Below, piece after piece: positions 1 to 64,000 of a stretch of 64,000 bases of DNA. Made by a program: the position numbers and the translations under genes. Where the stretch lies: the NCBI GenBank assembly GCA_024697625.1, contig JAILFJ010000113.1, positions 62,001 to 126,000 of the forward strand, in the 5' to 3' direction. The stretch is from Oscillospiraceae bacterium (GTDB lineage Bacteria; Bacillota; Clostridia; Oscillospirales; Oscillospiraceae). The notes under the pieces were generated by a model, which saw nothing but the letters and a program-made list of their open reading frames with translations, made no database searches and was not told the DNA's origin. Each line of letters starts with the position of its first letter. The stretch's first letter is position 1.

Positions 1-639
1 CGCCCGAGGGACATTCTGCTGGTCCGCCATCACTGTATTCATAAGGCTGTGATCGACCGGAGCGAACCCTATGAGCGGATCATCGTCTATCTGGACAGGG
101 ATTTTTTCAGCCGTACGCTGCCGGATGCCCGGCTGATGGACTGCTTTGACCGGGCGGACGAGGACAGCCGGCATCTTCTGGTCCCGGATGAGCAGCAGTG
201 GGCAGCCCTGTCCGCACTGTTCCGGAGCTACGAGCTTGACTCCTCCCAGGCCATGCGGGACACCTTCATGCTTCAGCTGATGATTCTCATCGGCAGACTG
301 ATTCCGACGGTGTCCGAAGCCTCCGAACAGATGAATCCGAAGATCCGCGATATTCTCTCCTACATTAACGAAAATCTGGATGGCGATCTTTCGGTTGACG
401 CTCTGGCAGAGAGAGCCTGGCTCAGCCGTTACCACTTCATGAGGCTGTTCAAGGCCCAGACTGGGTGCGGCGTCCATGCCTACGTGAGAGAGAAGCGGCT
501 TCTCCGGGCGGCGCGTATGATCCGGGAGGGAGTCCCGGCGGTGAAAGCCTCTGCCGCCTGCGGCTTTCAGGACTATTCCTCCTTTCACCGGGCATTTGTC
601 TCCAGCTTCAGCTGCACGCCCGGAAGCCTTCGGGGTTAA
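1..639 (+). CDS. AraC-family transcriptional regulator (5' end outside window)
   Basis: The reading frame is open back to base 1, so the start lies upstream; the GTG at 49 is internal. The first residues, including GDILLV-like and HKAV-like strings, resemble the end of the cupin-type sensor domain of AraC proteins. The last 100 residues form the double helix-turn-helix: the first helix pair lies around SVDALAERAWLSRYHFMRLF and the second around VKASAACGFQDYSSFHRAF. The ligand cannot be read from the sequence. The gene ends 93 bp before the aminotransferase and may control it, since a promoter with a 12-bp inverted repeat lies between them; that link is inference. Confidence 0.88.
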   Translation, partial: RPRDILLVRHHCIHKAVIDRSEPYERIIVYLDRDFFSRTLPDARLMDCFDRADEDSRHLLVPDEQQWAALSALFRSYELDSSQAMRDTFMLQLMILIGRLIPTVSEASEQMNPKIRDILSYINENLDGDLSVDALAERAWLSRYHFMRLFKAQTGCGVHAYVREKRLLRAARMIREGVPAVKASAACGFQDYSSFHRAFVSSFSCTPGSLRG

Positions 640-640
640 T

Positions 641-678
641 CACAGGTTCTGCTTGCTTTACAGCGGGCAGAACCTGTG
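641..678. promoter_or_regulatory. 12-bp inverted repeat across the aminotransferase promoter
   Basis: CACAGGTTCTGC (641-652) and GCAGAACCTGTG (667-678) are perfect inverted repeats. They sit just behind the AraC-type gene and cover the -35 box and spacer of the next promoter. The structure could be an operator or an intrinsic terminator for the upstream gene; the run after it is TTATAATAAG rather than a clean U-tract, so an operator, or both roles, is possible. Confidence 0.55.
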
Positions 679-685
679 TTATAAT
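657..685 (+). promoter_or_regulatory. Promoter of the aminotransferase/thioesterase pair
   Basis: TTTACA (657-662), a 17-bp spacer and a perfect TATAAT (680-685) fit a sigma-A promoter. It is followed by a GGAGG ribosome-binding site just before the ATG at 733. Confidence 0.75.
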
Positions 686-732
686 AAGCGCAGCGTCAAC
701 CGCAAATCATATAAGAAACGGAGGTTCTCATT

Positions 733-1917
733 ATGGTAGAGTTTGCCGAAAGAATGGGCGGTATCCGCGCCTCGGACATCCGTCAGCTGCTCGCCGTCGC
801 GTCAAAGCCGGACATCATCTCCTTTGCCGGAGGCCTGCCTGCGCCGGAGCTATTCCCGACTCAGGATATCAAGGCCGCCTATGATGCCGTGCTGGACGAG
901 ATGGGTGCGGTCGCCCTGCAGTACGGCGCCACAGACGGCTGGGCACCGCTGCGCAGGCAGATCTCGGAGCGTATGCTCGCCAAAAACAAAGTAAGCATTG
1001 ATCCTGCAGACATTATCCTGACCGCAGGCAGCCAGCAGGGGCTGGACTTCATCGGGAAGCTTTTTCTGAATCCGGGGGACGTTGTCGTGCTGGAAAGCCC
1101 CAGCTATCTCGGCGCCATCAATGCTTTCCGCCAGTATCAGCCGAACTTTGTCGAGGTCCCGACAGACGAAAACGGCATGATCATGGAAGAGCTGGATCGC
1201 ATCCTCGCCACCACGAAGAATGTCAAGCTCATCTACATCATTCCTGACTTTCAGAATCCCAGCGGCCGCACCTGGCCTCTGGAGCGCCGGAAGCAGTTCA
1301 TGGAGATCATCAGCAAATATGAGATTCCCGCCATCGAGGACAATCCCTACGGCGACCTGCGCTTCAAGGGTGAATTTCTGCCTGCCCTCAAGAGCATGGA
1401 CTCGAAGGGACTTATCATCTACTTCGGCACCTTCTCGAAGATTCTGTCTCCCGGCATGCGGATCGGATGGATCGCCGCAAGCTCTGCCATTGTCGGCAAG
1501 GTGAACCTCATCGCCCAGGCCGCAGTGCTGCAGACCTCAACAATCAATGCCATGGCGATCTCAAAGTATCTCGAGATGTTCGACATTGATGCGCATGTCT
1601 CGAAGATCCTGCCCGTCTATAAGCACCGCTGCGAGCTTATGATCAGCACGATGCGCGAGACCTTCCCGGACTGTGTGAAGTTCACGGATCCGGACGGCGG
1701 TCTCTTCACCTGGTGCGAGCTCCCGGATTATATCAACACCCGCGATATCGCTCCCGTTGCCTTGGAGAAAAAGGTTGCCTTCGTCCCCGGCGACGGCTTC
1801 TATCCCTCCGGCGCTGTCAAGAACTGCATGCGGCTGAACTACTCCAACGCCACTGACGAGAAACTGGTTGAGGGTGTCAAGCGGCTGGCCGAGGTGATCA
1901 AGGGAGCGCTGAAATGA
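733..1917 (+). CDS. PLP-dependent aminotransferase, 2-aminoadipate/aromatic (class I/II) type
   Basis: This is a 394-residue fold-type I aminotransferase. It has the TAGSQQGLDFIGKLF cofactor-phosphate segment (about residue 97), the PDFQNPSGRT segment (about 171) and the Schiff-base lysine K236 in TFSKILSPGMRIGW. The pattern matches the LysN/MocR-related group that transaminates 2-aminoadipate, aromatic or branched-chain amino acids, using 2-oxoglutarate as amino acceptor; the actual substrate cannot be told. There is no N-terminal GntR domain, so it is a free enzyme rather than a MocR regulator. A GGAGG site precedes the ATG. The stop overlaps the next start as ATGA, so the two genes are translationally coupled. 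Confidence 0.9.
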   Translation: MVEFAERMGGIRASDIRQLLAVASKPDIISFAGGLPAPELFPTQDIKAAYDAVLDEMGAVALQYGATDGWAPLRRQISERMLAKNKVSIDPADIILTAGSQQGLDFIGKLFLNPGDVVVLESPSYLGAINAFRQYQPNFVEVPTDENGMIMEELDRILATTKNVKLIYIIPDFQNPSGRTWPLERRKQFMEIISKYEIPAIEDNPYGDLRFKGEFLPALKSMDSKGLIIYFGTFSKILSPGMRIGWIAASSAIVGKVNLIAQAAVLQTSTINAMAISKYLEMFDIDAHVSKILPVYKHRCELMISTMRETFPDCVKFTDPDGGLFTWCELPDYINTRDIAPVALEKKVAFVPGDGFYPSGAVKNCMRLNYSNATDEKLVEGVKRLAEVIKGALK

Positions 1918-2309
1918 CGCTTCAGCCCGGTATAAGGGGTTCTGCCTCCGTCCTCGCCACGCATGAAAACAGCGCCGCGGCGGTCGGCAGCGGAGCACTG
2001 GAGGTCTTCGCGACACCTTCGATGATCGCCCTGATGGAGAAGGCCGCACTGGAGAGCGTCCAGCCCTTTCTCTCCGAGGGTGAGGGAACCGTGGGCGCGG
2101 AGATCCATGTGACGCACGATGCGCCGACACCTCTCGGCCTCACCGTGACCGCGACAGCCGTGCTCGTGGAGGTCGACCGCAGACGCCTGGTCTTCAGGGT
2201 GGAGGCAAGTGCCGGCGGCGAGGTCATAGGCAAGGGCTCCCATACCCGTTTCATCATCAACTCCGAACGTTTTCTGCAGAAGGCAATGGCAAAGCATACA
2301 CAGCAATGA
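1914..2309 (+). CDS. Hot-dog thioesterase, FlK-like
   Basis: This 131-residue protein resembles the fluoroacetyl-CoA thioesterase (FlK)-like family: an N-terminal VLATHENSAAAVGSGALEVFATPSMIALME segment, a central VGAEIHVTHDAPTPLG strand-turn and a C-terminal RLVFRVEA...GKGSHTRFII strand pair. Members hydrolyse acyl-CoA thioesters, and most housekeeping homologues have unknown substrates. Its start overlaps the aminotransferase stop by four bases. It may clear an acyl-CoA formed downstream of the transamination product; that is inference. Confidence 0.82.
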   Translation: MTLQPGIRGSASVLATHENSAAAVGSGALEVFATPSMIALMEKAALESVQPFLSEGEGTVGAEIHVTHDAPTPLGLTVTATAVLVEVDRRRLVFRVEASAGGEVIGKGSHTRFIINSERFLQKAMAKHTQQ

Positions 2310-2314
2310 CAGTT

Positions 2315-2357
2315 ACAGCCGGTTCGGCGGGTCACCCCGCCGGGCCGGCTGTTTTTT
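2315..2357 (+). terminator. Intrinsic terminator after the thioesterase gene
   Basis: ACAGCCGG (2315-2322) pairs with CCGGCTGT (2344-2351), with GGCGGG/CCCGCC pairing inside, followed by TTTTTT. It separates the plus-strand pair from the convergent rpoD gene. The minus-strand side has no long U-run. Confidence 0.85.
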
Positions 2358-2360
2358 GAT

Positions 2361-3629
2361 TCAGTTCAGAAAATCTTTCAGTTTCTTGCTCCGGCTGGGA
2401 TGGCGGAGCTTGCGAAGCGCTTTCGCCTCAATCTGGCGGATACGCTCTCTTGTCACGTTGAACTCCTTCCCGACCTCTTCCAGGGTGCGGGTTCTGCCGT
2501 CGATGATGCCGAAGCGCAGCTCCAGAACTTTCTTCTCCCGGGGAGCAAGCGTATCCAGCACCTCTTCAAGCTGCTCCCGAAGCAGGGAGAAGGAAGCCGC
2601 CTCGGAGGGCTCGGATGCATCCTCGTCGGGAATGAAGTCGCCCAGGTGCGAATCCTCTTCCTCACCGATCGGCGTCTCCAGTGAAACCGGCTCCTGCGCG
2701 ATCTTCAGGATGTCCCGGACCTTCTCCACCGGCAGGTCCATCTCAGCCGCGATCTCCTCCGCGCTGGGGTCATGTCCCAGTTCCTGCAGAAGCTGGCGGG
2801 AGACCCGGATGGTCTTGTTAATGGTCTCGACCATGTGGACCGGAATCCGGATGGTTCTGGCCTGATCCGCGATCGCACGGGTGATGGCCTGGCGTATCCA
2901 CCATGTCGCGTAGGTTGAGAACTTGTAGCCCTTGGTATAGTCGAACTTCTCCACCGCCTTGATCAGGCCCAGGTTGCCTTCCTGGATCAGATCGAGAAAC
3001 AGCATGCCCCGTCCCACATAGCGTTTGGCGATGGAGACGACGAGGCGGAGGTTGGCCTCGGTCATGCGCCGCTTTGCCTCCTCGCTGCCTTCGGACATCT
3101 TTCTCGCCAGCTCCACCTCTTCGTCCGGCGTGAGCAGGGGGACCTTTCCGATCTCCTTCAGGTACATCCGGACGGGGTCATCGGTGGCAAAGCTGTCCAT
3201 CAGCGCGTCCGTATCCGCCAGGTCTTCCTCCGGCACCGTCTCAACATTGCTGAGGTCATCCAGCTCCGGCAGCATGTCGTCATCCAGTACGGGCAGTTCG
3301 GCTGTCGCATAGTCTATGTCGACTCCGGCCTGATCCAGCGACTCGTAGAACTTGTCGATGGCTTCCGCATCCAGATTCAGCTCATTGAGTAGCTCCAGGT
3401 CCTTCGCGCTGAGCTTTCCGGCCTTCTTTCCCTTCTCAAAAAGCTCATTCAGGCGTTCCTCCGGCGGCCGGTTGTCGGGAGCCGTGTCCTTTTTCTTCGG
3501 CCCCTTCTTCTTGGCCGGCATGATCTCAAGCTCCTGCTGTTCGCTGATGTCGGCCCCTGCAGCCTCTTCGATCAGTTTGTCCGCCATGGACTTCAGATCT
3601 TCTTCGGAGAGAATGAGTTCATCGTTCAT
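2361..3629 (-). CDS. rpoD: Primary sigma factor of RNA polymerase (sigma-70/sigma-A)
   Basis: This 422-residue protein has a short acidic/basic region 1.1, then region 1.2 ([17 protein letters not shown]), region 2 with the -10-recognition segment [14 protein letters not shown], region 3, and region 4 with the -35-binding helix around [21 protein letters not shown]. It ends in the usual RSKKLKDFL-type tail. It directs RNA polymerase to housekeeping promoters. The start overlaps the dnaG stop by four bases (ATGA), the dnaG-rpoD arrangement of the macromolecular synthesis operon. The length is slightly above that of Bacillus SigA and normal for Clostridia. Confidence 0.98.
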
Positions 3630-5371
3630 TGGTGGTACCCCTTTCGTTCTCTGAGCTTGCGGCCCAGTGCGTTCAGGTCAGGGACCCCGCTCTGTGCGGC
3701 CCGCTCTTTCTGTTCCCGGATTTTCCGGATATAGTCTTTCAGCGCATCTGCACTGCCGGAGGCAAGCTCCGGTTTCTGCAGAAGGCTGACGGTAAGATTC
3801 ATCTCGTCCTGACTCAGCTCCGATGAAAAGCTGTTGACGCTGAGCTCTCCGCCCGCTTCCAGCCGCCTGAGCAGCAGGGCATAGATTTTTGCCAGAGCCT
3901 CGGAGCTGAACTCCTCCGGCTTCGGCAGTTCCGGCTCACTGCGGTACTCCGGATATCGGAACAGCAGCCGGATCAGGCCTTCCTCCGCCACTGCGGATTC
4001 CGGATTCAGGTACCGCAGGTTCTTTGCCTCCGGCTGCGCACTCCGCTCCGGTCGGAACGTCTCGCGCTCTTCGTTCCGGCGCGCCCTGCCCAGAAGCCGT
4101 TTGCGCTGCCGCTCCACCTCGTCAATCACCGCATCCTGCCCGACTCCTGCCTGTCCGGCGACGCGGATGGCGTATACCTGTCTCGCCACCGGATTGGGGA
4201 GCGAAGCCAGCAGGGCCGACGCCTCCTGCAGATATGCCAGCTTCTGGCTGTCCTGCGTCAGGTCGTACTTCGCCGTAACGGAGTTGAGCCGATAGTCGAT
4301 CTGGTCTTCGGACGCCTTCAGAAGGTTCCGAAACGCCTCGGCCCCCCTCGTCCGGATGTACTCGTCCGGGTCCTTCGCGCCCTCCATCCGCAGCACCCGG
4401 ACCTTCAGATCCAGCCGCTCCAGAATCCCGATCGCCCGCTGGGAAGCCTTGATGCCCGCCCCGTCATTGTCATAGGCGATGATAACCTCGTTGGTGTATC
4501 GGCTCAGAAGTCTCGCCTGCTCCGGCGTAAGAGAGGTGCCCAGCGACGCCACCGCCGAGTCAAAGCCGGCCTGATGGAGCGAGACGATGTCGATGTTTCC
4601 CTCCGAGAGCAGGATGTAGCCCGCTTTGGACTTCTTCGCGAGATTCAGCGCAAAGAGGTGTCTTCCCTTGTTGAACACCGGCGTGTCCCGGCTGTTCAGG
4701 TATTTTGCCCCGGCATCGCCCAGTGCACGGCCCGAGAAGCCGATCACATCCCCCCGGACGTCGATGATGGGGAACATCAGCCGGTCCCGGAAGGTATCAT
4801 AGTATCCGTAGTCGCCCTTGCGGATCAGGTCCGCGTTCAGGAGTTCATAGTCCTGGAATCCCTGGTCCCGCATATGCCGCAGGAAGCTCCCCTTTGTGTC
4901 GGGCGCATAGCCCAGGCCGAAGCGCCTTGCAGTCTGCGGCGAGATGCGCCGCTCCTGCATATAGTCCGTACAGCGCTTACCGCCCGGCTCTGAGAGCTGG
5001 GCATAGAACCAGCGCGCCGCCTCTTTGTTCGCCTCCAGCAGTCTGCCTCTCTGCTTCGCGTTGGGGTCATAGCTCTCCTCAGGCACCTGCATGCCGGCGC
5101 GCTGGGCGAGGCTGCGCACTGCATCCGGGTACGGGAGATTCTCGATCTCCATGATAAAGTTGATCACGCCGCCGCCCTTGCCGCAGCCGAAGCAGTAGTA
5201 AAACTGCTCGGAGGGATTGACGGAGAAGGAGGGCGTGCGCTCGTTGTGGAAAGGACAGAGTCCGAAGTAGTTGGCTCCGCTCCGCTTTGTGAGCTGCACA
5301 TAGCTTCCGACCACATCAACAATGTCATTGCGAGAGACGAGCTCCTCAAGGAAGCTCTCCGGAAACGCCAT
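3626..5371 (-). CDS. dnaG: DNA primase
   Basis: This 581-residue primase begins with a CHC2 zinc finger (C39, H42, C60, C63). A catalytic Toprim domain follows, with the glutamate in [12 protein letters not shown] and the acidic pair in [12 protein letters not shown], and then a C-terminal DnaB-interaction region. It makes the RNA primers for replication. A GGAGG-type site precedes the ATG, 28 bp after the dgt-like gene. The downstream rpoD start overlaps its stop, so replication and transcription initiation proteins are co-translated. Confidence 0.97.
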
Positions 5372-5399
5372 CCTCTTCCCCTCCCTCCGGGAGTTCTTT

Positions 5400-6392
5400 C
5401 TATTTCACAGTCCAGGCAAAGGGGATAAAGAGCTCCCCGAACTTTTCCATCGCATAGCCGTCCGTCATCCCCGAGATGTAGTCGCAGGCCGCCCGCTCCG
5501 GGCCCTCAGTCTCCAGGATCCCTGAGAGGTCGGCCGGCAGCTTCTCCGCATGCCGGATGTAATAGCCGTAGAGCGCGGACAGGATTCCCTCGACCTTGCT
5601 CTCTTCTCCCTTTGCCACGGGGTTTGTATAGATGTCCGAATACATGAAGCTGTGGAAATACTCAAACAGCTCCTGCATCTTCGGCGACATCCGCAGTCCG
5701 TCCGCGTCGCTGGAGTCGATCAGGTCGCTGATGAAGCTGTTGATCCGGACACTGTTTCGCGTTCCGCAGCCCTCCCGGATCCTGTCCGGCACCTGGTCGG
5801 CGGTCAGCAGCCCCGCGCGGATCGAATCGTCCAGATCGTGATTGATATAGGCAATCCTGTCACAGAGCCGCACACAGGTCGCTTCCATGGTATCGTCCGG
5901 AGCGCCGTGTGTATGGTTCAGAATCCCCATCCGGGTCTCGTAGCAAAGGTTCAGCCGCTCCAGCAGGTCCACGACGCGAAGGCTCTGTTCATAGTGCCGG
6001 AAGCCGCCCGGATGAATGCTGTCGAGCGCGCGCTCTCCCGCATGGCCGAAGGGGGTATGTCCGAGATCGTGTCCCAGCGCGATTGCCTCGGTCAGGTCCT
6101 CATTCAGTCTCAGTGCACGGGAGACGGTTCTGGCCAGGCGGCTGACCTCCAGGGTGTGTGTCAGTCTGGTGCGGTAATGATCCCCTTCCGGCTGAAGAAA
6201 CACCTGGGTCTTGTGCTTCAGCCGCCGAAAGGACTTGCTGTGCGTGATCCGGTCTACGTCTCTCTGGAAACAGGTGCGGATCCTGCATTCCTCCTCGGGG
6301 TTCTCTCTCCCCCGGGACTCTTCCGCCCGCACACCGTGCTCTCCGACCAGAAGCCGCTCCAGCTTCTCGCGTTCCTCTCTCGGGCAGCTCAT
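5400..6392 (-). CDS. dGTPase-like HD-domain triphosphohydrolase
   Basis: This 330-residue protein is of the deoxyguanosinetriphosphate triphosphohydrolase-like type. An Arg-rich N-terminus (RDVDRITHSKSFRRLKHKTQ) leads to the HD metal site in HTLEVSRLARTVSRAL and ALGHDLGHTPFGHAGE, followed by the HGAPDDTMEATCVRLCDRIAY-type segment. The family hydrolyses dNTPs to the nucleoside and tripolyphosphate. The ATG at 6392 is chosen because it overlaps the upstream stop as ATGA; an ATG 66 bases further upstream would add an atypical extension. The position just before dnaG fits a role in dNTP pool control. Confidence 0.9.
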   Translation of the reverse strand: MSCPREEREKLERLLVGEHGVRAEESRGRENPEEECRIRTCFQRDVDRITHSKSFRRLKHKTQVFLQPEGDHYRTRLTHTLEVSRLARTVSRALRLNEDLTEAIALGHDLGHTPFGHAGERALDSIHPGGFRHYEQSLRVVDLLERLNLCYETRMGILNHTHGAPDDTMEATCVRLCDRIAYINHDLDDSIRAGLLTADQVPDRIREGCGTRNSVRINSFISDLIDSSDADGLRMSPKMQELFEYFHSFMYSDIYTNPVAKGEESKVEGILSALYGYYIRHAEKLPADLSGILETEGPERAACDYISGMTDGYAMEKFGELFIPFAWTVK

Positions 6393-7003
6393 ACCGTCTG
6401 TTCTCCCCTCTTCCTTGGTACGATCCTTCCGCTGCTCAGCTCCCGGATCCGATCGCATACCGCATCAAAGCATTCCTCCGGCAGCTTTGCCGCAACGGTG
6501 ACCTCCGCATGATACTGTATCTCCGTGATCGTCGCGCCGGCAGCCTCCAGCTCACCCTGGCAGCGCTCCAGCATACCGTAGCCGCATACGAGCTCCAGCT
6601 CTGCCAGTTCTTCGCATCCAACGGTCCCTGCAGCCTGGAGCGCTTCCTTCGCGGCGCCGGAATAAGCCCGTGAAAGCCCTCCGGTGCCCAGCAGCACACC
6701 GCCGAAGTACCTCGTCACCACACAGGCGAAGTTATAGACGTTCTCACGGCGGAACACCTCCAGCATCGGCATCCCCGCCGAGCCCTGCGGTTCTCCGTCG
6801 TCGGCAAAGCGCTCGGCCCCGTCCCGGATCCGGTAACACCAGCAGTTGTGTCTCGCGTCGTGATACTTTCGCTTCATCTCAGAGATAAACTGCTTTGCCT
6901 CTTCCTCCGTGCCGACCGGAATCAGGTGTCCGAGGAAGCGAGACCGTTTTTCGCTGAGCTCTGACTCTCCCGGTCCTGCGGGCATGGTGAATCGGATCAT
7001 CAT
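6389..7003 (-). CDS. IMPACT/YigZ family protein
   Basis: This 204-residue protein has an N-terminal UPF0029 (IMPACT) domain, with the ITEIxR-like segment replaced by KRSRFLGHLIPVGTEEEAKQF. The DARHNCWCYRI and DDGEPQGSAGMPMLEV strings and the VVTRYFGGVLLGTGGLSRAYSGA string are diagnostic. A DUF1949-type C-terminus follows. Its cellular role is unclear; relatives bind RNA or translation factors. The ATG at 7003 overlaps the hflX stop (ATGA) and lies 6-7 bases after an AGAGGA site, so it is preferred to the ATG two codons upstream. Confidence 0.9.
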   Translation of the reverse strand: MMIRFTMPAGPGESELSEKRSRFLGHLIPVGTEEEAKQFISEMKRKYHDARHNCWCYRIRDGAERFADDGEPQGSAGMPMLEVFRRENVYNFACVVTRYFGGVLLGTGGLSRAYSGAAKEALQAAGTVGCEELAELELVCGYGMLERCQGELEAAGATITEIQYHAEVTVAAKLPEECFDAVCDRIRELSSGRIVPRKRGEQTV

Positions 7004-8361
7004 TCCCATTCCTCTCTCGGTTCCGCATAACCCGGGATATACCGTTTCAGCCTTCCGAAGAGCTCCGGGGTCAGTACTGCGCGCAGGCGCACTCCGTCCT
7101 CTGCATATTCCAGTTCCAGAATCTCCGCTTCCCGGCGCAGGGTATCCGCAATCCCGGCATCGCTATAGGGCAGAAACAGCTCCGTCTCCTGCCGGCTGCC
7201 CGAGAGCATCTCCGCAAGTCTGCGGACCAGCGCATCCGCGCCCTCCCCGGTTTTTGCCGAGATGCACACCACATCCTCCCCGTGCGGGAGGATGCCGAAA
7301 TACCGGTCACATTTGTTGAAGACCCTCAGGCAGGGCGTCTTCTCCGCCTCGAGCTGACGCACCAGCATCTCCACGGTCTCGGCCTGCTCCTCCCATTCGG
7401 GATTCGAGATATCGATCACATGCAGCAGCACGTCCGCATATCGGAGCTCCTCCAGCGTCGCCTTGAAAGCCTCGACCAGATGGGTCGGAAGCTTGCGGAT
7501 AAAACCGACGGTGTCCGAAAGCAGGACCTCCTGTCTCTCGTTCAGCCGAAGCCGCCGCGTGGTCGGATCCAGCGTGTCGAACAGCCTGTCATTCGCCTGG
7601 ATGTCCGCGCCTGTGAGACGGTTCAGGAGGGTGGACTTTCCGGCGTTTGTATAACCGATCAGGGCCACGCCTGCCAGAGCGTTCTTCTCCCGCAGATGCC
7701 GCTGCGTTCCTCTTACCCTGCGCACTTCTGCAAGTTCCTCTTCCAGTTTCTGGATCTTGCGCCGGATATGCCGGCGGTCTGTCTCCAGCTGGGTTTCGCC
7801 CGGTCCGCGGGTCCCGATCGGAGAGCTGCCGCCGGAGGCGGTCTGTCTCACCAGGTGGGTCCACATACCGGTCAGGCGAGGCAGGAGATAGCGGTACTGG
7901 GCAAGTTCGACCTGAAGCTTGCCCTCTCTGGTACGGGCCCGCTGGGCAAAGATATCAAGGATCAGCCCGGAACGATCCAGAACCCGGATGCCGAGGTCCT
8001 CTGACAGAGCCCGCATCTGAGTGGGAGAGAGCTCGTTGTCGAACACGGCAAGGTCGCAGTCGTTTTTCTCGATCAGCTCTTTCATCTCCTGGATCTTTCC
8101 GTCGCCGATGAAGCTCCGGGGATCGGGCGAAGGCCGGTTCTGTATGAGGGTGACAACCGGTTCGCCGCCGGCGGTCTCCACCAGCGCGGCAAGCTCCTCC
8201 ATGGAGCTGTCGGTGGAACGTTCACGGCGGTCCATGCTCTGTGCGTTCAGCCCTGCGAGAATCGCGCGTTCTTTTCTGGTTTCTGTAGTTTCTACGGGGA
8301 TCAGGCCTGCCTTTCCTGGAGATATGCATTCGATCAGTATTATATCATTATAATATATCAC
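7000..8361 (-). CDS. hflX: Ribosome-associated GTPase HflX
   Basis: HflX splits stalled or stress-arrested 70S ribosomes. Visible here are the N-terminal HflX domain (DPRSFIGDGKIQEMKELI, ELSPTQMRAL, RSGLILDIFAQRARTREGKLQVELAQ), the Gly-rich linker SGGSSPIGTRGPGETQLE, and the G domain with GYTNAGKSTLLNRL (G1), DTVGF (G3) and NKCD (G4). The first in-frame ATG (8361) lies between the -35 and -10 boxes of the apparent promoter, so the real start should be downstream. A CTG at 8304, five bases after AGGAAAGG, is the best candidate, so the coordinate of the 5' end is uncertain. hflX heads the operon that runs to rpoD. Confidence 0.93.
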   Translation of the reverse strand: MIYYNDIILIECISPGKAGLIPVETTETRKERAILAGLNAQSMDRRERSTDSSMEELAALVETAGGEPVVTLIQNRPSPDPRSFIGDGKIQEMKELIEKNDCDLAVFDNELSPTQMRALSEDLGIRVLDRSGLILDIFAQRARTREGKLQVELAQYRYLLPRLTGMWTHLVRQTASGGSSPIGTRGPGETQLETDRRHIRRKIQKLEEELAEVRRVRGTQRHLREKNALAGVALIGYTNAGKSTLLNRLTGADIQANDRLFDTLDPTTRRLRLNERQEVLLSDTVGFIRKLPTHLVEAFKATLEELRYADVLLHVIDISNPEWEEQAETVEMLVRQLEAEKTPCLRVFNKCDRYFGILPHGEDVVCISAKTGEGADALVRRLAEMLSGSRQETELFLPYSDAGIADTLRREAEILELEYAEDGVRLRAVLTPELFGRLKRYIPGYAEPREEWE

Positions 8362-8380
8362 ATTTTGGCCCCGCTGTCAA
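8352..8380 (-). promoter_or_regulatory. Promoter of the hflX-dgt-dnaG-rpoD operon
   Basis: TTGACA (8380-8375), a 17-bp spacer and TATATT (8357-8352) read on the minus strand. The predicted transcript begins near 8345, downstream of the first ATG of the hflX frame. Confidence 0.7.
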
Positions 8381-8457
8381 TTTTTGCTTTCTGTTTTTTT
8401 ATAAAAATTACAAGTCCGGCACCGAAACCGCCACATCCGAAGGCGGAGCCGAAAGCA

Positions 8458-8486
8458 TGGACAAATCGGCGGAACTGTGTTACACT
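8458..8486 (+). promoter_or_regulatory. Promoter of mutS2
   Basis: TGGACA (8458-8463), 17 bp, TACACT (8481-8486). It overlaps an upstream in-frame ATG at 8457, which supports the start at 8526. Confidence 0.6.
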
Positions 8487-8525
8487 CAGCACATCGCTGC
8501 TTGGAAGGAGAACAGGAGCCCAAGT

Positions 8526-10898
8526 ATGGAAAAATCATTCATCACCCTGGAGCTGCCCGCCATTCTGGACATGCTGGCCGGGCAGGCGGAGTCTGAGCTG
8601 GGCAGACAGGCGGCCAGAGAGCTGGAGCCCTCCGCACATCCGGAAGAAGTCCGGCGACGGCTGCTGGAGACCACCGATGCGGCCAGACTCATGACGCTCA
8701 GAGGCAGTCCCTCCTTCTCCGGTGTGAAGGACATCCGTCCCGCGCTGGAACGTGCGCGGCTCGGCGGTGCGCTGAACACCAGGGAGCTTCTGCACATCGC
8801 AGGCCTCGCCCGCTGTGCCAGGCTCTGCAAGTCCTATCTGGCCGACGAGAAAGGCGGGCAGGAAAAGACCAGCATCGACAGTCTTTTTCATGGGCTGCGC
8901 GCGAACCGCTATCTGGAAGAAAAGATCTTCACCTCAATCCCCTCTGAGGACGAGATTGCCGACAGCGCCTCATCGGATCTCGCGGATATCCGAAGGAAGA
9001 TGCGGGCAGCCTCTGCGCGCGCCAGAGATGCGCTGAACAGGATCCTCTCCTCTCCCACCTATGCCAAGGCGCTGCAGGAGCCGATCATCACCATGCGCTC
9101 CGACCGTTATGTTCTCCCGGTACGCGCAGACCACAAGAGCATGGTTCCTGGTCTGGTACACGACATATCGTCCTCCGGTATGACACTGTTTATCGAGCCG
9201 ATGGCTGCCGTGAAGGCCAACAATGAGCTGCGGGAGCTGGCAGCAAAGGAAAAGCTGGAGATCGAACGGATTCTGGCGGAGCTCTCTGCGGAGTGTGCGG
9301 AACACGCTGACGACTTTTCTTCCGACTGCGTCCTTCTGGTCCGGCTTGACCTGATCTTCGCCAAAGCGAAGCTGTCCTATCAGATGAATGCCGTGCCGGC
9401 AGAGTTTTCGGAGAAGGGTATTATCCTGCGCAGGGCAAGGCATCCTCTTCTCGACCCCGCGAAGGCCGTTCCGATCGACCTGATTCTGGGTGAAGAGTTT
9501 GACACGCTGGTCATCACCGGGCCGAATACGGGCGGAAAGACCGTCGCCCTGAAGACCGTGGGCCTTCTCTCGGCGATGAACCAGTGCGGCCTTCACATTC
9601 CGGCTTCCGACGGGAGCGCACTGCCGGTCTTCAGCCACATTCTGGCAGATATCGGCGACGAGCAGAGCATCGAGCAGAATCTCTCGACCTTTTCCGCCCA
9701 CATGAAGAATATTGTCGGGATCCTGGATGTCTGCGAAGCCGGCTCGCTGGTGCTCTTTGACGAGCTGGGCGCCGGAACCGACCCGACGGAAGGCGCGGCG
9801 CTTGCCGTCTCGATCATTGAGGAAGCCCGCCGTCGCGGCGCAGTCATTGCGGCGACGACGCACTATGCCGAGCTCAAGGTCTACGCCACCGACGAGCCCG
9901 GCGTTCAGAACGCCTCCTGCGAGTTTGACGTTGAAACCCTGTGCCCGACCTATCGCCTTCTGGTCGGTATCCCCGGCAAATCCAACGCATTCGCCATCTC
10001 GAAGCGGCTGGGCCTGGACGAGCGCATTATTGAGGATGCCTCCCGTCGGATCGGGACCGAGACCCACAGCTTTGAATCGACCATCGAGAAACTGGAGCAG
10101 ACCCGGCAGGCCCTCGAGCGGGACCGCGAGGAGACGGCCAGGCTGAAGCGGAAGGCGGAGGAAGAGGAGCGGAAGGCAGCCTCTCTGCGGGCTGAGCTCT
10201 CCGTCCGTCTGGACAAAGCCGAGGTGAAGGCCAGACGCGATGCCCAGCGGATCCTGGACGAAGCCCGCGAGACCGCAGACAGCGTGTACGCCGAGCTCGA
10301 CGAGATGCGGCGACGGATCAACGAAGAGCAGGAGACCGACGAAATCAACCGTGCCCGTACCGAACTCCGCCGCAGGCTGAATGAGAAGGAAGCCCTGCTT
10401 CGGGTCCAGGAAGACCTTCCGCAGGCGGAAGAGAAGAAATCTTCCCGTGCGCTTCGGCCCGGAGACATGGTGAAGATCCGCTCGGTAGGTACGAAGGCAG
10501 AGGTGCTTTCTGTCTCGAAGGACGGAAGCGTGACCCTCCGCGCAGGAATCATGACCGTCACTGCGAAGGAGGCGGATCTCCTGCTGCTGGAGGGCGAGGA
10601 GACGGTGAAGAAAAAAACCGCTCCCCCCGCTGCGACCGGAGCCCGCATCATGCATGTGGCTCCCGAGATCGATCTGAGGGGTATGGAGACGCTGGAGGGG
10701 GTTCTGGCCGCGGAGCGCTATCTGGACAGTGCCGTCATGGCAAAGCTGAGAACCGTCACCATTATTCACGGCAAGGGCACCGGCGCTCTGCGGGACGCTG
10801 TGCAGCAGATGCTGCGCCGCAACAAACTTGTGAAAAGCTTCCGCCTCGGGCGCTACGGTGAGGGCGAAGCCGGCGTCACCGTGGTCGAACTGAAATAA
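8526..10898 (+). CDS. mutS2: MutS2 family ATPase/endonuclease
   Basis: This 790-residue MutS2 lacks the mismatch-binding domain of MutS. It has core/lever helices, an ATPase with Walker A GPNTGGKT and Walker B region LFDELGAGTDPTEGAALA, a long charged coiled coil, and a C-terminal Smr domain (IDLRGMETLEG ... IHGKGTGALRDAV). In Firmicutes, MutS2 acts on collided ribosomes or branched DNA and represses recombination; the Smr domain supplies nuclease-type activity. The ATG at 8526 follows a GGAGAAC...GGAG site and gives the usual MEKSFITLELPAIL start. The earlier in-frame ATG at 8457 sits in the promoter. Confidence 0.95.
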   Translation: MEKSFITLELPAILDMLAGQAESELGRQAARELEPSAHPEEVRRRLLETTDAARLMTLRGSPSFSGVKDIRPALERARLGGALNTRELLHIAGLARCARLCKSYLADEKGGQEKTSIDSLFHGLRANRYLEEKIFTSIPSEDEIADSASSDLADIRRKMRAASARARDALNRILSSPTYAKALQEPIITMRSDRYVLPVRADHKSMVPGLVHDISSSGMTLFIEPMAAVKANNELRELAAKEKLEIERILAELSAECAEHADDFSSDCVLLVRLDLIFAKAKLSYQMNAVPAEFSEKGIILRRARHPLLDPAKAVPIDLILGEEFDTLVITGPNTGGKTVALKTVGLLSAMNQCGLHIPASDGSALPVFSHILADIGDEQSIEQNLSTFSAHMKNIVGILDVCEAGSLVLFDELGAGTDPTEGAALAVSIIEEARRRGAVIAATTHYAELKVYATDEPGVQNASCEFDVETLCPTYRLLVGIPGKSNAFAISKRLGLDERIIEDASRRIGTETHSFESTIEKLEQTRQALERDREETARLKRKAEEEERKAASLRAELSVRLDKAEVKARRDAQRILDEARETADSVYAELDEMRRRINEEQETDEINRARTELRRRLNEKEALLRVQEDLPQAEEKKSSRALRPGDMVKIRSVGTKAEVLSVSKDGSVTLRAGIMTVTAKEADLLLLEGEETVKKKTAPPAATGARIMHVAPEIDLRGMETLEGVLAAERYLDSAVMAKLRTVTIIHGKGTGALRDAVQQMLRRNKLVKSFRLGRYGEGEAGVTVVELK

Positions 10899-10954
10899 AT
10901 TTACAGCAGGACACAGGTGAAAAATAGGCAAAACAACGAAAGAGACAAAATCTG

Positions 10955-10983
10955 TTGACGGAAAGCCCAAAATTTGATAAAGT
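10955..10983 (+). promoter_or_regulatory. Promoter of the HPr gene
   Basis: TTGACG (10955-10960), 17 bp, TAAAGT (10978-10983). The leader is about 50 nt and ends with an AAGGAG site before ATG 11041. Confidence 0.72.
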
Positions 10984-11040
10984 ATTTACCGGTGTAACAG
11001 ACCATTGTTTCATTACGAACGATTATAAGGAGTGACTTAG

Positions 11041-11304
11041 ATGGTCAGCAAAGAGGTAGTCATCAACAATCAGGTTGGTCTTCACGCAAGACCCGCGACT
11101 TTCTTTATTCAGAAGGCAAACGAGTTCAAGAGCAGCATCTGGGTTGAGAAGGAAGAGAGAAGAGTTAACGCAAAGAGCCTGCTCGGTGTGCTTTCCCTTG
11201 GGATTGTGAAGGGCACGGAAGTGAGAATCATTGCCGACGGCGCCGATGAGAACGAAGCGATCGAAACGCTTTCCGCGCTGATCGATTCTGACTTCAGCGA
11301 GTAA
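11041..11304 (+). CDS. HPr family phosphocarrier protein
   Basis: This 87-residue HPr fold protein has the phosphorylatable histidine H15 in GLHARPA and the regulatory serine S46 in NAKSLLGVLSLGI. With both residues present it can in principle take phosphate from Enzyme I (transport) and from HPr kinase (catabolite control); Crh-type proteins lack H15. It stands alone between mutS2 and uvrC with its own promoter and a terminator-like hairpin, and no Enzyme I gene is nearby. It could be the general ptsH product or a second HPr-like regulator. Confidence 0.9.
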   Translation: MVSKEVVINNQVGLHARPATFFIQKANEFKSSIWVEKEERRVNAKSLLGVLSLGIVKGTEVRIIADGADENEAIETLSALIDSDFSE

Positions 11305-11332
11305 GCTGCCTCCGATTGGCAACATACAGATC

Positions 11333-11372
11333 AGAACTGCCATTGCGGGTACGCAAGGGCAGTTCTCTTTCT
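11333..11372 (+). terminator. Terminator-like hairpin after the HPr gene
   Basis: AGAACTGCC (from 11333) pairs with GGGCAGTTCT (to 11366), with an inner TTGCG/CGCAA pairing, followed by CTTTCTT. The U-tract is imperfect, so some read-through into uvrC is possible. Confidence 0.65.
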
Positions 11373-11423
11373 TAGGCAAACAGAACGCGGACCGAAATCC
11401 GACGGGTAATTCGGACTGATACA

Positions 11424-13310
11424 ATGGAAGACATCCGGAAAACTCTCCTTGAGAAAGCCAACCGGCTCCCCCTCCTGCCCGGCGTCTACATCATGCTGGA
11501 TGAGAGCGGGACGGTCATCTATGTGGGCAAAGCGAAAAAGCTGAAAAACCGGGTCAGCAGCTACTTTCATGGCGAGCACCTGCCCAAGGTGGCCGCCATG
11601 GCAGAGAAGGTTGCGGATTTCCAGGTGATCGTCGCAGCCAGCGAATTTGAAGCCCTGGTGCTTGAGAATTCTCTGATCAAACGGCACCGGCCGCACTATA
11701 ACATTCTCCTGAAGGACGACAAGGGCTATCCCTTCATCCGTATGGACCGGCAGGCCGATTATCCGCGCATGGAGCTCTCGGCCAGGGCGGAGAAGGACGG
11801 TGCTTCCTACTTCGGTCCCTTCGGGGGTCGGAGCCGGAGCCGCGAGATCATCGACTCCATCACGAAGGCACTGCTTCTTCCGGACTGTTCCAGAGTATTT
11901 CCGAGGGATATCGGCAGGGACCGCCCCTGTCTCAACTATCATATGGGCAGGTGTGCCGGCTGGTGTCTTGCTGACAGCAGCGCCGCGGATTACCGTGTGA
12001 GATGTGACCAGGCCGCCATGATCCTGGACGGAAAGAGCGACGATCTGGTCTCCGCTCTGCGTCAGGAGATGGAATCCGCCGCTGAGGCGCTGCGTTTTGA
12101 GCGCGCTGCGGAGCTGCGGGACCGGATCCGTGCGATTGAAGGGCTGCAGAACCGGCAGCGTGTCGTCGCAACGGTCTTCACCGACACGGACGCCGTCGGT
12201 TTCCGGCGCGGGGCAAAGTGCTGCTTTGCGGTGCTGCACTTTGTGGGCGGCGACCTTGTCGCCAAGGACATCGAGATGCTGGAGGAGCCCCTGGAGGACG
12301 ACGCGGAAGCCGTAGCCGCCCTGGTCCGCCAGTATTACCTTGCCGGCGGCGCCTCTCCCCCGAAAACCATCCTGCTCCCCTGTGAGCTGGAAGACCGGGA
12401 GGAGCTGGAGCAGCTGATCGGCGAAAGCTCCGGAAAGCGGGTCTCTCTTGAGGTTCCGAAGCGGGGCGAAAGACTCCGGCTCGTCGAGAGCGCACAGCTG
12501 AACGCACAGGAGGAGATCCTTCGGCGCACCACCCTCGAACAGCGGCGGAGCAAGACCCTGGAATGGCTCCAGAAGGCGCTGGATCTCGAGACCTTTCCCC
12601 ACCGGATCGAGGCCTTCGACATCTCGAACCTCGGCAACATGGGGATTGTCGCCGCCATGACGGTATTTCAGGACGGAAAGCCCCTGAAGCGGGACTACAG
12701 GAAATTCCGCATCCGGGATCTGGAAGCGCAGGACGATTATGCCAGCATGTATCAGGCGGTAACCAGGCGCTTCCAGCGCTATCTTGACGGGGACGAAAAG
12801 TTCTCGCCCCTGCCCGACCTGCTTCTCATCGACGGCGGCGAGGTGCACACCTCCACCGCACAGCGAGCGCTGGAGGAGCTCGGCCTTTCCGTGCCCTGCT
12901 GCGGCATGGTCAAGGACGACCGCCACCGCACCAGGGCGCTGATCACCGCCGAAGGCCATGAGATCGGTATCAGTGGAAATCAGGCGGTATTCTCCCTCAT
13001 CGGAAACATCCAGGAGGAGACCCACAACAGCGCCATCACCTATCAGCGCAGTCTGCGGAATCAGAGCTTTGCCTCTGAGCTTGACGGGATCGACGGGATC
13101 GGCCCGAAACGCAGGAACGAGCTTCTGAAGCGCTTTCGTTCCCTCAGGGGGATTCAGAGTGCCTCGCTTGCGGAGCTGGAGGATGCGCTGCCCCGGAATG
13201 CCGCAGAGCAGGTCTTCCGCCATTTTCATAAGGAGCAGGACCATTCCGCATTGCAGCAGATGTCCGGACAGGCATCTGCGGGTCAGGAGGAGGAACCGTG
13301 CGAGTCATAA
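11424..13310 (+). CDS. uvrC: Excinuclease ABC subunit C
   Basis: This 628-residue UvrC makes the 3' and 5' incisions of nucleotide excision repair. In order it has an N-terminal GIY-YIG nuclease (PLLPGVYIMLDESGTVIYVG, then KAKKLKNRVSSYF), a UVR motif for UvrB binding (about residues 210-240, ALRFERAAELRDRI), an RNase H-like endonuclease domain (RIEAFDISNLGNMGIVAAM) and tandem helix-hairpin-helix motifs at the end (LDGIDGIGPKRRNELLKRF). No clear Shine-Dalgarno sequence is seen before the ATG, which is unusual for this window. The next gene, rsmD, starts inside its 3' end. Confidence 0.97.
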   Translation: MEDIRKTLLEKANRLPLLPGVYIMLDESGTVIYVGKAKKLKNRVSSYFHGEHLPKVAAMAEKVADFQVIVAASEFEALVLENSLIKRHRPHYNILLKDDKGYPFIRMDRQADYPRMELSARAEKDGASYFGPFGGRSRSREIIDSITKALLLPDCSRVFPRDIGRDRPCLNYHMGRCAGWCLADSSAADYRVRCDQAAMILDGKSDDLVSALRQEMESAAEALRFERAAELRDRIRAIEGLQNRQRVVATVFTDTDAVGFRRGAKCCFAVLHFVGGDLVAKDIEMLEEPLEDDAEAVAALVRQYYLAGGASPPKTILLPCELEDREELEQLIGESSGKRVSLEVPKRGERLRLVESAQLNAQEEILRRTTLEQRRSKTLEWLQKALDLETFPHRIEAFDISNLGNMGIVAAMTVFQDGKPLKRDYRKFRIRDLEAQDDYASMYQAVTRRFQRYLDGDEKFSPLPDLLLIDGGEVHTSTAQRALEELGLSVPCCGMVKDDRHRTRALITAEGHEIGISGNQAVFSLIGNIQEETHNSAITYQRSLRNQSFASELDGIDGIGPKRRNELLKRFRSLRGIQSASLAELEDALPRNAAEQVFRHFHKEQDHSALQQMSGQASAGQEEEPCES

Positions 13311-13843
13311 CAGGGATTGCCGGCGGCCGGAAGCTGAAGAGTCCTTCCGGCGACGGGGTCAGGCCGACAGCCGACCAGGTAAAGCAGGCGATGTTCAATA
13401 TTCTGCAGTTCGATCTGGAGGGCAGGCGGGTACTGGACCTCTTTGCAGGGACCGGCCAGCTTGGGATCGAGGCCCTGAGCCGCGGCGCCCGGGAAGCCGT
13501 CTTTACGGACAGCAGCCGCAGTTCTGTCGAGCTGATCCGTCAGAACCTCTCTCTCTGCCGTCTGGAAGGGGCGGGCAGGGTTCTGAAAACCGATGCGCTG
13601 AGTTATCTCAGCCGCGGCGAGCGCTTTGACGTTATCCTGATTGATCCGCCTTACGACGCGGGACTTTATACCGCGGTACTGGAAAAGATAAATTCCGTTG
13701 ACAACCTGAACGAAGGTGGTATAATAGTTTGTGAGGCACGCGCTGGAACAGCGCTTCCGGAGATGAAGCCTCCTTACCGGAAGCTGAGAGAAAAGACCTA
13801 CGGAAGCGTGAAAATCTGCCTGTTTACAAAGGATGCTGTGTGA
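13298..13843 (+). CDS. rsmD: 16S rRNA (guanine966-N2)-methyltransferase
   Basis: This 181-residue Rossmann methyltransferase of the RsmD family has the N-terminal IAGGRKLKSP...VRPTADQVKQAMFNIL signature. The SAM-binding motif is RVLDLFAGTGQLGIEALSRGA and the catalytic tetrapeptide is DPPY in ILIDPPYDAGLY. It methylates G966 of 16S rRNA. The GTG at 13298 lies inside the end of uvrC, just after a GGAGGA site. rsmD followed by coaD is a widely conserved gene order. Confidence 0.95.
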   Translation: MRVITGIAGGRKLKSPSGDGVRPTADQVKQAMFNILQFDLEGRRVLDLFAGTGQLGIEALSRGAREAVFTDSSRSSVELIRQNLSLCRLEGAGRVLKTDALSYLSRGERFDVILIDPPYDAGLYTAVLEKINSVDNLNEGGIIVCEARAGTALPEMKPPYRKLREKTYGSVKICLFTKDAV

Positions 13844-13847
13844 GGAT

Positions 13848-14348
13848 ATGAGTAAACGCATCGCGATCTGCCCGGGTAGTTTTGATCCGATCACGCTGGG
13901 CCATCTGAATATTATCCGCCGGGCCTCCAGGATCTTCGACGAGGTCGTCGTCTGTGTCACGGTGAATGCCACAAAGACCTCCCCGATGTTCACGGTAGAG
14001 GAGCGGGTAGACATGGCGAGGCGCGCTGTCATCCGCTATCCGAATGTACATGTGGAGTCCTCTTCCATCCTGCTGGCAGAATACGCACGGCAGTTTGACA
14101 ACGCCGTCATCGTAAAGGGCCTGCGCGCCGCGTCAGATTTTGACTATGAGTTCCAGATGAACCTGATCAACAAGAACATCAATCCCGAACTGGAAACGAT
14201 GTTTCTCACTGCCAGCGGAAAATACACCTTTCTCTCCTCCTCCGTTGTGAGAGAAATGGCGAGATACGGCGCTGATCTGACCGGACTCGTACCCAGCGAG
14301 CTGATTGCGGATATTGAAGAAAAAGCAAAGCAATGGAGGAAAGCCTGA
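13848..14348 (+). CDS. coaD: Phosphopantetheine adenylyltransferase
   Basis: This 166-residue nucleotidyltransferase has the PGSFDPITLGHLNII motif (T-x-G-H) at the N-terminus and the YTFLSSSVVREMA motif near the C-terminus. It makes dephospho-CoA from 4'-phosphopantetheine and ATP, the penultimate step of CoA synthesis. The start at 13848 is chosen over an ATG 15 bases upstream because a TGAGGA site lies at the right distance and it gives the family start SKRIAICPGSFDP. Its stop overlaps the next start (TGATG). Confidence 0.97.
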   Translation: MSKRIAICPGSFDPITLGHLNIIRRASRIFDEVVVCVTVNATKTSPMFTVEERVDMARRAVIRYPNVHVESSSILLAEYARQFDNAVIVKGLRAASDFDYEFQMNLINKNINPELETMFLTASGKYTFLSSSVVREMARYGADLTGLVPSELIADIEEKAKQWRKA

Positions 14349-14920
14349 TGGAACGCGGAGACGTCATAGAACTCCTGGACAGTCTGTACAGCATGATCTC
14401 AGAGGCCTGGGGTGTGCCGCTCGGCAACGACAAGTGCATCATCGAGCGTGAGAAGGCGCTGGACATCATCAACGAGGTAAAAGCCGCGCTGCCGTCTTCC
14501 CTTGCGGAAGCCAAACGGCTGGTGGCTGCCCGCGACGAATTCATCGGGAACGCGAAGAAAGAAGCGGAAGCGCTTCGAAAGAGCTCCGAGGAGAGGGCAC
14601 GGGCGCTCGTGGAGGAGCAGGAAGTCATCCGTATCGCCCGGGCTCGCAGTTCCGAGATGATCTCCTCTGCCGAGGCGAAGAGCGCCGAACTCCGCCGTAT
14701 TGCAGGGGACTATGTCGATGACGTCATGCGTCAGGCCGAGGAGAGCCTCCGCAATTCGCTGGAGACGATCCAGTCGGCTCACACCGCCTTCCGTTCTGCC
14801 AACAGCAGCCGTCCTTCTCCGACCGTCTCCTCCACAGCCACACGGCGGGAGCGCAGCGAGCGCACAGAGCGCAGCGCGGAATTTGGCGCAGACGAAAGCA
14901 GCTTCATTACGCTGAAATAA
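14348..14920 (+). CDS. Coiled-coil protein of unknown function downstream of coaD
   Basis: This 190-residue hydrophilic protein has a conserved-looking first 60 residues (DVIELLDSLYSMISEAWGVPLGNDKCIIEREKALDIINEVKAALP), then a long Ala/Glu/Arg-rich coiled coil (about 65-145) and a low-complexity Ser/Arg tail. It has no signal peptide or membrane segment. Similar coaD-linked proteins in Clostridia are labelled ATPase-like or DivIVA-like without functional data. The ATG at 14348 follows GGAGG inside the coaD end; the ATG at 14333 would contain that ribosome-binding site. Confidence 0.75.
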   Translation: MERGDVIELLDSLYSMISEAWGVPLGNDKCIIEREKALDIINEVKAALPSSLAEAKRLVAARDEFIGNAKKEAEALRKSSEERARALVEEQEVIRIARARSSEMISSAEAKSAELRRIAGDYVDDVMRQAEESLRNSLETIQSAHTAFRSANSSRPSPTVSSTATRRERSERTERSAEFGADESSFITLK

Positions 14921-14969
14921 CGGATCGTTCCGCGGCTTCTCCAGACAGCACAGCATATCCGGATATATT

Positions 14970-15022
14970 CATCCGCGGCTTCACACGGGGCCTGATCCCT
15001 CTGTGAAGCCGCGGATGCTTTT
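14970..15022 (+). terminator. Terminator between convergent operons
   Basis: CATCCGCGGCTTCACA (14970-14985) and TGTGAAGCCGCGGATG (15002-15017) form a perfect 16-bp stem followed by CTTTT. The recO stop codon (14981-14983) lies inside the left arm, so the element also marks the end of the minus-strand operon. Confidence 0.9.
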
Positions 15023-15745
15023 ATAATATTCGAGCGTCGGGAGCCTGCGGTCGGCACAGCGCAGCAGCCATTCCTCCGAGACCTTCTCAAGAAGGCGGAG
15101 TTCGTCTTCCGGCAGCCGGAAGGCCAGGATGCGCTTCGCCGGTGCTTCCAGCAGATATCGCAGAACCGATACGCCGTCCTCCGTCAGCGGAAGCGCCCGT
15201 CCCGACTGCCGGCAGGCACGGCACACCAGCCGTCCCTCCTCCGGCAGGAACCGGGGCTCCCGGAGATCCGGACGGCCGCAGACGGCGCAGCCTTCGGTGA
15301 GAGGCGCATAGCCCTCGATGCCCGCGAGCCGGGTTTCAAAGGCCGTCTTGATCTTTCCGCAGCTCCCCAGCCCCTCGCTCAGGGCGAAGATGCAGTTCAG
15401 ACCGAGCTGCATCAGCTCTGGCTCCGGCTGATCCTCTCCCGCAAAACGCTCCAGACACTCGGCAAAATAGCTTGCGAGTGCGAAGCGCTCCAGATCCTGC
15501 CTCAGGCCCTGGAAGCTCTCTTTCACACTGCCCTCTCTTACAGAGTATCGGCCGTTTTTTTCAAACAGCGTCAGCTCCGAGAAGGTGAGCTGCTGCGTGG
15601 CGGCAACAATCCGGCTCTTTTTGCTCAGGGCCCCGTGGGCAGACAGGGTCAGCTTCCCGCTGTCTGCCGTGAGGACAGTCAGAATGCGGTCGGACTCCCG
15701 AAAGCGCACCTCGCGCAGAACCAGTGCGTCCAGCGTCCGGAACAT
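14981..15745 (-). CDS. recO: DNA repair protein RecO
   Basis: This 254-residue RecO has an N-terminal OB fold (RTLDALVLREVRFRESDRIL and LTLSAHGALSKKSR), a central helical domain, and a C-terminal four-cysteine zinc motif (CAVC about residue 155 and CRAC about 178). It loads RecA on SSB-coated DNA with RecR. The ATG overlaps the era stop by one base (TGATG); era-recO is a common pair in Firmicutes. Confidence 0.95.
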   Translation of the reverse strand: MFRTLDALVLREVRFRESDRILTVLTADSGKLTLSAHGALSKKSRIVAATQQLTFSELTLFEKNGRYSVREGSVKESFQGLRQDLERFALASYFAECLERFAGEDQPEPELMQLGLNCIFALSEGLGSCGKIKTAFETRLAGIEGYAPLTEGCAVCGRPDLREPRFLPEEGRLVCRACRQSGRALPLTEDGVSVLRYLLEAPAKRILAFRLPEDELRLLEKVSEEWLLRCADRRLPTLEYYKSIRGFTEGSGPV

Positions 15746-16635
15746 CAGTCCGTATATCCGAAGTTGCGAAGCTGAGCCAGCGAATCCCGCCAGCTCTCCT
15801 TCACCTTGACCCAGGTCTGCAGATTGACCTTCGTTCCGAGAAAGGCTTCCATGTCCGTGCGGGCCTGTTCCCCGATCTTCTTCAGCATGGCGCCTTTCTT
15901 TCCGATGATGATGCCCTTATGGCTGTCCTTCTCACAGTAGACGGTCGCTTCGATGTCAACGATTCCGTTCTCCCGTTCCGAGAATTTCGTGATCTCGACC
16001 GCCGTGCCGTGCGGGATCTCCTTCTCCAGGTTGCGGAGCAGCTTCTCCCGGATGAGTTCCGCGCAGATCTGACGTTCCGGCTGGTCGGTGATCATGTCGT
16101 CCGGGAAGAAGTGCGGCCCTTCGGCAGCCGCCTTTTCCATCTCGTACAGAAGCTCGTCCAGACCCTCTCCCGTCTTCGCGGAGATCGGCAGGATTGCGTC
16201 AAAGCCGTGCCTCCTGCTGTAGACCGCCATGACCTCCAGCAGCTTTTCCTTCTCGATACTGTCGATCTTGTTGATCACCAGCACGGCGGGCAGCTGTTGC
16301 TCCTCAATCCGTGCGATCAGGGACTCCTCCTGCGGCCCGATCGAAGGGATCGGCTCTACCATCAGGAGGACGAGATCCACATCCGCCACGCTCTCCCGTA
16401 CGACGCTGACCATGTAGTCTCCCAGCTTCGTACGCGGCCGGTGAAAGCCCGGCGTATCCATCAGGACGAACTGTGTGCTTCCCCGGTTCACAATGGCCGT
16501 GATCCGGTTTCTGGTCGTCTGCGGCTTGGGGGATACGATGGCAACCTTCTCTCCCACAAGGGCATTGGTGAGAGTGGACTTGCCCACATTCGGCCGTCCG
16601 CAGATCGTGATCATGGCTGATTTGGTCTGATTCAT
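15745..16635 (-). CDS. era: GTPase Era
   Basis: This 296-residue ribosome-assembly GTPase has G1 GRPNVGKSTL, G3 DTPGF, G4 NKID and a C-terminal KH domain (GIIIGKKGAMLKKIGEQAR). Era binds the 3' end of 16S rRNA during 30S maturation. Its start overlaps the ybeY stop (ATGA). The neighbours ybeY and phoH also act in rRNA maturation or are conserved partners. Confidence 0.97.
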   Translation of the reverse strand: MNQTKSAMITICGRPNVGKSTLTNALVGEKVAIVSPKPQTTRNRITAIVNRGSTQFVLMDTPGFHRPRTKLGDYMVSVVRESVADVDLVLLMVEPIPSIGPQEESLIARIEEQQLPAVLVINKIDSIEKEKLLEVMAVYSRRHGFDAILPISAKTGEGLDELLYEMEKAAAEGPHFFPDDMITDQPERQICAELIREKLLRNLEKEIPHGTAVEITKFSERENGIVDIEATVYCEKDSHKGIIIGKKGAMLKKIGEQARTDMEAFLGTKVNLQTWVKVKESWRDSLAQLRNFGYTD

Positions 16636-17114
16636 GTTCCGTCGTCCCCCATAATGATTTTTTCTCTTCCGCGCATCTGCCGTTTCTGCTCTCCCTCGTC
16701 AAGATGGTCATAGCCCAGCAGGTGCAGAACCGAATGGACCGTGAGATACTGGATCTCCCGCTCAAATCCGTGGCCGAATTCCTCTCCCTGCCTCTCGCAG
16801 GCCGGCAGAGAGATCATCATATCCCCGAGCAGAATCTCGCCGGTCTCCGGGTCTCTTTCGCAGACCTCCGGGTCGAAGGCTCCCGGCGTCAGTTCGTTCA
16901 GCGGGAAAGACAGCACGTCCGTCTCCGTGTCCGTATCCCGGAACTCCCGGTTTACACGCCGGATTCCCTCTGCGTCCGTGAGCATCACGCTGATCAGGCA
17001 GGCGTCACGGATGCCCTCGGCATGGAGCGCTCTCTCCGCCGCCTTTTTAATCAGGCCTGCGGCGTTGCGGTGGCCGAGGTTTTTCTTTTCTCTGCTGACT
17101 GCGATTTCGTGCAC
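16632..17114 (-). CDS. ybeY: Endoribonuclease YbeY (rRNA maturation factor)
   Basis: This 160-residue zinc metalloprotein has the H-x3-H-x5-H motif in HSVLHLLGYDH and the upstream NREFRDTDTETDVLSFPL segment. YbeY takes part in 16S rRNA 3'-end processing and 70S quality control. The start is a GTG at 17114 placed six bases after GGAGG, inside the last 68 bases of phoH. An open frame extends further upstream but has no matching site and an unrelated Arg-rich sequence. Confidence 0.94.
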   Translation of the reverse strand: MHEIAVSREKKNLGHRNAAGLIKKAAERALHAEGIRDACLISVMLTDAEGIRRVNREFRDTDTETDVLSFPLNELTPGAFDPEVCERDPETGEILLGDMMISLPACERQGEEFGHGFEREIQYLTVHSVLHLLGYDHLDEGEQKRQMRGREKIIMGDDGT

Positions 17115-18138
17115 GGTTTTCCTCCTTTCCCGCTCTTTCTGTCCTGGCGGTTCTGTGCTCCGCCGCGGGTCTTTCCTCCGGCCCGCTGCGTTTTTCATAG
17201 ACCTCATAGGCCTCGATGATTTTCTGTACCAGTCTGTGGCGCACCACGTCGGCGCCGGTCAGGGTGCAGATGGCGATGTCGTCGATCCCCTCCAGGACCT
17301 TCATGGCCACCTTCAGACCGCTGACCTTGTCCTCCGGGAGGTCGATCTGGGTGATGTCACCGGTGATGACGACCTTGGACCCGAAACCGATCCTGGTCAG
17401 AAACATCTTCATCTGTTCCCGTGAGGTGTTCTGTGCCTCATCCAGTATGATGAAGCTGTCGTCCAGTGTTCTGCCGCGCATATAAGCCAGAGGCGCTACC
17501 TCGATATTCCCGCGTTCCAGATACTTCTGATAGGTATCCGGCCCCAGCATGTCAAAGAGCGCGTCATACAGCGGCCGAAGGTAAGGGTCCACCTTGCTCT
17601 GCAGGTCACCCGGCAGGAATCCCAGCCTCTCGCCAGCCTCCACGGCCGGGCGGGTCAGGATGATGCGGTTGACCTTCTCGGCGCGGAACGCCGCCACCGC
17701 GGCCGCCACCGCAAGATAGGTCTTTCCCGTTCCGGCGGGACCGATGCCGAGCGTCACGGTATTCTTCGCGATCGCGTCGCAGTATTCTCTCTGGCCGATG
17801 GTCTTCGGCTTGATCGGTTTTCCCTTGGCCGTGATGCAGATCACATCCCCGGCCAGCTTCTGGATCTCCCCTTCCTTACCGCTCCGGACCAGACCGAGAA
17901 TATAGCGGACATTCTGTGCGTCGATGTTCTCGCCCCGCGCGGCAAGGGAGAGCAGTCCTCCGATGGCTTTCTCAGCCAGCATGACATTCTCTTCCTCACC
18001 GGTGATATGGATCAGGTTGTCCCTGTCCAGGATCTTCACATTCAGCTCCGACTCAATCAGCCTGAGATTCTGGTCAAAGGATCCGAACACGCTGATGACG
18101 TGTTCCATTCTCTCGACTTCGATGCTTCTGTCGATCAT
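17047..18138 (-). CDS. phoH: PhoH-like ATPase
   Basis: This 363-residue PhoH/PhoL-type P-loop ATPase has an N-terminal KH-like extension, Walker A GPAGTGKTYLAVAAA and Walker B FIILDEAQNTSREQMKMFLTR. The SKVVITGDITQIDLP segment is diagnostic. Its function is not settled; linkage to ybeY and era points to RNA metabolism. The last 45 residues are Arg/Glu/Pro-rich and overlap ybeY. An AGGAGAG site precedes the ATG. Confidence 0.94.
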   Translation of the reverse strand: MIDRSIEVERMEHVISVFGSFDQNLRLIESELNVKILDRDNLIHITGEEENVMLAEKAIGGLLSLAARGENIDAQNVRYILGLVRSGKEGEIQKLAGDVICITAKGKPIKPKTIGQREYCDAIAKNTVTLGIGPAGTGKTYLAVAAAVAAFRAEKVNRIILTRPAVEAGERLGFLPGDLQSKVDPYLRPLYDALFDMLGPDTYQKYLERGNIEVAPLAYMRGRTLDDSFIILDEAQNTSREQMKMFLTRIGFGSKVVITGDITQIDLPEDKVSGLKVAMKVLEGIDDIAICTLTGADVVRHRLVQKIIEAYEVYEKRSGPEERPAAEHRTARTERAGKEENRARNRSQQRKEKPRPPQRRRPD

Positions 18139-18147
18139 GGTTCTCTC

Positions 18148-18711
18148 CTAAAAATGCAGCACGATGCCTGTCAGTGCAGACAGCGCGATAAAAACAATCG
18201 GATGCAGCTTCTTCAGCGGACTGACCGCCCGGGTCAGGACCAGAAGAACAACCCCCAGCAGGAGCTCCTTCCAGCGCAGCAGCTCCGGGAAAGTCCTGAC
18301 GCCGGGGTTCAGAAACGTGATCTTTGCCACCAGAAGGCCGGCTGCCGCAATGAGGGCGATGGAGCACGGGCGCAGCCCGTAGAAGACGGCGTCCACCGTC
18401 GGGTTGTTTCGAAACTGCTTCAGCACCCGGGCAATCAGCAGGATGATGACGATCGAAGGGCAGATCAGGCCGAGCGTCGCGACCGCAGCGCCGGGGACTC
18501 CGGCGGTTTCAAAGCCCACATAGGTCGCCATATTGACACCGATGGGGCCGGGCGTAGACTCGGACACCGCGACCATATCCGCAAGCTTTGCCTCGGTGAA
18601 CCAGCCGGTCTTTGCCCCCATGTCATAGAGAAAAGGCAGGGTTGCCATACCGCCGCCCACCGCGAAAAGCCCTGTCTTGAAAAACTCCCAGAACAGTCTG
18701 AGCAGGATCAT
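18148..18711 (-). CDS. Chromate transporter family protein, second half
   Basis: This 187-residue membrane protein is of the short-chain ChrA (CHR) family. It has FFKTGLFAVGGGMATLPFLYD at the N-terminus and VSESTPGPIGVNMATYVGFE around residue 49, followed by hydrophobic segments. The start ATG overlaps the stop of the preceding CHR gene (ATGA). Short CHR proteins usually occur in adjacent pairs that act together; the substrate in anaerobes is not established. The frame is open upstream, but only this start gives the family N-terminus. Confidence 0.88.
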   Translation of the reverse strand: MILLRLFWEFFKTGLFAVGGGMATLPFLYDMGAKTGWFTEAKLADMVAVSESTPGPIGVNMATYVGFETAGVPGAAVATLGLICPSIVIILLIARVLKQFRNNPTVDAVFYGLRPCSIALIAAAGLLVAKITFLNPGVRTFPELLRWKELLLGVVLLVLTRAVSPLKKLHPIVFIALSALTGIVLHF

Positions 18712-19247
18712 TTTCCCCTCACCCCCATCCGGGTCAGGACGATGCCCGCCGCACCGCAGAGCAGCACAAAGACCACCGGAGAGACACTGAAGAGCAGCGA
18801 CAGGACGAACACCAGCAGAAAGAGGATCAGCGCTGCTTTGTCCTTCACCGCGCCCTTCCAGAGCTTCAGCACCGCATTGAAGATCAGCACACAGACACAG
18901 ACGCGGATGGCGGCAAAGGCACTCTTTACCGCCGGGAGATCGGCGAAGTTTGTCAGGATCCCGGCGATCAGCGTGATGATAACCAGGGACGGAAACACCA
19001 CGCCGAGCGTCGCAGCCACGCCCCCCGCATTTCCCGCGACCCGGTAACCGATGAAGGTTGCCGTATTGACGGCAATTACGCCGGGGGTACATTGACCCAC
19101 GGCGTAATAGTCCATCAGTTCCTCGCTGCTCGCCCATCCCTGCTTCTCCACGATCTCCCGTTCTAGGATCGGGATCATCGCGTAGCCTCCGCCGAAGGTC
19201 ATCACACCGACCTTCGCAAAGCTCAGAAAGAGCGTCAGCAGTTTCAT
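18708..19247 (-). CDS. Chromate transporter family protein, first half
   Basis: This 179-residue short-chain CHR protein has FAKVGVMTFGGGYAMIPILERE at the N-terminus and VGQCTPGVIAVNTATFIGYR around residue 50, followed by several membrane segments. It pairs with the next gene, which is the same fold in the same direction. The start overlaps the phosphoglucomutase stop by four bases. The pair may export an oxyanion such as chromate or sulfate-like ions; that is inferred from the family only. Confidence 0.88.
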   Translation of the reverse strand: MKLLTLFLSFAKVGVMTFGGGYAMIPILEREIVEKQGWASSEELMDYYAVGQCTPGVIAVNTATFIGYRVAGNAGGVAATLGVVFPSLVIITLIAGILTNFADLPAVKSAFAAIRVCVCVLIFNAVLKLWKGAVKDKAALILFLLVFVLSLLFSVSPVVFVLLCGAAGIVLTRMGVRGK

Positions 19248-20974
19248 TTTCCGAGGCTCTGCGCGTAGCTGTCGTAGCGCGCAATCTTCGCGGAGCAGTC
19301 CGCTCCGTCCTTGCCGCGCACCAGCAGATAGACCTTGATCTTCGGCTCGGTGCCGGAAGGACGGACGATAAAGATGCTGCCGTCCGCCAGCTCAAAGTAC
19401 AGCACATTCGAGCCCCAGTAAGGCGTCTTGTCGATCTTGCCGAGCCCCAGGACGTTGATGCTGCCGTCCTGATAGTCACGCACGCGGATGACCTCTTCGC
19501 CGGCGATGTTCTTCGGCGGATTTCCGCGGAGCTCCTTCATCAGGGCCTGCATCTTCTCAAGCCCGTCCACGCCGGGCATCACGAGATTCAGGGTCTTCTC
19601 CATGTACCAGCCGTATTTTTCATACAGCGCATGGATGGCATCCAGCAGGGTCATGCCCTTCGCGTGATACCAGGCCGCCATCTCGGCAATCAGCATGGAA
19701 GCGGTCACGGCGTCCTTGTCGCGCACATAGTCGCCTACCATGTAGCCGTAGCTCTCTTCAAAGGCGAAGATATAGTGATAGCTCTGCGCAGCTTCCCAGT
19801 CGCCGATTCTCTCGGCCATGAACTTGAATCCGGTGAAGGTATCTTCAAAGTGGACGCCGTTCTTCTCGGCGACCGTCCGCACCATCGGCGTTGAGACCAG
19901 GCTGCAGAGAGTCCCCGGATTTTCCGGCATGCTGTTCGTGGTCTTGCGGGCCTGAATGATGTAGTCCAGCAGCAGAACACCCATCTGGTTTCCGGTGATG
20001 GTGACGTAGCTGCCGTCGGCGCTGCGCACCATGGTGCCCACGCGGTCAGAGTCAGGGTCGGTTCCGATGATCAGGTCGCTGCCGACTTTCTTTGCGAGAT
20101 CCACAGCCAGGTAGAATCCTTCCGGATTCTCCGGGTTCGGGCTCACCACCGTGGGGAAGCTTCCGTCGATCACCATCTGCTCCGCCACCGGGAAGACGTG
20201 CTTCATGCCGAGGCGCTTCAGGGCTTCCGGAACAAGCTTGTGACCGCAGCCATGGAACGGGGTATAGACAATGCGGAACTCATCTGCCACCGCCTTCACC
20301 GCATCCGGATTGATCGCCTGCTTCATCACCTCACTGAGGAAGGCCTCGTCGGTCTCCTCTCCGATGACGCTGATCTTTCCCTCTGCGACGGCCTTGGCAT
20401 ATTCGCAGGTCTTGAAGCAGGTGAAGATATCGGTCTCGGCCATGCGTTTGGCAATGGTGTCCGCGTGCTTCGGCGGAAGCTGCGCACCGTCAGACCAGTA
20501 GACCTTATAGCCGTTATACTCTTTGGGGTTGTGGCTCGCCGTGATGTTGAGACCTGCGGTTGCGCCGTAGTAACGCACGGCAAAGCTCAGCTCCGGCGTG
20601 GGCCGCAGCGCGTCGAAAATCCGGACATAGATCCCGTTGGCTGCCATCACGCAGGCGGCTTCCTCCGCATAGTCGCGTCCGTTCAGCCTGCAGTCATGGG
20701 CAATCACGATGCCCTTCTGCTTTGCTTCCTCACCCTCTGCGCAGATGACATCTGCAAAGGCCTGTGTTGCATGGCGGATAATGTGGATGTTCATGTTATG
20801 GAGGCCGGTCTTCATGGTTCCTCTCAAACCTGCAGTGCCGAACTCCAGCGGTGCAAAGAAGCGCTCCTTGATCTCCTTTTCATCCCCCGCAATCGCGTTG
20901 AGGTCCTTCCACTCCTCCTCACTGAGGGCGGGGCTGTCCAGCCAGCGCTGGTACTCTTCCATGAATGTGCGCAT
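19244..20974 (-). CDS. Phosphoglucomutase/phosphomannomutase (alpha-D-phosphohexomutase)
   Basis: This 576-residue enzyme of the PgcA type has the phosphoserine loop TASHNPKEYNGYK (about residue 142), the metal loop GTDPDSDRVG (about 302), a sugar-recognition loop EESYGY and the phosphate-binding loop RPSGTEPK near the C-terminus. It interconverts hexose 1- and 6-phosphates for cell-envelope and storage polymers. The ATG at 20974, preceded by GGAGG, is chosen over an ATG 21 bases upstream that contains the site. Confidence 0.95.
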   Translation of the reverse strand: MRTFMEEYQRWLDSPALSEEEWKDLNAIAGDEKEIKERFFAPLEFGTAGLRGTMKTGLHNMNIHIIRHATQAFADVICAEGEEAKQKGIVIAHDCRLNGRDYAEEAACVMAANGIYVRIFDALRPTPELSFAVRYYGATAGLNITASHNPKEYNGYKVYWSDGAQLPPKHADTIAKRMAETDIFTCFKTCEYAKAVAEGKISVIGEETDEAFLSEVMKQAINPDAVKAVADEFRIVYTPFHGCGHKLVPEALKRLGMKHVFPVAEQMVIDGSFPTVVSPNPENPEGFYLAVDLAKKVGSDLIIGTDPDSDRVGTMVRSADGSYVTITGNQMGVLLLDYIIQARKTTNSMPENPGTLCSLVSTPMVRTVAEKNGVHFEDTFTGFKFMAERIGDWEAAQSYHYIFAFEESYGYMVGDYVRDKDAVTASMLIAEMAAWYHAKGMTLLDAIHALYEKYGWYMEKTLNLVMPGVDGLEKMQALMKELRGNPPKNIAGEEVIRVRDYQDGSINVLGLGKIDKTPYWGSNVLYFELADGSIFIVRPSGTEPKIKVYLLVRGKDGADCSAKIARYDSYAQSLGK

Positions 20975-20994
20975 TTTTTTCCTCCTTGACGGCA

Positions 20995-21477
20995 TTATTT
21001 GTGATATCTGCTGCCTTCCGCAATCTGAAAGCCCCGGTAAATCTGCTCCGCCAGCATAACCCGGGCCAGGTGGTGCGGGAAGGTCATCTCTGACATGCTC
21101 AGTCTGTAATCCGCCTGCTGTTTTATCTCGGGCGCAAGCCCGAAGGAACCGCCGATCACAAAGTTGATTCTCGGTCTGCCCGAGGCCGCAGTCCCGGTCA
21201 GCAGTCTGGAGAAAGCTTCGCTCGTCATCTGCTTCCCCTCTACACAGAGACAGACCGTCTTCGCGTCTCTGAGCAGCTGTTTCTCGATCTGGGCGGCTTC
21301 CCTGCGAAGCGCAGCACAGATTTCGGCTTCTCCGGGTCTGTCGGACAGTCTGGTCTCCGCAAGCTCTGCGGTCTCCATCGTGCAGAAAGTCTTCAGCCGC
21401 TTCTGATACTCCGCAAAGGCGTCCTGATAGAAGCGCTCCTTCAGCTTTCCGACGCAGATCAGCCGGATATGCAGCAT
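20995..21477 (-). CDS. rlmH: 23S rRNA (pseudouridine1915-N3)-methyltransferase RlmH
   Basis: This 160-residue SPOUT methyltransferase has the family start IRLICVGKLKERFY, the knot region FVIGGSFGLAPEI and the C-terminal LAEQIYRGFQIAEGSRYHK. It methylates position 1915 of 23S rRNA in the intact ribosome. Its start overlaps the murA stop (TGATG). Confidence 0.96.
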   Translation of the reverse strand: MLHIRLICVGKLKERFYQDAFAEYQKRLKTFCTMETAELAETRLSDRPGEAEICAALRREAAQIEKQLLRDAKTVCLCVEGKQMTSEAFSRLLTGTAASGRPRINFVIGGSFGLAPEIKQQADYRLSMSEMTFPHHLARVMLAEQIYRGFQIAEGSRYHK

Positions 21478-22778
21478 CAGAAGGAAGAGAGCAGTCTCCC
21501 CTGCCTCATATCCTCCTCGTCGTAGCGGACCCGGATATCCGCGCCAAGGGCGTTCAGTTTCTCGACAAAGCGCTCGTACCCGCGCTCAATATAGTTTACG
21601 TCCTCGATCTGGGTCTCACCGCTCGCGGCCATCCCTGCGATCACCATGGCGGCGCCCGCCCGAAGGTCGCAGGCATGCACCAGCGCTCCGGTCAGCCTCC
21701 GGCCGCCTTCAAACACGGCCACGCGGCCGTCGACCTGAATCTCTGCGCCCATCTTGCGGAGTTCGTTGACATATTTGAACCGGTTGTCATAGATCCCTTC
21801 CGTGATGACGGAGGTCCCCTTTGCCAGACAGGTCAGCACACCGAACTGCGGCTGCATGTCTGTCGGGAAGCCGGGATACGGCATGGTTTTGAGGTTGATC
21901 CTGCGCAGCTCGCTGGGGCCCTTGACCAGGATGCCCTCCACATACTCCTCGACAGAAGTGCCTGTCTCACGGAGCTTCGCGCTGATGCCCTCCAGATGCT
22001 TCGGAATGATGTTGGTGATCAGGACCTCCCCTCCGGTTGCGGCTGCCGCAACCATGTAGGTACCGGCCTCGATCTGATCGGGAATGATGGAATAGCTCCC
22101 TCCGTGGAGACTTTCCACGCCGTTGATCTTGATGGTATCCGTTCCGGCGCCGCGCACATCCGCTCCCATGGAGTTGAGGAAGTTCGCCAGATCCACGATA
22201 TGCGGCTCTCTCGCGGCATTCTCGATCACGGTCCTGCCCTCTGCGAGGACAGCCGCGATCATGATGTTCATGGTTGCGCCCACCGAGACCTTGTCCAGAT
22301 AGATTCTCGCCCCGTGCAGGCGGCCGTCCCGGGCTTCGGCGTAAACAAAACCGCCCCGGACATCCACCTCCGCACCCAGGGCCCGCATGCCCTTGATGTG
22401 CTGATCGATCGGCCTGACGCCGAAGTTGCAGCCGCCCGGCATCGTTGTCTTGGCGCTTCCGAATCGGCCCAGCATCGAGCCGATGAGATAGTAGGACGCG
22501 CGGATCTTGCGCATCAGATCGTACGGGGCATCCTGATAGCTTGCGTGGGTACAGTCAATCTCGATCGTGCTCTTGCTGACATAGCTGACCTTTGCTCCCA
22601 GCTCGGCCAGGATGGTGAGCAGCGTGTCCGTATCGCTGATCTGAGGGATATTCTCGATGCGGCAGACCCCCTGCACCAGCAGGGCTGCCGGAATAATGGC
22701 GACTGCCGCGTTTTTGGCGCCGCTGATCTCAACTTCTCCGTACAGTCTCGTTCCGCCGCGTATGATATACTGTTCCAT
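21477..22778 (-). CDS. murA: UDP-N-acetylglucosamine 1-carboxyvinyltransferase
   Basis: This 433-residue MurA commits UDP-GlcNAc to peptidoglycan synthesis by adding enolpyruvate from PEP. Visible are EISGAKNAAVAIIPAALL near the N-terminus and the active-site loop MPGGCNFGVRPIDQHIKG, whose cysteine is the fosfomycin target. The FPTDMQPQFGVLTCLAKGTS segment is also present. The start at 22778 follows a GGAAGGTG site. The open frame extends 183 bases upstream but those bases hold the promoter. The gene heads the long operon that ends with recO. Confidence 0.95.
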   Translation of the reverse strand: MEQYIIRGGTRLYGEVEISGAKNAAVAIIPAALLVQGVCRIENIPQISDTDTLLTILAELGAKVSYVSKSTIEIDCTHASYQDAPYDLMRKIRASYYLIGSMLGRFGSAKTTMPGGCNFGVRPIDQHIKGMRALGAEVDVRGGFVYAEARDGRLHGARIYLDKVSVGATMNIMIAAVLAEGRTVIENAAREPHIVDLANFLNSMGADVRGAGTDTIKINGVESLHGGSYSIIPDQIEAGTYMVAAAATGGEVLITNIIPKHLEGISAKLRETGTSVEEYVEGILVKGPSELRRINLKTMPYPGFPTDMQPQFGVLTCLAKGTSVITEGIYDNRFKYVNELRKMGAEIQVDGRVAVFEGGRRLTGALVHACDLRAGAAMVIAGMAASGETQIEDVNYIERGYERFVEKLNALGADIRVRYDEEDMRQGRLLSSF

Positions 22779-22829
22779 AGAACACCTTCCAGTCTGATTC
22801 GGCATCCCGCAGAGGGGCGCCGACGTGGC

Positions 22830-22858
22830 ATGATACCACATACGCGCCCGTTTGGCAA
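22830..22858 (-). promoter_or_regulatory. Promoter of the murA operon
   Basis: TTGCCA (22858-22853), 17 bp, TATCAT (22835-22830) on the minus strand, giving a leader of about 45 nt. Confidence 0.62.
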
Positions 22859-22885
22859 GTTTTTTCGTACGGCGGGCGCTTTTTT
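22844..22885 (+). terminator. Possible plus-strand terminator overlapping the murA promoter
   Basis: GCGCCCG (22844-22850) and CGGGCGC (22873-22879) enclose a 22-nt loop and are followed by TTTTTT. No plus-strand gene ends here, so it would act only on antisense transcription through murA. Its loop contains the murA -35 box. Confidence 0.35.
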
Positions 22886-23018
22886 GACGTTTAGAAGTAT
22901 AGCATAAGCCGGCTTTTAATTCTACTACTTTCTTTTGTAACCGTTTTTTCGTTATTTTCACTTTCCTGCCTCCGTGATTCCCGTCAAATAAGCGGTCCGT
23001 TTTATTAAAGTTGTCATA

Positions 23019-23047
23019 TTGAAAACAAAGGGAAAATATGATAAAAT
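23019..23047 (+). promoter_or_regulatory. Promoter of the PEPCK-like/oxaloacetate decarboxylase operon
   Basis: TTGAAA (23019-23024), 17 bp, TAAAAT (23042-23047). The leader is about 50 nt with AAGGAG before ATG 23103. Confidence 0.7.
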
Positions 23048-23102
23048 TCTGACGTATAATTTGGTGTATATTCTTACAAATCCATGATTAAGGAGTTCTG
23101 CC

Positions 23103-25001
23103 ATGTTTATTGATTCTTTCTTTAACCGCTTTGTCCTCCCCGAGGATCTGAAGCAGTCCGTCTCCAAGGCGCGCTGGCGCTGCTACCCGGAGACCAAAGA
23201 CCAGCTCCTGGAGCTCTGCTACGGCCCGACCCACTCCTCCCGTTATGACGTCACCTACACCATTCCCGGCCGCGGCGTATTCAAAGAGGCCGAGGTCGTG
23301 CGCTGCAAGAACGGCCCTGTTGTGAACTTCATGGAGGACTATATGCGCCGCCGCGATCCGGACTGCATGCGCATCGGCGACGACCTCCCCACCGACAAGC
23401 CCCGCTTCAAGGATGTCTACGGCTATGACTTCTCCAAGCTCCGTGCCGAGACCATGGAGTGGTTTGAAAGTCAGGGGATCATCATGCTCCCCTTCCGTGC
23501 CGGCGGAAAGTACTTCGGCTACGACTCGCTGATGATCTGCCCGACCAACGCCGCCTTCTTTGCCCTGTCCCTGGCCAACATGCAGGGCTTCGTCAGCATC
23601 CACGACATTCCCCGGGACTACACTCCCCGCGCCATCATCTATGTCGCGCCGCCCTTCCGTATGACGCACTTCAACGGCAGGCAGGTGGTCGTCCATCAGC
23701 GCAGCGAGAATCTGCACGAGGTGTTTGCCTACAACCTCTATCCGGGTCCCTCCGCCAAGAAGGGCGTCTTCTCGATGCTGCTGGACATCGGCGAGAGCGA
23801 GGGCTGGGTTACGAACCACGCCTCCGCCGCGCTTCTGGAGACCCCCTATGAGAACGAGGTCGTCTTCATGCACGAGGGTGCTTCCGGCGGCGGCAAGAGC
23901 GAGATGCTGGAGGAGGTCCACAAGGAGGAGAACGGGCAGGTGCTGGTCGGTACCCACCTGGTCTCCGGCGAGGACTATTACCTGACCCTGAACGAGACCT
24001 GCAAGATCCGCCCGATCGCAGACGACATGATTCTCAGCCACAAGGACTTTCAGAACGGCTCCGGCCATCTGGTGATTGCCGACGCCGAGGACGGCTGGTT
24101 TCTGCGTATGGACGGCGACAACTACTACGGCAACGTTCCGATGTATGAGAAGATCTCCATTCATCCGCCCGAGCCGCTGGAATTCTTCAACATGGACGGC
24201 ACGCCCGGTGCCACCTGCCTGATCTGGGAGCATGTCATCGAGTCCACCGGCAAGCCCTGCACCAATCCGCGTGTCATCATCCCGCGCGACATGATCGAGG
24301 GGATCATCCCGGGCAATCAGCCCCAGGAAGTCAATGTCCGTTCCTTCGGCGTGCGGATGCCGCCCAGCACCGAGACCGACCCGAATTACGGCGTCATGGG
24401 CATGGTGCAGTTCGTTCCCATCAGTCTCGCGTGGCTCTGGCGTCTGGTCTGCCCCCGCGGCTTTAAGAATCCGTCGATCGCCGACGTCAATGCCGGCTCC
24501 GGCCTGAAGTCCGAGGGTGTCGGATCCTACTGGCCCTTCTGCACCGGCAAGAAGATCACCCAGGCAAACCTTCTGCTCCGTCAGATGATCGCCTGCCCCA
24601 ACACGCTGAATATTCTGATCCCGAACCAGCATATCGGTGCCTACCGCATCGGTTTCATGGGCGAGTGGCTTACCAGAGAGTATCTTGCCCGGCGCAACGG
24701 CGTCGTCCGCATGAAGCACCTTGTGCCCGCCCGCTGCCCCGTGTTCGGCTATTCCCTCGACGAGATGAAGATCGACGGCCAGTACGTGCGCCGCACCTTC
24801 CTCCGTCCCGAATACCAGTCCAAGCTCGGCTTTGACGGCTATGACGCCGGTGCGAAGATCCTCACAGACTTCATCAAGGAGCAGACGAAGGAGTTCCTCA
24901 CCGACGATCTGGATCCCCTCGGAAAGCAGATCATTGAGCTCTGCCTCGAGGATGCCCCGCTGGAGAAGTATGTTGAGCTCACCCCGATGAATCTGCGCTG
25001 A
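23103..25001 (+). CDS. DUF4914 family protein, PEP carboxykinase-like P-loop protein
   Basis: This 632-residue protein matches the uncharacterised DUF4914 family. Parts resemble ATP-dependent PEP carboxykinase: a P-loop MHEGASGGGKSEML (about residue 258), an acidic kinase-2-like segment HLVIADAEDGWFLRMDG (about 327) and NPRVIIPRDMIEGI (about 397), which parallels the NTR-V-YP segment of PEPCK. No signal peptide or membrane segment is seen. It is the first gene of an operon with all parts of an oxaloacetate decarboxylase, so it may bind or convert oxaloacetate or PEP; that is inference, and the usual PEPCK metal-binding set is not fully recognisable. Confidence 0.8.
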   Translation: MFIDSFFNRFVLPEDLKQSVSKARWRCYPETKDQLLELCYGPTHSSRYDVTYTIPGRGVFKEAEVVRCKNGPVVNFMEDYMRRRDPDCMRIGDDLPTDKPRFKDVYGYDFSKLRAETMEWFESQGIIMLPFRAGGKYFGYDSLMICPTNAAFFALSLANMQGFVSIHDIPRDYTPRAIIYVAPPFRMTHFNGRQVVVHQRSENLHEVFAYNLYPGPSAKKGVFSMLLDIGESEGWVTNHASAALLETPYENEVVFMHEGASGGGKSEMLEEVHKEENGQVLVGTHLVSGEDYYLTLNETCKIRPIADDMILSHKDFQNGSGHLVIADAEDGWFLRMDGDNYYGNVPMYEKISIHPPEPLEFFNMDGTPGATCLIWEHVIESTGKPCTNPRVIIPRDMIEGIIPGNQPQEVNVRSFGVRMPPSTETDPNYGVMGMVQFVPISLAWLWRLVCPRGFKNPSIADVNAGSGLKSEGVGSYWPFCTGKKITQANLLLRQMIACPNTLNILIPNQHIGAYRIGFMGEWLTREYLARRNGVVRMKHLVPARCPVFGYSLDEMKIDGQYVRRTFLRPEYQSKLGFDGYDAGAKILTDFIKEQTKEFLTDDLDPLGKQIIELCLEDAPLEKYVELTPMNLR

Positions 25002-25018
25002 GCCGAAGGAGCAAAAAC

Positions 25019-26401
25019 GTGAAGAAAGTACAGTTTACCGAAACCATACTCCGGGATGCCAATCAGTCTCTGGTCGCGACGAGGCTCGGTTACGATCAGT
25101 TTGAGGACATTCTCGGCACCATCGACCAGGCGGGCTTCTATTCCGTGGAGTGCTGGGGCGGCGCCACCTTCGACGTCTGCCTCCGCTTCCTGAACGAGGA
25201 CCCCTGGGAGCGTCTCAGGAGGATCCGGGCAAAGATGCCGAACACCAAGCTGCAGATGCTGCTCCGCGGGCAGAACATTCTGGGCTACAAGCACTACAGC
25301 GACGATGTGGTCCGCCGCTTTGTCCGGGCCTCCGTGCGCAACGGCATCGACATTATCCGCATCTTTGACGCGCTGAACGACACGGACAATCTCAAAGTCG
25401 CAGTCGAAGAGACCGTAAAGAGCGGCGCCATGGCCTCCGGAGCCATCTCCTACACCACCAGCCCGGTCCACACGCTGGACAAGTACGTCGGGATGGTGAA
25501 GGAGCTTAAAGAGATGGGCGTCTCCTCCATCTGCATCAAGGACATGGCGGGGATTCTCTCTCCGAAGAGCGCCTACGACCTCGTCGCCGCCATCAAGGAC
25601 GCCGTCGACCTTCCGGTCGTGGTCCACACCCACTGCACAACCGGTCTGGCCTTCATGACCTATTTGAAGGCAGTCGAGGCCGGTGCCGATGTAATCGACA
25701 CCGCGATCTCCCCCTTCTCCGGCGGGACCAGCCAGCCCGCCACCGAGACCCTCGCCTACGCGCTGCGCGAGTTTGGCTACGATGTCAGCCTGGACGACCG
25801 GAAGCTTCTGGAGATGGCGAACTACTTCAAGCCCATCCGGGCGGAATTTCTGGAAAAGGGCACGCTGAATCCCATCTCGATGGCCACGGACACCCAGTGT
25901 CTCACCTACCAGATCCCGGGCGGCATGCTCTCCAATCTGCTGAGCCAGCTCAAGATGATGAATGCCCTGGACCGCTTCGACGAGGCGCTGCTGGAGACCC
26001 CCCGCGTACGCGAGGACATGGGCTATCCCCCGCTGGTAACGCCCACCAGCCAGCTTGTCGGCACCCAGGCGGTACAGAATGTGCTGGCGGGAGAGCGCTA
26101 CAAGAACGTCGGGGCGGAGATCAAAGCCTACTGCCGCGGAGAATACGGCAGAACCCCCGCTCCCATCAATCCGGAGGTCCGTGCGAAGATCCTCGGCGGC
26201 GAAAAGCCCATCGAGGGCCGCTATGCCGAGACGCTGCCTTCTGATCTTTACGAGAAGGCCGCCGAACAGCTCGGCGACACCGCGCGCTGCGAAGAGGATG
26301 TGCTGAGCTATATCGCCTTCCCGCCGGTTGCCGAAAAGTTCTTTGAGGAGCGCAGGCAGCAGGAGGAGAAGAAGGTCCGCTACTCCATCGAGCAGCTCTG
26401 A
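25019..26401 (+). CDS. oadA: Oxaloacetate decarboxylase alpha subunit (carboxyltransferase domain only)
   Basis: This 460-residue TIM-barrel carboxyltransferase starts with FTETILRDANQSLVATR and has the ECWGGATFDVCLRFLNEDPW segment, QMLLRGQNILGY and IPGGMLSNL. It transfers CO2 from oxaloacetate to biotin, giving pyruvate. The usual C-terminal biotin domain of OadA is absent; biotin is carried by a separate 132-residue protein two genes downstream, as in glutaconyl-CoA and methylmalonyl-CoA decarboxylases. The substrate could therefore be checked against other 3-carboxy acids, but the barrel reads as oxaloacetate/pyruvate type. The GTG start follows a GGAG site. Confidence 0.9.
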   Translation: MKKVQFTETILRDANQSLVATRLGYDQFEDILGTIDQAGFYSVECWGGATFDVCLRFLNEDPWERLRRIRAKMPNTKLQMLLRGQNILGYKHYSDDVVRRFVRASVRNGIDIIRIFDALNDTDNLKVAVEETVKSGAMASGAISYTTSPVHTLDKYVGMVKELKEMGVSSICIKDMAGILSPKSAYDLVAAIKDAVDLPVVVHTHCTTGLAFMTYLKAVEAGADVIDTAISPFSGGTSQPATETLAYALREFGYDVSLDDRKLLEMANYFKPIRAEFLEKGTLNPISMATDTQCLTYQIPGGMLSNLLSQLKMMNALDRFDEALLETPRVREDMGYPPLVTPTSQLVGTQAVQNVLAGERYKNVGAEIKAYCRGEYGRTPAPINPEVRAKILGGEKPIEGRYAETLPSDLYEKAAEQLGDTARCEEDVLSYIAFPPVAEKFFEERRQQEEKKVRYSIEQL

Positions 26402-26418
26402 GAGAGGGGGACGATCCT

Positions 26419-26775
26419 GTGCACGATCTCGTGAATATCTCGATCCCTGACGCCGGCGGCTATGCGCTGCTGGGCTATGCAGTGGTGTTTTTCGGTCTGA
26501 TTCTGCTGATGTGTGTCATCATGATCATGGGCAGAGTCATGACCCGGAAGACCGTCTCTCCCGCGGCCGTGTCTCCCGCAGCTTCTGAGGCTCCTGCTCC
26601 GAAGGAAGCCGCTCCCGCAAAGGCTGCTCCCGGCACCGCCGGTGAGCTGAAGCTCTACAACACGGATCCCCGGGACGCCGCCATGGTCATGGCGATTGTC
26701 GCGGACACCCTTGGCAAACCGCTGAATGAACTCCGTTTTATTTCGATCCGGGAGGTCACTGAAGATGAAGTATAA
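26419..26775 (+). CDS. Decarboxylase gamma/delta-type membrane subunit (OadG-like)
   Basis: This 118-residue protein has one N-terminal membrane helix (about residues 17-40, YALLGYAVVFFGLILLMCV). An Ala/Pro-rich linker follows, then a short soluble domain ending in ADTLGKPLNELRFISIREV. This is the layout of OadG-like subunits that join the peripheral carboxyltransferase to the membrane beta subunit. The GTG at 26419 follows GAGAGGGGG. Its end overlaps the start of the biotin carrier gene. Confidence 0.82.
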   Translation: MHDLVNISIPDAGGYALLGYAVVFFGLILLMCVIMIMGRVMTRKTVSPAAVSPAASEAPAPKEAAPAKAAPGTAGELKLYNTDPRDAAMVMAIVADTLGKPLNELRFISIREVTEDEV

Positions 26776-27163
26776 AGTCACGCTGAACCGGCGGGTCTAC
26801 GAGGTTGAGGTCGAGGCAGGCGAGGCCATGCTCGTCGATGAGTACGAGCTCGCGGCTCCCGCAGCCCCTGCCCCCGCTGCAGCCCCCGTCGCCGCTCCCG
26901 CCGCCCCCGCGTCCGCTGCTCCCGCAGCTGCTGCCGGTCCCACAGCGGCCGGAGAGGTGGTAAAGAGCCCCATGCCCGGCAATGTTCTGAAGATCAATGT
27001 CACACAGGGACAGCAGGTGAAGGAGGGCGACGTTCTCCTGATTCTGGAGGCAATGAAGATGGAAAACGAGATTGCCTCCCCCAAAGCCGGTACGGTTGCC
27101 CAGATCGTTGTCAGCAAGGGTGCGGTGGTCGAGACCGGCGCGGCACTTGTCGTGATCGGATAA
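26765..27163 (+). CDS. Biotin carboxyl carrier protein of the decarboxylase
   Basis: This 132-residue protein starts MKYKVTLNRRVYEVEVE, then has a long Ala/Pro linker (about residues 33-65) and a biotinyl domain. The acceptor lysine lies in EAMKMEN, between PMPGNVLKINV and the AGTVAQIVVSKGAVVETG hammerhead. It shuttles the carboxyl group from the alpha subunit to the membrane beta subunit. The ATG at 26765 follows GGGAGG inside the end of the preceding gene. An earlier in-frame ATG (26726) has no ribosome-binding site. Confidence 0.93.
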   Translation: MKYKVTLNRRVYEVEVEAGEAMLVDEYELAAPAAPAPAAAPVAAPAAPASAAPAAAAGPTAAGEVVKSPMPGNVLKINVTQGQQVKEGDVLLILEAMKMENEIASPKAGTVAQIVVSKGAVVETGAALVVIG

Positions 27164-27175
27164 GGGGGATCCCGG

Positions 27176-28396
27176 ATGGAAATTATGGGTGTCCTGCAGA
27201 AGCTGGGCCTGGAATCCGGCTTCGCGGCCTTCTTCACAACAGACGGCGGCTGGAAGAACATCGTGATGATCGCGATCGCCTTCGTGCTGCTGTATCTCGG
27301 CATTGCCAAAAAGTTCGAGCCGCTGCTGCTCTGCGGCATTGCCTTCGGCTGTCTGCTCTCCAACCTGAGTTACTTTGTCGGCATGGGCAACAATGCGCTC
27401 TATCATCCGGAGCTCTGGGAGGCCTTTCTTGACACTTCCAGCCCCTACTATCACAGCTACGGCCATATCATGTCCCACTGCGGGCTGCTGGACTTCTTCT
27501 ACATCGGCGTCAAGGCCGGGATCTATCCCTCCCTGATCTTCATGGGCGTCGGCGCCATGACGGACTTCGGCCCGCTGCTGGCCAACCCGAAGAGCCTTCT
27601 GCTCGGCGCTGCGGCCCAGCTCGGCGTCTTTATCGCCTTCTTCGGCGCGGTTCTGCTGGGCTTCACCGGTCCGCAGGCCGCCTCCATCGGCATCATCGGC
27701 GGTGCGGACGGTCCTACCGCCATCTATCTGACAACCAAGCTTGCGCCTGAACTGCTGGGTCCCATCGCCATCGCAGCCTACTCGTATATGGCGCTGATCC
27801 CGCTGATTCAGCCGCCCATCATGAAGCTCATGACCACGGACAAGATGCGTACCGTAAAGATGGTACAGAGCCGTGAGGTCTCCAAGACCGAGAAGATCGT
27901 CTTCCCGGTGGTTGTCTCCACCTTTGTCATCCTGCTTCTCCCCTCCACGGCTCCCCTGATCGGCTGCCTGATGCTGGGCAATCTGTTCCGGGAGTGCGGT
28001 GTGACGGACCGGCTCTCCGACACGGCGCAGAATGCGCTGATGAACATCGTCACAATCTTCCTCGCCACCAGTGTCGGGGCTACGATGGTTGCCCAGAACT
28101 TCCTGAATCTGAATACGATCAAGATTATCATCCTCGGTCTGATTGCCTTCTCCATCTCCACAGTGGGCGGGCTCTGTGGCGGTATTGTGATGTATAAGAC
28201 CTCGGGCGGAACCATCAATCCCCTGATCGGCTCTGCAGGCGTCTCTGCCGTTCCGATGGCAGCCCGTGTTGCCCAGGATGTCGGCCGCCGTTATAACAGG
28301 AACAACTATCTGCTGATGCATGCCATGGGTCCGAATGTTGCCGGTGTCATCGGCTCTGCCATTGCGGCGGGCTTTCTGCTCAGCGTATTCGGCTGA
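27176..28396 (+). CDS. oadB: Na+-translocating decarboxylase beta subunit
   Basis: This 406-residue membrane protein is of the OadB/GcdB/MmdB type. The signature SIGIIGGADGPTAIYLTTKLAP (about residue 172) carries the aspartate of the ion path, and a second conserved block is TVGGLCGGIVMYKTSGGTINPLIGSAGVSA. It decarboxylates carboxybiotin and pumps Na+ out of the cell, conserving decarboxylation energy. It sits 12 bp after the biotin carrier gene, with a GGGGGATCC site. Confidence 0.95.
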   Translation: MEIMGVLQKLGLESGFAAFFTTDGGWKNIVMIAIAFVLLYLGIAKKFEPLLLCGIAFGCLLSNLSYFVGMGNNALYHPELWEAFLDTSSPYYHSYGHIMSHCGLLDFFYIGVKAGIYPSLIFMGVGAMTDFGPLLANPKSLLLGAAAQLGVFIAFFGAVLLGFTGPQAASIGIIGGADGPTAIYLTTKLAPELLGPIAIAAYSYMALIPLIQPPIMKLMTTDKMRTVKMVQSREVSKTEKIVFPVVVSTFVILLLPSTAPLIGCLMLGNLFRECGVTDRLSDTAQNALMNIVTIFLATSVGATMVAQNFLNLNTIKIIILGLIAFSISTVGGLCGGIVMYKTSGGTINPLIGSAGVSAVPMAARVAQDVGRRYNRNNYLLMHAMGPNVAGVIGSAIAAGFLLSVFG

Positions 28397-28420
28397 TCAA
28401 CAACGGAGGTTTTTTAAAAA

Positions 28421-29725
28421 ATGGATTATCAGGCTCTGTATGAACAGAAAAAGATGTCCGCAGACGATGTCGCAGCCCGCGTGGAAAACGGCTGGCTAAT
28501 CGGCATGGACGCCGCCATAGCGCAGACACCTGCCATCATGGAGGCGGTCTGCCGAAGAGCGGAGAAGAATGCGCTCTCCGGCGTACAGGTACAGTTCCTG
28601 CTGGACACCTATCCCTTCCCCTTCCTCTCAGACAGCAGCTACAAAGGGAAGATCACCGGTGTTCCCTGGTTTGCCAGTTCCGGGGCCCGAGCGGCCCTTG
28701 CAGCGGGTCTTGCCGACTATATTCCGAACTACTACCGTGACTGTCCCCGGCATATCAGGGCAGGCTATGACTACGATGCCTTCTGCATCTCCGTCTCACC
28801 GATGGACCGGCACGGCTACTTCAGTCTCGGTTCCTGCGGCTCCTACGCATCTGCTATGATCGACAAGGCAAAGCGAATCTTTGTAGAAGTAAACGAGAAC
28901 ACGCCGCGCGCCGTCTGCGGCCTGCAGCTTCACATCAGCCAGATCGACGGACTCGTGGAAAACACCTGTGAGCTTCCGACCCTGCCTGCGCCGAAGCTGG
29001 ACGAGGTCAGCATCACCATCGGAAACCTGATCGCTGAGCAGATTCAGGACGGCTCCTGCATCCAGCTCGGTATCGGCGCGATTCCCGACGCGGTCGGCAT
29101 GGCGCTCAAAACCAAGCATGACCTCGGCATCCACACCGAGATGTTCACGAGCTCCATGGTGGATCTGATCGACTGCGGTGCGGTCAACAACAGCAAAAAG
29201 CAGATCCACCGCGGAAAGACCGTCACCACCTTCGCCTTCGGCTCGAAGGCCATCAATGACTTCATCAACGACAACCCCTCCATCGAAATCCTGCCTGTGG
29301 ATTACGTCAACAACCCGGAGGTCATCTGCCGGAACGACAACATGATCTCCATCAACGCCGCTCTTGAGGTTGACCTCTTCGGGCAGGTCTGCGCCGAGAG
29401 CATCGGGACGAAAATCATGTCCGGGTCGGGCGGACAGGTGGACTATGTCCGCGGCGCCTGCCAGTCCAGAGGCGGAAAGAGCTTCATCGCCTTCTCCTCC
29501 ACAGCGAAGGGAGGGACGATCAGCAAGATCAAACCCATTCTTACACCGGGCGCGGTTGTCACGACCAGCAAGAATGACGTGGACTACATCGTCACGGAAT
29601 ACGGTCTGGCGCATCTGCGCGGCGAACCTCTCTCCTCCCGTGTAAAGCAGCTCATCTCCATCGCGCACCCTGATTTCCGCGACGAGCTCATGTTCGAGGC
29701 ACGGAAGCGCAGCATCCTGATTTGA
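28421..29725 (+). CDS. Acetyl-CoA hydrolase/transferase family CoA-transferase
   Basis: This 434-residue family I-type CoA-transferase has the probable catalytic glutamate E240 in GIHTEMFTSSMVDLI, an oxyanion-site LGIGAIPDAVGMAL segment and the C-terminal SGSGGQVDYVRGACQSRGGKSFIA and TEYGLAHLRG blocks. It belongs with 4-hydroxybutyrate, butyryl and acetyl:CoA transferases; the exact acyl pair is not determinable. Its place at the end of the decarboxylase operon suggests it funnels an acyl-CoA made from pyruvate or another keto acid into a fermentation acid. A GGAGG site precedes the ATG. Confidence 0.88.
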   Translation: MDYQALYEQKKMSADDVAARVENGWLIGMDAAIAQTPAIMEAVCRRAEKNALSGVQVQFLLDTYPFPFLSDSSYKGKITGVPWFASSGARAALAAGLADYIPNYYRDCPRHIRAGYDYDAFCISVSPMDRHGYFSLGSCGSYASAMIDKAKRIFVEVNENTPRAVCGLQLHISQIDGLVENTCELPTLPAPKLDEVSITIGNLIAEQIQDGSCIQLGIGAIPDAVGMALKTKHDLGIHTEMFTSSMVDLIDCGAVNNSKKQIHRGKTVTTFAFGSKAINDFINDNPSIEILPVDYVNNPEVICRNDNMISINAALEVDLFGQVCAESIGTKIMSGSGGQVDYVRGACQSRGGKSFIAFSSTAKGGTISKIKPILTPGAVVTTSKNDVDYIVTEYGLAHLRGEPLSSRVKQLISIAHPDFRDELMFEARKRSILI

Positions 29726-30345
29726 GCAGAAACAGCAGCCGGGCCGTACTGCAGCTCACCCGGGGTGCCATGATTGCGGCGATTTATGTGGTGCTGACCT
29801 GGGCCCTCGCGCCGTTCTCCTTCGGCAAGATACAGGTGCGGGTGTCGGAAGCGCTGACGATCCTGCCGGTATTTACAGCCGCTGCGGTGCCCGGCCTTTT
29901 CGTCGGGTGTCTGATCGGCAACGCCATTGGAGGCGCCCTGCTTCCGGACATCCTGTTCGGCAGTCTCGCAACGCTGATCGGGGCATTCTTCACACGGAAG
30001 CTGCGCGACAGGCACCCCCTTCTCTGGCCGATACCTCCCATTGTGTCGAACACGCTGATCATCCCCTTCATCCTGCGCTGTGCCTACGGGATTGATCTGC
30101 CCGTGCCTCTGATGATGCTGACCGTGGGTCTCGGTGAGCTTCTGTCCTGTTGAGTTCTCGGCCTCTTCCTCGCCTTTGGAATCCGCAGGCTTGCACCCGA
30201 TGAAGAGACTGCACAGCGGATTGAAAGGCTGTGGAAGCGGAACAGAGGGGCAGAAGGCAGCAGACCGTCGGAAGCTCCGCCGTCTGTACCGGCCGCCTGC
30301 GCAGAATCCTCCGGAGACGCAGAGACTGCGGAAACCGGGAATTGA
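29722..30345 (+). pseudogene. QueT-type transporter gene with an in-frame TGA
   Basis: The frame opens at a TTG overlapping the CoA-transferase stop. It encodes a QueT-like membrane protein (ARAMIAAIYVVLTWALAPFSFGKIQVRVSEALTILP-type segment, then VGCLIGNAIGG and PDILFGSLATLIGAF), the family of queuosine-precursor transporters. After GELLSC at 30151-30153 there is a TGA, yet the same frame continues with VLGLFLAFGIRRLAPDEE, exactly what a QueT C-terminus should contain, to a stop at 30345. This is a nonsense mutation or sequencing error (for example GGA to TGA). The truncated 143-residue product would lack the last membrane helix. No preQ1 riboswitch was seen. Confidence 0.8.
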
Positions 30346-30358
30346 ATCACGAAAGAGA

Positions 30359-30396
30359 ATTGCCCGCAGGTTATCATAACCTTCGGGCAATCTTTT
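30359..30396 (+). terminator. Terminator at the end of the decarboxylase operon
   Basis: ATTGCCCG...GGTTA and TAACC...CGGGCAAT form a nearly perfect 15-bp stem with a TCA loop, then CTTTT. Only 22 bases separate it from the next start codon. Confidence 0.85.
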
Positions 30397-30418
30397 CAGC
30401 AGAGGAGAGGAATTCATC

Positions 30419-31414
30419 ATGAGCAAACTGTATCTGATTACCGGGGCTACAGGCCACGTAGGTACCGTTCTCGTCTCAGAGCTTCTGAAGCGCGGAGAGA
30501 ATGTACGTGTTCTTGTACGGCCCGGGCACGGAAGGCATCTTCCCGATGGCGTCGAGGTCGTCGAGGGTAACATCACCGAAGAAGGCTCACTCGTCCCGTT
30601 CTTTGACCGGAAAGCTTATGACCGCGTCACGCTCCTCCACTGCGCTGCGCTCATCACGGTAGCTTCCCGAAGGAATCCGCATGTCTGGGACGTCAATGTA
30701 AACGGAACGGAAAATGTGATGCGTCAGGCCCTTGCTGCGGGTGTCGAGCGGGTGGTCTACGTCAGTTCCGTACATGCCATCCCGGAAAGGCCGGAACCGG
30801 AAGTGATTACGGAAGTGAGCAGCTTTTCTCCCGATCTGGTGCATGGCCAATACGCAAAATCCAAAGCAGCTGCCGCACAGAAAGTGCTGGAGTACGCAGC
30901 ACAAGGGCTGAATGTCAGCATCGTTCATCCCTCCGGAATCATCGGCCCCGGTGATGTGCATGGCCGAAACCACATGATCCGGACGATCCGGGCCATCGCA
31001 GCCGGCACGATCCCGGTTGCTCTGCACGGAGGCTACGATTTTGTCGATTCAAGAGACGTCGTCCAGGGGATCCTCCTGTGTGAGGAAAGAGGCCGGAGCG
31101 GAGAGTGCTATATCCTGAACGGCCATTATATCACGGTCTCCGAGCTCCTCAACACCGTGAGGCGGATGCACGGAAAAAAGCCGCGCAGAACCGTCGTACC
31201 TCACAGAGTCGCCAGCCTGTTTGCCCCGGTATCGGAACGCCTGTCTCTCCTGGTCGGAAAGAAGCCGCCTCTGTTCACGCCCTATTCTGTATACACGCTG
31301 CATACCAACGGGCACTTTTCCCATAAAAAGGCCACGGACGAGCTCGGTTATTCTCCGAGAAGCATGGAGGAATCCATCCGCGATTCCTTAAGCCGGAGAG
31401 CGACGGCAGACTGA
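30419..31414 (+). CDS. NAD-dependent epimerase/dehydratase family protein
   Basis: This 331-residue extended short-chain dehydrogenase has the Rossmann motif TGATGHVGTVL at the N-terminus, NVNGTENV (about residue 96), the serine in YVSSVHAIPE (about 117) and the catalytic Tyr-Lys in GQYAKSKA (about 143). A HPSGIIGPGD segment follows. It resembles dihydroflavonol-reductase-like or sugar-nucleotide epimerase-like proteins; the substrate is unknown. GGAGAGG precedes the ATG. No promoter was found between the upstream terminator and the gene, so it may depend on read-through. Confidence 0.85.
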   Translation: MSKLYLITGATGHVGTVLVSELLKRGENVRVLVRPGHGRHLPDGVEVVEGNITEEGSLVPFFDRKAYDRVTLLHCAALITVASRRNPHVWDVNVNGTENVMRQALAAGVERVVYVSSVHAIPERPEPEVITEVSSFSPDLVHGQYAKSKAAAAQKVLEYAAQGLNVSIVHPSGIIGPGDVHGRNHMIRTIRAIAAGTIPVALHGGYDFVDSRDVVQGILLCEERGRSGECYILNGHYITVSELLNTVRRMHGKKPRRTVVPHRVASLFAPVSERLSLLVGKKPPLFTPYSVYTLHTNGHFSHKKATDELGYSPRSMEESIRDSLSRRATAD

Positions 31415-31432
31415 TCTGCCGTCGCTCTCCGG
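31393..31432. terminator. Bidirectional terminator between convergent genes
   Basis: CCGGAGAGCGACGGCAGA and its exact complement form an 18-bp stem with a CTGA loop, overlapping the stop at 31414. U-rich runs on both sides are weak. Confidence 0.7.
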
Positions 31433-31453
31433 TTCAGCTTGTTCGGCTTCCGC

Positions 31454-32281
31454 TTATCCAAGGTTCAGACCGCGTTTGAGTCCGAGCGCGGTTGCTATAT
31501 AGAGGATTGCAGCCTGCAGGGTCACAATGAGGATCCCCTGCCTCATGGCTGACGACACAAAGCCCAGAACCTCCTTCGCTTCCTCCAGACCTGTACTCTC
31601 CATGTTCATGCCCATCATTCCGCCCAGACTCATGAATATCAGGTTGAAGACGAAGCTGATCAGCACATAGAAGACAATGCTCAGCAGGATCTTGTTCTTC
31701 GAGAACATGTGCCCCAGCGCCATCGCCGCATAGAAGTGCAGGCAGTTTGAGACCGTATAGAGGATGGTCAGGAGAACTCCCTGAAGCACCACGGTGTTAA
31801 GCTGGCCGCGAATCCCCAGCCTGTCCAGAGCGGCGCGAATCTGTTCCGGCGTCGGCATTCTCTCAAAAAGCATATGCAGGTTGGTTTCGCTCAGATTCAT
31901 GACCGTCAGCATCAGCACCAGAAAGATCAGCACTCCCGTCACCAGAAACCATACCGACGAGACGATCAGCTTTGACCAGATCAGGCTGTGCTCGCTCACC
32001 GGCAGGGTAAACATCAGATACCCCTCATCCTTCAGCAGGTTCTGGTAGAACCTGCTGACCATGAGGATCAGGGCCATCACGGCTGTGGCAATGATGGCGA
32101 TGACGAAGAAGATCACCAGCAGCACAAATACGAAGCGCAGCACGGCGACGTCCGAAACAGCTCCCATCAGTCCCCGTATGGACAGATTCGCCAGAAGGGC
32201 CAGAATCAGCAATGCGCCCATCACCGGCAGCATGATCCTTCCGGTTGCCCGGAATTCATGTTTGATTAATTTTCCCAGCAT
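31454..32281 (-). CDS. ABC transporter permease-like membrane protein
   Basis: This 275-residue protein has about six hydrophobic segments, beginning MLGKLIKHEFRATGRIMLPVMGALLILALLANL, a start typical of ABC-2-type permeases that pair with YtrB-like ATPases. The ATP-binding partner overlaps its start. The GntR-ABC-permease layout matches the YtrA-controlled transporters that respond to cell-envelope stress in Firmicutes; the substrate is unknown. Confidence 0.8.
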   Translation of the reverse strand: MLGKLIKHEFRATGRIMLPVMGALLILALLANLSIRGLMGAVSDVAVLRFVFVLLVIFFVIAIIATAVMALILMVSRFYQNLLKDEGYLMFTLPVSEHSLIWSKLIVSSVWFLVTGVLIFLVLMLTVMNLSETNLHMLFERMPTPEQIRAALDRLGIRGQLNTVVLQGVLLTILYTVSNCLHFYAAMALGHMFSKNKILLSIVFYVLISFVFNLIFMSLGGMMGMNMESTGLEEAKEVLGFVSSAMRQGILIVTLQAAILYIATALGLKRGLNLG

Positions 32282-32970
32282 CGAAATACCTCCCGGAAAA
32301 CCTGATCCACACTCATTCCCTTCTCCTCCCGGAGTTCATCCACAGACGACTGCAGTACGATGCGGCCGCCGTTGATGAAGATGACCTCATCCAGCACCGG
32401 TTCCACATCCGCAATGAGATGGGTGGAAATCATCACGGCCGCCTCGGGATTGTAGTTCCGGATGATCGTGTCGAGGATATAATCCCGGGTTGCGGGATCC
32501 ACACCGCCGATCGGCTCATCCAGCAGATACAGCTTCGCTCTCCGGCTCATGACCAGGATCAGCTGGGTCTTCTCCCTTGTCCCCTTGGACATCTCCTTGA
32601 TCCGCATATTCTCGTCAATCCCGAGCCGTCTCAGCATCTCCGCTGCACGTTCACGGTCAAAGTCCTCATAGAAATCTCCGAAAAAATCAAACAGCTGCCG
32701 GACCTTCATCCAGTCTGCGAGATACTGCCTGTCCGGCAGATAGCTCACCACCGAGCGGCTCCGTTTTCCCGGCGCCTCACCCATAACAAGGATCTTCCCG
32801 CCGGTCGGCGTCAGCAGTCCGTTTGCCAGTTTCAGCAGCGTGGTCTTTCCGCTGCCGTTCGGACCGAGCAGGCCGATCACCCGCCCCGGCTCGATCTTCA
32901 GGTTCACCCCGTCAAGCGCCTGGACTTTTCCGAAGCGCTTGGACAGGTCGATACATTCAAGAATCGGCAT
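32266..32970 (-). CDS. ABC transporter ATP-binding protein (YtrB-like)
   Basis: This 234-residue ATPase has Walker A GPNGSGKTT, a signature region MSKGTREKTQLILVMSRRAK in place of LSGGQ (typical of this subfamily), Walker B LYLLDEPIGGVDP and the switch histidine in STHLI. The start at 32970 lies seven bases after GTGAGGAG and just after the GntR stop, so the three genes form one operon. A longer frame to 32997 has no ribosome-binding site. Confidence 0.92.
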   Translation of the reverse strand: MPILECIDLSKRFGKVQALDGVNLKIEPGRVIGLLGPNGSGKTTLLKLANGLLTPTGGKILVMGEAPGKRSRSVVSYLPDRQYLADWMKVRQLFDFFGDFYEDFDRERAAEMLRRLGIDENMRIKEMSKGTREKTQLILVMSRRAKLYLLDEPIGGVDPATRDYILDTIIRNYNPEAAVMISTHLIADVEPVLDEVIFINGGRIVLQSSVDELREEKGMSVDQVFREVFRCWEN

Positions 32971-32974
32971 AGTC

Positions 32975-33337
32975 TTACTCCTCACTCCCGTCTTCAAGCA
33001 GCGAGAGAATTTCTTCTCTCCGATAGCCGAGTTTTTTCATTGCGTCCAGAAAGCTTTTGATCTGTTGCTCTGCAAGGGATTGTTTCGCGCCTTCGATGAT
33101 CTTCATATCCTCCGTGACGAACCGGCCGGACGTGCGCTGGGAATAGACCATCCCTTCGCGTTCGAGTTCCTGCAGGGCCCGCTGCATCGTGTTTGGATTC
33201 ACCCCGGCTTCCGATGCCATGTCCCTGACAGAGCTCAGCCGGTCTCCCGGGCGGAACACACCCGAGACGATCCCCAGCTTGATCTGTTCCACAAGCTGGG
33301 AATAGATCGGCTGATCACTGCGGAATTTCCAGTCCAT
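32975..33337 (-). CDS. GntR-family repressor, YtrA subfamily
   Basis: This 120-residue protein has an N-terminal winged helix (PIYSQLVEQIKLGIVSGVFRPGDRLSSVRDMA, then NPNTMQRALQELEREGMV) and a short C-terminal helical tail, the YtrA layout without a large ligand domain. It is expected to repress its own GntR-ABC-permease operon. A near-perfect 38-bp palindrome lies over the -10 box just upstream. The ATG at 33337 follows GAGGAGGT. Confidence 0.93.
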   Translation of the reverse strand: MDWKFRSDQPIYSQLVEQIKLGIVSGVFRPGDRLSSVRDMASEAGVNPNTMQRALQELEREGMVYSQRTSGRFVTEDMKIIEGAKQSLAEQQIKSFLDAMKKLGYRREEILSLLEDGSEE

Positions 33338-33349
33338 CCTGCACCTCCT

Positions 33350-33387
33350 CTGTGTTATTGTCTTAAGCACTTAATACAATAACACAG
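33350..33387. promoter_or_regulatory. Palindromic operator of the GntR/ABC operon
   Basis: CTGTGTTATTGT (33350-33361) and ACAATAACACAG (33376-33387) are exact inverted repeats. Inside them TTAAG/CTTAA share the same centre (33368.5), so the whole 38 bp is a dyad with one mismatched pair and a CA centre. It spans from the -10 box to the ribosome-binding site. Confidence 0.85.
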
Positions 33388-33404
33388 TTTTCTTTTTCTG
33401 TCAA
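33376..33404 (-). promoter_or_regulatory. Promoter of the GntR/ABC operon
   Basis: TTGACA (33404-33399), 17 bp, TATTGT (33381-33376). The -10 box is part of the operator arm, so repressor and polymerase would compete. Confidence 0.8.
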
Positions 33405-33408
33405 GCAT

Positions 33409-33432
33409 AAAAAACTCCGGACAGAGCCGGAG
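33409..33432 (-). terminator. Terminator of the GDSL hydrolase gene
   Basis: On the minus strand CTCCGG, a CTCTGT loop and CCGGAG are followed by TTTTTT. It lies immediately upstream of the GntR promoter. Confidence 0.85.
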
Positions 33433-33450
33433 ATTGGATGTGTATTTTTT

Positions 33451-34293
33451 TCACAGGCTGTCTGCGATCTGCTCCCTGATATAAGCCGCGATGTTTCGGT
33501 TGCCCTCCGCGTTGGGATGAACTCCGTCAACAAACCATTCCGGATGCCCGTCTGTCAGAGAATAGAGGTCGATCAGGCCGCAGCCTGTCTCCTCCGCAAT
33601 CTCCGCGACAATCCCGCAGATCTCTTCCCGGATGTTGTCGTCCGAGATCGTGTAGACAATCCTTCCGGTCCGCTCCTCCGGGTAACACTTCGGCGGCTGC
33701 ATGAGATAGATCTGCGTTTCCGGATGCTTCTGCCGATATGCGTCAAGGAAAGACAGATAGTCCTCCCGGAACGCTTCCGCGTGTCCGTCCCAGTTTCCGG
33801 GCTTTGAGTCGTTTGTCCCGAGCATGATGATGCAGATCTCCGCTCCTGTCTTCAGGACCTTTTCGTAAAAGCGCTCGTTCACATAGGGAGAATCCCCGTC
33901 GTGCAGCATCGTCCTTCCGTTGAGTCCGTAGTTCAGCACCTGCCACCCGCTGCCCAGCTCCTGCTCCAGAAACGCCGGCCAGGATTCCCTGTCCCTGGTC
34001 TCAAAAACCCCCGCGCCATAGGTGATGCTGTCTCCGACGCAGACGATATGCTGCCGGCTGCGGTCAACATGGGGCGCTTTCGGATACCAGACAGCCCGAT
34101 CGATCCTGTAGTCCCGGAGTCTCGGATAAGCGTACACTGCCGCCGCTGCCGCCGCAAGGAGAAGAATCGCAAGGATCCCAGCCACAAGTTTTTTCCTGCT
34201 GCCTTTTTTCTGGCGGTTTCCGCCCGACTCTCTGTCCGCTGTTCTCTCTTTCTTCTGCTTCTTCATGTTCTCTTTTCTTCGCTCCGGATTCAT
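33451..34293 (-). CDS. Membrane-anchored SGNH/GDSL hydrolase
   Basis: This 280-residue protein has a basic N-terminus, a signal-anchor helix (about residues 36-55, LVAGILAILLLAAAAAAVYA) and an extracellular SGNH hydrolase domain. Its motifs are block I GDSITYG (catalytic Ser), block II-type NYGLNG, block III GTND and block V DGVHPN (Asp, His). The family removes acyl groups from lipids or polysaccharides; the substrate here is unknown. The start overlaps the preceding stop (ATGA) without its own strong ribosome-binding site. Confidence 0.88.
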   Translation of the reverse strand: MNPERRKENMKKQKKERTADRESGGNRQKKGSRKKLVAGILAILLLAAAAAAVYAYPRLRDYRIDRAVWYPKAPHVDRSRQHIVCVGDSITYGAGVFETRDRESWPAFLEQELGSGWQVLNYGLNGRTMLHDGDSPYVNERFYEKVLKTGAEICIIMLGTNDSKPGNWDGHAEAFREDYLSFLDAYRQKHPETQIYLMQPPKCYPEERTGRIVYTISDDNIREEICGIVAEIAEETGCGLIDLYSLTDGHPEWFVDGVHPNAEGNRNIAAYIREQIADSL

Positions 34294-34661
34294 TTTTCAG
34301 GCCTGTCGGTCCCTGACGATGCTCCGGTTCCTGCGCTTTTGCCTGCATCGCTCTCTGCGCTTCTTCCGTTCTGTCGGCCCGGCCCCTCCGGTCTGGAGAG
34401 GAGGAAGGCAAAGCAGACCGTCAGCAGTCCCAGCGAGGCAGCCGTCCCGCAGATGGCGGCCTCAAAGCTGAAGGGCAACACCTTCCGCAGCAGGAACACC
34501 GCCGCCAGTGCCGCAATGTCAACCAGGGTTCTGGCGAAATTCGCCGACAGCAGGGCTTTCTCACTGTTCTTCTCTATCGCCTTTTTGTTGATCCTGGAGT
34601 TCACCCATGCGATCAGTGCGCCCCAAAGCAGGCCTGCCACGGCGTCTATGACATATTTCAT
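34290..34661 (-). CDS. Small membrane protein of unknown function
   Basis: This 123-residue protein has three hydrophobic segments (KYVIDAVAGLLWGALIAWV, ARTLVDIAALAAVFLL, AAICGTAASLGLLTVCFAFLL) with a basic SRINKKAIEKN loop and a polar Gly/Ser-rich tail. The topology recalls ATP synthase subunit I-like proteins, but no firm match can be made. The ATG at 34661 is preferred because the upstream ATGs at 34700/34698 fall in the -10 box. Confidence 0.65.
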   Translation of the reverse strand: MKYVIDAVAGLLWGALIAWVNSRINKKAIEKNSEKALLSANFARTLVDIAALAAVFLLRKVLPFSFEAAICGTAASLGLLTVCFAFLLSRPEGPGRQNGRSAESDAGKSAGTGASSGTDRPEK

Positions 34662-34695
34662 ATTCTTTTCTGTCCTTTCGGATGCATTTTTGTTC

Positions 34696-34724
34696 ATCAT
34701 AACATTCTTTTCCTGAAATGACAA
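34696..34724 (-). promoter_or_regulatory. Promoter of the membrane protein/GDSL hydrolase pair
   Basis: TTGTCA (34724-34719), 17 bp, TATGAT (34701-34696). It is back to back with the aromatic transporter promoter, the two -35 boxes being eight bases apart. Confidence 0.7.
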
Positions 34725-34732
34725 GTGCGCGC

Positions 34733-34761
34733 TTGACTTTAGTACCAAAAAGTGCTAAAGT
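34733..34761 (+). promoter_or_regulatory. Promoter of the attenuated ABC importer operon
   Basis: TTGACT (34733-34738), 17 bp, TAAAGT (34756-34761). The predicted transcript starts near 34768, about nine bases before the leader-peptide ribosome-binding site. Confidence 0.8.
34736..34761. promoter_or_regulatory. Dyad operator between the -35 and -10 boxes
   Basis: ACTTTAGTAC (34736-34745), six bases, then GTGCTAAAGT (34752-34761): 10-bp inverted arms with one mismatch filling the promoter spacer. A repressor bound here would block polymerase. The regulator is not identified in this window. Confidence 0.65.
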
Positions 34762-34789
34762 GACATCACTCTTAACGGGAGGCACATCC

Positions 34790-34849
34790 ATGAAAGTCAG
34801 ACTCTATGCTGCATACCGCTTTTTCTATTACTTTACCGAGTCAAAGTAA
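34790..34849 (+). CDS. Tyr/Phe-rich attenuator leader peptide
   Basis: This short gene encodes MKVRLYAAYRFFYYFTESK, 19 residues with four Tyr and three Phe and no Trp, His or Ile. The codons for F-F-Y-Y-F occupy 34820-34834. The ATG is seven bases after GGGAGG (34777-34782), so it is well placed for translation. The stop TAA lies in the 3' arm of a hairpin whose 5' arm contains the Tyr/Phe codons. The peptide itself is expected to have no function beyond sensing charged tRNA-Tyr and tRNA-Phe, as in the pheA and trp leaders. Confidence 0.85.
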   Translation: MKVRLYAAYRFFYYFTESK

Positions 34850-34923
34850 TAGAAGTTTGTGTTGCACGAGGTTCTGTTTTCATACGCACAGCCGCACGGA
34901 CTTCGCCGGGCGGTTTTTGTTTT
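34823..34923 (+). promoter_or_regulatory. Transcription attenuator with pause, antiterminator and terminator hairpins
   Basis: Three structures can be read. (1:2) TTCTATTACTTT (34823-34834) pairs perfectly with AAAGTAATAGAA (34843-34854). (2:3) GAAGTTTGTGTTGC (34852-34865) pairs with GCCGCACGGACTTC (34891-34904) with three G-U pairs and one mismatch. (3:4) CCGCACGG (34892-34899) pairs with CCGGGCGG (34906-34913) with one mismatch and is followed by TTTTTGTTTT. 2:3 and 3:4 exclude each other. A ribosome stalled on the Tyr/Phe codons would favour 2:3 and read-through; one reaching the stop would cover strand 2 and favour termination. Confidence 0.85.
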
Positions 34924-34955
34924 ACCTGCCGTAAACTGAAATGGAGGAAAAGAAA

Positions 34956-35915
34956 ATGAAAAAGACCATCGCCATTCTCTGCACCCTCGTCATGCTCTTT
35001 GCTGCCTGCGGTTCGGTTTCCGCCTTTGCCGCCGACGGCCAGTACAGCGTCGGCATCTGCCAGCTCGTGCAGCATCCCGCTCTCGACGCCGCAACCCAGG
35101 GCTTCATTGACGCGCTGACCGAAAAGCTCGGTGACAGCGTCACCATTTCCAATCAGAACGCCGCCGGCGACTCCGCCACCTGCGCCACCATCGTCGGCAC
35201 CTTCGTCTCCGACGAAGTGGACCTGATCATGGCCAACGCCACCCCGGCCCTGCAGGCCGCGCAGGCCGCCACCAATCAGATCCCTGTTCTCGGCACCTCC
35301 ATCACCGAGTACGGTGTCGCTCTGGATCTGGATGACTTCAACGGTGTAACCGGCATCAACGTCTCCGGCACCTCCGACCTCGCTCCCCTGGACGGTCAGG
35401 CCGACATGCTGGCCGAGATCTTCCCCGATGCCAAGACCGTCGGTATTCTCTACTGCTCCGCTGAGGCCAACTCCAAGTATCAGGTAGAGACCATCACCCC
35501 GTTCCTGGAGGAGAAGGGCTACAAGGTCAACCCCTATACCTTCACCGACTCCAACGACGTCTCCGCCGTGACGCAGAATGCCTGTGACGACTGCGACGTG
35601 CTCTATATCCCGACCGACAACACCGCCGCTTCCTGTGCCGAGGCGATCAACAACGTCGCCCTGCCCGCCGGGATCCCCATCGTCTGCGGTGAGGAGAACC
35701 TCTGCGCCGGCTGCGGCTGTGTCACGCTCTCCATCTCCTACTATGACATCGGCTACGCCACCGGTCTCATGGCTTATGAGATTCTCGCCAACGGCGCGGA
35801 TGTCTCCGCCATGCCGATCGAGTATGCGCCCCAGTTCGTCAAGGAATACAATGCCGCAAACTGCGAAGCGCTCGGCATCACGGTTCCTGAGGACTATGTC
35901 GCCATCGAGGCCTGA
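34956..35915 (+). CDS. ABC importer substrate-binding protein, TrpX-like
   Basis: This 319-residue secreted protein has a signal peptide that contains a possible lipobox (LFAAC), then a periplasmic-binding fold of the DUF534/TrpX type (SVGICQLVQHPALDAATQGFIDAL, ANATPALQAAQAAT, VLGTSITEYG, VGILYCSAEANSKYQVE). Relatives in streptococci import tryptophan. Here the Tyr/Phe-rich leader suggests tyrosine and/or phenylalanine as ligand; that is inference. The ATG at 34956 follows GGAGG; the ATG at 34941 would contain that site. Confidence 0.9.
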   Translation: MKKTIAILCTLVMLFAACGSVSAFAADGQYSVGICQLVQHPALDAATQGFIDALTEKLGDSVTISNQNAAGDSATCATIVGTFVSDEVDLIMANATPALQAAQAATNQIPVLGTSITEYGVALDLDDFNGVTGINVSGTSDLAPLDGQADMLAEIFPDAKTVGILYCSAEANSKYQVETITPFLEEKGYKVNPYTFTDSNDVSAVTQNACDDCDVLYIPTDNTAASCAEAINNVALPAGIPIVCGEENLCAGCGCVTLSISYYDIGYATGLMAYEILANGADVSAMPIEYAPQFVKEYNAANCEALGITVPEDYVAIEA

Positions 35916-35931
35916 CCCTTCGTATAGCGCA

Positions 35932-35959
35932 GCCCGTTCCCTGCGGGGAACGGGCATTT
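35932..35959 (+). terminator. Intercistronic hairpin after the substrate-binding protein gene
   Basis: GCCCGTTCCC (35932-35941) and GGGAACGGGC (35946-35955) enclose a tight loop and are followed by ATTTTG. It probably acts as a partial terminator or 3' stabiliser that raises binding-protein mRNA over the transporter genes, as is common in ABC operons. Confidence 0.65.
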
Positions 35960-35981
35960 TGATAAGTAAGGAGTTCCTTCT

Positions 35982-36929
35982 GTGAGTGCTTATTTCGCTT
36001 CTCTGAACCTTCTGAAGCTGGCCAAGAATCTTCCCGGCGGTGTCTCCCAGGGTATCATCTGGGGCATCATGGCACTCGGGGTCTATATCACCTTCCGTCT
36101 TCTGGACGTGGCGGATCTGACTGTTGACGGGTCATTCACAACCGGCGGCGCCGTGACCGTCATGCTGATTCTCGCGGGCTGGCCCGCATGGGCCGCGCTT
36201 CTCGTCGCCGTGCTGGTCGGGATGCTCGCAGGGCTTGTCACCGGCCTGCTTCACACGCGGCTGGGCATCCCTGCCATCCTCGCCGGGATCCTGACGCAGC
36301 TCTCCCTGTATTCCATAAATCTGCGGATCATGGGCATGTCGGCCAACAAAGCCGTGAGCGTGGACAAATACCGGCTGCTGCTCTCTTCCCGCAACATCCC
36401 GCGGGCGATTCTGATCGGCGGCATCTTTGCCGTGGTCCTGATCAGCATCATGTACTGGTACTTCGGGACCGAGCAGGGCTCGGCAATCCGCGCCACCGGC
36501 AACAACGCGCATATGAGCCGTGCGCTGGGGATCAACATCAACGCCATGAAGGTACTGGGGCTTTCCCTCTCCAACGGCATTGTCGCTCTCTCCGGCGGTC
36601 TGATGAGCCAGTATCAGGGCTTCGCTGACATCAACATGGGCCGCGGCGCCATCGTGATCGGTCTTGCCGCTGTCATCATCGGTGAAGTGATCGGAAACGC
36701 GCTGCTCGGAAAGCACCTGAACTTCTACGGTACGCTCAGCTTCGTCGTGATCGGCGGGATTCTGTACTATCTGGTCATCATCCTGGTGCTGTGGCTGAAG
36801 CTGAACTCCAACGATCTCAAGCTCTTTACTGCCGTCATTGTCGCGATCTTCCTGGCGATTCCCTATCTCCGCAGCCAGCGGATCAGCTCCTTTGCAAAGT
36901 TCCGGAAGGGGGCGAAAGAGCATGCTTGA
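35982..36929 (+). CDS. ABC importer permease, TrpY-like
   Basis: This 315-residue membrane protein is of the branched-chain amino-acid/ribose permease superfamily: GISQGIIWGIMALGVYITFRLLDVADLTVDGSFTTGGAV-type N-terminus, then GLVTGLLHTRLGIPAILAGILTQ. The coupling segment RATGNNAHMSRALGININAMKVLGLSLSNG is diagnostic. The GTG start follows AAGGAG. It overlaps the ATPase gene at its 3' end. Confidence 0.92.
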   Translation: MSAYFASLNLLKLAKNLPGGVSQGIIWGIMALGVYITFRLLDVADLTVDGSFTTGGAVTVMLILAGWPAWAALLVAVLVGMLAGLVTGLLHTRLGIPAILAGILTQLSLYSINLRIMGMSANKAVSVDKYRLLLSSRNIPRAILIGGIFAVVLISIMYWYFGTEQGSAIRATGNNAHMSRALGININAMKVLGLSLSNGIVALSGGLMSQYQGFADINMGRGAIVIGLAAVIIGEVIGNALLGKHLNFYGTLSFVVIGGILYYLVIILVLWLKLNSNDLKLFTAVIVAIFLAIPYLRSQRISSFAKFRKGAKEHA

Positions 36930-37716
36930 TCTGAACGGCATCAGCAAAACCTTCAACCCCGGAACCATCAACGAGAAGCGGGCCCTGCACCAGCTCTCCC
37001 TCCATCTCGATCCCGGCGACTTCGTCACGGTGATCGGCGGCAACGGTGCCGGAAAGTCCACCATGCTCAATGCCATTGCCGGCGTATGGCCGGTCGACGA
37101 GGGGCGCATCGTGCTGGACGGCCACGACGTGACCGCCCTTCCGGAGCACAGGCGCGCCTGGCTCATCGGCCGTGTCTTTCAGGATCCGATGATGGGAACC
37201 GCGCCGAACATGCAACTGGAGGAGAATCTGGCCCTCGCGAAGCGCCGCGGTCAGAAGCGCGGGCTTGGCTGGGGCGTCACGAAGGAAGAGCGCGAAGAAT
37301 ACCGCGAGAGGCTCAAGACCCTCGGTCTTGGCCTGGAGGAGCGCATGACCGCCAAGGTCGGTCTGCTCTCCGGCGGTCAGCGCCAGGCCGTCACCCTGCT
37401 GATGGCCTCTCTGCGCCAGCCCAAACTGCTGCTGCTGGACGAGCACACGGCAGCGCTTGACCCGGCTACCGCCGCCAAGGTCCTGGAGCTTTCGGAGCAG
37501 ATCGTCTCGGAGAGCCACCTCACCACTCTGATGATCACCCATAACATGGCCGATGCTATCCGGCACGGCAACCGCCTGATCATGATGGACAAGGGACGCA
37601 TCATTCTGGATGTGCGCGGCGAGGAGAAAAAGCGCCTCACCAAGGAGGACCTGATCCGCAAGTTTGCCGAGCTCTCCGGCACCGCCCTTGACACCGACGA
37701 GGTGCTGCTCTCCTGA
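36922..37716 (+). CDS. ABC importer ATP-binding protein, TrpZ-like
   Basis: This 264-residue ATPase has Walker A GGNGAGKSTMLNAI, Q-loop VFQDPMMGTAPNMQLEENLALA, signature LSGGQRQAVTLLMA, Walker B LLLLDEHTAALDP and switch histidine ITHNM. The ATG at 36922 lies inside the permease end. Together with the preceding two genes it forms a complete importer. Confidence 0.95.
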   Translation: MLDLNGISKTFNPGTINEKRALHQLSLHLDPGDFVTVIGGNGAGKSTMLNAIAGVWPVDEGRIVLDGHDVTALPEHRRAWLIGRVFQDPMMGTAPNMQLEENLALAKRRGQKRGLGWGVTKEEREEYRERLKTLGLGLEERMTAKVGLLSGGQRQAVTLLMASLRQPKLLLLDEHTAALDPATAAKVLELSEQIVSESHLTTLMITHNMADAIRHGNRLIMMDKGRIILDVRGEEKKRLTKEDLIRKFAELSGTALDTDEVLLS

Positions 37717-38270
37717 TGAACTGCGATCCTGTACTGTATGAGGGCAGACCGGCAGAGCCCCGCATTCCGAAGGAAGAGCGCTGCTACGACCTGCTGGACC
37801 GGCTGGGTATCCGCTTCTTCCGTGTCGACCATGAGCACGCCGACACGATCCAGGACTGCGAGACGGTCGAGGGGCTTCTCGGCTGTTCGATCTGCAAGAA
37901 CCTGTTTCTGACAAACCGGCAGCAGACGGATTTTTATCTGCTGATCATGCCGGGAGAAAAGCCCTTCAAGACCAAACTGCTGTCAAAGCAGATCGGCTCT
38001 GCCCGTCTGAGCTTTGCCTCTGCCGAGCATATGGAGAAGTACCTGGATATCACCCCCGGCTCGGTCAGCGTTCTCGGTCTGATGAACGACCGGGCCCGCA
38101 CCGTCCGCCTCCTGGTGGACCGGGATCTGATGAAGGAGCGCTGGTTCGGCTGTCACCCCTGCATCAATACCAGCAGCCTGCGCTTTTCCACCTCCGACCT
38201 CTTTGAAAAGCTCCTTCCCGCCATGCAGCATGAGCCCACCTGTGTTGAGCTCCCCTGGGATCCGGAATAG
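37716..38270 (+). CDS. YbaK/ProX-type aminoacyl-tRNA editing deacylase
   Basis: This 184-residue stand-alone editing domain of the YbaK/prolyl-tRNA synthetase-associated family starts with YDLLDRLGIRFFRVDHEHADTI and continues CSICKNLFLTNRQQTDFYLLIM, GEKPFKTKLLSKQIGSARLSFA and VSVLGLMNDRARTVRLLVDRDL. Such proteins hydrolyse mischarged tRNA, for example Ala-tRNA-Pro. Its start overlaps the ATPase stop (TGATG), so it is part of the attenuated operon, which is an odd partner for an amino-acid importer. Confidence 0.88.
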   Translation: MNCDPVLYEGRPAEPRIPKEERCYDLLDRLGIRFFRVDHEHADTIQDCETVEGLLGCSICKNLFLTNRQQTDFYLLIMPGEKPFKTKLLSKQIGSARLSFASAEHMEKYLDITPGSVSVLGLMNDRARTVRLLVDRDLMKERWFGCHPCINTSSLRFSTSDLFEKLLPAMQHEPTCVELPWDPE

Positions 38271-38360
38271 CCGTCTGTGCCGGGCCCTTCCCGCATCTCT
38301 CAGCCTTACCGGGCAGCAGACCGGTTCCCGGCCGGTGACCGTCGCCGCTTCCCGTCACAG

Positions 38361-38420
38361 AAAAACTGCCGCAGTACCGAAGATTCATTCTCTCCCGTAC
38401 TGCGGCAGTTTTTGTTTTTT
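38361..38420. terminator. Bidirectional terminator between convergent operons
   Basis: AAAAACTGCCGCAGTAC (38361-38377) and its complement (38397-38413) form a 17-bp stem, with T-runs outside the stem on both strands. Confidence 0.92.
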
Positions 38421-38441
38421 CCGTCCGATGAGCGTCGCCTG

Positions 38442-39467
38442 TCAGTCGTAGTCCCTTGCGACGCAGGTCGCATAGATGCCCATCACCGTGGCGATCAGCA
38501 CCAGAAGCGACCCTGCCATCCAGAGATAGCACTCGGTGTACAGGGCTGTGCGCTGCACGCGGTATTCACCGAAGCATCCCGCGCCGACCAGGCACAGTAC
38601 AAACACCGGGATGGCGACGAAGTGATACCAGCGCCAGCCGCTCACCCGGACCGAAATCTTCATATAGTGGATGAACACCAGCAGGATGCAGACCCCGGAG
38701 AAGACCTGCGCAATGGAGATAAAGGACGCGTAAGGGTTCAGCTTCTTCAGCAGGAAGAAGTGCATCAGCGCCGAGTCATAGCGCGTGGAATCCGCGATGA
38801 CCTCCACTGCACCGACCAGGATCAGCCCCAGCCTTGCGACGTTGCCGCTGTTCGGCCAGCCCTCCCAGAGCTCCTCGGACCGGTGCCTCATGAAGAACAC
38901 GCAGAGGATCACCGTCACCGCCAGCAGAGCCAGAAACTCCAGGAAGAAGGTTGCGAGACGGAACTCCACGTTCCCCGCCGCATCCTGCCACGACACCGCC
39001 CAGGGCAGCGTCTGAAACGCCTCGTTGGTGATGACGATCTTGCTGCGGCAGCCGGTGTTGAACAGCGAGCTCAGCCGGATCAATGCGAGTGCGAGCACGA
39101 TGCCCGGTGCCGCCGCGTCCAGCAGTTCCCCTGCCGTCGGAGTCAGGTGCAGCAGCCGCACCAGCAGCGCAGCCAGCAGTGTGCCCAGGATGATTCCCTG
39201 GATGCAGTAACCCCCTGTTGTATAGTCCGTCAGCGACGCAAGCAGAGAGCTGTACTGCTCGATATGGCTGTACCAGTGGATCAGGCGGGCCAGCACCACG
39301 CTGATGGCCACGGCGAAGGGAAAGAACACCCACACCGCCGTGTTGTGCCGGTGATCTGCGGGATACAGCGCCAGCGTCATGAAGAGCCCCGCCGCAATCC
39401 CGAGGCAGATCAGGATGGAGCTCCAGTAGATGGTCAGGTTTCCGGTAAAGACCGCAATCTCGTTCAT
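38442..39467 (-). CDS. Divergent Lgt-fold membrane protein
   Basis: This 341-residue polytopic protein is alignable by eye with prolipoprotein diacylglyceryl transferase: GGYCIQGIILG at the position of GGMSFHGGLIG, ELLDAAAPGIVLALALIRLSSLFN at the position of the IAP...GRLGNFIN block, and ISIAQVFSGVCIL at ISMGQILS. The catalytic-loop histidine is replaced by Gln and the HPSQLYE block reads FRLATFFLE. It may therefore not transfer diacylglycerol, or may use another lipid or acceptor. It follows the phosphodiester glycosidase gene with an ATGA overlap. Confidence 0.75.
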   Translation of the reverse strand: MNEIAVFTGNLTIYWSSILICLGIAAGLFMTLALYPADHRHNTAVWVFFPFAVAISVVLARLIHWYSHIEQYSSLLASLTDYTTGGYCIQGIILGTLLAALLVRLLHLTPTAGELLDAAAPGIVLALALIRLSSLFNTGCRSKIVITNEAFQTLPWAVSWQDAAGNVEFRLATFFLEFLALLAVTVILCVFFMRHRSEELWEGWPNSGNVARLGLILVGAVEVIADSTRYDSALMHFFLLKKLNPYASFISIAQVFSGVCILLVFIHYMKISVRVSGWRWYHFVAIPVFVLCLVGAGCFGEYRVQRTALYTECYLWMAGSLLVLIATVMGIYATCVARDYD

Positions 39468-41014
39468 TGCCTTCCCTCCGTTTCCGGAATGGCTGTCGCG
39501 AAGTAGATGATGTCACTCACGAGCCGCTCCGCGCCGAAGTCGATGTAGTTGAACGGGGCACCCCGCCAGACGATCTCGCTGGTCTGGCCGCCGTCCAGGC
39601 AGTAGGCCTGCTGCAGGCCGCGCTCGTACATGCGCTGGCCGAACTGATTGACGTTCCAGCGGGCCTCACGCTCGGCCGAGTGGTTCAGGGACATGTAGAA
39701 GTAGTGCAGATGATCCTTCTGACCGATCCCGGCCCGGGAATAACCCCGGTCAATCTCGCCCGCGGGATACCAGTCGCAGGGGGTCAGCACGCCGTCCTCC
39801 ACAAGGATGGGTCCGAATGCGATGGAGAAGGTGATGTTATTCTGCCGGATATACTCCTTCATCTGCTCCTGCGTTGCCTCCTGGAGCTTGTGCCAGAAGT
39901 GGAAGTCACCGTCCTCATCGATGAAGAGCGTGTCCGTGCAGTTGTATTTCTTATAGTTTCCGGTATAGGTGGCCTCTCCGAAGCGGTAGAGCTCCCGGTC
40001 GTAGACCACGATGCCAAAGTCGCGGAACATGTAGAAGTCCGCGTTCATCGCCACGACCGAATTCACACTCGCCGCAATCGAGGTTGCGTACAGCTGGTTT
40101 CCGGAGCCGAAGGTGTCGTCCACGATCTTGCGCCGGAACTGGCTGGCATCCGCCACCTTGACCTCGCAGCAGGTCACCGTGTTGCCGTCTATGATCTCCT
40201 TCCAGAGGATGGTCAGGATGGTGTCGTCAAGGTAATACTGGATGTCGGTGTCCTGGCGGAAGTTCAGCGCCGGGCTGAAGATCACGTCCTGCCCCTCCAG
40301 AAGCCCGGAATCCCGCGCCTGCTGGATGATGTCCATCACCGCAGCCGCATTGGCCGGATTCACACTGCCGAAGTTTGCCTCATTCGGCCTGGGGGCCACG
40401 GTGTCGGTCTCAGGAATGCTGTAGTGCTTGGGGATATAGGTGATGTCGCTGAGGGCGCTCGCCTTTGCATTGTTCAGTCCGCTCTCCAGCCGCGCCACCA
40501 GATCCGTGCTCCCCGCCGGTTTCGTACTCTCGGATGACGCCCCGGCTTCCGGATGCAGGTTCTGAAGAGACCAGGCCAGCACGACGGCCGAGACCGCCAT
40601 GAAGATCAGGCTGAGCAGCCCGAAGCCCAGGCGTGCGCCTGCGCTCTCTTTCTTCGCTCTCTTCCGTCTCTTCTTTGCCGTCCCGGTTCCGGAGCTTTTC
40701 GGGGTGAATTCGATGGGCTTTTTCCCGGCGCTTTTCCCGCTGTCGGAGGCTGCCTCCTCAGAGGCTGCGTCCTCCTCCGCTTCGGGCTCCGGACCGTATT
40801 CGTCCTCCTCCGCCGCCTCGTCATAACCGTCTTCGGCAAAGCCGTCCTCCGGCTCATCCTCATAGAAATTACCCTCGGGCTCTGTGTACGCTTCCTGCTC
40901 CGGCTCATATTCCGGCTCTGCTGCCGTGTACACGTCGTCCCCGTCCGGTGCGTAGCCCACCACGCCGTTGTTGTATTCGCTCAGGATATCGTCAACGTCA
41001 TATTCTCTGCTCAT
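39464..41014 (-). CDS. Phosphodiester glycosidase (NAGPA-like) family membrane protein
   Basis: This 516-residue protein has a very acidic Glu/Asp/Tyr-rich cytoplasmic head (residues 1-95), a basic stretch, a membrane helix (about 130-150) and a large extracellular part. The last 250 residues match the phosphodiester glycosidase/NAGPA fold: VNSVVAMNADFYMFRDFGIVVYDREL, FGPILVEDGVLTP, RAGIGQKDHLHYFYM and QAYCLDGGQTSEIVWRG. The family cleaves sugar phosphodiesters or polysaccharide links; the substrate here is unknown. It is coupled to the Lgt-fold gene. Confidence 0.83.
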   Translation of the reverse strand: MSREYDVDDILSEYNNGVVGYAPDGDDVYTAAEPEYEPEQEAYTEPEGNFYEDEPEDGFAEDGYDEAAEEDEYGPEPEAEEDAASEEAASDSGKSAGKKPIEFTPKSSGTGTAKKRRKRAKKESAGARLGFGLLSLIFMAVSAVVLAWSLQNLHPEAGASSESTKPAGSTDLVARLESGLNNAKASALSDITYIPKHYSIPETDTVAPRPNEANFGSVNPANAAAVMDIIQQARDSGLLEGQDVIFSPALNFRQDTDIQYYLDDTILTILWKEIIDGNTVTCCEVKVADASQFRRKIVDDTFGSGNQLYATSIAASVNSVVAMNADFYMFRDFGIVVYDRELYRFGEATYTGNYKKYNCTDTLFIDEDGDFHFWHKLQEATQEQMKEYIRQNNITFSIAFGPILVEDGVLTPCDWYPAGEIDRGYSRAGIGQKDHLHYFYMSLNHSAEREARWNVNQFGQRMYERGLQQAYCLDGGQTSEIVWRGAPFNYIDFGAERLVSDIIYFATAIPETEGRQ

Positions 41015-41029
41015 CTCTCACCTCTCCTC

Positions 41030-41659
41030 TCACGCCGCTCCGCCCGTCAGGGCGTTCAGCAGCGCACGGTCCGCCGTCATCTTCCAGGCTCCGTCCGTGA
41101 ACTGCAGCCGGATCTCCAGCTCGCTGTCCGCGCAGAGCGGATCCGGGTTCCGGAGTACCTGTTCCAGCGCAGTCTCATAGACCAGGTCGGTAAACTCGGT
41201 CCGGTATCCGCCGTCGTCGCCGTAGATCTCGCCCAGCTCCAGCTCCGCCATGAGCTGTTCCATCGTCTCGTTCACCTTTGCCTTTACGGCATCCTCTACC
41301 CGCCGGACGCTCAGTGCGCGGAAGTTCACCTTCTGCGAGGCGTTCATCCCCTCCGTGTAGCAGTCGCCCTTCAGGATATAGCTGTAGCTCTGCCGCAGGG
41401 CCGTATAGATCATCTGCGCCTCCGCGCTTTCCGGCTCCTCCTTCAGCCCGAGTGTGCTGTAATCGCTCAGGCAGTCGTACATGGCGGGATAGTCCCCCGC
41501 TTTCAGGCTGTCAAAAAAACGCACGACCGTCTGCTGCGGATCTCCGCCGGGCCGGTTCCAGATGCTGCCGAACAGGAAGGCATAGATACACGCCACTGCT
41601 GCGATCACCAGCATCATGACCGCCGCAATCAACCAGAATGCCCTGACTCTTCCTCTCAA
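41030..41659 (-). CDS. Signal-anchored protein of unknown function, NTF2-like
   Basis: This 209-residue protein has an N-terminal membrane helix (FWLIAAVMMLVIAAVACIYAFLFG) and an extracellular domain. Its VVRFFDSLKAGDYPAMYDCLSDYS start resembles DUF4878/NTF2-like lipoprotein or sporulation-type domains. It starts at a TTG placed after GGAGGGAGCAGGC. It lies between lepA and the phosphodiester glycosidase gene with short gaps, so it belongs to that operon. No function can be assigned. Confidence 0.72.
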   Translation of the reverse strand: MRGRVRAFWLIAAVMMLVIAAVACIYAFLFGSIWNRPGGDPQQTVVRFFDSLKAGDYPAMYDCLSDYSTLGLKEEPESAEAQMIYTALRQSYSYILKGDCYTEGMNASQKVNFRALSVRRVEDAVKAKVNETMEQLMAELELGEIYGDDGGYRTEFTDLVYETALEQVLRNPDPLCADSELEIRLQFTDGAWKMTADRALLNALTGGAA

Positions 41660-41671
41660 GCCTGCTCCCTC

Positions 41672-43477
41672 CTATTCATCCAGCTTCAGCACCGCCAGGA
41701 AGGCCTCGGTCGGGATCTGCACGGTACCGAGCTGGCGCATCTTCTTCTTGCCTTCCTTCTGCTTTTCCAGAAGCTTCTTCTTTCTTGTGATATCGCCGCC
41801 GTAGCACTTGGCCAGCACGTCCTTGCGCAGCGCCTTGACGGTCTCGCGGGCGATGATCTTTCCGCCGATGGCCGCCTGGATCGGCACCTCGAAGAGCTGG
41901 CGAGGGATGTTCTCCTTCAGCTTCTCGGCCAGCTTTCTCGCCCGCGGATAGGCCTTCTCCCGGTGGGCAATGAAGCTCAGCGCGTCCACCTGGTCGCCGT
42001 TTAAGAGCATGTCGACCTTGACCAGATCGCTGGTTTTGTACTCCGAGAATTCATAGTCCAGCGAGGCGTAGCCCTTGGTCCGCGCCTTCAGCGTGTCGAA
42101 GAAATCATAGATGATCTCGTTCAGCGGCATCTCGTAGTGCAGCTCCACCAGCCGTGTGTCCAGATATTGCATGTTCTTATATTCCCCGCGCCGGTCCTGG
42201 CAGAGGGGCATGATGTTTCCGACAAACTCGTTCGGCGTGATGATCGACACCTTGACGTAGGGTTCATAGGCCTCGGCGATGAAGGCCGTCTCCGGATAGT
42301 TGTGGGGGTTGTCCACCATGACGACGGTCCCGTCGGTCTTCACGACCTTATAGATGACCGAGGGCAGCGTCGTGACCAGTTCCAGGTTGAACTCCCGCTC
42401 CAGCCGCTCCTGGATGATCTCCATATGCAGCATGCCCAGGAAGCCGCAGCGAAAACCGAAGCCAAGCGCGACAGAGCTCTCCGGCTCATACGAGAGAGAG
42501 GCATCGTTGAGCTTCAGCTTTTCCAGCGCATCACGGAGGTCGGGGTATTTCGAACCGTCCTCGGTATAGATGCCGCAGAAGACCATCGGCCTCGCCGGCC
42601 GGTAGCCCGGAAGCGCTTCCGCCGCGGGGCGCTGCGCCTCCGTCACGGTATCGCCCACGCGGGTGTCCGCTACGTTTTTGATGCTCGCGGTGAAGTATCC
42701 GACGTCGCCTGCCTGCAGCACTTCGCAGGGCTCGAGCGCAGTCGGCCTCAGATATCCCGTTTCCAGGACCTTGTAGCGGGCGCCGGTGGACATGAGCAGG
42801 ACTTCGGTGTCCTTCATGATTCTCCCGTCCATCACCCGCAGGAAAACGATGACCCCGCGGTAGTTGTCATACTGGCTGTCAAAGATCAGCGCCTTCAGCG
42901 GCGCCTCCGGGTCCCCGGAGGGCTCCGGGATATTCTTCACGATATCCTCCAGCACGGCGTCGATGTTGATCCCCGCCTTGGCGCTGATCTCCGGGGCGTC
43001 CTCCGCCGGGATGCCGATGATCTCCTCGATCTCATTCTTCACCCGCTTCGGGTCGGCAGCCGGCAGGTCGATCTTGTTGATGACGGGCAGGATCTCGAGG
43101 TTGTTGTCCAGCGCCAGATAGGTGTTGGAGAGGGTCTGCGCCTCCACGCCCTGGGAGGCGTCGACGATCAGGATCGCGCCTTCGCAGGCGGCCAGGGACC
43201 GGCTCACCTCGTAGTTGAAGTCCACATGCCCCGGAGTGTCGATCAGGTTCAGCGTGTAGCTCTCCCCGTCCTTTGCCTGATACTGCAGGCCGACGGCGCG
43301 GGCCTTGATGGTGATCCCGCGTTCCTTCTCCAGATCCATGTTGTCCAGGATCTGATCCTCCATCACCCTGGCCTCCACCGCACCGCACTTTTCGATCAGG
43401 CGGTCGGACAGGGTGGATTTTCCGTGGTCGATATGGGCGATGATGGAGAAATTCCGGATCCTGCTCTGTTCAGTCAT
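41672..43477 (-). CDS. lepA: Elongation factor 4 (LepA)
   Basis: This 601-residue translational GTPase has G1 [15 protein letters not shown]3 DTPGHVDF and G4 [13 protein letters not shown]-like domains, and the LepA-specific C-terminus ([45 protein letters not shown] region). It back-translocates or remodels stalled ribosomes. The start at 43477 gives the family start [17 protein letters not shown]; the upstream open frame contains the promoter. Confidence 0.97.
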
Positions 43478-43531
43478 AGTTCTTCCCGTCCTCGTGTCAG
43501 GCTCATTTTGAATCGCAGTCTGAATTGTGAT

Positions 43532-43561
43532 ATTATACTCCATCAAAAGCACACTTGTAAA
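43532..43561 (-). promoter_or_regulatory. Promoter of the lepA operon
   Basis: TTTACA (43561-43556), 18 bp, perfect TATAAT (43537-43532) on the minus strand, about 50 nt before the ATG. Confidence 0.75.
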
Positions 43562-43583
43562 CAGAAAACTTGGAAATTGATGG

Positions 43584-43632
43584 AAAACCGAAGAAACCGC
43601 GTACGGCTGTTTTCCACTTCCCCGTACGCGGT
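43584..43632 (-). terminator. Terminator at the end of the glycan operon
   Basis: On the minus strand ACCGCGTACGG (43632-43622) pairs with CCGTACGCGGT (43606-43596), followed by TTTCTTCGGTTTT. It closes the long operon just upstream of the lepA promoter. Confidence 0.85.
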
Positions 43633-43664
43633 GCAAGAGACAACTGAATCCATAGAGAATCCTT

Positions 43665-45170
43665 TCAAGCTTTCCGATGCCTGTTGACAGCATCTTTTAT
43701 CATCGCTGTCTGATGTCGGAAAAACAAAAGCTGAAAAGCAACAGATACCGCCACGCAGATCGTTCCGACCGTAATTGCCGAAAAAAACCAATCCATATAC
43801 CCTTTTTCTGAAACCCGGATCCCGGAAGTTGCCAGCAGCATGCAGCCGCACTGCGCCGCGTCCAGACAGATCTGCTTCAAAAAGATCGCAGCCGGCCGCT
43901 TCAGGATGTCCTTTGAGAAATACCACGCCTGATAGAACAGGAAAAAGAGAGCGGCCGACAGGGTCCCCGCCGCGACGCCAATCAGGCCGAGTCTCCGTAC
44001 AAGCAGGACGGAGATCCCGAGATTCAGAAGCGCCTCGGTGATCGACGCGTTCCGTGTCTGTCTGAAATGGCCCGCGGCCCGGATCAGAAAATTACCGGAG
44101 TCCCGCAGCATCATGACCGCGAAGGCCGCCGTGATCAGAGCCGCAAAGCCCGGGTTTCTGTACTCCGCGTCGTTGATTCCCTTCGTATAGACCGTGACGA
44201 AGGGCACAATCAGGATTCCCGTCACCGTATAGAAAAAGACCGTCGCCGTATGGACGGCCCATTCGTACAGGCTGTAAACACGGTTCAGTTCCTTATACTC
44301 CCCGTTCGCGATCAGATTGCCGAACAGCGCCTGAATTCCCGTGGTCGCCGAGATAATCAGCGACCGGACGCCCCCGGTAATCATGGTATACACGGAATAC
44401 ACGGATACGCTGTCGATTGAGGAGCAGAGCGTCAGCACCGCCACATCCGTATTGGAACTGACCGTATAGGAGATATGCTGTACCACGCTGCTCAGCTTCT
44501 GCGGCACGTCGTCGCCGGAGGCTTTTTCGTTTCGGTCAAGAGCATAGTGTTTTCGCACATAGACGGACAGGAATGCCGGTCTCGCCAGATAAATCAGTGA
44601 GCCCGCCAGCTTCACGGTCTGGATACTCCCGCCGAGGGCCATGAGCACGGCGGACACCGCCGTATACACGACCAGCGTGACTCCGCTGACCGCAAGCGGA
44701 ACATAAGACCTCTGGTCGGCGTTCAGGAGGATCTGGTTTGGCATGCCGAGATAAAACTGTTCGAACTGCGAGATGCTCATGGCCAGAATCAGCGTGACCG
44801 TATAGGTTCTGTCAAAAGTACCCTCCGTGACGGAGGGATAAAACAGTGTCAGAGCAGCGACATAGACCAGCAGCAGGAGGCCGATGATCCCGAAAAACCT
44901 TCTGGAAAACGCCATGATCCTGCTCACGGCGCGGAGATCTCCTTCCGCCAGCGCCCGGTACAGAGCCGCGGAGATCACCGCGTCAACGCCCATGTCGCAA
45001 AGTGCGATCAGGGACAGAAACTGCGCCACCGAGACCGAAAGTCCGTATGCCTCTGAGCCATAGTGTCTCAGATAGCTTCCGGTCAGGAGAAAACCCGAAA
45101 TGACCAGCAGCACATAATAGATCAGCGCGCAAAGGGAGTTCCTCTTCAGTTTTGTGATCCGACTGCTCAT
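43665..45170 (-). CDS. Oligosaccharide flippase (Wzx/MATE-like)
   Basis: This 501-residue polytopic protein has about 12-14 hydrophobic segments and the polysaccharide-flippase start [34 protein letters not shown]. It presumably moves a lipid-linked glycan across the membrane to the STT3-type enzyme or a polymer acceptor. The ATG at 45170 overlaps the glycosyltransferase stop (ATGA); an ATG two codons upstream is possible. It is the last gene of the glycan operon. Confidence 0.87.
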
Positions 45171-46177
45171 CTGCATTCTGCGGTCGCCTCGATGATCGCC
45201 TTCAGTCTCTCCGCCTGGTACCGCGTCGTGACAGCCTCTTTGTCAAAGCCTTTTCTCAGCCGCTCGTTGTTGGGGTGCGTCATGAGATACCGTACCTTTC
45301 GACCGATCTCTTCCCTGTCCTGTACGTCCCGGATCAGATCCTCTTCGCGAAGGTCGCGGAACAAGGAAAGGCATCCCGTGTTTTCCGGCACCAGAATGCT
45401 GCATCCGCAAAACAGCGCTTCGACCAGCGCGATCCCGAAGGTTTCAAAGCTGCTGTTCTGAACATACACCGATGTCGCGGCCATCAGGGCAAGCGTATCG
45501 TCATGCGAGAGGCATCCGTGCCAGACGACATTCCGGTGCCGGCGTATTCTCGCTCCTTCCGAAAACTCTTCTCCCGCCACATGCAGCACGAAATCGCCCC
45601 CGCTTTCTTCCAGAGCGGAAGCGACCGTATTGATGTTTTTCTGCTTTCTCCCTCCGCCTGTGGACAGCACCGTGCCCGGGACAGGACCGTTGCCCTTTCT
45701 TCTGATCTTCTCGCAGCGTTCCGTATCCACAACATTCCAGATATAATCCATTTTCTCCGTACAATTGGGAAAACGTTCCTTTATCCGGTTCATAAACAGC
45801 TCGGAAACGCAGACGATCCGGTCGGAATGCCCCAGAATAAAGTGCTCGTAACGGTGGATTGCGTTCAGCTTTGCCCCGTTCTGCTCCGGATGCTCCAACC
45901 TTTCTTCAAAGGAAGCCAGCCCGTGCATGAAATATACAATCCGTCTGCCGAGTATTTCTGCAGGAATGACAGCCGCATAATTGAAGGGGGTTGACGTGCA
46001 TATGACAAGAACATCGCAGTTGCGAATCAGCGGAAAGAGCTCCAAGGTCCTCTGAACGATTCGGAGCTTCCTGGAATAGCGGACTTCATAAAACTGCTGC
46101 AGGCTTTTCCGCATTTCCCTGTTGGCATTTCCCATCCCGGTCCCGGAGTGGAGATCGCCAAGCAATGAGATTCTCAT
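45167..46177 (-). CDS. Glycosyltransferase, GT4 type
   Basis: This 336-residue GT-B protein has the C-terminal nucleotide-sugar-binding region with TVLSTGGGRKQKNINTVASALE, WHGCLSHDDTLALMAATSVYVQNSSFETFGIALVEALFCG (E-x7-E motif) and a small N-terminal acceptor domain. It would add a hexose to the growing lipid-linked glycan. The ATG at 46177 follows AAAGGAG; the upstream extension is not GT-like. Confidence 0.88.
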   Translation of the reverse strand: MRISLLGDLHSGTGMGNANREMRKSLQQFYEVRYSRKLRIVQRTLELFPLIRNCDVLVICTSTPFNYAAVIPAEILGRRIVYFMHGLASFEERLEHPEQNGAKLNAIHRYEHFILGHSDRIVCVSELFMNRIKERFPNCTEKMDYIWNVVDTERCEKIRRKGNGPVPGTVLSTGGGRKQKNINTVASALEESGGDFVLHVAGEEFSEGARIRRHRNVVWHGCLSHDDTLALMAATSVYVQNSSFETFGIALVEALFCGCSILVPENTGCLSLFRDLREEDLIRDVQDREEIGRKVRYLMTHPNNERLRKGFDKEAVTTRYQAERLKAIIEATAECR

Positions 46178-46199
46178 GGAACCCGTCTCCTTTCTCTGA

Positions 46200-47414
46200 T
46201 CACAGCCCGGCCAGTTCTTTTGCGACCTCGTAAGCCCGCTGTGTGTTCCGTGTATCATAGAGCGGGAAAAACCTCGCGTGCGCCTCGGAAAACTCATGGG
46301 ACACGCGGCATCCCCCTTCGATTGTCTGTCGGATCAGGGAAAAGACTTCTTCCCTGCCCCGGCAGCTTTTTCCGAAGGGATTGTCCGTATAGTCGAAATA
46401 TCCCCTGCGGTATTGCTCCCTGTAAAAAGTCTCATCATCAAATTGATAGAAAATGACCGGCTTTTTCATATAGGCCATATCCATACAGACGCTGGAGTAG
46501 TCCGTGATGAGGAGCGCGGCGCGTTTCAGCAGGTCCTGGACATCATAGGCCTCCCTGCTGCAGACCTCAACACAATCCGCGTTCACGGTGAACAGCGAAA
46601 GGCAGCCCTGCATGTTCCGGTGAGGATAGAACAGAAACCGGACTTCGTGCTCTGCGGCGATTTTCTTCAGTTCATCGTCGTTCAGGAACTCCCGCCATCT
46701 GACAAAGTACTCCGTTTCGGCAAGATCGGATGTGCCTTCGATACGGCGCAGTTTGTCCTTCCGAAGCACCAGCCAGTTTCGCCAGGTCGGCATAATCAGA
46801 ATCAGAGCCGGATCGGTCTCCGCGTCATGAAGACCATCAAAGCGGCACAGCCCCGTGTAGCACACGTATCCGTCCGGATAGCCGTAGTGCTTCCGGACGT
46901 ACTCATACTCGGGACGGGCTCCGCAGAGGAAGCGGCTGATTTTCGTCGCGGGATAATGCAGCCAGAGCAGATCATTCTTGATAATGCCGTGCTGCAGAAA
47001 TACGCGTCTGTTTTTCAGAAATCCGTACACCTGCAGAAAGTAAAAGACCGCGGCATTCGGGTCCCCGGACTTCTGGCTGCTGATCTGAACGGAAGATGCC
47101 AGATACAGGATCCAGTGCTTCAGACTTCCGTATTCCACGGTCTCGCCCAGCGCCGCAACCTTTCGATAGTCCGGTGAACTTCGTCTGATGGCGTAGACGC
47201 ATTCCTGTTCCGGGTGCCGCTCCCGTAAAAAACGGTAGAACCAATAGCCGTTATCCCGCGCTTCAGAAGCGTCCTCCGAGACGATCCACAGATTTCGGTG
47301 TTTACGGCGGTATAAGTCTGCCGCCGCTGCCGCCACAGGGAGCTTCCATACCTGCACAAGTTCGCGAAAACGGACGAATCTCAGGAGATCAAGGAACTTA
47401 TCAGGCCGGTGCAT
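46200..47414 (-). CDS. CDP-glycerol glycerophosphotransferase family protein
   Basis: This 404-residue protein is of the TagB/TagF-like family: WIVSEDASEARDNGYWFYRFLRERHPEQECVYAI, KNRRVFLQHGIIKNDL (the conserved QHG) and RFLFYPHRNMQ. The C-terminal LLITDYSSVCMDMAYMKKPVIFYQFD and YRRGYFDY blocks are also present. Members transfer glycerol- or ribitol-phosphate to teichoic acids or decorate glycans with it. In this cluster it suggests that the glycan carries a phosphopolyol. The ATG at 47414 follows GGGAGG. Confidence 0.92.
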   Translation of the reverse strand: MHRPDKFLDLLRFVRFRELVQVWKLPVAAAAADLYRRKHRNLWIVSEDASEARDNGYWFYRFLRERHPEQECVYAIRRSSPDYRKVAALGETVEYGSLKHWILYLASSVQISSQKSGDPNAAVFYFLQVYGFLKNRRVFLQHGIIKNDLLWLHYPATKISRFLCGARPEYEYVRKHYGYPDGYVCYTGLCRFDGLHDAETDPALILIMPTWRNWLVLRKDKLRRIEGTSDLAETEYFVRWREFLNDDELKKIAAEHEVRFLFYPHRNMQGCLSLFTVNADCVEVCSREAYDVQDLLKRAALLITDYSSVCMDMAYMKKPVIFYQFDDETFYREQYRRGYFDYTDNPFGKSCRGREEVFSLIRQTIEGGCRVSHEFSEAHARFFPLYDTRNTQRAYEVAKELAGL

Positions 47415-47461
47415 GCTGTTCCTCCCATTTGAAACGGCGGCGCTTCCTTTTCTGTTCGCCG

Positions 47462-47878
47462 TCACGGCAGTTTCTCTCCCTTTGATTTCTCCCCTTTCGG
47501 CTCCCGATCCGGCCCATGTTCCGGTTTCTGTCTCTGCTCCGCCTTCCGCTCCTCCTGTTCCCGAAGTGCGAGCCGCTGCGTCAGCTCACGGATTTCAGCG
47601 TTCTGCCTGGAGAGAGACAGCGACAGGGAAAACACGATCATGCCCAGAAAGACGAGAGCAAAGAAAAACAGCATGTTGCTGGGTGTCTCGATGCCGAACA
47701 TCCGACAGAAAGCGCTCAGAATTCCCGGAAAGGCGGTCACACCGGCCAATGCGATATCCAACAGCAGCCAGGGCAGAACGAAGCGGATATCTGCTTTCTT
47801 TCTCTTCACGGTCCGAAGCAGGAGAAGAAAGATCAGAAACCAGACGGTGAACAGAAAAACCTTAAGCCGTATACTCAT
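47462..47878 (-). CDS. DUF2304 small membrane protein
   Basis: This 138-residue protein has three hydrophobic segments and an ERKAEQRQK-rich cytoplasmic coiled tail; the SLSLSRQNAEIRELTQRLALRE segment is typical of DUF2304. The family almost always sits beside a GT2 polyprenyl-phosphate glycosyltransferase and is thought to work with it. Its start overlaps that gene's stop (ATGA). Confidence 0.85.
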   Translation of the reverse strand: MSIRLKVFLFTVWFLIFLLLLRTVKRKKADIRFVLPWLLLDIALAGVTAFPGILSAFCRMFGIETPSNMLFFFALVFLGMIVFSLSLSLSRQNAEIRELTQRLALREQEERKAEQRQKPEHGPDREPKGEKSKGEKLP

Positions 47879-48612
47879 TGTCTCCGCATCCTCTCCAGAA
47901 GTATCGCCGCTGTCATCTTCAGCGGATAGTAGATCGAAGCACCTGGTCCAATGGAAGAACTTCCGCTGCCCCGCTCACGCATCCGCACAGGGATTTCGAC
48001 CGCTTTTCCTCCCTGTCGCAGGAGCCCCGCAACGCTCTCCGGTTCCGGATAATCCTGCGGATAGTCCGAGGCAAAGCGCTCGATCAGCCTTCGGTTCACC
48101 ATACGGAAGCCCGAGGTCGGATCCGTGATTCTTATTCCTGTCACAAGCCGGATCAGGCCTGACAGATAACGGATTCCCCAGCGCCGCAAGGCTGTGGACT
48201 GGTATCCTTTCCCCTCCAGAAAGCGTGAACCGATCACCATGTCCGCATTCTCCGAAAGAAGCTTCTTCAGCATCTCACGCAGGAACGTCGGGTCGTGCTG
48301 GCCGTCTCCGTCAACCTGTACCGCGATCTCATAGCCGTTCAAGGCGGCATAACGGTATCCGGTCTGCATGGCCCCGCCGATGCCGAGATTCACCGCGAGA
48401 TCCAGAACCGGGATCCCGTTTTCCCGGCACAGACGGAGCGTTCCGTCCTCTGATCCGTCGTTGACCGCGATGATGTCGAAATCCGGAGCCTGTTCCCGGA
48501 GCTCCCGGAACAAGTTCAGAATTGACTTTTCTTCGTTGTACGCGGGGATGATCACCAGTTTTTTCAGAATCCTGTTCTCTGATCCGGCCCGCGTTCTGTC
48601 GCTCTCTACCAT
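47875..48612 (-). CDS. GT2 glycosyltransferase, polyprenyl-phosphate type
   Basis: This 245-residue GT-A enzyme resembles dolichyl-phosphate mannose synthase: KKLVIIPAYNEEKSILNLFRELRE, DIIAVNDGSEDGT, VNLGIGGAMQTGYRYA, QVDGDGQHDP (DxD region) and DPTSGFRMVNRRL. It would load undecaprenyl phosphate with one sugar for use on the outside of the membrane. No membrane anchor is present; DUF2304 may supply it. The ATG at 48612 overlaps the end of the previous gene. Confidence 0.9.
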   Translation of the reverse strand: MVESDRTRAGSENRILKKLVIIPAYNEEKSILNLFRELREQAPDFDIIAVNDGSEDGTLRLCRENGIPVLDLAVNLGIGGAMQTGYRYAALNGYEIAVQVDGDGQHDPTFLREMLKKLLSENADMVIGSRFLEGKGYQSTALRRWGIRYLSGLIRLVTGIRITDPTSGFRMVNRRLIERFASDYPQDYPEPESVAGLLRQGGKAVEIPVRMRERGSGSSSIGPGASIYYPLKMTAAILLERMRRQ

Positions 48613-49652
48613 TTGACGCACACCCCAAGACGGTCGATCATGGCTCCGTAGATGAGGAGGAAGGGCACCGCCAGGCTCAGCCCGTAGATTCGGCGCACCA
48701 GCCAGAGCTTCCCGTTCGCCCCCCGGTGCCGCATCACATAGCCGAGGCGGATATAGGGATTGTTGCGCCATCCGGGGAACTCGCGGTCCAGAAACGCCGT
48801 GTTCTCCCGGAGCGCGCGCTTCAGGACAGCCGATCCTCCGGCCGAAACTCTGTGCATCAGCGAGACGCCGAGATGTAGGAATGCGAGCGCGTCCAGGCAG
48901 GGCAGCCGTTCCGGCCGGCTCCCGGCGACAATGTGCCGCAGTTCCTTCATTGCGTCATAGATCACGGGAATCTGCCCGGGACGCACGGTGTTGATCGCGG
49001 AGTCTCTCCGAACCATGTAACAGACAAGCGAATCCCGCACAAAGGCAATGTCTCCGGCATTCAGAAAAACAAGCTGGGAAAACAGCATGTCCTCAAGCAC
49101 CTTCGGAATCTGTCCGGGCTCCGGCAAATCCTTCAGAAGCTCAGCCCGGTAGATCTTATTCCAGAGGGCCGCGTTCACTTCCAGCAGAAGCCCCGGTTCT
49201 TCTGTCAGGTTAAAAGCGTCGTAGGGGAACTTTGTCATCTCTCTGGAATAGCGCTTTCCGGTCTCGGCATCGATCCGGTCAAAGCCGCAGCATGCTATAT
49301 CGGCGTTCCGTGCCTTCGCGGCCTGATACAGTTTTTCCGCATAGTCTTCGCAGACATAGTCGTCCGGATCAATAAAACCGATGTATTCGCCCCGGGCCGC
49401 CTCGACGCCCCGTCTGCGCGCCGCCCATACGCCCGCGTTCTGCTGGTCGATTACGGTGACCCGGTCTCCGTATCTGCTCTCATATTCCCGCAGAATCGAG
49501 AGGCAGCCGTCAGGCGAGCCGTCGTTGACGCAGATCAGCTCCACTCCTTCCAGCGTCTGGTCCAGCAGCGAGTCCAGACAGCGCCGGAGATAGGCCTCCA
49601 CCCGGTAGCAGGGCAGGATCACGCTTAAGCGGATCGTGGTATCGGGTTCCAT
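48606..49652 (-). CDS. GT2 family glycosyltransferase
   Basis: This 348-residue GT-A enzyme has LSVILPCYRVEAYLRRCLDSLLDQTLEGVELICVNDGSPDG at the N-terminus and a DPDDYVCEDY acidic motif (about residue 98). The C-terminal half is of the type found in capsule and teichoic-acid glycosyltransferases, with a hydrophobic end. The ATG at 49652 lies one base after the STT3 gene stop. Sugar specificity is unknown. Confidence 0.9.
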   Translation of the reverse strand: MEPDTTIRLSVILPCYRVEAYLRRCLDSLLDQTLEGVELICVNDGSPDGCLSILREYESRYGDRVTVIDQQNAGVWAARRRGVEAARGEYIGFIDPDDYVCEDYAEKLYQAAKARNADIACCGFDRIDAETGKRYSREMTKFPYDAFNLTEEPGLLLEVNAALWNKIYRAELLKDLPEPGQIPKVLEDMLFSQLVFLNAGDIAFVRDSLVCYMVRRDSAINTVRPGQIPVIYDAMKELRHIVAGSRPERLPCLDALAFLHLGVSLMHRVSAGGSAVLKRALRENTAFLDREFPGWRNNPYIRLGYVMRHRGANGKLWLVRRIYGLSLAVPFLLIYGAMIDRLGVCVKW

Positions 49653-49653
49653 C

Positions 49654-51819
49654 TCACGCTTCCACCCGCCAGACACGTACATGCTCCAGCCCGTCATGCG
49701 CCTCGTAGACCGGGGTAAAGCGGGACGATCTCTCCGCGTTGAAAAAGAGCCGCCACATGGTCTCCCGGCCCCGCAACTGATCCAGATACTGCTGCCCGGC
49801 CTCCGTGTCAAAGATCGGCGTTCCGTCCGGCGTATAGGTATACAGCGTCGCGGAAGGCAGGCTCTGCTTTCCTGTGAAATCCCAGCCTGAGAAGTACTCG
49901 TACCATCCGATCTGTCGGGTCATGGTATAGGTGATAATCAGATAGGTCTCCTTCGGGTTCGCGGGGTGGATCAGGGACTCCGCCTCCTCCGCCTCCTCCC
50001 GGCTCAGATTGCAGCGCTCCTGAAGCAGCTCCACCGCCGCCTCCCTCTCCGCTGTAAGCGCTTTCCAGAGCGCCTCATAGGCTGTTCTGGTATCCGTACG
50101 CTCCCGGAGAAAAGCGATAGCCCTGTTGCCCGAACCCGAGAGCATCAGCAGGATGCGGCGGGAGAGCTCCAGCCGATCCGTGGTCAGGGCTTTCGAGACC
50201 AGGATAGCTCTCTCCGCGTTCTGGCTGCCGCCGTCCCACAGCGTCGGGTGGCCGGACTCGCTCTCATAGAAGTATCCCAGATCCCACCATGAGGCGACCA
50301 CCGCGTCCTCCGCCTCCGCGTTATCCCGAATCCACCGCATGGCGCTGGCCGAGGCGTCAGAGGCCGAGGGGCGAAGATCCCTGCAGGCCCCGACCGCGCC
50401 GGTGAGAGCCGGAATCACCGCCGCGGCAAGAAACAGGACCGGGAGGAACCGGTCTCGGAGGAAAGCCCTTCTCTCCCGCTTTTGGGACAGATCGGCTTTC
50501 TGCTTCCAGTTCCCGCGCAGGAAGCTCTGTCCGACAAAGGCCCCGGCCAGCAGGCTGACCGGAATCGACAGATGCTCCACAAAGCGGACTCCGATTCGGG
50601 TCAGATACAGTCCCGCCGCAAGCCAGGCCCCAAGCACACAACAGTACAGCGCGCACGCGCGCCGGTCCGGGCGCACAGACTCCGCCCCCCGTTCTGTGTA
50701 TCCCCTCAGGAACAGCAGGACCAGCCCGGCCAGGCTCAGCAGAAAGGCCGCGCCGCCGCCCACGCCGTTGACCGCCGCCGTCGCCGACCCCTTCACATAG
50801 CCCAGGAAGAACTGCAGCGGGTGATCCGGGAACAGGTATGCCCTGTTCAGCTCCGATACAGAGGAGAACAGATTGGGCAGAACGCCCTCGCCGACTCCGG
50901 AGGATGTGGACAGGGAGAGGGCGGAAAGCAGACCACGAAACAGGGAAGGCCCCTCTGACACCAGAAGCGCCAGAACCGTGAGACCGCCGCAGACCAGAAG
51001 CGCCTTCCATTCCGTCCCCATGGCAAAACGTCCCGCCTGTCTTCTCAGGTTCCCCGCCTTCTCCCGACCGGCATTTGGGATCAGGACAAACAGCAGAGCG
51101 CCCGCCAGCGTCAGTCCGGCAAAGAGGACGGCGTAGTTTGCCTGCCAGCAACGGCCGAAGAGCATCGCCGTCAGGGCGAAGCAGGCGGCGCAGACAATTC
51201 GCCGCCAACGCTTCCCCGCGCGGAAACACTCCGTCAGGAACAGAATCAGCAGCAGCTCCATCGGCACGACAAAGAGATCGGTATCGAAGCGGCCGAAGGC
51301 GGTACGAACGGCATAGACCGGACCGCAGCCCGCCAGCAGCCCTGCTGTGAGGCCTCCGGGTATCCCGCCCAGGCGGCAGCCGATCAGAAAAGCGATCAGC
51401 GCGGCGAATGCGGAGCTGCAGGCGGCAAGACAGAACTCCGTCTTCTCCGGCTCCGCTCCGGTGAGGCTCGAGGCCCAGACGGTGAGGTATACGATCCCCG
51501 GGGTATAGTCCGCGCTCAGTCCGTCCGGCCAGAAGCGCAGGCTGTCCCAGGGCTCTCCGTCCTCTGACACGCTGTCCCCCAGACTGCCTCCGTTCAGGTA
51601 ATTCCGCACCAGCCGCACGTGATAGTAGGAGTCCATGTCCTTGAAATACGGGAGACCCTTCCGATCGGTATACGCATCGACGCGCTCCTTCGATTCCTCC
51701 TGCACACGGGCGGAGGGTGTGCGAACCAGCACCGCCGCAGCCATAACCGCCAGGATGCAGAGCAGAGCTATGAGAAGCCTGCTGCCGCTCCTGTTTTTTC
51801 GAAGATCTTTCTCTGTCAT
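49654..51819 (-). CDS. STT3-type oligosaccharyltransferase
   Basis: This 721-residue protein has about 12-13 hydrophobic segments followed by a C-terminal extracellular domain. The motifs of the STT3/PglB/AglB family are readable in order: DMDSYYHVRLVRNYL (first acidic motif, about residue 61), GRFDTDLFVVP (second acidic motif, about 178), SVSE (external loop 5 glutamate motif, about 318) and WWDLG (about 510), followed by GGSQN. The family transfers a lipid-linked oligosaccharide to Asn in N-X-S/T. The gene is directly downstream of a sequon-rich secreted protein and upstream of the glycan assembly genes. The ATG at 51819 follows AAAGGCGG. Confidence 0.88.
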   Translation of the reverse strand: MTEKDLRKNRSGSRLLIALLCILAVMAAAVLVRTPSARVQEESKERVDAYTDRKGLPYFKDMDSYYHVRLVRNYLNGGSLGDSVSEDGEPWDSLRFWPDGLSADYTPGIVYLTVWASSLTGAEPEKTEFCLAACSSAFAALIAFLIGCRLGGIPGGLTAGLLAGCGPVYAVRTAFGRFDTDLFVVPMELLLILFLTECFRAGKRWRRIVCAACFALTAMLFGRCWQANYAVLFAGLTLAGALLFVLIPNAGREKAGNLRRQAGRFAMGTEWKALLVCGGLTVLALLVSEGPSLFRGLLSALSLSTSSGVGEGVLPNLFSSVSELNRAYLFPDHPLQFFLGYVKGSATAAVNGVGGGAAFLLSLAGLVLLFLRGYTERGAESVRPDRRACALYCCVLGAWLAAGLYLTRIGVRFVEHLSIPVSLLAGAFVGQSFLRGNWKQKADLSQKRERRAFLRDRFLPVLFLAAAVIPALTGAVGACRDLRPSASDASASAMRWIRDNAEAEDAVVASWWDLGYFYESESGHPTLWDGGSQNAERAILVSKALTTDRLELSRRILLMLSGSGNRAIAFLRERTDTRTAYEALWKALTAEREAAVELLQERCNLSREEAEEAESLIHPANPKETYLIITYTMTRQIGWYEYFSGWDFTGKQSLPSATLYTYTPDGTPIFDTEAGQQYLDQLRGRETMWRLFFNAERSSRFTPVYEAHDGLEHVRVWRVEA

Positions 51820-51877
51820 TTGTCCGCCTTTCGGTCCGCCCTCTTCCTCATGACATGTCGGCCTCACGTATGACTGC

Positions 51878-51911
51878 GGCAGGAACGGTGCCTTTCGGCC
51901 CCGTTCCTGCC
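51878..51911 (-). terminator. Strong hairpin between the surface protein and STT3 genes
   Basis: On the minus strand GGCAGGAACGG...GCC, a GAAA tetraloop and GGC...CCGTTCCTGCC form a 15-bp stem with one mismatch and no following U-run. It is more likely an mRNA-stability or processing element that uncouples surface-protein and STT3 expression than a true terminator. Confidence 0.6.
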
Positions 51912-51935
51912 TGACTTATGCGCTTTTTCCGCCGC

Positions 51936-54900
51936 TTACGCGAACTTCACGCTCACAGAGATGGTTTTGTTTGCTTTTCCGGTGCCGTTGCCGAGCAGTG
52001 TCACGTTCAGCTTTGCCGTTCCGTTCTTAAAGCTGCCCGGAAGCGTGTTGTTCGCATATCCGACGGCAAACTCACCGTTGCCGAGGGGCTTCACCTCCAG
52101 ACCGGCGCTGGTTCCGGCGAAACTGACATCGGCAAGGCTGATGTCATACAGTGTGCTGTCGGTCAGGCTCAGCTTCACGGTCTGCCGGTCAAAGCGGTCG
52201 ACCTTGGAAAGCGTGACCGTCTTTACGCTCTGGTTGATCGTCGCGGAGCCCATCTTGAGCGGCAGCTTGACCGCCTTGGACGAAGTGTTTCCGATCTTCA
52301 GGCTGACTGTCTGGGCGACTTTGGGATTGATCACCGCGCCGTCTTTGGCGTCCTTGGCGGTGATAACAAATGTGCCGTCCACCAGTTCGCAGCCAAAGAG
52401 GTTTTTGTCATAGGTCAGCATATCCTTCGTCAGGACATAGCCGTAGATGTTCTTCACCGTCGGGGTAATTACCGCCCTGGTTCCCGGCCGCAGGACGTCG
52501 ATGCTGCCCGTGGCTTTCAGGGTGATGCTCTCCTGGGTCTTTGCCGACTGCTTCACGCTGAACTTCACGGCTTTTGGAGTCGGAAGGTCGGCATTTCCCG
52601 GTATCACCTTCGCCGAATAGGTCCAGCCCTTGATGAATCCGTTCAGCGAACCCTTGTTTTTCTCACAGAAGGTGATGACATTGGCGTTCTTCGTGACCGT
52701 AAAGAGATCCGTCACACCTTCCTCGGCGCCCTTGGTCCCCTGCTGTCTGACAAGAATGACATCATACCCTCCGGCCGCGGCGTTATAGTTCTGGCCGGTG
52801 ACCGTCAGCGTTACCGGGCTGCCGGCTATGCCGGTGTCGATCGCGCCCGCGGCTTTCACTGTGAGCTTGATCTTGGCGCTCGGGACCTGTGCGACCTTCA
52901 CCTTCAGTGCGGCGACAGGCTTTCCGTCCGCGAACACCGTGACGGAATACTGCTTGTTCTGGACAGCGGCTCTCCCGCGGGCGACGCTGATGAGGCCGGT
53001 GGCGGGATCGTATTCCGTCGCAAGTCCGGCATCGTTCCCGACCGTGATCTGATGCCGCATACCGTCGAGCGGCGTCACCGTTACCGCCGCGAAGGCTCTG
53101 TCCGTCACACCCGCGTTCAGCGTCAGGGAACCGGGCTTCACCGTGACCTTCGGCGCCTTGTAACTGTTGTTGACCGTGATCTTCACATTTGCCGGGACAG
53201 CCCAGTCGGCCAGTTCACAGTTTTTCAGTTCGACCGCCGCGGAACCGCCCTTTGTCACACCGTCCAGGACCGTCACGGTCAGGTCGGCATTCAGCTTTGC
53301 GAAGTTGACACCCTTTACTGCAAAAAGCTTCTCTTCCACAGGGGTGACAATGCTGCCGCCCGTGATGACGACAGGCACCGTCTGGCCGGCGATGAAACCG
53401 TTGACCTTGACCGTCTCTGCCTTCAGCTTCGGCAGGCTCTTTTTCACCGTCACCGTAAGCTCCGGCGTTGTCACCGTTAACCCGTTGCTGAGATACAGAT
53501 TGATTTTACCCTTGTAGCTGCCCTTCAGGTCCTTTACCGCCTTCTCATATCCCGGTTCGTTGAAGTCGATCAGGGGACGGAGCTCCAGGGTGCGGTCGTC
53601 GACCGGGTAGGGCCGGAAGGCCTTGCCGATCTCACTGTCTTCCTCAAACTCCGCACTCATAATCGCAACACCGTGGCTGTAGACCTCCCACGGATCATCA
53701 TCATTTGCTTCCGAATTATCTGTGGGAAGAACTTTCTCCAGGTTCTGTTGCAGCTTCAGTATGACCTCTACCCGGGTATAGTCCGTCCGGTAGATCTCCG
53801 ATGTCACCTTTGTGACCGGCAGAACCGCGGTCATGTTGGCATCCTGCTCTGCAAAGGATTTATCGTAAACGTCCACCCGGCAGCGGGCCGCGACGCTGAG
53901 GCCGGCGCTTCCTACAGGCAGCGTTGCCACCACAAAGTCCGTACCGGGACTGACTGCCGTGACCTTGCCGTTTACAACCTTGACGACGGTATCCTTTTTC
54001 TCGGTGGACCAATCCATCATTTCCTGCAGATCAGCGGGCAGGTTGGTGCTGAGGTTCACGCTGTCCAGCGGCTTGGTGGTATTGTAATCCCCGCTTCGGA
54101 GCTCAAGAAGAACATAATCCCGATCGAAGCTGACGGTCTCCGGAACATACCGGGCATAAACCGTGGTAGCGTTTGCGAGGGTCTCGTTGAAGTCGAAGCC
54201 CTGCGTATAATCCTTATCCTTGTACCACGCGAAGAAGATCGATCCTGACTTTGAGGGATCCGCCGGCTTCGCCGGCTTCTCGCCGGGCGCGACCTCCTGA
54301 TCCGGAATCATGCTGCCGCCCAGCGTATCGAACTGCAGCAGGTTGAACTGCTGAATATCAAAGGGCAGCATCCGTGTGCCGTTGAAGTTTCCGATACCGT
54401 CGATGATGACGTAGGCCGGCATCTCCGACGTTGTGATCTTTATGTTGTTCTTATAGCTCAGAGAGTAGTCCTGCCCCTGGGTCAGCGGATTGCCGTTCCA
54501 CCGCACATCGGGCTTCGGCGTGACCTCCTCGCCGGTGTATCTGTAGGCCGACTGGGGCAGTACGGAGGTGATGTTGGCGTTCTCACTGCCCATGGAGACC
54601 TGCCCGATGGCGAAGGGCTGCTCCACCGAGCCTTTGTATCTTCCCTTGCCTTCGGCGATGACCTTTGCGCCGGAGCCTGCCCTGATGTTGTTCTCGTACC
54701 GTATGCTGTAGTCCTGATCGGGCTTCAGCTCCCTGCCGTTGCAGATGACGGCCTCGACAGCGGGTCTGATCTCTCTCCCGGTGTAGGTCAGGGTCTCATT
54801 TTCCAGTCTGATCTGGGTGTTTTCGGCTGTCATTGTGACGACCTCTGTCGGGTCCTCATCGCCGATGACCACCTTATAGGGCCTGCTGATGCTGTTGTTG

Positions 54901-56609
54901 TCCATGCCCTTCTCTGTCTGGACGGCGAAGTAAACGACATCACCCTTCTGGAAGGGGGTGTTCTCACCGAAATAGACATTCCGGTCCGTGATGGTAACGG
55001 TCTTGCCGTCTCCGCTCACACTGACGGTGCCGCTCTGATCACGGCTGAGCGAATCGATTGCCCGCGTCTGATACAGCGTGCCTGTGATGTTGAACTGGCC
55101 CATGCTGCGATCACCCAGGTTGTCCTCGGTCAGCCCGTACAGCTCATAATACTGAGATGCGGTATCATTGGTCTTGAAGACCACCGTGGTCGTATTTGTC
55201 TGAAGGTCGTGCTTCGCGCTCTGGATGACGGTCCCGCTATCGATGGAGGTTTCCGGCACGGAAACGACCTGATAGAACGCCGTTGCGTTGGCTGCGGGAG
55301 TCATATAGCCGCGGTTTCCGACCCTGACCTCAGCGCGCATGACAACGGTCACACGGTCACCAGACTGAACTCCTCTGGCATAGGTATGGCCGTTTCCCGG
55401 TTCGTAGAGCTGTTCTTCGCCCGCCTGCAGTACAGGAATGCCATAGTTTTTGAAGAAGCTCCTGCCGTCCTGGGTGGAATACTGTCCGATAAACGGATTT
55501 CCGGGCTCGGAAGTGGCGTTTATAAGCTGCTTCGGACTCCCTTCGTAATGATTCAGCCCGATCGTTCCGTTAATCAGAACGTCCTCGATCATATAGCTGC
55601 CGACCCCCGACTGGGCATCCCAGCTGAGATTGACAAAAAAGACGGTACTGTTCGAAGAGGCCGGTTCGGCGGCAAAGTTCTTCGGTGTCAGCGCTTTCAG
55701 CTGCGCCTCTGTGGGGCCGCCCACGTTGATTTCCTTCAGGTTGCTGCGGTCGGAAAAGACGCTCTCCTTTTCCGTCATTACCGAGACATAGACGGTCTCT
55801 CCGTCTTGCAGCTCGGCAAGAACCGGAGCGGTCAGGAGGACCGTATCGATGCTTCCGTCCGCGGAACGTGTCACATTCGCATTTTCATACGGGATCGTAA
55901 TCGGATCCGACTTCCGCTGATAATGCAGGCCATCGATGATGACAGCTCCCTTCCAGTCCATAGAGAGCAAATCCACGGAATAGCAGTCCGCATTCACGAC
56001 AGCTGTTGTAAACTGAACCGTGACAGCGGTCATGTTGGCGTTGAGTTCGGCGCTCAGGAGCACGGGGGCCTCAGCATAAGGTGAGACTGATTCGGCGGAA
56101 TGAACTTCCTCCTCATCTTCGAGAGCTTCGCAGTCCTCTGCTGCGTCTGCCTCATCGGAAGCCTCCTCTGCAGGCGTTTCTTCCTCCTCTGCCCCGATTT
56201 CCTCGTCCGGAGCGGGCTCCTCCGGGAGCGTCTCCTCTGGCTCGGCAGGAGGCAGTTCGGCATCGGCATCGTCCTCCGCGGGCGCGGCCATCTCCTCTTC
56301 CTCCTCCGCCGCGGGGTCCATCAGCTCAGGCTGAAGCTGGACGGAGACCGTGTCGCCACCCTGATCGAAGATATAGGGGTTGAACGCGGGACCGGCGCCC
56401 AGATCCTCTGGCTCCTCCGGCTCTTCCGGTTCCTCTTCCTCATCGGGGTCCTCGGGGTACAGCTCATCCCCCTCTTGAGCGAGTCCCCCGACGGAGGCCG
56501 CTTCAACGTCAACCTCTTCGCCGTTGAATTCCTCCGCCATGACGCCCACCGGCAGCAGGCCCACACAGAGAATCACTGCCATGACAAAGGCGAGAATGCG
56601 TTTTTTCAT
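51936..56609 (-). CDS. Large secreted Ig-like/InlB-repeat surface protein
   Basis: This 1557-residue protein has a signal peptide (to about residue 25), a Glu/Asp/Pro/Ala-rich acidic region (about 30-170) and Ig-like beta domains. Two YTGREIRPAV...LKPDQDYSIRYENN-type repeats follow (about 590-755), then an InlB/Listeria-Bacteroides repeat (FDTLGGSMIPDQEVAPGEKP, about 758-825). The long C-terminal beta region (about 925-1557) is shared with the protein at 61611. There is no LPXTG, SLH or other known anchor at the end. I count 27 N-X-S/T sequons among about 84 Asn. Its ATG overlaps the DUF3021 stop (ATGA). Confidence 0.88.
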   Translation of the reverse strand: MKKRILAFVMAVILCVGLLPVGVMAEEFNGEEVDVEAASVGGLAQEGDELYPEDPDEEEEPEEPEEPEDLGAGPAFNPYIFDQGGDTVSVQLQPELMDPAAEEEEEMAAPAEDDADAELPPAEPEETLPEEPAPDEEIGAEEEETPAEEASDEADAAEDCEALEDEEEVHSAESVSPYAEAPVLLSAELNANMTAVTVQFTTAVVNADCYSVDLLSMDWKGAVIIDGLHYQRKSDPITIPYENANVTRSADGSIDTVLLTAPVLAELQDGETVYVSVMTEKESVFSDRSNLKEINVGGPTEAQLKALTPKNFAAEPASSNSTVFFVNLSWDAQSGVGSYMIEDVLINGTIGLNHYEGSPKQLINATSEPGNPFIGQYSTQDGRSFFKNYGIPVLQAGEEQLYEPGNGHTYARGVQSGDRVTVVMRAEVRVGNRGYMTPAANATAFYQVVSVPETSIDSGTVIQSAKHDLQTNTTTVVFKTNDTASQYYELYGLTEDNLGDRSMGQFNITGTLYQTRAIDSLSRDQSGTVSVSGDGKTVTITDRNVYFGENTPFQKGDVVYFAVQTEKGMDNNSISRPYKVVIGDEDPTEVVTMTAENTQIRLENETLTYTGREIRPAVEAVICNGRELKPDQDYSIRYENNIRAGSGAKVIAEGKGRYKGSVEQPFAIGQVSMGSENANITSVLPQSAYRYTGEEVTPKPDVRWNGNPLTQGQDYSLSYKNNIKITTSEMPAYVIIDGIGNFNGTRMLPFDIQQFNLLQFDTLGGSMIPDQEVAPGEKPAKPADPSKSGSIFFAWYKDKDYTQGFDFNETLANATTVYARYVPETVSFDRDYVLLELRSGDYNTTKPLDSVNLSTNLPADLQEMMDWSTEKKDTVVKVVNGKVTAVSPGTDFVVATLPVGSAGLSVAARCRVDVYDKSFAEQDANMTAVLPVTKVTSEIYRTDYTRVEVILKLQQNLEKVLPTDNSEANDDDPWEVYSHGVAIMSAEFEEDSEIGKAFRPYPVDDRTLELRPLIDFNEPGYEKAVKDLKGSYKGKINLYLSNGLTVTTPELTVTVKKSLPKLKAETVKVNGFIAGQTVPVVITGGSIVTPVEEKLFAVKGVNFAKLNADLTVTVLDGVTKGGSAAVELKNCELADWAVPANVKITVNNSYKAPKVTVKPGSLTLNAGVTDRAFAAVTVTPLDGMRHQITVGNDAGLATEYDPATGLISVARGRAAVQNKQYSVTVFADGKPVAALKVKVAQVPSAKIKLTVKAAGAIDTGIAGSPVTLTVTGQNYNAAAGGYDVILVRQQGTKGAEEGVTDLFTVTKNANVITFCEKNKGSLNGFIKGWTYSAKVIPGNADLPTPKAVKFSVKQSAKTQESITLKATGSIDVLRPGTRAVITPTVKNIYGYVLTKDMLTYDKNLFGCELVDGTFVITAKDAKDGAVINPKVAQTVSLKIGNTSSKAVKLPLKMGSATINQSVKTVTLSKVDRFDRQTVKLSLTDSTLYDISLADVSFAGTSAGLEVKPLGNGEFAVGYANNTLPGSFKNGTAKLNVTLLGNGTGKANKTISVSVKFA

Positions 56610-57085
56610 GTTTCCTCTGCTCCTTCCGTATGTCGTTTGTTATAATCCTTCTGCATCGTGTTCAGGTCTTTTACCATTGCCCTGTACCGTAGATACAGGA
56701 TCAGCCAGATCAGGAAAAAGCTCACCGTCATGAAGGTCTCGATCAGCAGAAGCTCCTTCAGCGGCATCCTCCATCCCAGCGCAAGGTCGGCGATCACATA
56801 GCCCAGCATCACACCGAGATAATGCACCGCGGTTGCCCGCGCCAGGGACCAGCTCTCAATCTCATAAAGCACCGTGCCGGCCATGCAGCAGGCGCCGTAC
56901 AGTCCGTACAGCAGAAGCGACACCAGCAGCGCGGCTGTCGGGCTCCCGGCACGTGCGATCAGGGTATCGCTGCAGATATGTACCGTTCCGTCGCTCCCAC
57001 GGTTAAAAATCGCGGGGATGAGCACAACCAGAACCATGCCGATCACAAAACCGATTGCGGAGCGGATCATCAGTTTCTTCTTCAC
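56606..57085 (-). CDS. DUF3021 membrane protein
   Basis: This 159-residue protein has four membrane helices (IGFVIGMVLVVLIPAIF, AALLVSLLLYGLYGACCM, AVHYLGVMLGYVIADLAL, FMTVSFFLIWLILYL) and a charged tail, the DUF3021 layout. DUF3021 genes are usually next to LytTR regulators and are thought to hold or sense for them in the membrane. Here it is coupled by overlaps both to the LytTR gene and to the surface protein gene. Confidence 0.88.
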   Translation of the reverse strand: MKKKLMIRSAIGFVIGMVLVVLIPAIFNRGSDGTVHICSDTLIARAGSPTAALLVSLLLYGLYGACCMAGTVLYEIESWSLARATAVHYLGVMLGYVIADLALGWRMPLKELLLIETFMTVSFFLIWLILYLRYRAMVKDLNTMQKDYNKRHTEGAEET

Positions 57086-57549
57086 CGCTCATCCCTCCTT
57101 CCCTGCAGACGCCTGCGGATCTCCGGGATACATCGCCGCGCGGCCCAGGTCTCCATGCCTCCCGCAAGCTCCAGGCGGAGCGTCCCGGCAACGGTGAAGT
57201 CATAACGCCGGACCTTACCGAGGTTGACCAGCTCATACCGCGAGATGCGGATGAACCGCCGCCCGTCCAGCGCGTCCTCCAGGCTCTGCAGCGTCCGGCG
57301 CACATGCCAGATGCCGTCTTCCGTGATGAGGTTTACAAGTTTACCGTCTGTGGAGGCGAGGACGATCTCATCTGTCGGGATTGTCCGTATGCCGCCTTTG
57401 CCGTCAAAGACGGTGATCGTATCCTGCGGCCGTCCGGAAATCTGTTCCATCAGCGCCGTCACAGCTTCGTCCTGTTCCGGGGCCTGGATCAGAATCTCGA
57501 TGGAGTCGAGAGACGGATCGCATTCGAAGCGGATGTTGATTTGTCTCAT
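57082..57549 (-). CDS. LytTR-family DNA-binding regulator
   Basis: This 155-residue protein has an N-terminal beta segment (QINIRFECDPSLDSIEILIQ) and a C-terminal LytTR domain (IPTDEIVLASTDGKLVNLIT, RRTLQSLEDALDGRRFIRISRYELVNLGKVRRY). It has no receiver domain, as is usual for members paired with DUF3021. It probably regulates its own operon, which includes the surface protein and glycan genes. The ATG at 57549 overlaps the small Cys-rich gene. Confidence 0.92.
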   Translation of the reverse strand: MRQINIRFECDPSLDSIEILIQAPEQDEAVTALMEQISGRPQDTITVFDGKGGIRTIPTDEIVLASTDGKLVNLITEDGIWHVRRTLQSLEDALDGRRFIRISRYELVNLGKVRRYDFTVAGTLRLELAGGMETWAARRCIPEIRRRLQGRRDER

Positions 57550-57755
57550 CGGTGATGCACTGCCTTTCGTGCGGGATGTGCGCAGGCGCTCTTTTCCGGA
57601 TTGTGATAACGGCAGTCCGTACATCCGGGTTCCGTCACGCCGCTGATTTCGCACCAGAGCTGATGCGGCCACCCGGTCTTTGTCCTGCAGATCCGGCACG
57701 CGAAGAGGGGACACGCGCATCGGATGATTGCTTCGTTATTCTCCCTTTTGTCCAT
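57546..57755 (-). CDS. Small Cys-rich protein of unknown function
   Basis: This 69-residue protein has eight cysteines in CAC, C-x2-C, a single C, C-x2-C and C arrangements, plus several histidines, so it could bind zinc or an iron-sulfur centre. It has no signal peptide. The ATG is nine bases after a GGAG site and the stop overlaps the LytTR start (ATGA), which supports translation. It is the first gene after the promoter at 57839. No family is recognised. Confidence 0.6.
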   Translation of the reverse strand: MDKRENNEAIIRCACPLFACRICRTKTGWPHQLWCEISGVTEPGCTDCRYHNPEKSACAHPARKAVHHR

Positions 57756-57811
57756 GCCGTTCTCCGTCGGTTTCTGACTCTTATACAGCCATATACTGAA
57801 ATACCATTCTG

Positions 57812-57839
57812 AATATAGCAAAAACAGGGCGAAAGTCAA
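57812..57839 (-). promoter_or_regulatory. Promoter of the LytTR/surface protein operon
   Basis: TTGACT (57839-57834), 16 bp, TATATT (57817-57812) on the minus strand. It is the only good promoter found upstream of the roughly 14-kb co-directional gene set. Confidence 0.68.
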
Positions 57840-57965
57840 CGGAATCGGCTTAAGCGGTAGCAAAAAAGTCACGAGCGGTCCTCATGACGATGATCTTCAG
57901 CATCCCATCCGGCAGTTCATCAGACAGGAGCCGGTTCCGTCCCCTGTGCGGCTGCAAGCTCCGCC

Positions 57966-57994
57966 TTGTGCGCGACGGCGGAATGTGTTAAGAT
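57966..57994 (+). promoter_or_regulatory. Promoter of the asparaginase gene
   Basis: TTGTGC (57966-57971), 17 bp, TAAGAT (57989-57994). The -35 box is weak. Confidence 0.5.
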
Positions 57995-58090
57995 AGGGAG
58001 CGGTCAGCTGCCGGGTTGCAGGTCTCAGAAGCGCATCCTGCCGGCTGTCCGGAAGGACCTTCACAGCTTGATGTATGAAAGGACTGTATC

Positions 58091-59101
58091 ATGCCTATCA
58101 AACGCAGAATTCTGCTCGTCGCGACGGGCGGGACGATCGCCTCGCAGCTCTCGGCCCACGGTCTGCGCCCGGACCTGGACGGCGCTCAGCTGCTCTCCTA
58201 CGTTCCGGAACTGCAGGAGGAATATGAGATTGAAGCCATTCAGGTCTGCAACATTGACAGCACAAACATGACTCCGAAAGTCTGGGACGAGATCGTCGCC
58301 GCGGTGGAATGCAAGTACCTTTACTACGACGGCTTTGTGATCTGTCACGGCACGGATACCATGGCCTATACCAGCGCCGCTCTCTCCTATATGATCCAGA
58401 ACTCCAACAAGCCGATCGTGGTCACAGGTTCCCAGAAGCCCATCAGTGAAGAGAACACCGATGCGCGTCAGAACCTGATCGACAGCATCCGCTATGCCGG
58501 GGATCCGCTGTCGCAGGGTGTCGTACTGATCTTCAACGGCAATGTGATCGCCGGTACGCGGGCGAAGAAGACCTACGCCCACAGCTACAATGCTTTCAGC
58601 AGCGTCAACTTCCCCGTGCTCGCAGTCATCCAGGAACGAAAGATCATCCGCTTTATCCCGCAGCAGGTGTATCAGGAGCCCGTCCGCTTCTGCTATCACC
58701 TGAACGACAGCATCGTGATCCTGAAGCTGATTCCGGGGACGAAGCCGGAGCTGCTGGAGTATCTTTTCCAGAATTACGACTGCATCGTGATTGAGAGCTT
58801 CGGTGTCGGCGGGATTCCGCAGTCGCTGCTGGATACCTTTTATGAGCAGATGGAAAAGTGGATCTCAACGGGCAAGCTTGTCGTTATGGCGACACAGGTG
58901 GCCAACGAAGGCAGCAACATGGAGGTCTACGAGGTCGGGCAGCGCATCAAGGAGGACTTCCACCTGATGGAGGCCTACGATATGACCCTGGAGGCCACGG
59001 TCACCAAGCTCATGTACCTGATGAGCGTCTGCCGCGGCAGCTTCACCGCCATCTACGACGGGTTTTACAAGACGGTGAACTACGACATCCTCAGCCGATA
59101 G
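58091..59101 (+). CDS. Asparaginase, type I (AnsA-like)
   Basis: This 336-residue enzyme has the two threonine motifs of L-asparaginases: LLVATGGTIAS (about residue 13, nucleophile Thr) and CHGTDTMAYTSAALSYM (about residue 85, HGTDT). No signal peptide is present, so it is cytoplasmic and converts L-asparagine to aspartate and ammonia. AAAGGA precedes the ATG. Aspartate could feed oxaloacetate for the decarboxylase operon, though the genes are far apart. The stop is 14 bp before the left Rpn remnant. Confidence 0.94.
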   Translation: MPIKRRILLVATGGTIASQLSAHGLRPDLDGAQLLSYVPELQEEYEIEAIQVCNIDSTNMTPKVWDEIVAAVECKYLYYDGFVICHGTDTMAYTSAALSYMIQNSNKPIVVTGSQKPISEENTDARQNLIDSIRYAGDPLSQGVVLIFNGNVIAGTRAKKTYAHSYNAFSSVNFPVLAVIQERKIIRFIPQQVYQEPVRFCYHLNDSIVILKLIPGTKPELLEYLFQNYDCIVIESFGVGGIPQSLLDTFYEQMEKWISTGKLVVMATQVANEGSNMEVYEVGQRIKEDFHLMEAYDMTLEATVTKLMYLMSVCRGSFTAIYDGFYKTVNYDILSR

Positions 59102-59114
59102 CCGCAGCCGGAAG

Positions 59115-59211
59115 GTTCTGAACGAATACCTTGCCCGAATAGGAGGCTGCGGAAATCATGTCTGAAGTTTTGAAGTAGAAGATTCCATGAAGCTCTGGGA
59201 AAGAGATCTGA
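59115..59211 (+). pseudogene. Decayed fragment of an Rpn-family C-terminal region (left repeat)
   Basis: These 97 bp are nearly identical to 61279-61372 and encode the same VLNEYLAR segment, broken by single-base insertions and stops. It looks like a remnant of a second copy of the gene whose end survives at 61210-61494, and forms the left edge of the toxin-antitoxin island. Confidence 0.75.
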
Positions 59212-59223
59212 TACAGCACCAAA

Positions 59224-59326
59224 TTCGCAGTAAATTAAAAATACTGCTAATTCAGCGTTGACTATCCAAGGCAAATCAGCTATAGTGAATTACGCCAAAT
59301 TAGATGTAAAATAAATTTACTGCGAA
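59224..59326. promoter_or_regulatory. 13-bp inverted repeats flanking the toxin-antitoxin promoter
   Basis: TTCGCAGTAAATT (59224-59236) and AATTTACTGCGAA (59314-59326) are exact inverted repeats, about 34 bp upstream of the TTGACT box and in the leader. AbiEi antitoxins are known to autoregulate by binding inverted repeats in the promoter, so these are the likely binding sites. Confidence 0.75.
59258..59286 (+). promoter_or_regulatory. Promoter of the AbiE-like operon
   Basis: TTGACT (59258-59263), 17 bp, TATAGT (59281-59286), between the two inverted-repeat arms. Confidence 0.78.
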
Positions 59327-59355
59327 AATGGCGTTCCTATAGGGAGGGATTCGTG

Positions 59356-60087
59356 ATGGTAAGGGAATATCGAGTGCCAGCCTCACTAAACATGCTCGGG
59401 ACTTTTTCGAGAAACGATTTCGTGAAAGCTTTCAAGGAAGAGCATCCGGATCATTCAGATGAAGCTGCAGTTTATTCACTGCGGAAACTACAATCTGATA
59501 AGAAAATTCGGCGCATAGGCTGGAATCAGTACACAGCTTCTGGAGAAAAAAGGATATACCATCACAACTATTCTGAAATCTCAGAAGAAGTGGCGGAGTT
59601 GATTCAGAAAGAGTATGTTGACCCAGTGTTCCAGATATTCGAACTGACCCAGCTGAACGATTTTGTGAACCATCAGATTGCACATAACACAGTTTTTGTG
59701 TATGTGGAGAATGAACTGATTGATTTCGTGTTTGATACGCTTAAACGCTCCTATCCCGGGAAGGTTATGCTTAAGCCCTCTGTAAAGGAATACTACCGTT
59801 ATCTGGTGGATGATGAGATTGTAGTCGGAAGACTTCCTTCCGAATCACCGAAAAGCCAGGATACACCATGGCATTCGAGATTGGAGAAGATTCTTGTCGA
59901 TGTGGCAGTTGATAAGCTGCTCAGCAGCGTGGTTCTTTCTGGGGAATACAAGAATATCTTCAATGAATCTTTCGAGCAATACTATATAGATTTTGCCGCT
60001 ATGGTTCGGTATGCCAAACGAAAAGGTGCTGAAAGAAAGTTTGAAACCTTTCTGGAGACACACGGCTTACAGAAAGCAGGAGCTTAA
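59356..60087 (+). CDS. AbiEi-like type IV antitoxin
   Basis: This 243-residue protein has an N-terminal winged helix (NMLGTFSRNDFVKAFKEEHP...AAVYSLRKLQSDKKIRRIGWNQY) and a C-terminal domain of the type found in antitoxins encoded directly before AbiEii nucleotidyltransferases (the DUF6577-like group). It should repress its promoter and neutralise the toxin without stable binding. The ATG at 59356 or the GTG one codon earlier follows GGGAGGG. Codon use is A/T-rich. Confidence 0.8.
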   Translation: MVREYRVPASLNMLGTFSRNDFVKAFKEEHPDHSDEAAVYSLRKLQSDKKIRRIGWNQYTASGEKRIYHHNYSEISEEVAELIQKEYVDPVFQIFELTQLNDFVNHQIAHNTVFVYVENELIDFVFDTLKRSYPGKVMLKPSVKEYYRYLVDDEIVVGRLPSESPKSQDTPWHSRLEKILVDVAVDKLLSSVVLSGEYKNIFNESFEQYYIDFAAMVRYAKRKGAERKFETFLETHGLQKAGA

Positions 60088-60090
60088 GCG

Positions 60091-61143
60091 ATGATTACAA
60101 AAGAGAACTACAGTGAAGACCATATCCGGCAGTTACGTGGAAGCAGAAGCAGGGATCCAATACTGATTGAGCGTACTCTATTTGCTTTTGGACTTCTCGA
60201 AGCTCTGGCACAGGTTGGAATGGATTTCACGTTCAAAGGCGGCTCCAGTTTGATGCTTCTGTTATCGAAACCGATGCGGTTATCTACCGACATTGATATT
60301 GTTGTCAAGCCGGGAACGGATGTCGATGAGTACATCCGGAAGGCATCGATCATCTTCCCCTTTAGGAGCGGAGGAGAACAGGCCCGGAAGAAACGGGGAA
60401 GAATTGAAAAACGGCATTTCAAATTCTACTATGATTCGCCAATGCACGGAGGAGAGCCGTTCTATATCCTGCTGGATATTCTGTTTGAGGAGAATCACTA
60501 CGAACAGATAATCAGGAAGGAAATTGCCAACGACCTGCTTCTGACACAAGGAAGTAATCTTTCAGTGATGGTTCCATCCGTCGACTGCGTGCTGGGGGAT
60601 AAACTGACTGCATTTGCGCCCTACACCACAGGCATCCCGCTCAGGCAGGAGAAGGATCTGGAAGTTATGAAGCAGTTCTTTGACGTGTGTTCACTGATCG
60701 ATGAGTTTACCGACTTTGATTGCGTTAGCAGAACTTATTTTACCATTTCAGAAACCGAGATAGGATATCGGGAGAAGGATATAAAACCAGCTGATGCTCT
60801 GCAGGATACTATTCAGGCGGCCTTGTGTATTGGGTCAAGAGGAAAGGTGAACGAAGGCGATTTTCCAAGCTACCTGAAAGGGTCAAGGGATATTGTCCAA
60901 CACATTTATGCACCCGGGTTCAGCATGGAGCAGGCAGCCCAAATAGCTCCAAAGGTCCTCTACATGGCAGCCTGTCTTCTGACCGGTACGCGGTTTGAAC
61001 GGGCTTCAGATCCGAAAGAGTATGGAAAAGAAAAACTTGAGCAGCCGGATATACAGTTGCTCAGAGTTATCCGGAGGGCAAACCCGACCGGATATGAATA
61101 TCTTGTGAAAGCAGATAGGCTGCTGAGCGAATACAGAAAATAG
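60091..61143 (+). CDS. AbiEii-like nucleotidyltransferase toxin
   Basis: This 350-residue DNA polymerase-beta-fold nucleotidyltransferase has GGSSLMLLLSKPMRLSTDIDIVV (GS...DxD), a FYILLDILFEE acidic strand and the LGDKLTAF motif (about residue 168) typical of AbiEii/AbiGii/MenA-type toxins. Such enzymes block growth by adding nucleotides to tRNA or other targets and give phage abortive infection. It starts three bases after the antitoxin stop. Confidence 0.88.
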   Translation: MITKENYSEDHIRQLRGSRSRDPILIERTLFAFGLLEALAQVGMDFTFKGGSSLMLLLSKPMRLSTDIDIVVKPGTDVDEYIRKASIIFPFRSGGEQARKKRGRIEKRHFKFYYDSPMHGGEPFYILLDILFEENHYEQIIRKEIANDLLLTQGSNLSVMVPSVDCVLGDKLTAFAPYTTGIPLRQEKDLEVMKQFFDVCSLIDEFTDFDCVSRTYFTISETEIGYREKDIKPADALQDTIQAALCIGSRGKVNEGDFPSYLKGSRDIVQHIYAPGFSMEQAAQIAPKVLYMAACLLTGTRFERASDPKEYGKEKLEQPDIQLLRVIRRANPTGYEYLVKADRLLSEYRK

Positions 61144-61209
61144 GTAAGCCGATTTTTAAATCTGCCCGGCTGCCAGCTATCGGGAAGGAGGTGCTCCGCC
61201 GTACCCGCG

Positions 61210-61494
61210 ATGGTGAAGCGGAACGGCAGAACACGGAAAGCAATTGAAGAGACGATCCGGATTTGCAAAAGTCGTAATGTTTTGAACGAGTACCTTGCCC
61301 GAAAGGTGGCTGCAGAAATCATGTCTGAAGTTTTTGTAGAAGACTTCATGAAACTCTGGGAAAGAGATCTGAGAGAGGAAGGCCTTGCAGTATGCCGTGC
61401 GGAAGGTGAAGAGAGATGGTCCCAGGAGATTTACGAGTGCCTCCGAGCAGCGAACATGCCGGAGACTCAGGCCAGAGCAATCTCTTTTGGCTGA
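61210..61494 (+). pseudogene. C-terminal remnant of an Rpn-family nuclease/transposase-like gene
   Basis: The 94-residue frame (RKAIEETIRICKSRNVLNEYLARKVAAEIMSEVF...ERDLREEGLAVCRAEGEE) matches only the C-terminal helical part of Rpn (recombination-promoting nuclease, PD-(D/E)XK) proteins; the catalytic N-terminal domain is missing. It has no convincing ribosome-binding site. Bases 61279-61372 are repeated in decayed form at 59115-59211. Confidence 0.65.
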
Positions 61495-61514
61495 ACTGTT
61501 GCCATATTGTTCAA

Positions 61515-61574
61515 ACCCCGCGGCAGAACCTGTAGACTTTGATGAGTCAGCAGGCCATGCCGCGGGGTCTTATT
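61515..61574. terminator. Bidirectional terminator after the island
   Basis: ACCCCGCGGCA (61515-61525) pairs perfectly with TGCCGCGGGGT (61558-61568), followed by CTTATT on the plus strand and TTTGAAC on the minus strand. It serves both the plus-strand remnant and the convergent surface protein gene. Confidence 0.75.
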
Positions 61575-61610
61575 AGATGTAGTACGTACTCCTCTCCGGA
61601 GAAGAAACTG

Positions 61611-64000
61611 TTATGCGAAGGTCACCTTCACACTGAGCGTGGCGTCCGCCTTTGCTCCGCCGTTGCCTTGGAGGAAGACGTTCAGCTTCACGGTAGTGCT
61701 CTTCAGCTTCGCAATGTCTGCAGGCAGTTTGCTGTTTGTGTATCCGATCGCATACTCGCCGTTGCCGAGCGGCGTCAGCTTCAGAACGCCGTTTCCGCCG
61801 GTGAGCGTCACATCCCGGATCCCCTGCAGCGTGCTGTCGCTGAGGCTGAGGATCACGCTCTGTCTGTCATAGCGGTCCTGCTTCGAGAGCGTGACCGCCT
61901 TGGTGCTCTGCGTTACGGTGGCCTTGCTCTGCTTCAGCGTCAGGTTCACTGCCTTCGAGATCGTCTTGCCGTCCAGGGTCAGGGTTGCCGTCTTCACGGC
62001 CGGGTTGATGTTCGCCCCGGGAATGGCCGTGACGATGAACCTGCCGTTCTTATACTCCCAGGTCAGCCCTTTCGGCAGATTCAGGCCGAGCTTATTCTCG
62101 TCATAGTCATACCTGTTCTTGATGGTCGGTGTGATGAGGATCCTGCCCGTGCCCCGCAGAATGTCGATGCTGCCTTCCGCCTTCAGGGTCGCGGTCATGG
62201 CAGGCACCTTCTTTGAGGTCTTTACCGTGAAGCTTACCTCCTTCGCCGAGCCAATCTCACAGCTCACCGTCGCGGTATACTTCCCGTCCGCAGGAGTCTT
62301 CGCGCCGGCGGTGATGCGGATGATGTTCCCGTTCTGGGAGATTCTGAAGAGGTCGGAACTCACTTTCTTTCCGTTCTGCCGGATCTCCACCTGATAGGTT
62401 CCGGACGCCGCGTTATAGTTCTTTCCGGTCACGGTGATGACAGCGGGGCTGTTCTTCACCGCCGGGTCGATGGCGCCGCTGACCTTAGCTGTGATGCCGG
62501 CGCTCGCGTCCACGACCTTCACGCTCAGGTAGGCCACGGCCTTTCCGTCCGCCTTGACGGGTACCTTATACGCCGTCTTTTCTGCTGCAGCAGTACCTGC
62601 GCTGACCATGACGGATTCCGTGCTGTCGTCATACCATGCCTTCAGCCCGGACACGCCGGAGGCGCTGATCGTATGGTTCATCCCCTCCAGCGGCGTCACC
62701 GTAACAGCAGCCGCGGCCGTGTCGCCCAGAGATTTGTTTACGGTGACCGAAGCCGGCTTCAGAACAACCTTCGGAGCCTTGTACTGGTTCTTCACCGTGA
62801 TCTTCAGCGTGGTCGCCACGGCCCAGTCGTCCGGCTGGACGCTCAGCGTGACCGTCTTCGACGCGTTCTTTGTATAGCCGGGCTTGACCGTGACCGTCAG
62901 ATCCGAATTCAGGGTCGCAAAGCCGAGATCCTGCGCTTTCACAGAGTCTACCCTGCCGCCTGTGATCTCCACGGGAACGGTCTGGCCGGTGATGAAGCTG
63001 TTCACGGTCACAGGCTTCGCCGTCAGCTTAGGCTGGGACTTCTTGACCGTTACGGTCACAACAGTGGTATCCGTCTCTGTGCCGTTACTGAGCTTCAGAT
63101 GGATGGCGGATTTGTAGCTCCCCGCCACCGCCTTCACCGCGGCAGGATCCTTCACGTTGATGATCGGGACCAGCTCCAGGTTCCGGTCATCCGCAACACG
63201 AAGACCGAAGGCTTTCCGGATATCCGCTTTCCCGCCGCCAATAAAGGTTGCTTCCTCAATCATCACGCCGGTATCTTCCAGAACCGTTTCGTCCGAGAGC
63301 TTCACATCGGCGGGATTCATGCTGTTCTGCTTCAGGGTCAGGATCACCGGGATGCGGGCATAGTCTGTCTTCAGCAGTTCGGTGGTAATCTTCGTGACCG
63401 GCAGGCTGGCCTCAATCGGAGTTCCGCCCTGTTTTTTCTCATCCAGGACGTCGATGCGGCATTCCGCGGTATACACCGTTCCGCCCTCATTGATTGCCGC
63501 ACGGATATAGGCCGTTCCGGCTTTCAGCGCTTTTACCTGGCCCTTCCGGTCAACGGAGGCCGTGCCCGGATTGCTGGAGCTCCATTCTGTTATATTTTTC
63601 CAGTCTTCCTTTCCATTCCGGAAGTTCATCTGGGCGCTCTGTCCGACCTTCAGCAGCAAATATTCCGTCTCCAGGGCAAACCTGCCGTCCGGGTACTCCA
63701 CAACCGGGATACCGTTGGCCAGCGCAAACCGTTCGCCTTCAGTGCCCGGATTTGCGTAGACCGAGAGTTTGGGGCAGTTGGCGAAGGCCCCGTTTCCGAT
63801 CTCCGTCACCGTATCCGGGATCTGTACGGTCTTCAGACTCTCCGATCCTGCAAATGCTCCCGGTGCGACCCGGTCGACATCTGTCGGAATCATCAGGCTC
63901 TCGAGCCCGGCAGGTTCAATCACCACACGGAACTCCTTGCCGTCCTGCAGATCTGTTTTCGCTGCCACAACGGTGACTCTCGCCTCTGCAGTCACGGCCT
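61611..64000 (-). CDS. Large secreted LRR/Ig-like surface protein (5' end outside window)
   Basis: At least 796 residues are visible; the frame runs off the right edge and the GTG at 63995 is internal. The visible part begins with BspA-type LRR_5 repeats (VAPGAFAGSESLKTVQIPDTVTEIGNGAFANCPKL), then an Ig-like domain (SVDRKGQVKALKAGTAYIRA), then the same roughly 600-residue beta region as the 1557-residue protein (SLPVTKITTELLKTDYARIPVILTLKQN; FITGQTVPVEITGG; YKAPKVVLKPASVTVN). It ends with no known anchor. It has only about six N-X-S/T sequons, roughly chance level. Confidence 0.85.
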   Translation of the reverse strand, partial: AVTAEARVTVVAAKTDLQDGKEFRVVIEPAGLESLMIPTDVDRVAPGAFAGSESLKTVQIPDTVTEIGNGAFANCPKLSVYANPGTEGERFALANGIPVVEYPDGRFALETEYLLLKVGQSAQMNFRNGKEDWKNITEWSSSNPGTASVDRKGQVKALKAGTAYIRAAINEGGTVYTAECRIDVLDEKKQGGTPIEASLPVTKITTELLKTDYARIPVILTLKQNSMNPADVKLSDETVLEDTGVMIEEATFIGGGKADIRKAFGLRVADDRNLELVPIINVKDPAAVKAVAGSYKSAIHLKLSNGTETDTTVVTVTVKKSQPKLTAKPVTVNSFITGQTVPVEITGGRVDSVKAQDLGFATLNSDLTVTVKPGYTKNASKTVTLSVQPDDWAVATTLKITVKNQYKAPKVVLKPASVTVNKSLGDTAAAAVTVTPLEGMNHTISASGVSGLKAWYDDSTESVMVSAGTAAAEKTAYKVPVKADGKAVAYLSVKVVDASAGITAKVSGAIDPAVKNSPAVITVTGKNYNAASGTYQVEIRQNGKKVSSDLFRISQNGNIIRITAGAKTPADGKYTATVSCEIGSAKEVSFTVKTSKKVPAMTATLKAEGSIDILRGTGRILITPTIKNRYDYDENKLGLNLPKGLTWEYKNGRFIVTAIPGANINPAVKTATLTLDGKTISKAVNLTLKQSKATVTQSTKAVTLSKQDRYDRQSVILSLSDSTLQGIRDVTLTGGNGVLKLTPLGNGEYAIGYTNSKLPADIAKLKSTTVKLNVFLQGNGGAKADATLSVKVTFA

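Follow-up and report, generated by a model that had tools for sequence, protein, structure and literature searches.

A putative Tyr/Phe leader-peptide attenuator before a TrpXYZ-type importer in an Oscillospiraceae bacterium, and its relatives on DAHP synthase operons

The 64,000-nucleotide stretch of Oscillospiraceae DNA analysed here (the window) carries at 34733-34923, as read by eye, a promoter, a leader gene rich in Tyr and Phe codons, a 1:2 hairpin, an antiterminator and a mutually exclusive terminator, followed by the genes of an ABC importer. With high confidence, we interpret this region as a trp/pheA-type transcription attenuator that works through the translating ribosome and would sense charged tRNA-Tyr (probably also charged tRNA-Phe) and control a probable tyrosine importer. 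The enterobacterial trp, pheA and pheST leader attenuators consist of a leader gene with control codons and three pairings, 1:2, 2:3 and 3:4. The region in the window resembles them in its control codons, its three pairings, a stop codon in region 2 and an intrinsic terminator. It differs in its lineage, in the targets of its family (an importer and DAHP synthase) and in having at least as many Tyr as Phe codons in the importer set of leaders described below.

All elements lie on the plus strand. The promoter (34733..34761; −35 TTGACT and −10 TAAAGT with a 17-nt spacer) was read by eye and scores 9/12 in a promoter scan. The Shine–Dalgarno sequence GGGAGG (34777..34782), also read by eye, precedes a leader gene of 19 codons (34790..34849) encoding MKVRLYAAYRFFYYFTESK, with four Tyr and three Phe residues, which has Tyr/Phe-rich counterparts in relatives. 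The 1:2 (protector) hairpin (34823..34854), identified from sequence, fold and covariation, covers the F-Y-Y-F codons and the stop and is a perfect 12 bp helix between TTCTATTACTTT (34823-34834) and AAAGTAATAGAA (34843-34854); the TAA stop (34847-34849) lies inside its 3′ arm. Each of these elements, from the promoter to the hairpin, was found as the original prediction had described it. Region 2, the 5′ strand of the antiterminator (34852..34865; GAAGTTTGTGTTGC, with the conserved core GTTTGTG.TGC), is defined by the alignment and by 2:3 covariation, and region 3, the 3′ strand (34891..34904), by the 2:3 pairing analyses. The 14-nt antiterminator pairing claimed earlier holds at 13 of 14 positions; it includes three G-U pairs and is interrupted by one T/C mismatch. 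Region 3 is also the 5′ arm of the intrinsic terminator 3:4 (34891-34914), which continues into the U-run TTTTTGTTTT to 34923 and is placed by sequence, fold and covariation. This mutually exclusive terminator is present as predicted, with one A/G mismatch in its stem, which is probably why it was not listed by a mechanical terminator scan of the window. The 157-nt transcript has a folding energy of −48 kcal/mol, compared with −35.6 ± 3.45 kcal/mol for 200 dinucleotide shuffles (z = −3.59). Judged by this z-score and by recurrence with covariation in relatives, the anatomy exceeds what chance would be predicted to give. No tRNA genes were found in the window.

From these parts and their conservation, which are read directly in the DNA, we infer an order of events, an inducing amino acid and a layer of repression at the promoter. 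With ample Tyr and Phe, the ribosome would reach the TAA inside region 2 and cover the start of the antiterminator strand; with this start covered, 3:4 would form and transcription would end after about 157 nt. A ribosome stalled on the Tyr/Phe codons would leave region 2 free to pair with the emerging region 3, allowing read-through into the importer genes. If the leader were not translated, the 1:2 hairpin would sequester part of region 2 and the switch would be off. A repressor acting at a palindrome in the promoter would form a second layer.

Conservation of the leader had been set beforehand as a test, and both the peptides and the alternative pairings are kept in relatives. The importer binding protein was matched in 37 of 60 relative genomes. 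Among 30 importer loci inspected, reading identified a Tyr/Phe-rich leader before the binding-protein gene in 18 (L001-L003, L005-L010, L014, L016-L021, L023 and L030, where L001 is the window itself and L008 and L009 were taken by reading since the leader filter misread both). A leader is also present in L015, where the contig end cuts the locus before the −35. L012 and L022 are cut by contig ends, L024-L029 belong to other families and have no leader, and L004, L011 and L013 have the promoter palindrome without a leader. A second sample comprised 67 named orthologue loci, mostly gut and rumen MAGs of Oscillospiraceae, Ruminococcaceae or Clostridia and including several of the same genomes as the first; the nearest by identity are L090 (91%) and L062 (87%). 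The leader filter, which required SD-like start sites, passed 38 of these loci, and 33 were counted after leaving out L115, L123 and L124 (judged false) and L076 and L097 (uncertain); about half of the 67 are without a leader by this filter. In total, 80 leaders were extracted, 44 before importers and 36 before aromatic biosynthesis genes. Set statistics keep the original labels (importer set, 43; aro set, 36), under which L061 counts in the aro set though its gene is an importer.

The window and the 80-leader set show a short leader ORF, a Shine–Dalgarno sequence and a cluster of control codons, from which translation is predicted. Tyr and Phe together make up 36.5% of residues in the 43 importer-set leaders and 37.1% in the aro set, compared with 6.9-14.3% in the other two frames; the ORFs were picked partly by their Tyr/Phe count, which biases these percentages upwards and affects the contrast between frames less. 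The importer set has 21.5% Tyr and 15.0% Phe, and the aro set (36 distinct leaders, L061 included) has 18.1% Tyr and 19.0% Phe; read in the other two frames, the same stretches give 0.4-4.7% Tyr and 6.5-11.2% Phe. Trp accounts for 0.1-0.2% of leader residues. Single changes are synonymous in 2160 cases and non-synonymous in 1829 in the importer set (1300 and 1769, respectively, in the aro set). In L105, L108 and L113 the importer is preceded by variant leaders that end in ...FARRFYYYYF and have both the ATTTGTGCTGAC motif and the terminator altered, and the switch logic looks to be kept there despite the differing motif. In L076, L093, L097 and L101, the importer is preceded by Tyr-rich ORFs with terminator-like hairpins after them, unmatched at E ≤ 0.001 by model R1, built from importer leaders; these ORFs are possibly independent leaders.

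The covariation analysis proposed with the original prediction finds covariation in all three helices, that of 2:3 over 71 leaders and not within the 17 importer leaders of the first alignment (A1, which leaves out L015, L021 and L143). In these 17 leaders, 94.1% of the cells of the 1:2 and 3:4 helices are paired (85.2% when shuffled; at most 62.9% in slid controls), and double changes occur at 12 of 20 pairs compared with 7.7 when shuffled, a value that none of 500 shuffles reaches. A model built from these leaders matches 77 of 84 chosen loci at E ≤ 0.001. In the resulting 77-leader alignment, which was fitted to the structure and hence leans towards it, 92.5% of cells are paired (80.6% shuffled; slid controls at most 61.7%) and 19 of 20 pairs show double changes. 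The 2:3 helix is paired in 98.8% of cells in the 17 importer leaders (23.5-55.3% in slid controls) and shows one double change, which 160 of 500 shuffles also reach; covariation is absent there because the helix is too conserved. Over 71 leaders, 439 of 568 cells of the extended 2:3 helix pair; when partners were re-dealt 300 times, the mean was 365 and the maximum 381. Double changes score 6224, compared with a mean of 1755 and a maximum of 2380 in 60 re-deals. This test placed simple anchors on 71 of the 80 leaders (nine were unusable) with relatedness left in; some anchors are misplaced, which lowers the observed value, and the 3′ anchor was picked for maximal pairing, which raises it. At the level of sequence, the attenuator helices appear clearly to be under selection.

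Equilibrium folding was a weak test of the switch: a ribosome stalled at a Tyr/Phe codon brings the terminator probability below 0.5 for only 47 of 302 such codons in the importer set and 16 of 307 in the aro set, and for no Tyr/Phe codon of the window. The terminator dominates at equilibrium at most stalls, and the model therefore needs kinetic, co-transcriptional folding. The equilibrium test was replaced by folding before region 4 is made; L038, for which no terminator was found, was omitted from the folding tests and from the 2:3 covariation. In the co-transcriptional model, the antiterminator occupancy in the importer set is 0.76 with the ribosome stalled at a middle Tyr/Phe codon and 0.57 with the ribosome at the stop, and is higher when stalled in 34 of 43 leaders (p = 1.8e-7). 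The corresponding values for the aro set are 0.75 and 0.44, higher in 31 of 36 (p = 5.1e-8); since the sequences are related, both p-values are nominal. A 15-nt ribosome footprint gave the same picture. The mean z relative to dinucleotide-shuffled spacers is 1.2-1.3, with 20 of 43 leaders in the importer set and 15 of 36 in the aro set scoring above 95% of their 40 shuffles. In the window, the occupancy is 0.94 when the ribosome stalls at Y6-Y9 and 0.34-0.48 when it stalls at F11-F15; it is 0.64 with the ribosome at the stop, and free RNA gives 0.12. The F11-F15 stalls lie below the stop value, and the single-sequence model of the window is therefore not decisive.

The genes that follow the attenuator were assigned by family search as a substrate-binding protein (PF04392, TrpX-like; 34956..35915, +), a permease (PF02653; 35982..36929, +) and an ATPase (PF00005; 36922..37716, +). 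The three families together mark a predicted importer of the TrpXYZ type, and the original prediction of a TrpXYZ-like importer was correct. Spacing and strand suggest that the three genes form one operon, and permease and ATPase genes follow the binding-protein gene in 55 of the 57 named loci whose flank is long enough. A strong 10-bp terminator-like hairpin lies between the binding-protein and permease genes (35932-35955, +), and possibly gives more binding protein than permease. A gene for a YbaK/PrdX-like aminoacyl-tRNA editing domain (PF04073; 37716-38270, +) directly follows the ATPase gene; it occurs downstream of the importer in none of the 57 named loci and is probably a neighbour by chance.

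The original prediction gave the substrate as tyrosine and/or phenylalanine, and our analysis supports this and narrows it towards tyrosine. Scored against the TrpX (tryptophan) equivalog NF041285, the binding protein reaches 222.4 bits, under the cut-off of 390, and a paralogue in the same genome, which lies behind a T-box with a UGG specifier, reaches 200.7 bits, also under the cut-off. The best solved homologue is CD0873 of C. difficile (PDB 6HNI; E = 1.3e-49). According to the accessible part of its description, CD0873 binds tyrosine, with selectivity set by Glu-263, which bonds the tyrosine hydroxyl, and Tyr-279; at the same two positions a Phe binder has Ala/Tyr and a Trp binder has Ala/Gln (PMC6816091). 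Glu246 and Tyr262 of the window protein align with Glu-263 and Tyr-279, so that the two proteins have both selectivity residues in common; regulation is not discussed in that part of the paper. In 99 aligned rows (relative and named loci, two others and the window, with duplicate genomes present, the window included twice and L083 absent, presumably through the length filter), the pocket pair is Glu/Tyr in 95, Asp/Tyr in two (L128 and L118) and Ala/Tyr in one, and one sequence (L122) is incomplete. The Ala/Tyr row is the UGG T-box paralogue from the window's own genome (31% identity); a Phe-binder-like pair behind a UGG T-box means that the two-residue rule is not perfect. On the basis of the pocket residues and of the Tyr T-boxes carried by two orthologues, the substrate of the importer is likely to be tyrosine.

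Firmicute amino acid operons are usually assigned to T-boxes, and T-boxes also occur on importers related to the one in the window (each specifier was identified by eye downstream of the GAA motif). The orthologous importers L028 and L117, from other lineages, carry a T-box with the specifier UAC (Tyr). At L118 (1939-4940), a TrpXYZ-like operon lies behind a UUC (Phe) T-box, and after it comes a further binding-protein gene with a tyrosine-type pocket; the binding protein behind this T-box has the Asp/Tyr pair. Paralogues in G008, G012 and G014 have the specifier UGG and that in G024 has UUC. The paralogous TrpX-like importer of the window's own genome (contig C143; L189 1-640) is under a T-box with the specifier UGG (Trp), so that one genome has two paralogous importers with two tRNA-charging sensors, a Trp T-box and a Tyr/Phe leader. 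T-boxes were matched at E ≤ 0.001 in all 40 near genomes, above the cut-off in 35 of the 40 and four times in the own genome; the lineage has therefore not lost its T-boxes. With orthologous importers carrying either a Tyr T-box or a Tyr/Phe leader, the replacement of one tRNA sensor by another is directly testable.

An attenuator that responds mainly to Phe, or to aromatic amino acids in general, is a possible but unlikely alternative to a sensor centred on Tyr; its Tyr codons would reflect an origin on an aro operon, the products of which include both amino acids. The leaders do mix the two (four Tyr and three Phe in the window; at least three Phe in 27 of 43 importer-set leaders), the L118 importer locus carries a Phe T-box, and the stalling model does not discriminate between Tyr and Phe (mean 0.76 for both in the importer set). 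However, Tyr outnumbers Phe in 29 of the 43 importer-set leaders and the reverse holds in six, the pocket residues are those of a tyrosine binder and two orthologues have Tyr T-boxes. We therefore favour charged tRNA-Tyr as the main signal.

The promoter contains a palindrome that had gone unnoticed in the original prediction. In the window its arms, ACTTTAGTAC-N6-GTGCTAAAGT, extend over the −35 and −10 and are complementary at nine of ten positions; in importer promoters, the −35 and −10 are overlapped by ACTTTAGCAC-N6-GTGCTAAAGT. A divergent promoter-like site on the minus strand (34696-34724, −; 10/12) adjoins the importer promoter and the palindrome. A promoter with a 17-nt spacer was found for 40 of 43 importer-set leaders, and at least seven of ten arm positions are complementary in 32 of these 40 (mean 7.80); the aro set has two such promoters out of 30, with a mean of 3.27. 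When arms are swapped between promoters the mean is 7.62, which shows that the arms are conserved and do not covary. The palindrome also stands before the leaderless importers of L004, L069, L070 and L082 (L004 and L069 probably represent one genome) and before the aro leaders of L186, L187 and L055. From its place and conservation, it is a probable repressor operator. As a regulon finder it was rejected: the own genome has one place with at most three mismatches, compared with four per strand for the reversed control, and there is no excess in 37 genomes (12 sites, compared with 14 for the reversed-pattern control), although ten of the 12, when sorted by place, stand before an importer or an aro leader.

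TrpR-family genes occur in 20 of 25 genomes, and the window's own genome has two (L238 2182-2511, −; L237 2672-2980, +). One of these is beside his genes, as judged by eye. Around the other, the 5.5 kb examined contains neither an aromatic neighbour nor a site resembling the palindrome. This second gene is a lead for the repressor of the palindrome. Such a repressor could in principle be the main control, with the attenuator contributing little, and the frequency of the palindrome in the importer set, its presence at leaderless importers and some aro leaders and the placing of ten of its 12 sites would fit this. We nevertheless consider it improbable, as palindrome counts do not exceed those of the reversed control, the arms do not covary, no repressor was found among the TrpR-family genes examined and the attenuator helices show clear signs of selection.

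Two further alternatives to a leader-peptide attenuator fare worse. The leader might encode a small functional or membrane peptide, with the terminator tuning only basal expression; the peptides are hydrophobic and aromatic and start at SD-like sites (which the filter required), but they differ in length, in their termini and even in the frame that runs through the GTTTGTGCTGC region, while the Tyr/Phe content and the three helices are kept, and we regard this as very unlikely. A metabolite riboswitch or T-box with an accidental short ORF is hardly credible: T-boxes on related importers do make an RNA sensor expected at such a place, but no Rfam family reaches its gathering score in the window, the only matches at E ≤ 1 in nine leader loci were to FMN and SAM riboswitches, all outside the leaders, and none was to a T-box, and the Tyr/Phe richness is confined to one frame.

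Sequence comparison makes the putative importer switch one member of a larger family, the main predicted target of which is DAHP synthase. Model R1 has matches in 40 of the 394 order genomes scanned and in 19 of 40 near relatives. In the own genome it matches twice, in the window and at C24:37552-37669, where the leader MNFCFSASYYYYFTGFSR precedes an aro operon starting with DAHP synthase (483.6 bits, cut-off 335). The second protein of this operon is prephenate dehydrogenase-like (154 bits, under the cut-off of 295), and further ORFs were recognized by eye as aroB, aroA, aroC, aroE/K and aroQ. Within loci of about 3 kb, DAHP synthase is present in 27 of 30 from the order and 12 of 23 from near relatives, and the importer in two and ten, respectively; prephenate dehydrogenase alone occurs in none of either, and one locus in each sample has none of the three query proteins. 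At L061 (G379:C1:1925377-1925532), in another genus of the family, the leader MKFAASANLYFGYSYFYFYFAKVKAICDAQQRKSA stands before an importer binding protein of 62% identity; the importer switch is therefore not confined to one genus.

Parts of this picture have precedents. The uORFC-13-1 motif before aroF is described from Acholeplasma and environmental DNA (24 sequences; PMC8632094), and two Tyr/Phe uORFs before shikimate genes are reported, with Clostridium novyi among five genomes (PMC6429828). Both share with the present family a Tyr/Phe uORF before shikimate genes, and uORFC-13-1 also has a terminator and the idea of attenuation; in the accessible parts of these two papers, which were compared by text and not by alignment, no importer is named. 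A His leader before hisS in Bacilli, described as replacing T-boxes (PMC2965389), and a Leu leader before S. aureus ilv (PMC5794164) are, as far as the accessible texts go, likewise Firmicute leader-peptide attenuation, for other amino acids and genes. The S. suis trpXYZ operon, in the part of its description available, has a Trp T-box with a UGG specifier and concerns tryptophan (PMC9382623); it encodes a homologous type of importer under tRNA-charging control, whereas the window has a leader peptide and probably tyrosine. The accessible text of a 2005 comparative paper places no Firmicute aminoacyl-tRNA synthetase gene under classical attenuation (PMC1262725), and that of PMC11109978 contains no Tyr/Phe motif. 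The mechanism is classical, and Tyr/Phe uORFs before shikimate genes are, on the accessible text, already published (PMC6429828, PMC8632094). Of the novelty claimed in the original prediction, the part concerning the mechanism in Firmicutes falls with the published His, Leu and Tyr/Phe leaders, and the part concerning the importer stands within the literature examined: no description of a Tyr/Phe leader on such an importer was found in the open-licence literature. As far as that literature was searched, the importer target, the extent of the family and the swap with T-boxes are new.

A broader reading, to which we give even chances, is that a large uncatalogued family of Tyr/Phe leader attenuators may be a main tRNA-charging sensor for aromatic supply in Clostridia. 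It would be ancestral on DAHP synthase operons, and ruminant-gut Oscillospiraceae would have gained a copy on a tyrosine importer. At this same importer, exchanges with Tyr/Phe T-boxes would have taken place in sister lineages, and in this genus the attenuator would sit as a further layer on an aromatic repressor operator. The arrangement would then reproduce, as a whole, the logic of operator plus attenuator known from the E. coli trp operon. Our results also allow a substrate to be predicted for an unnamed clade of importers, and they add a sizeable family undetected by the Rfam release searched.

The family is seen across the order and class of the window. Model R2, built from the 77 leaders, matches 40 of 391 class genomes and 11 of 398 phylum genomes at E ≤ 0.001, with the own genome in both samples; strict filters and even sampling make the counts from the R1 and R2 scans lower bounds. 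Of 39 class/phylum loci of about 3 kb, 30 contain DAHP synthase, none contains the importer and one contains prephenate dehydrogenase alone; eight have none of the three query proteins. By the filter, 32 of the 39 have a Tyr/Phe ORF, and 29 of these have DAHP synthase; the other three are L211 (prephenate dehydrogenase), L203 and L229 (judged to be chance). L204 has DAHP synthase and no leader that passes the filter. Seven of the eight loci without query proteins have no convincing leader either and are probably chance matches. The eighth is L203 (G725:C1:147735-147881), where the leader is MIQLSLVFAFIYFYFYFYFINEVRVICDANNR and the next ORF, as judged by eye, resembles chorismate mutase/prephenate dehydratase rather than DAHP synthase.
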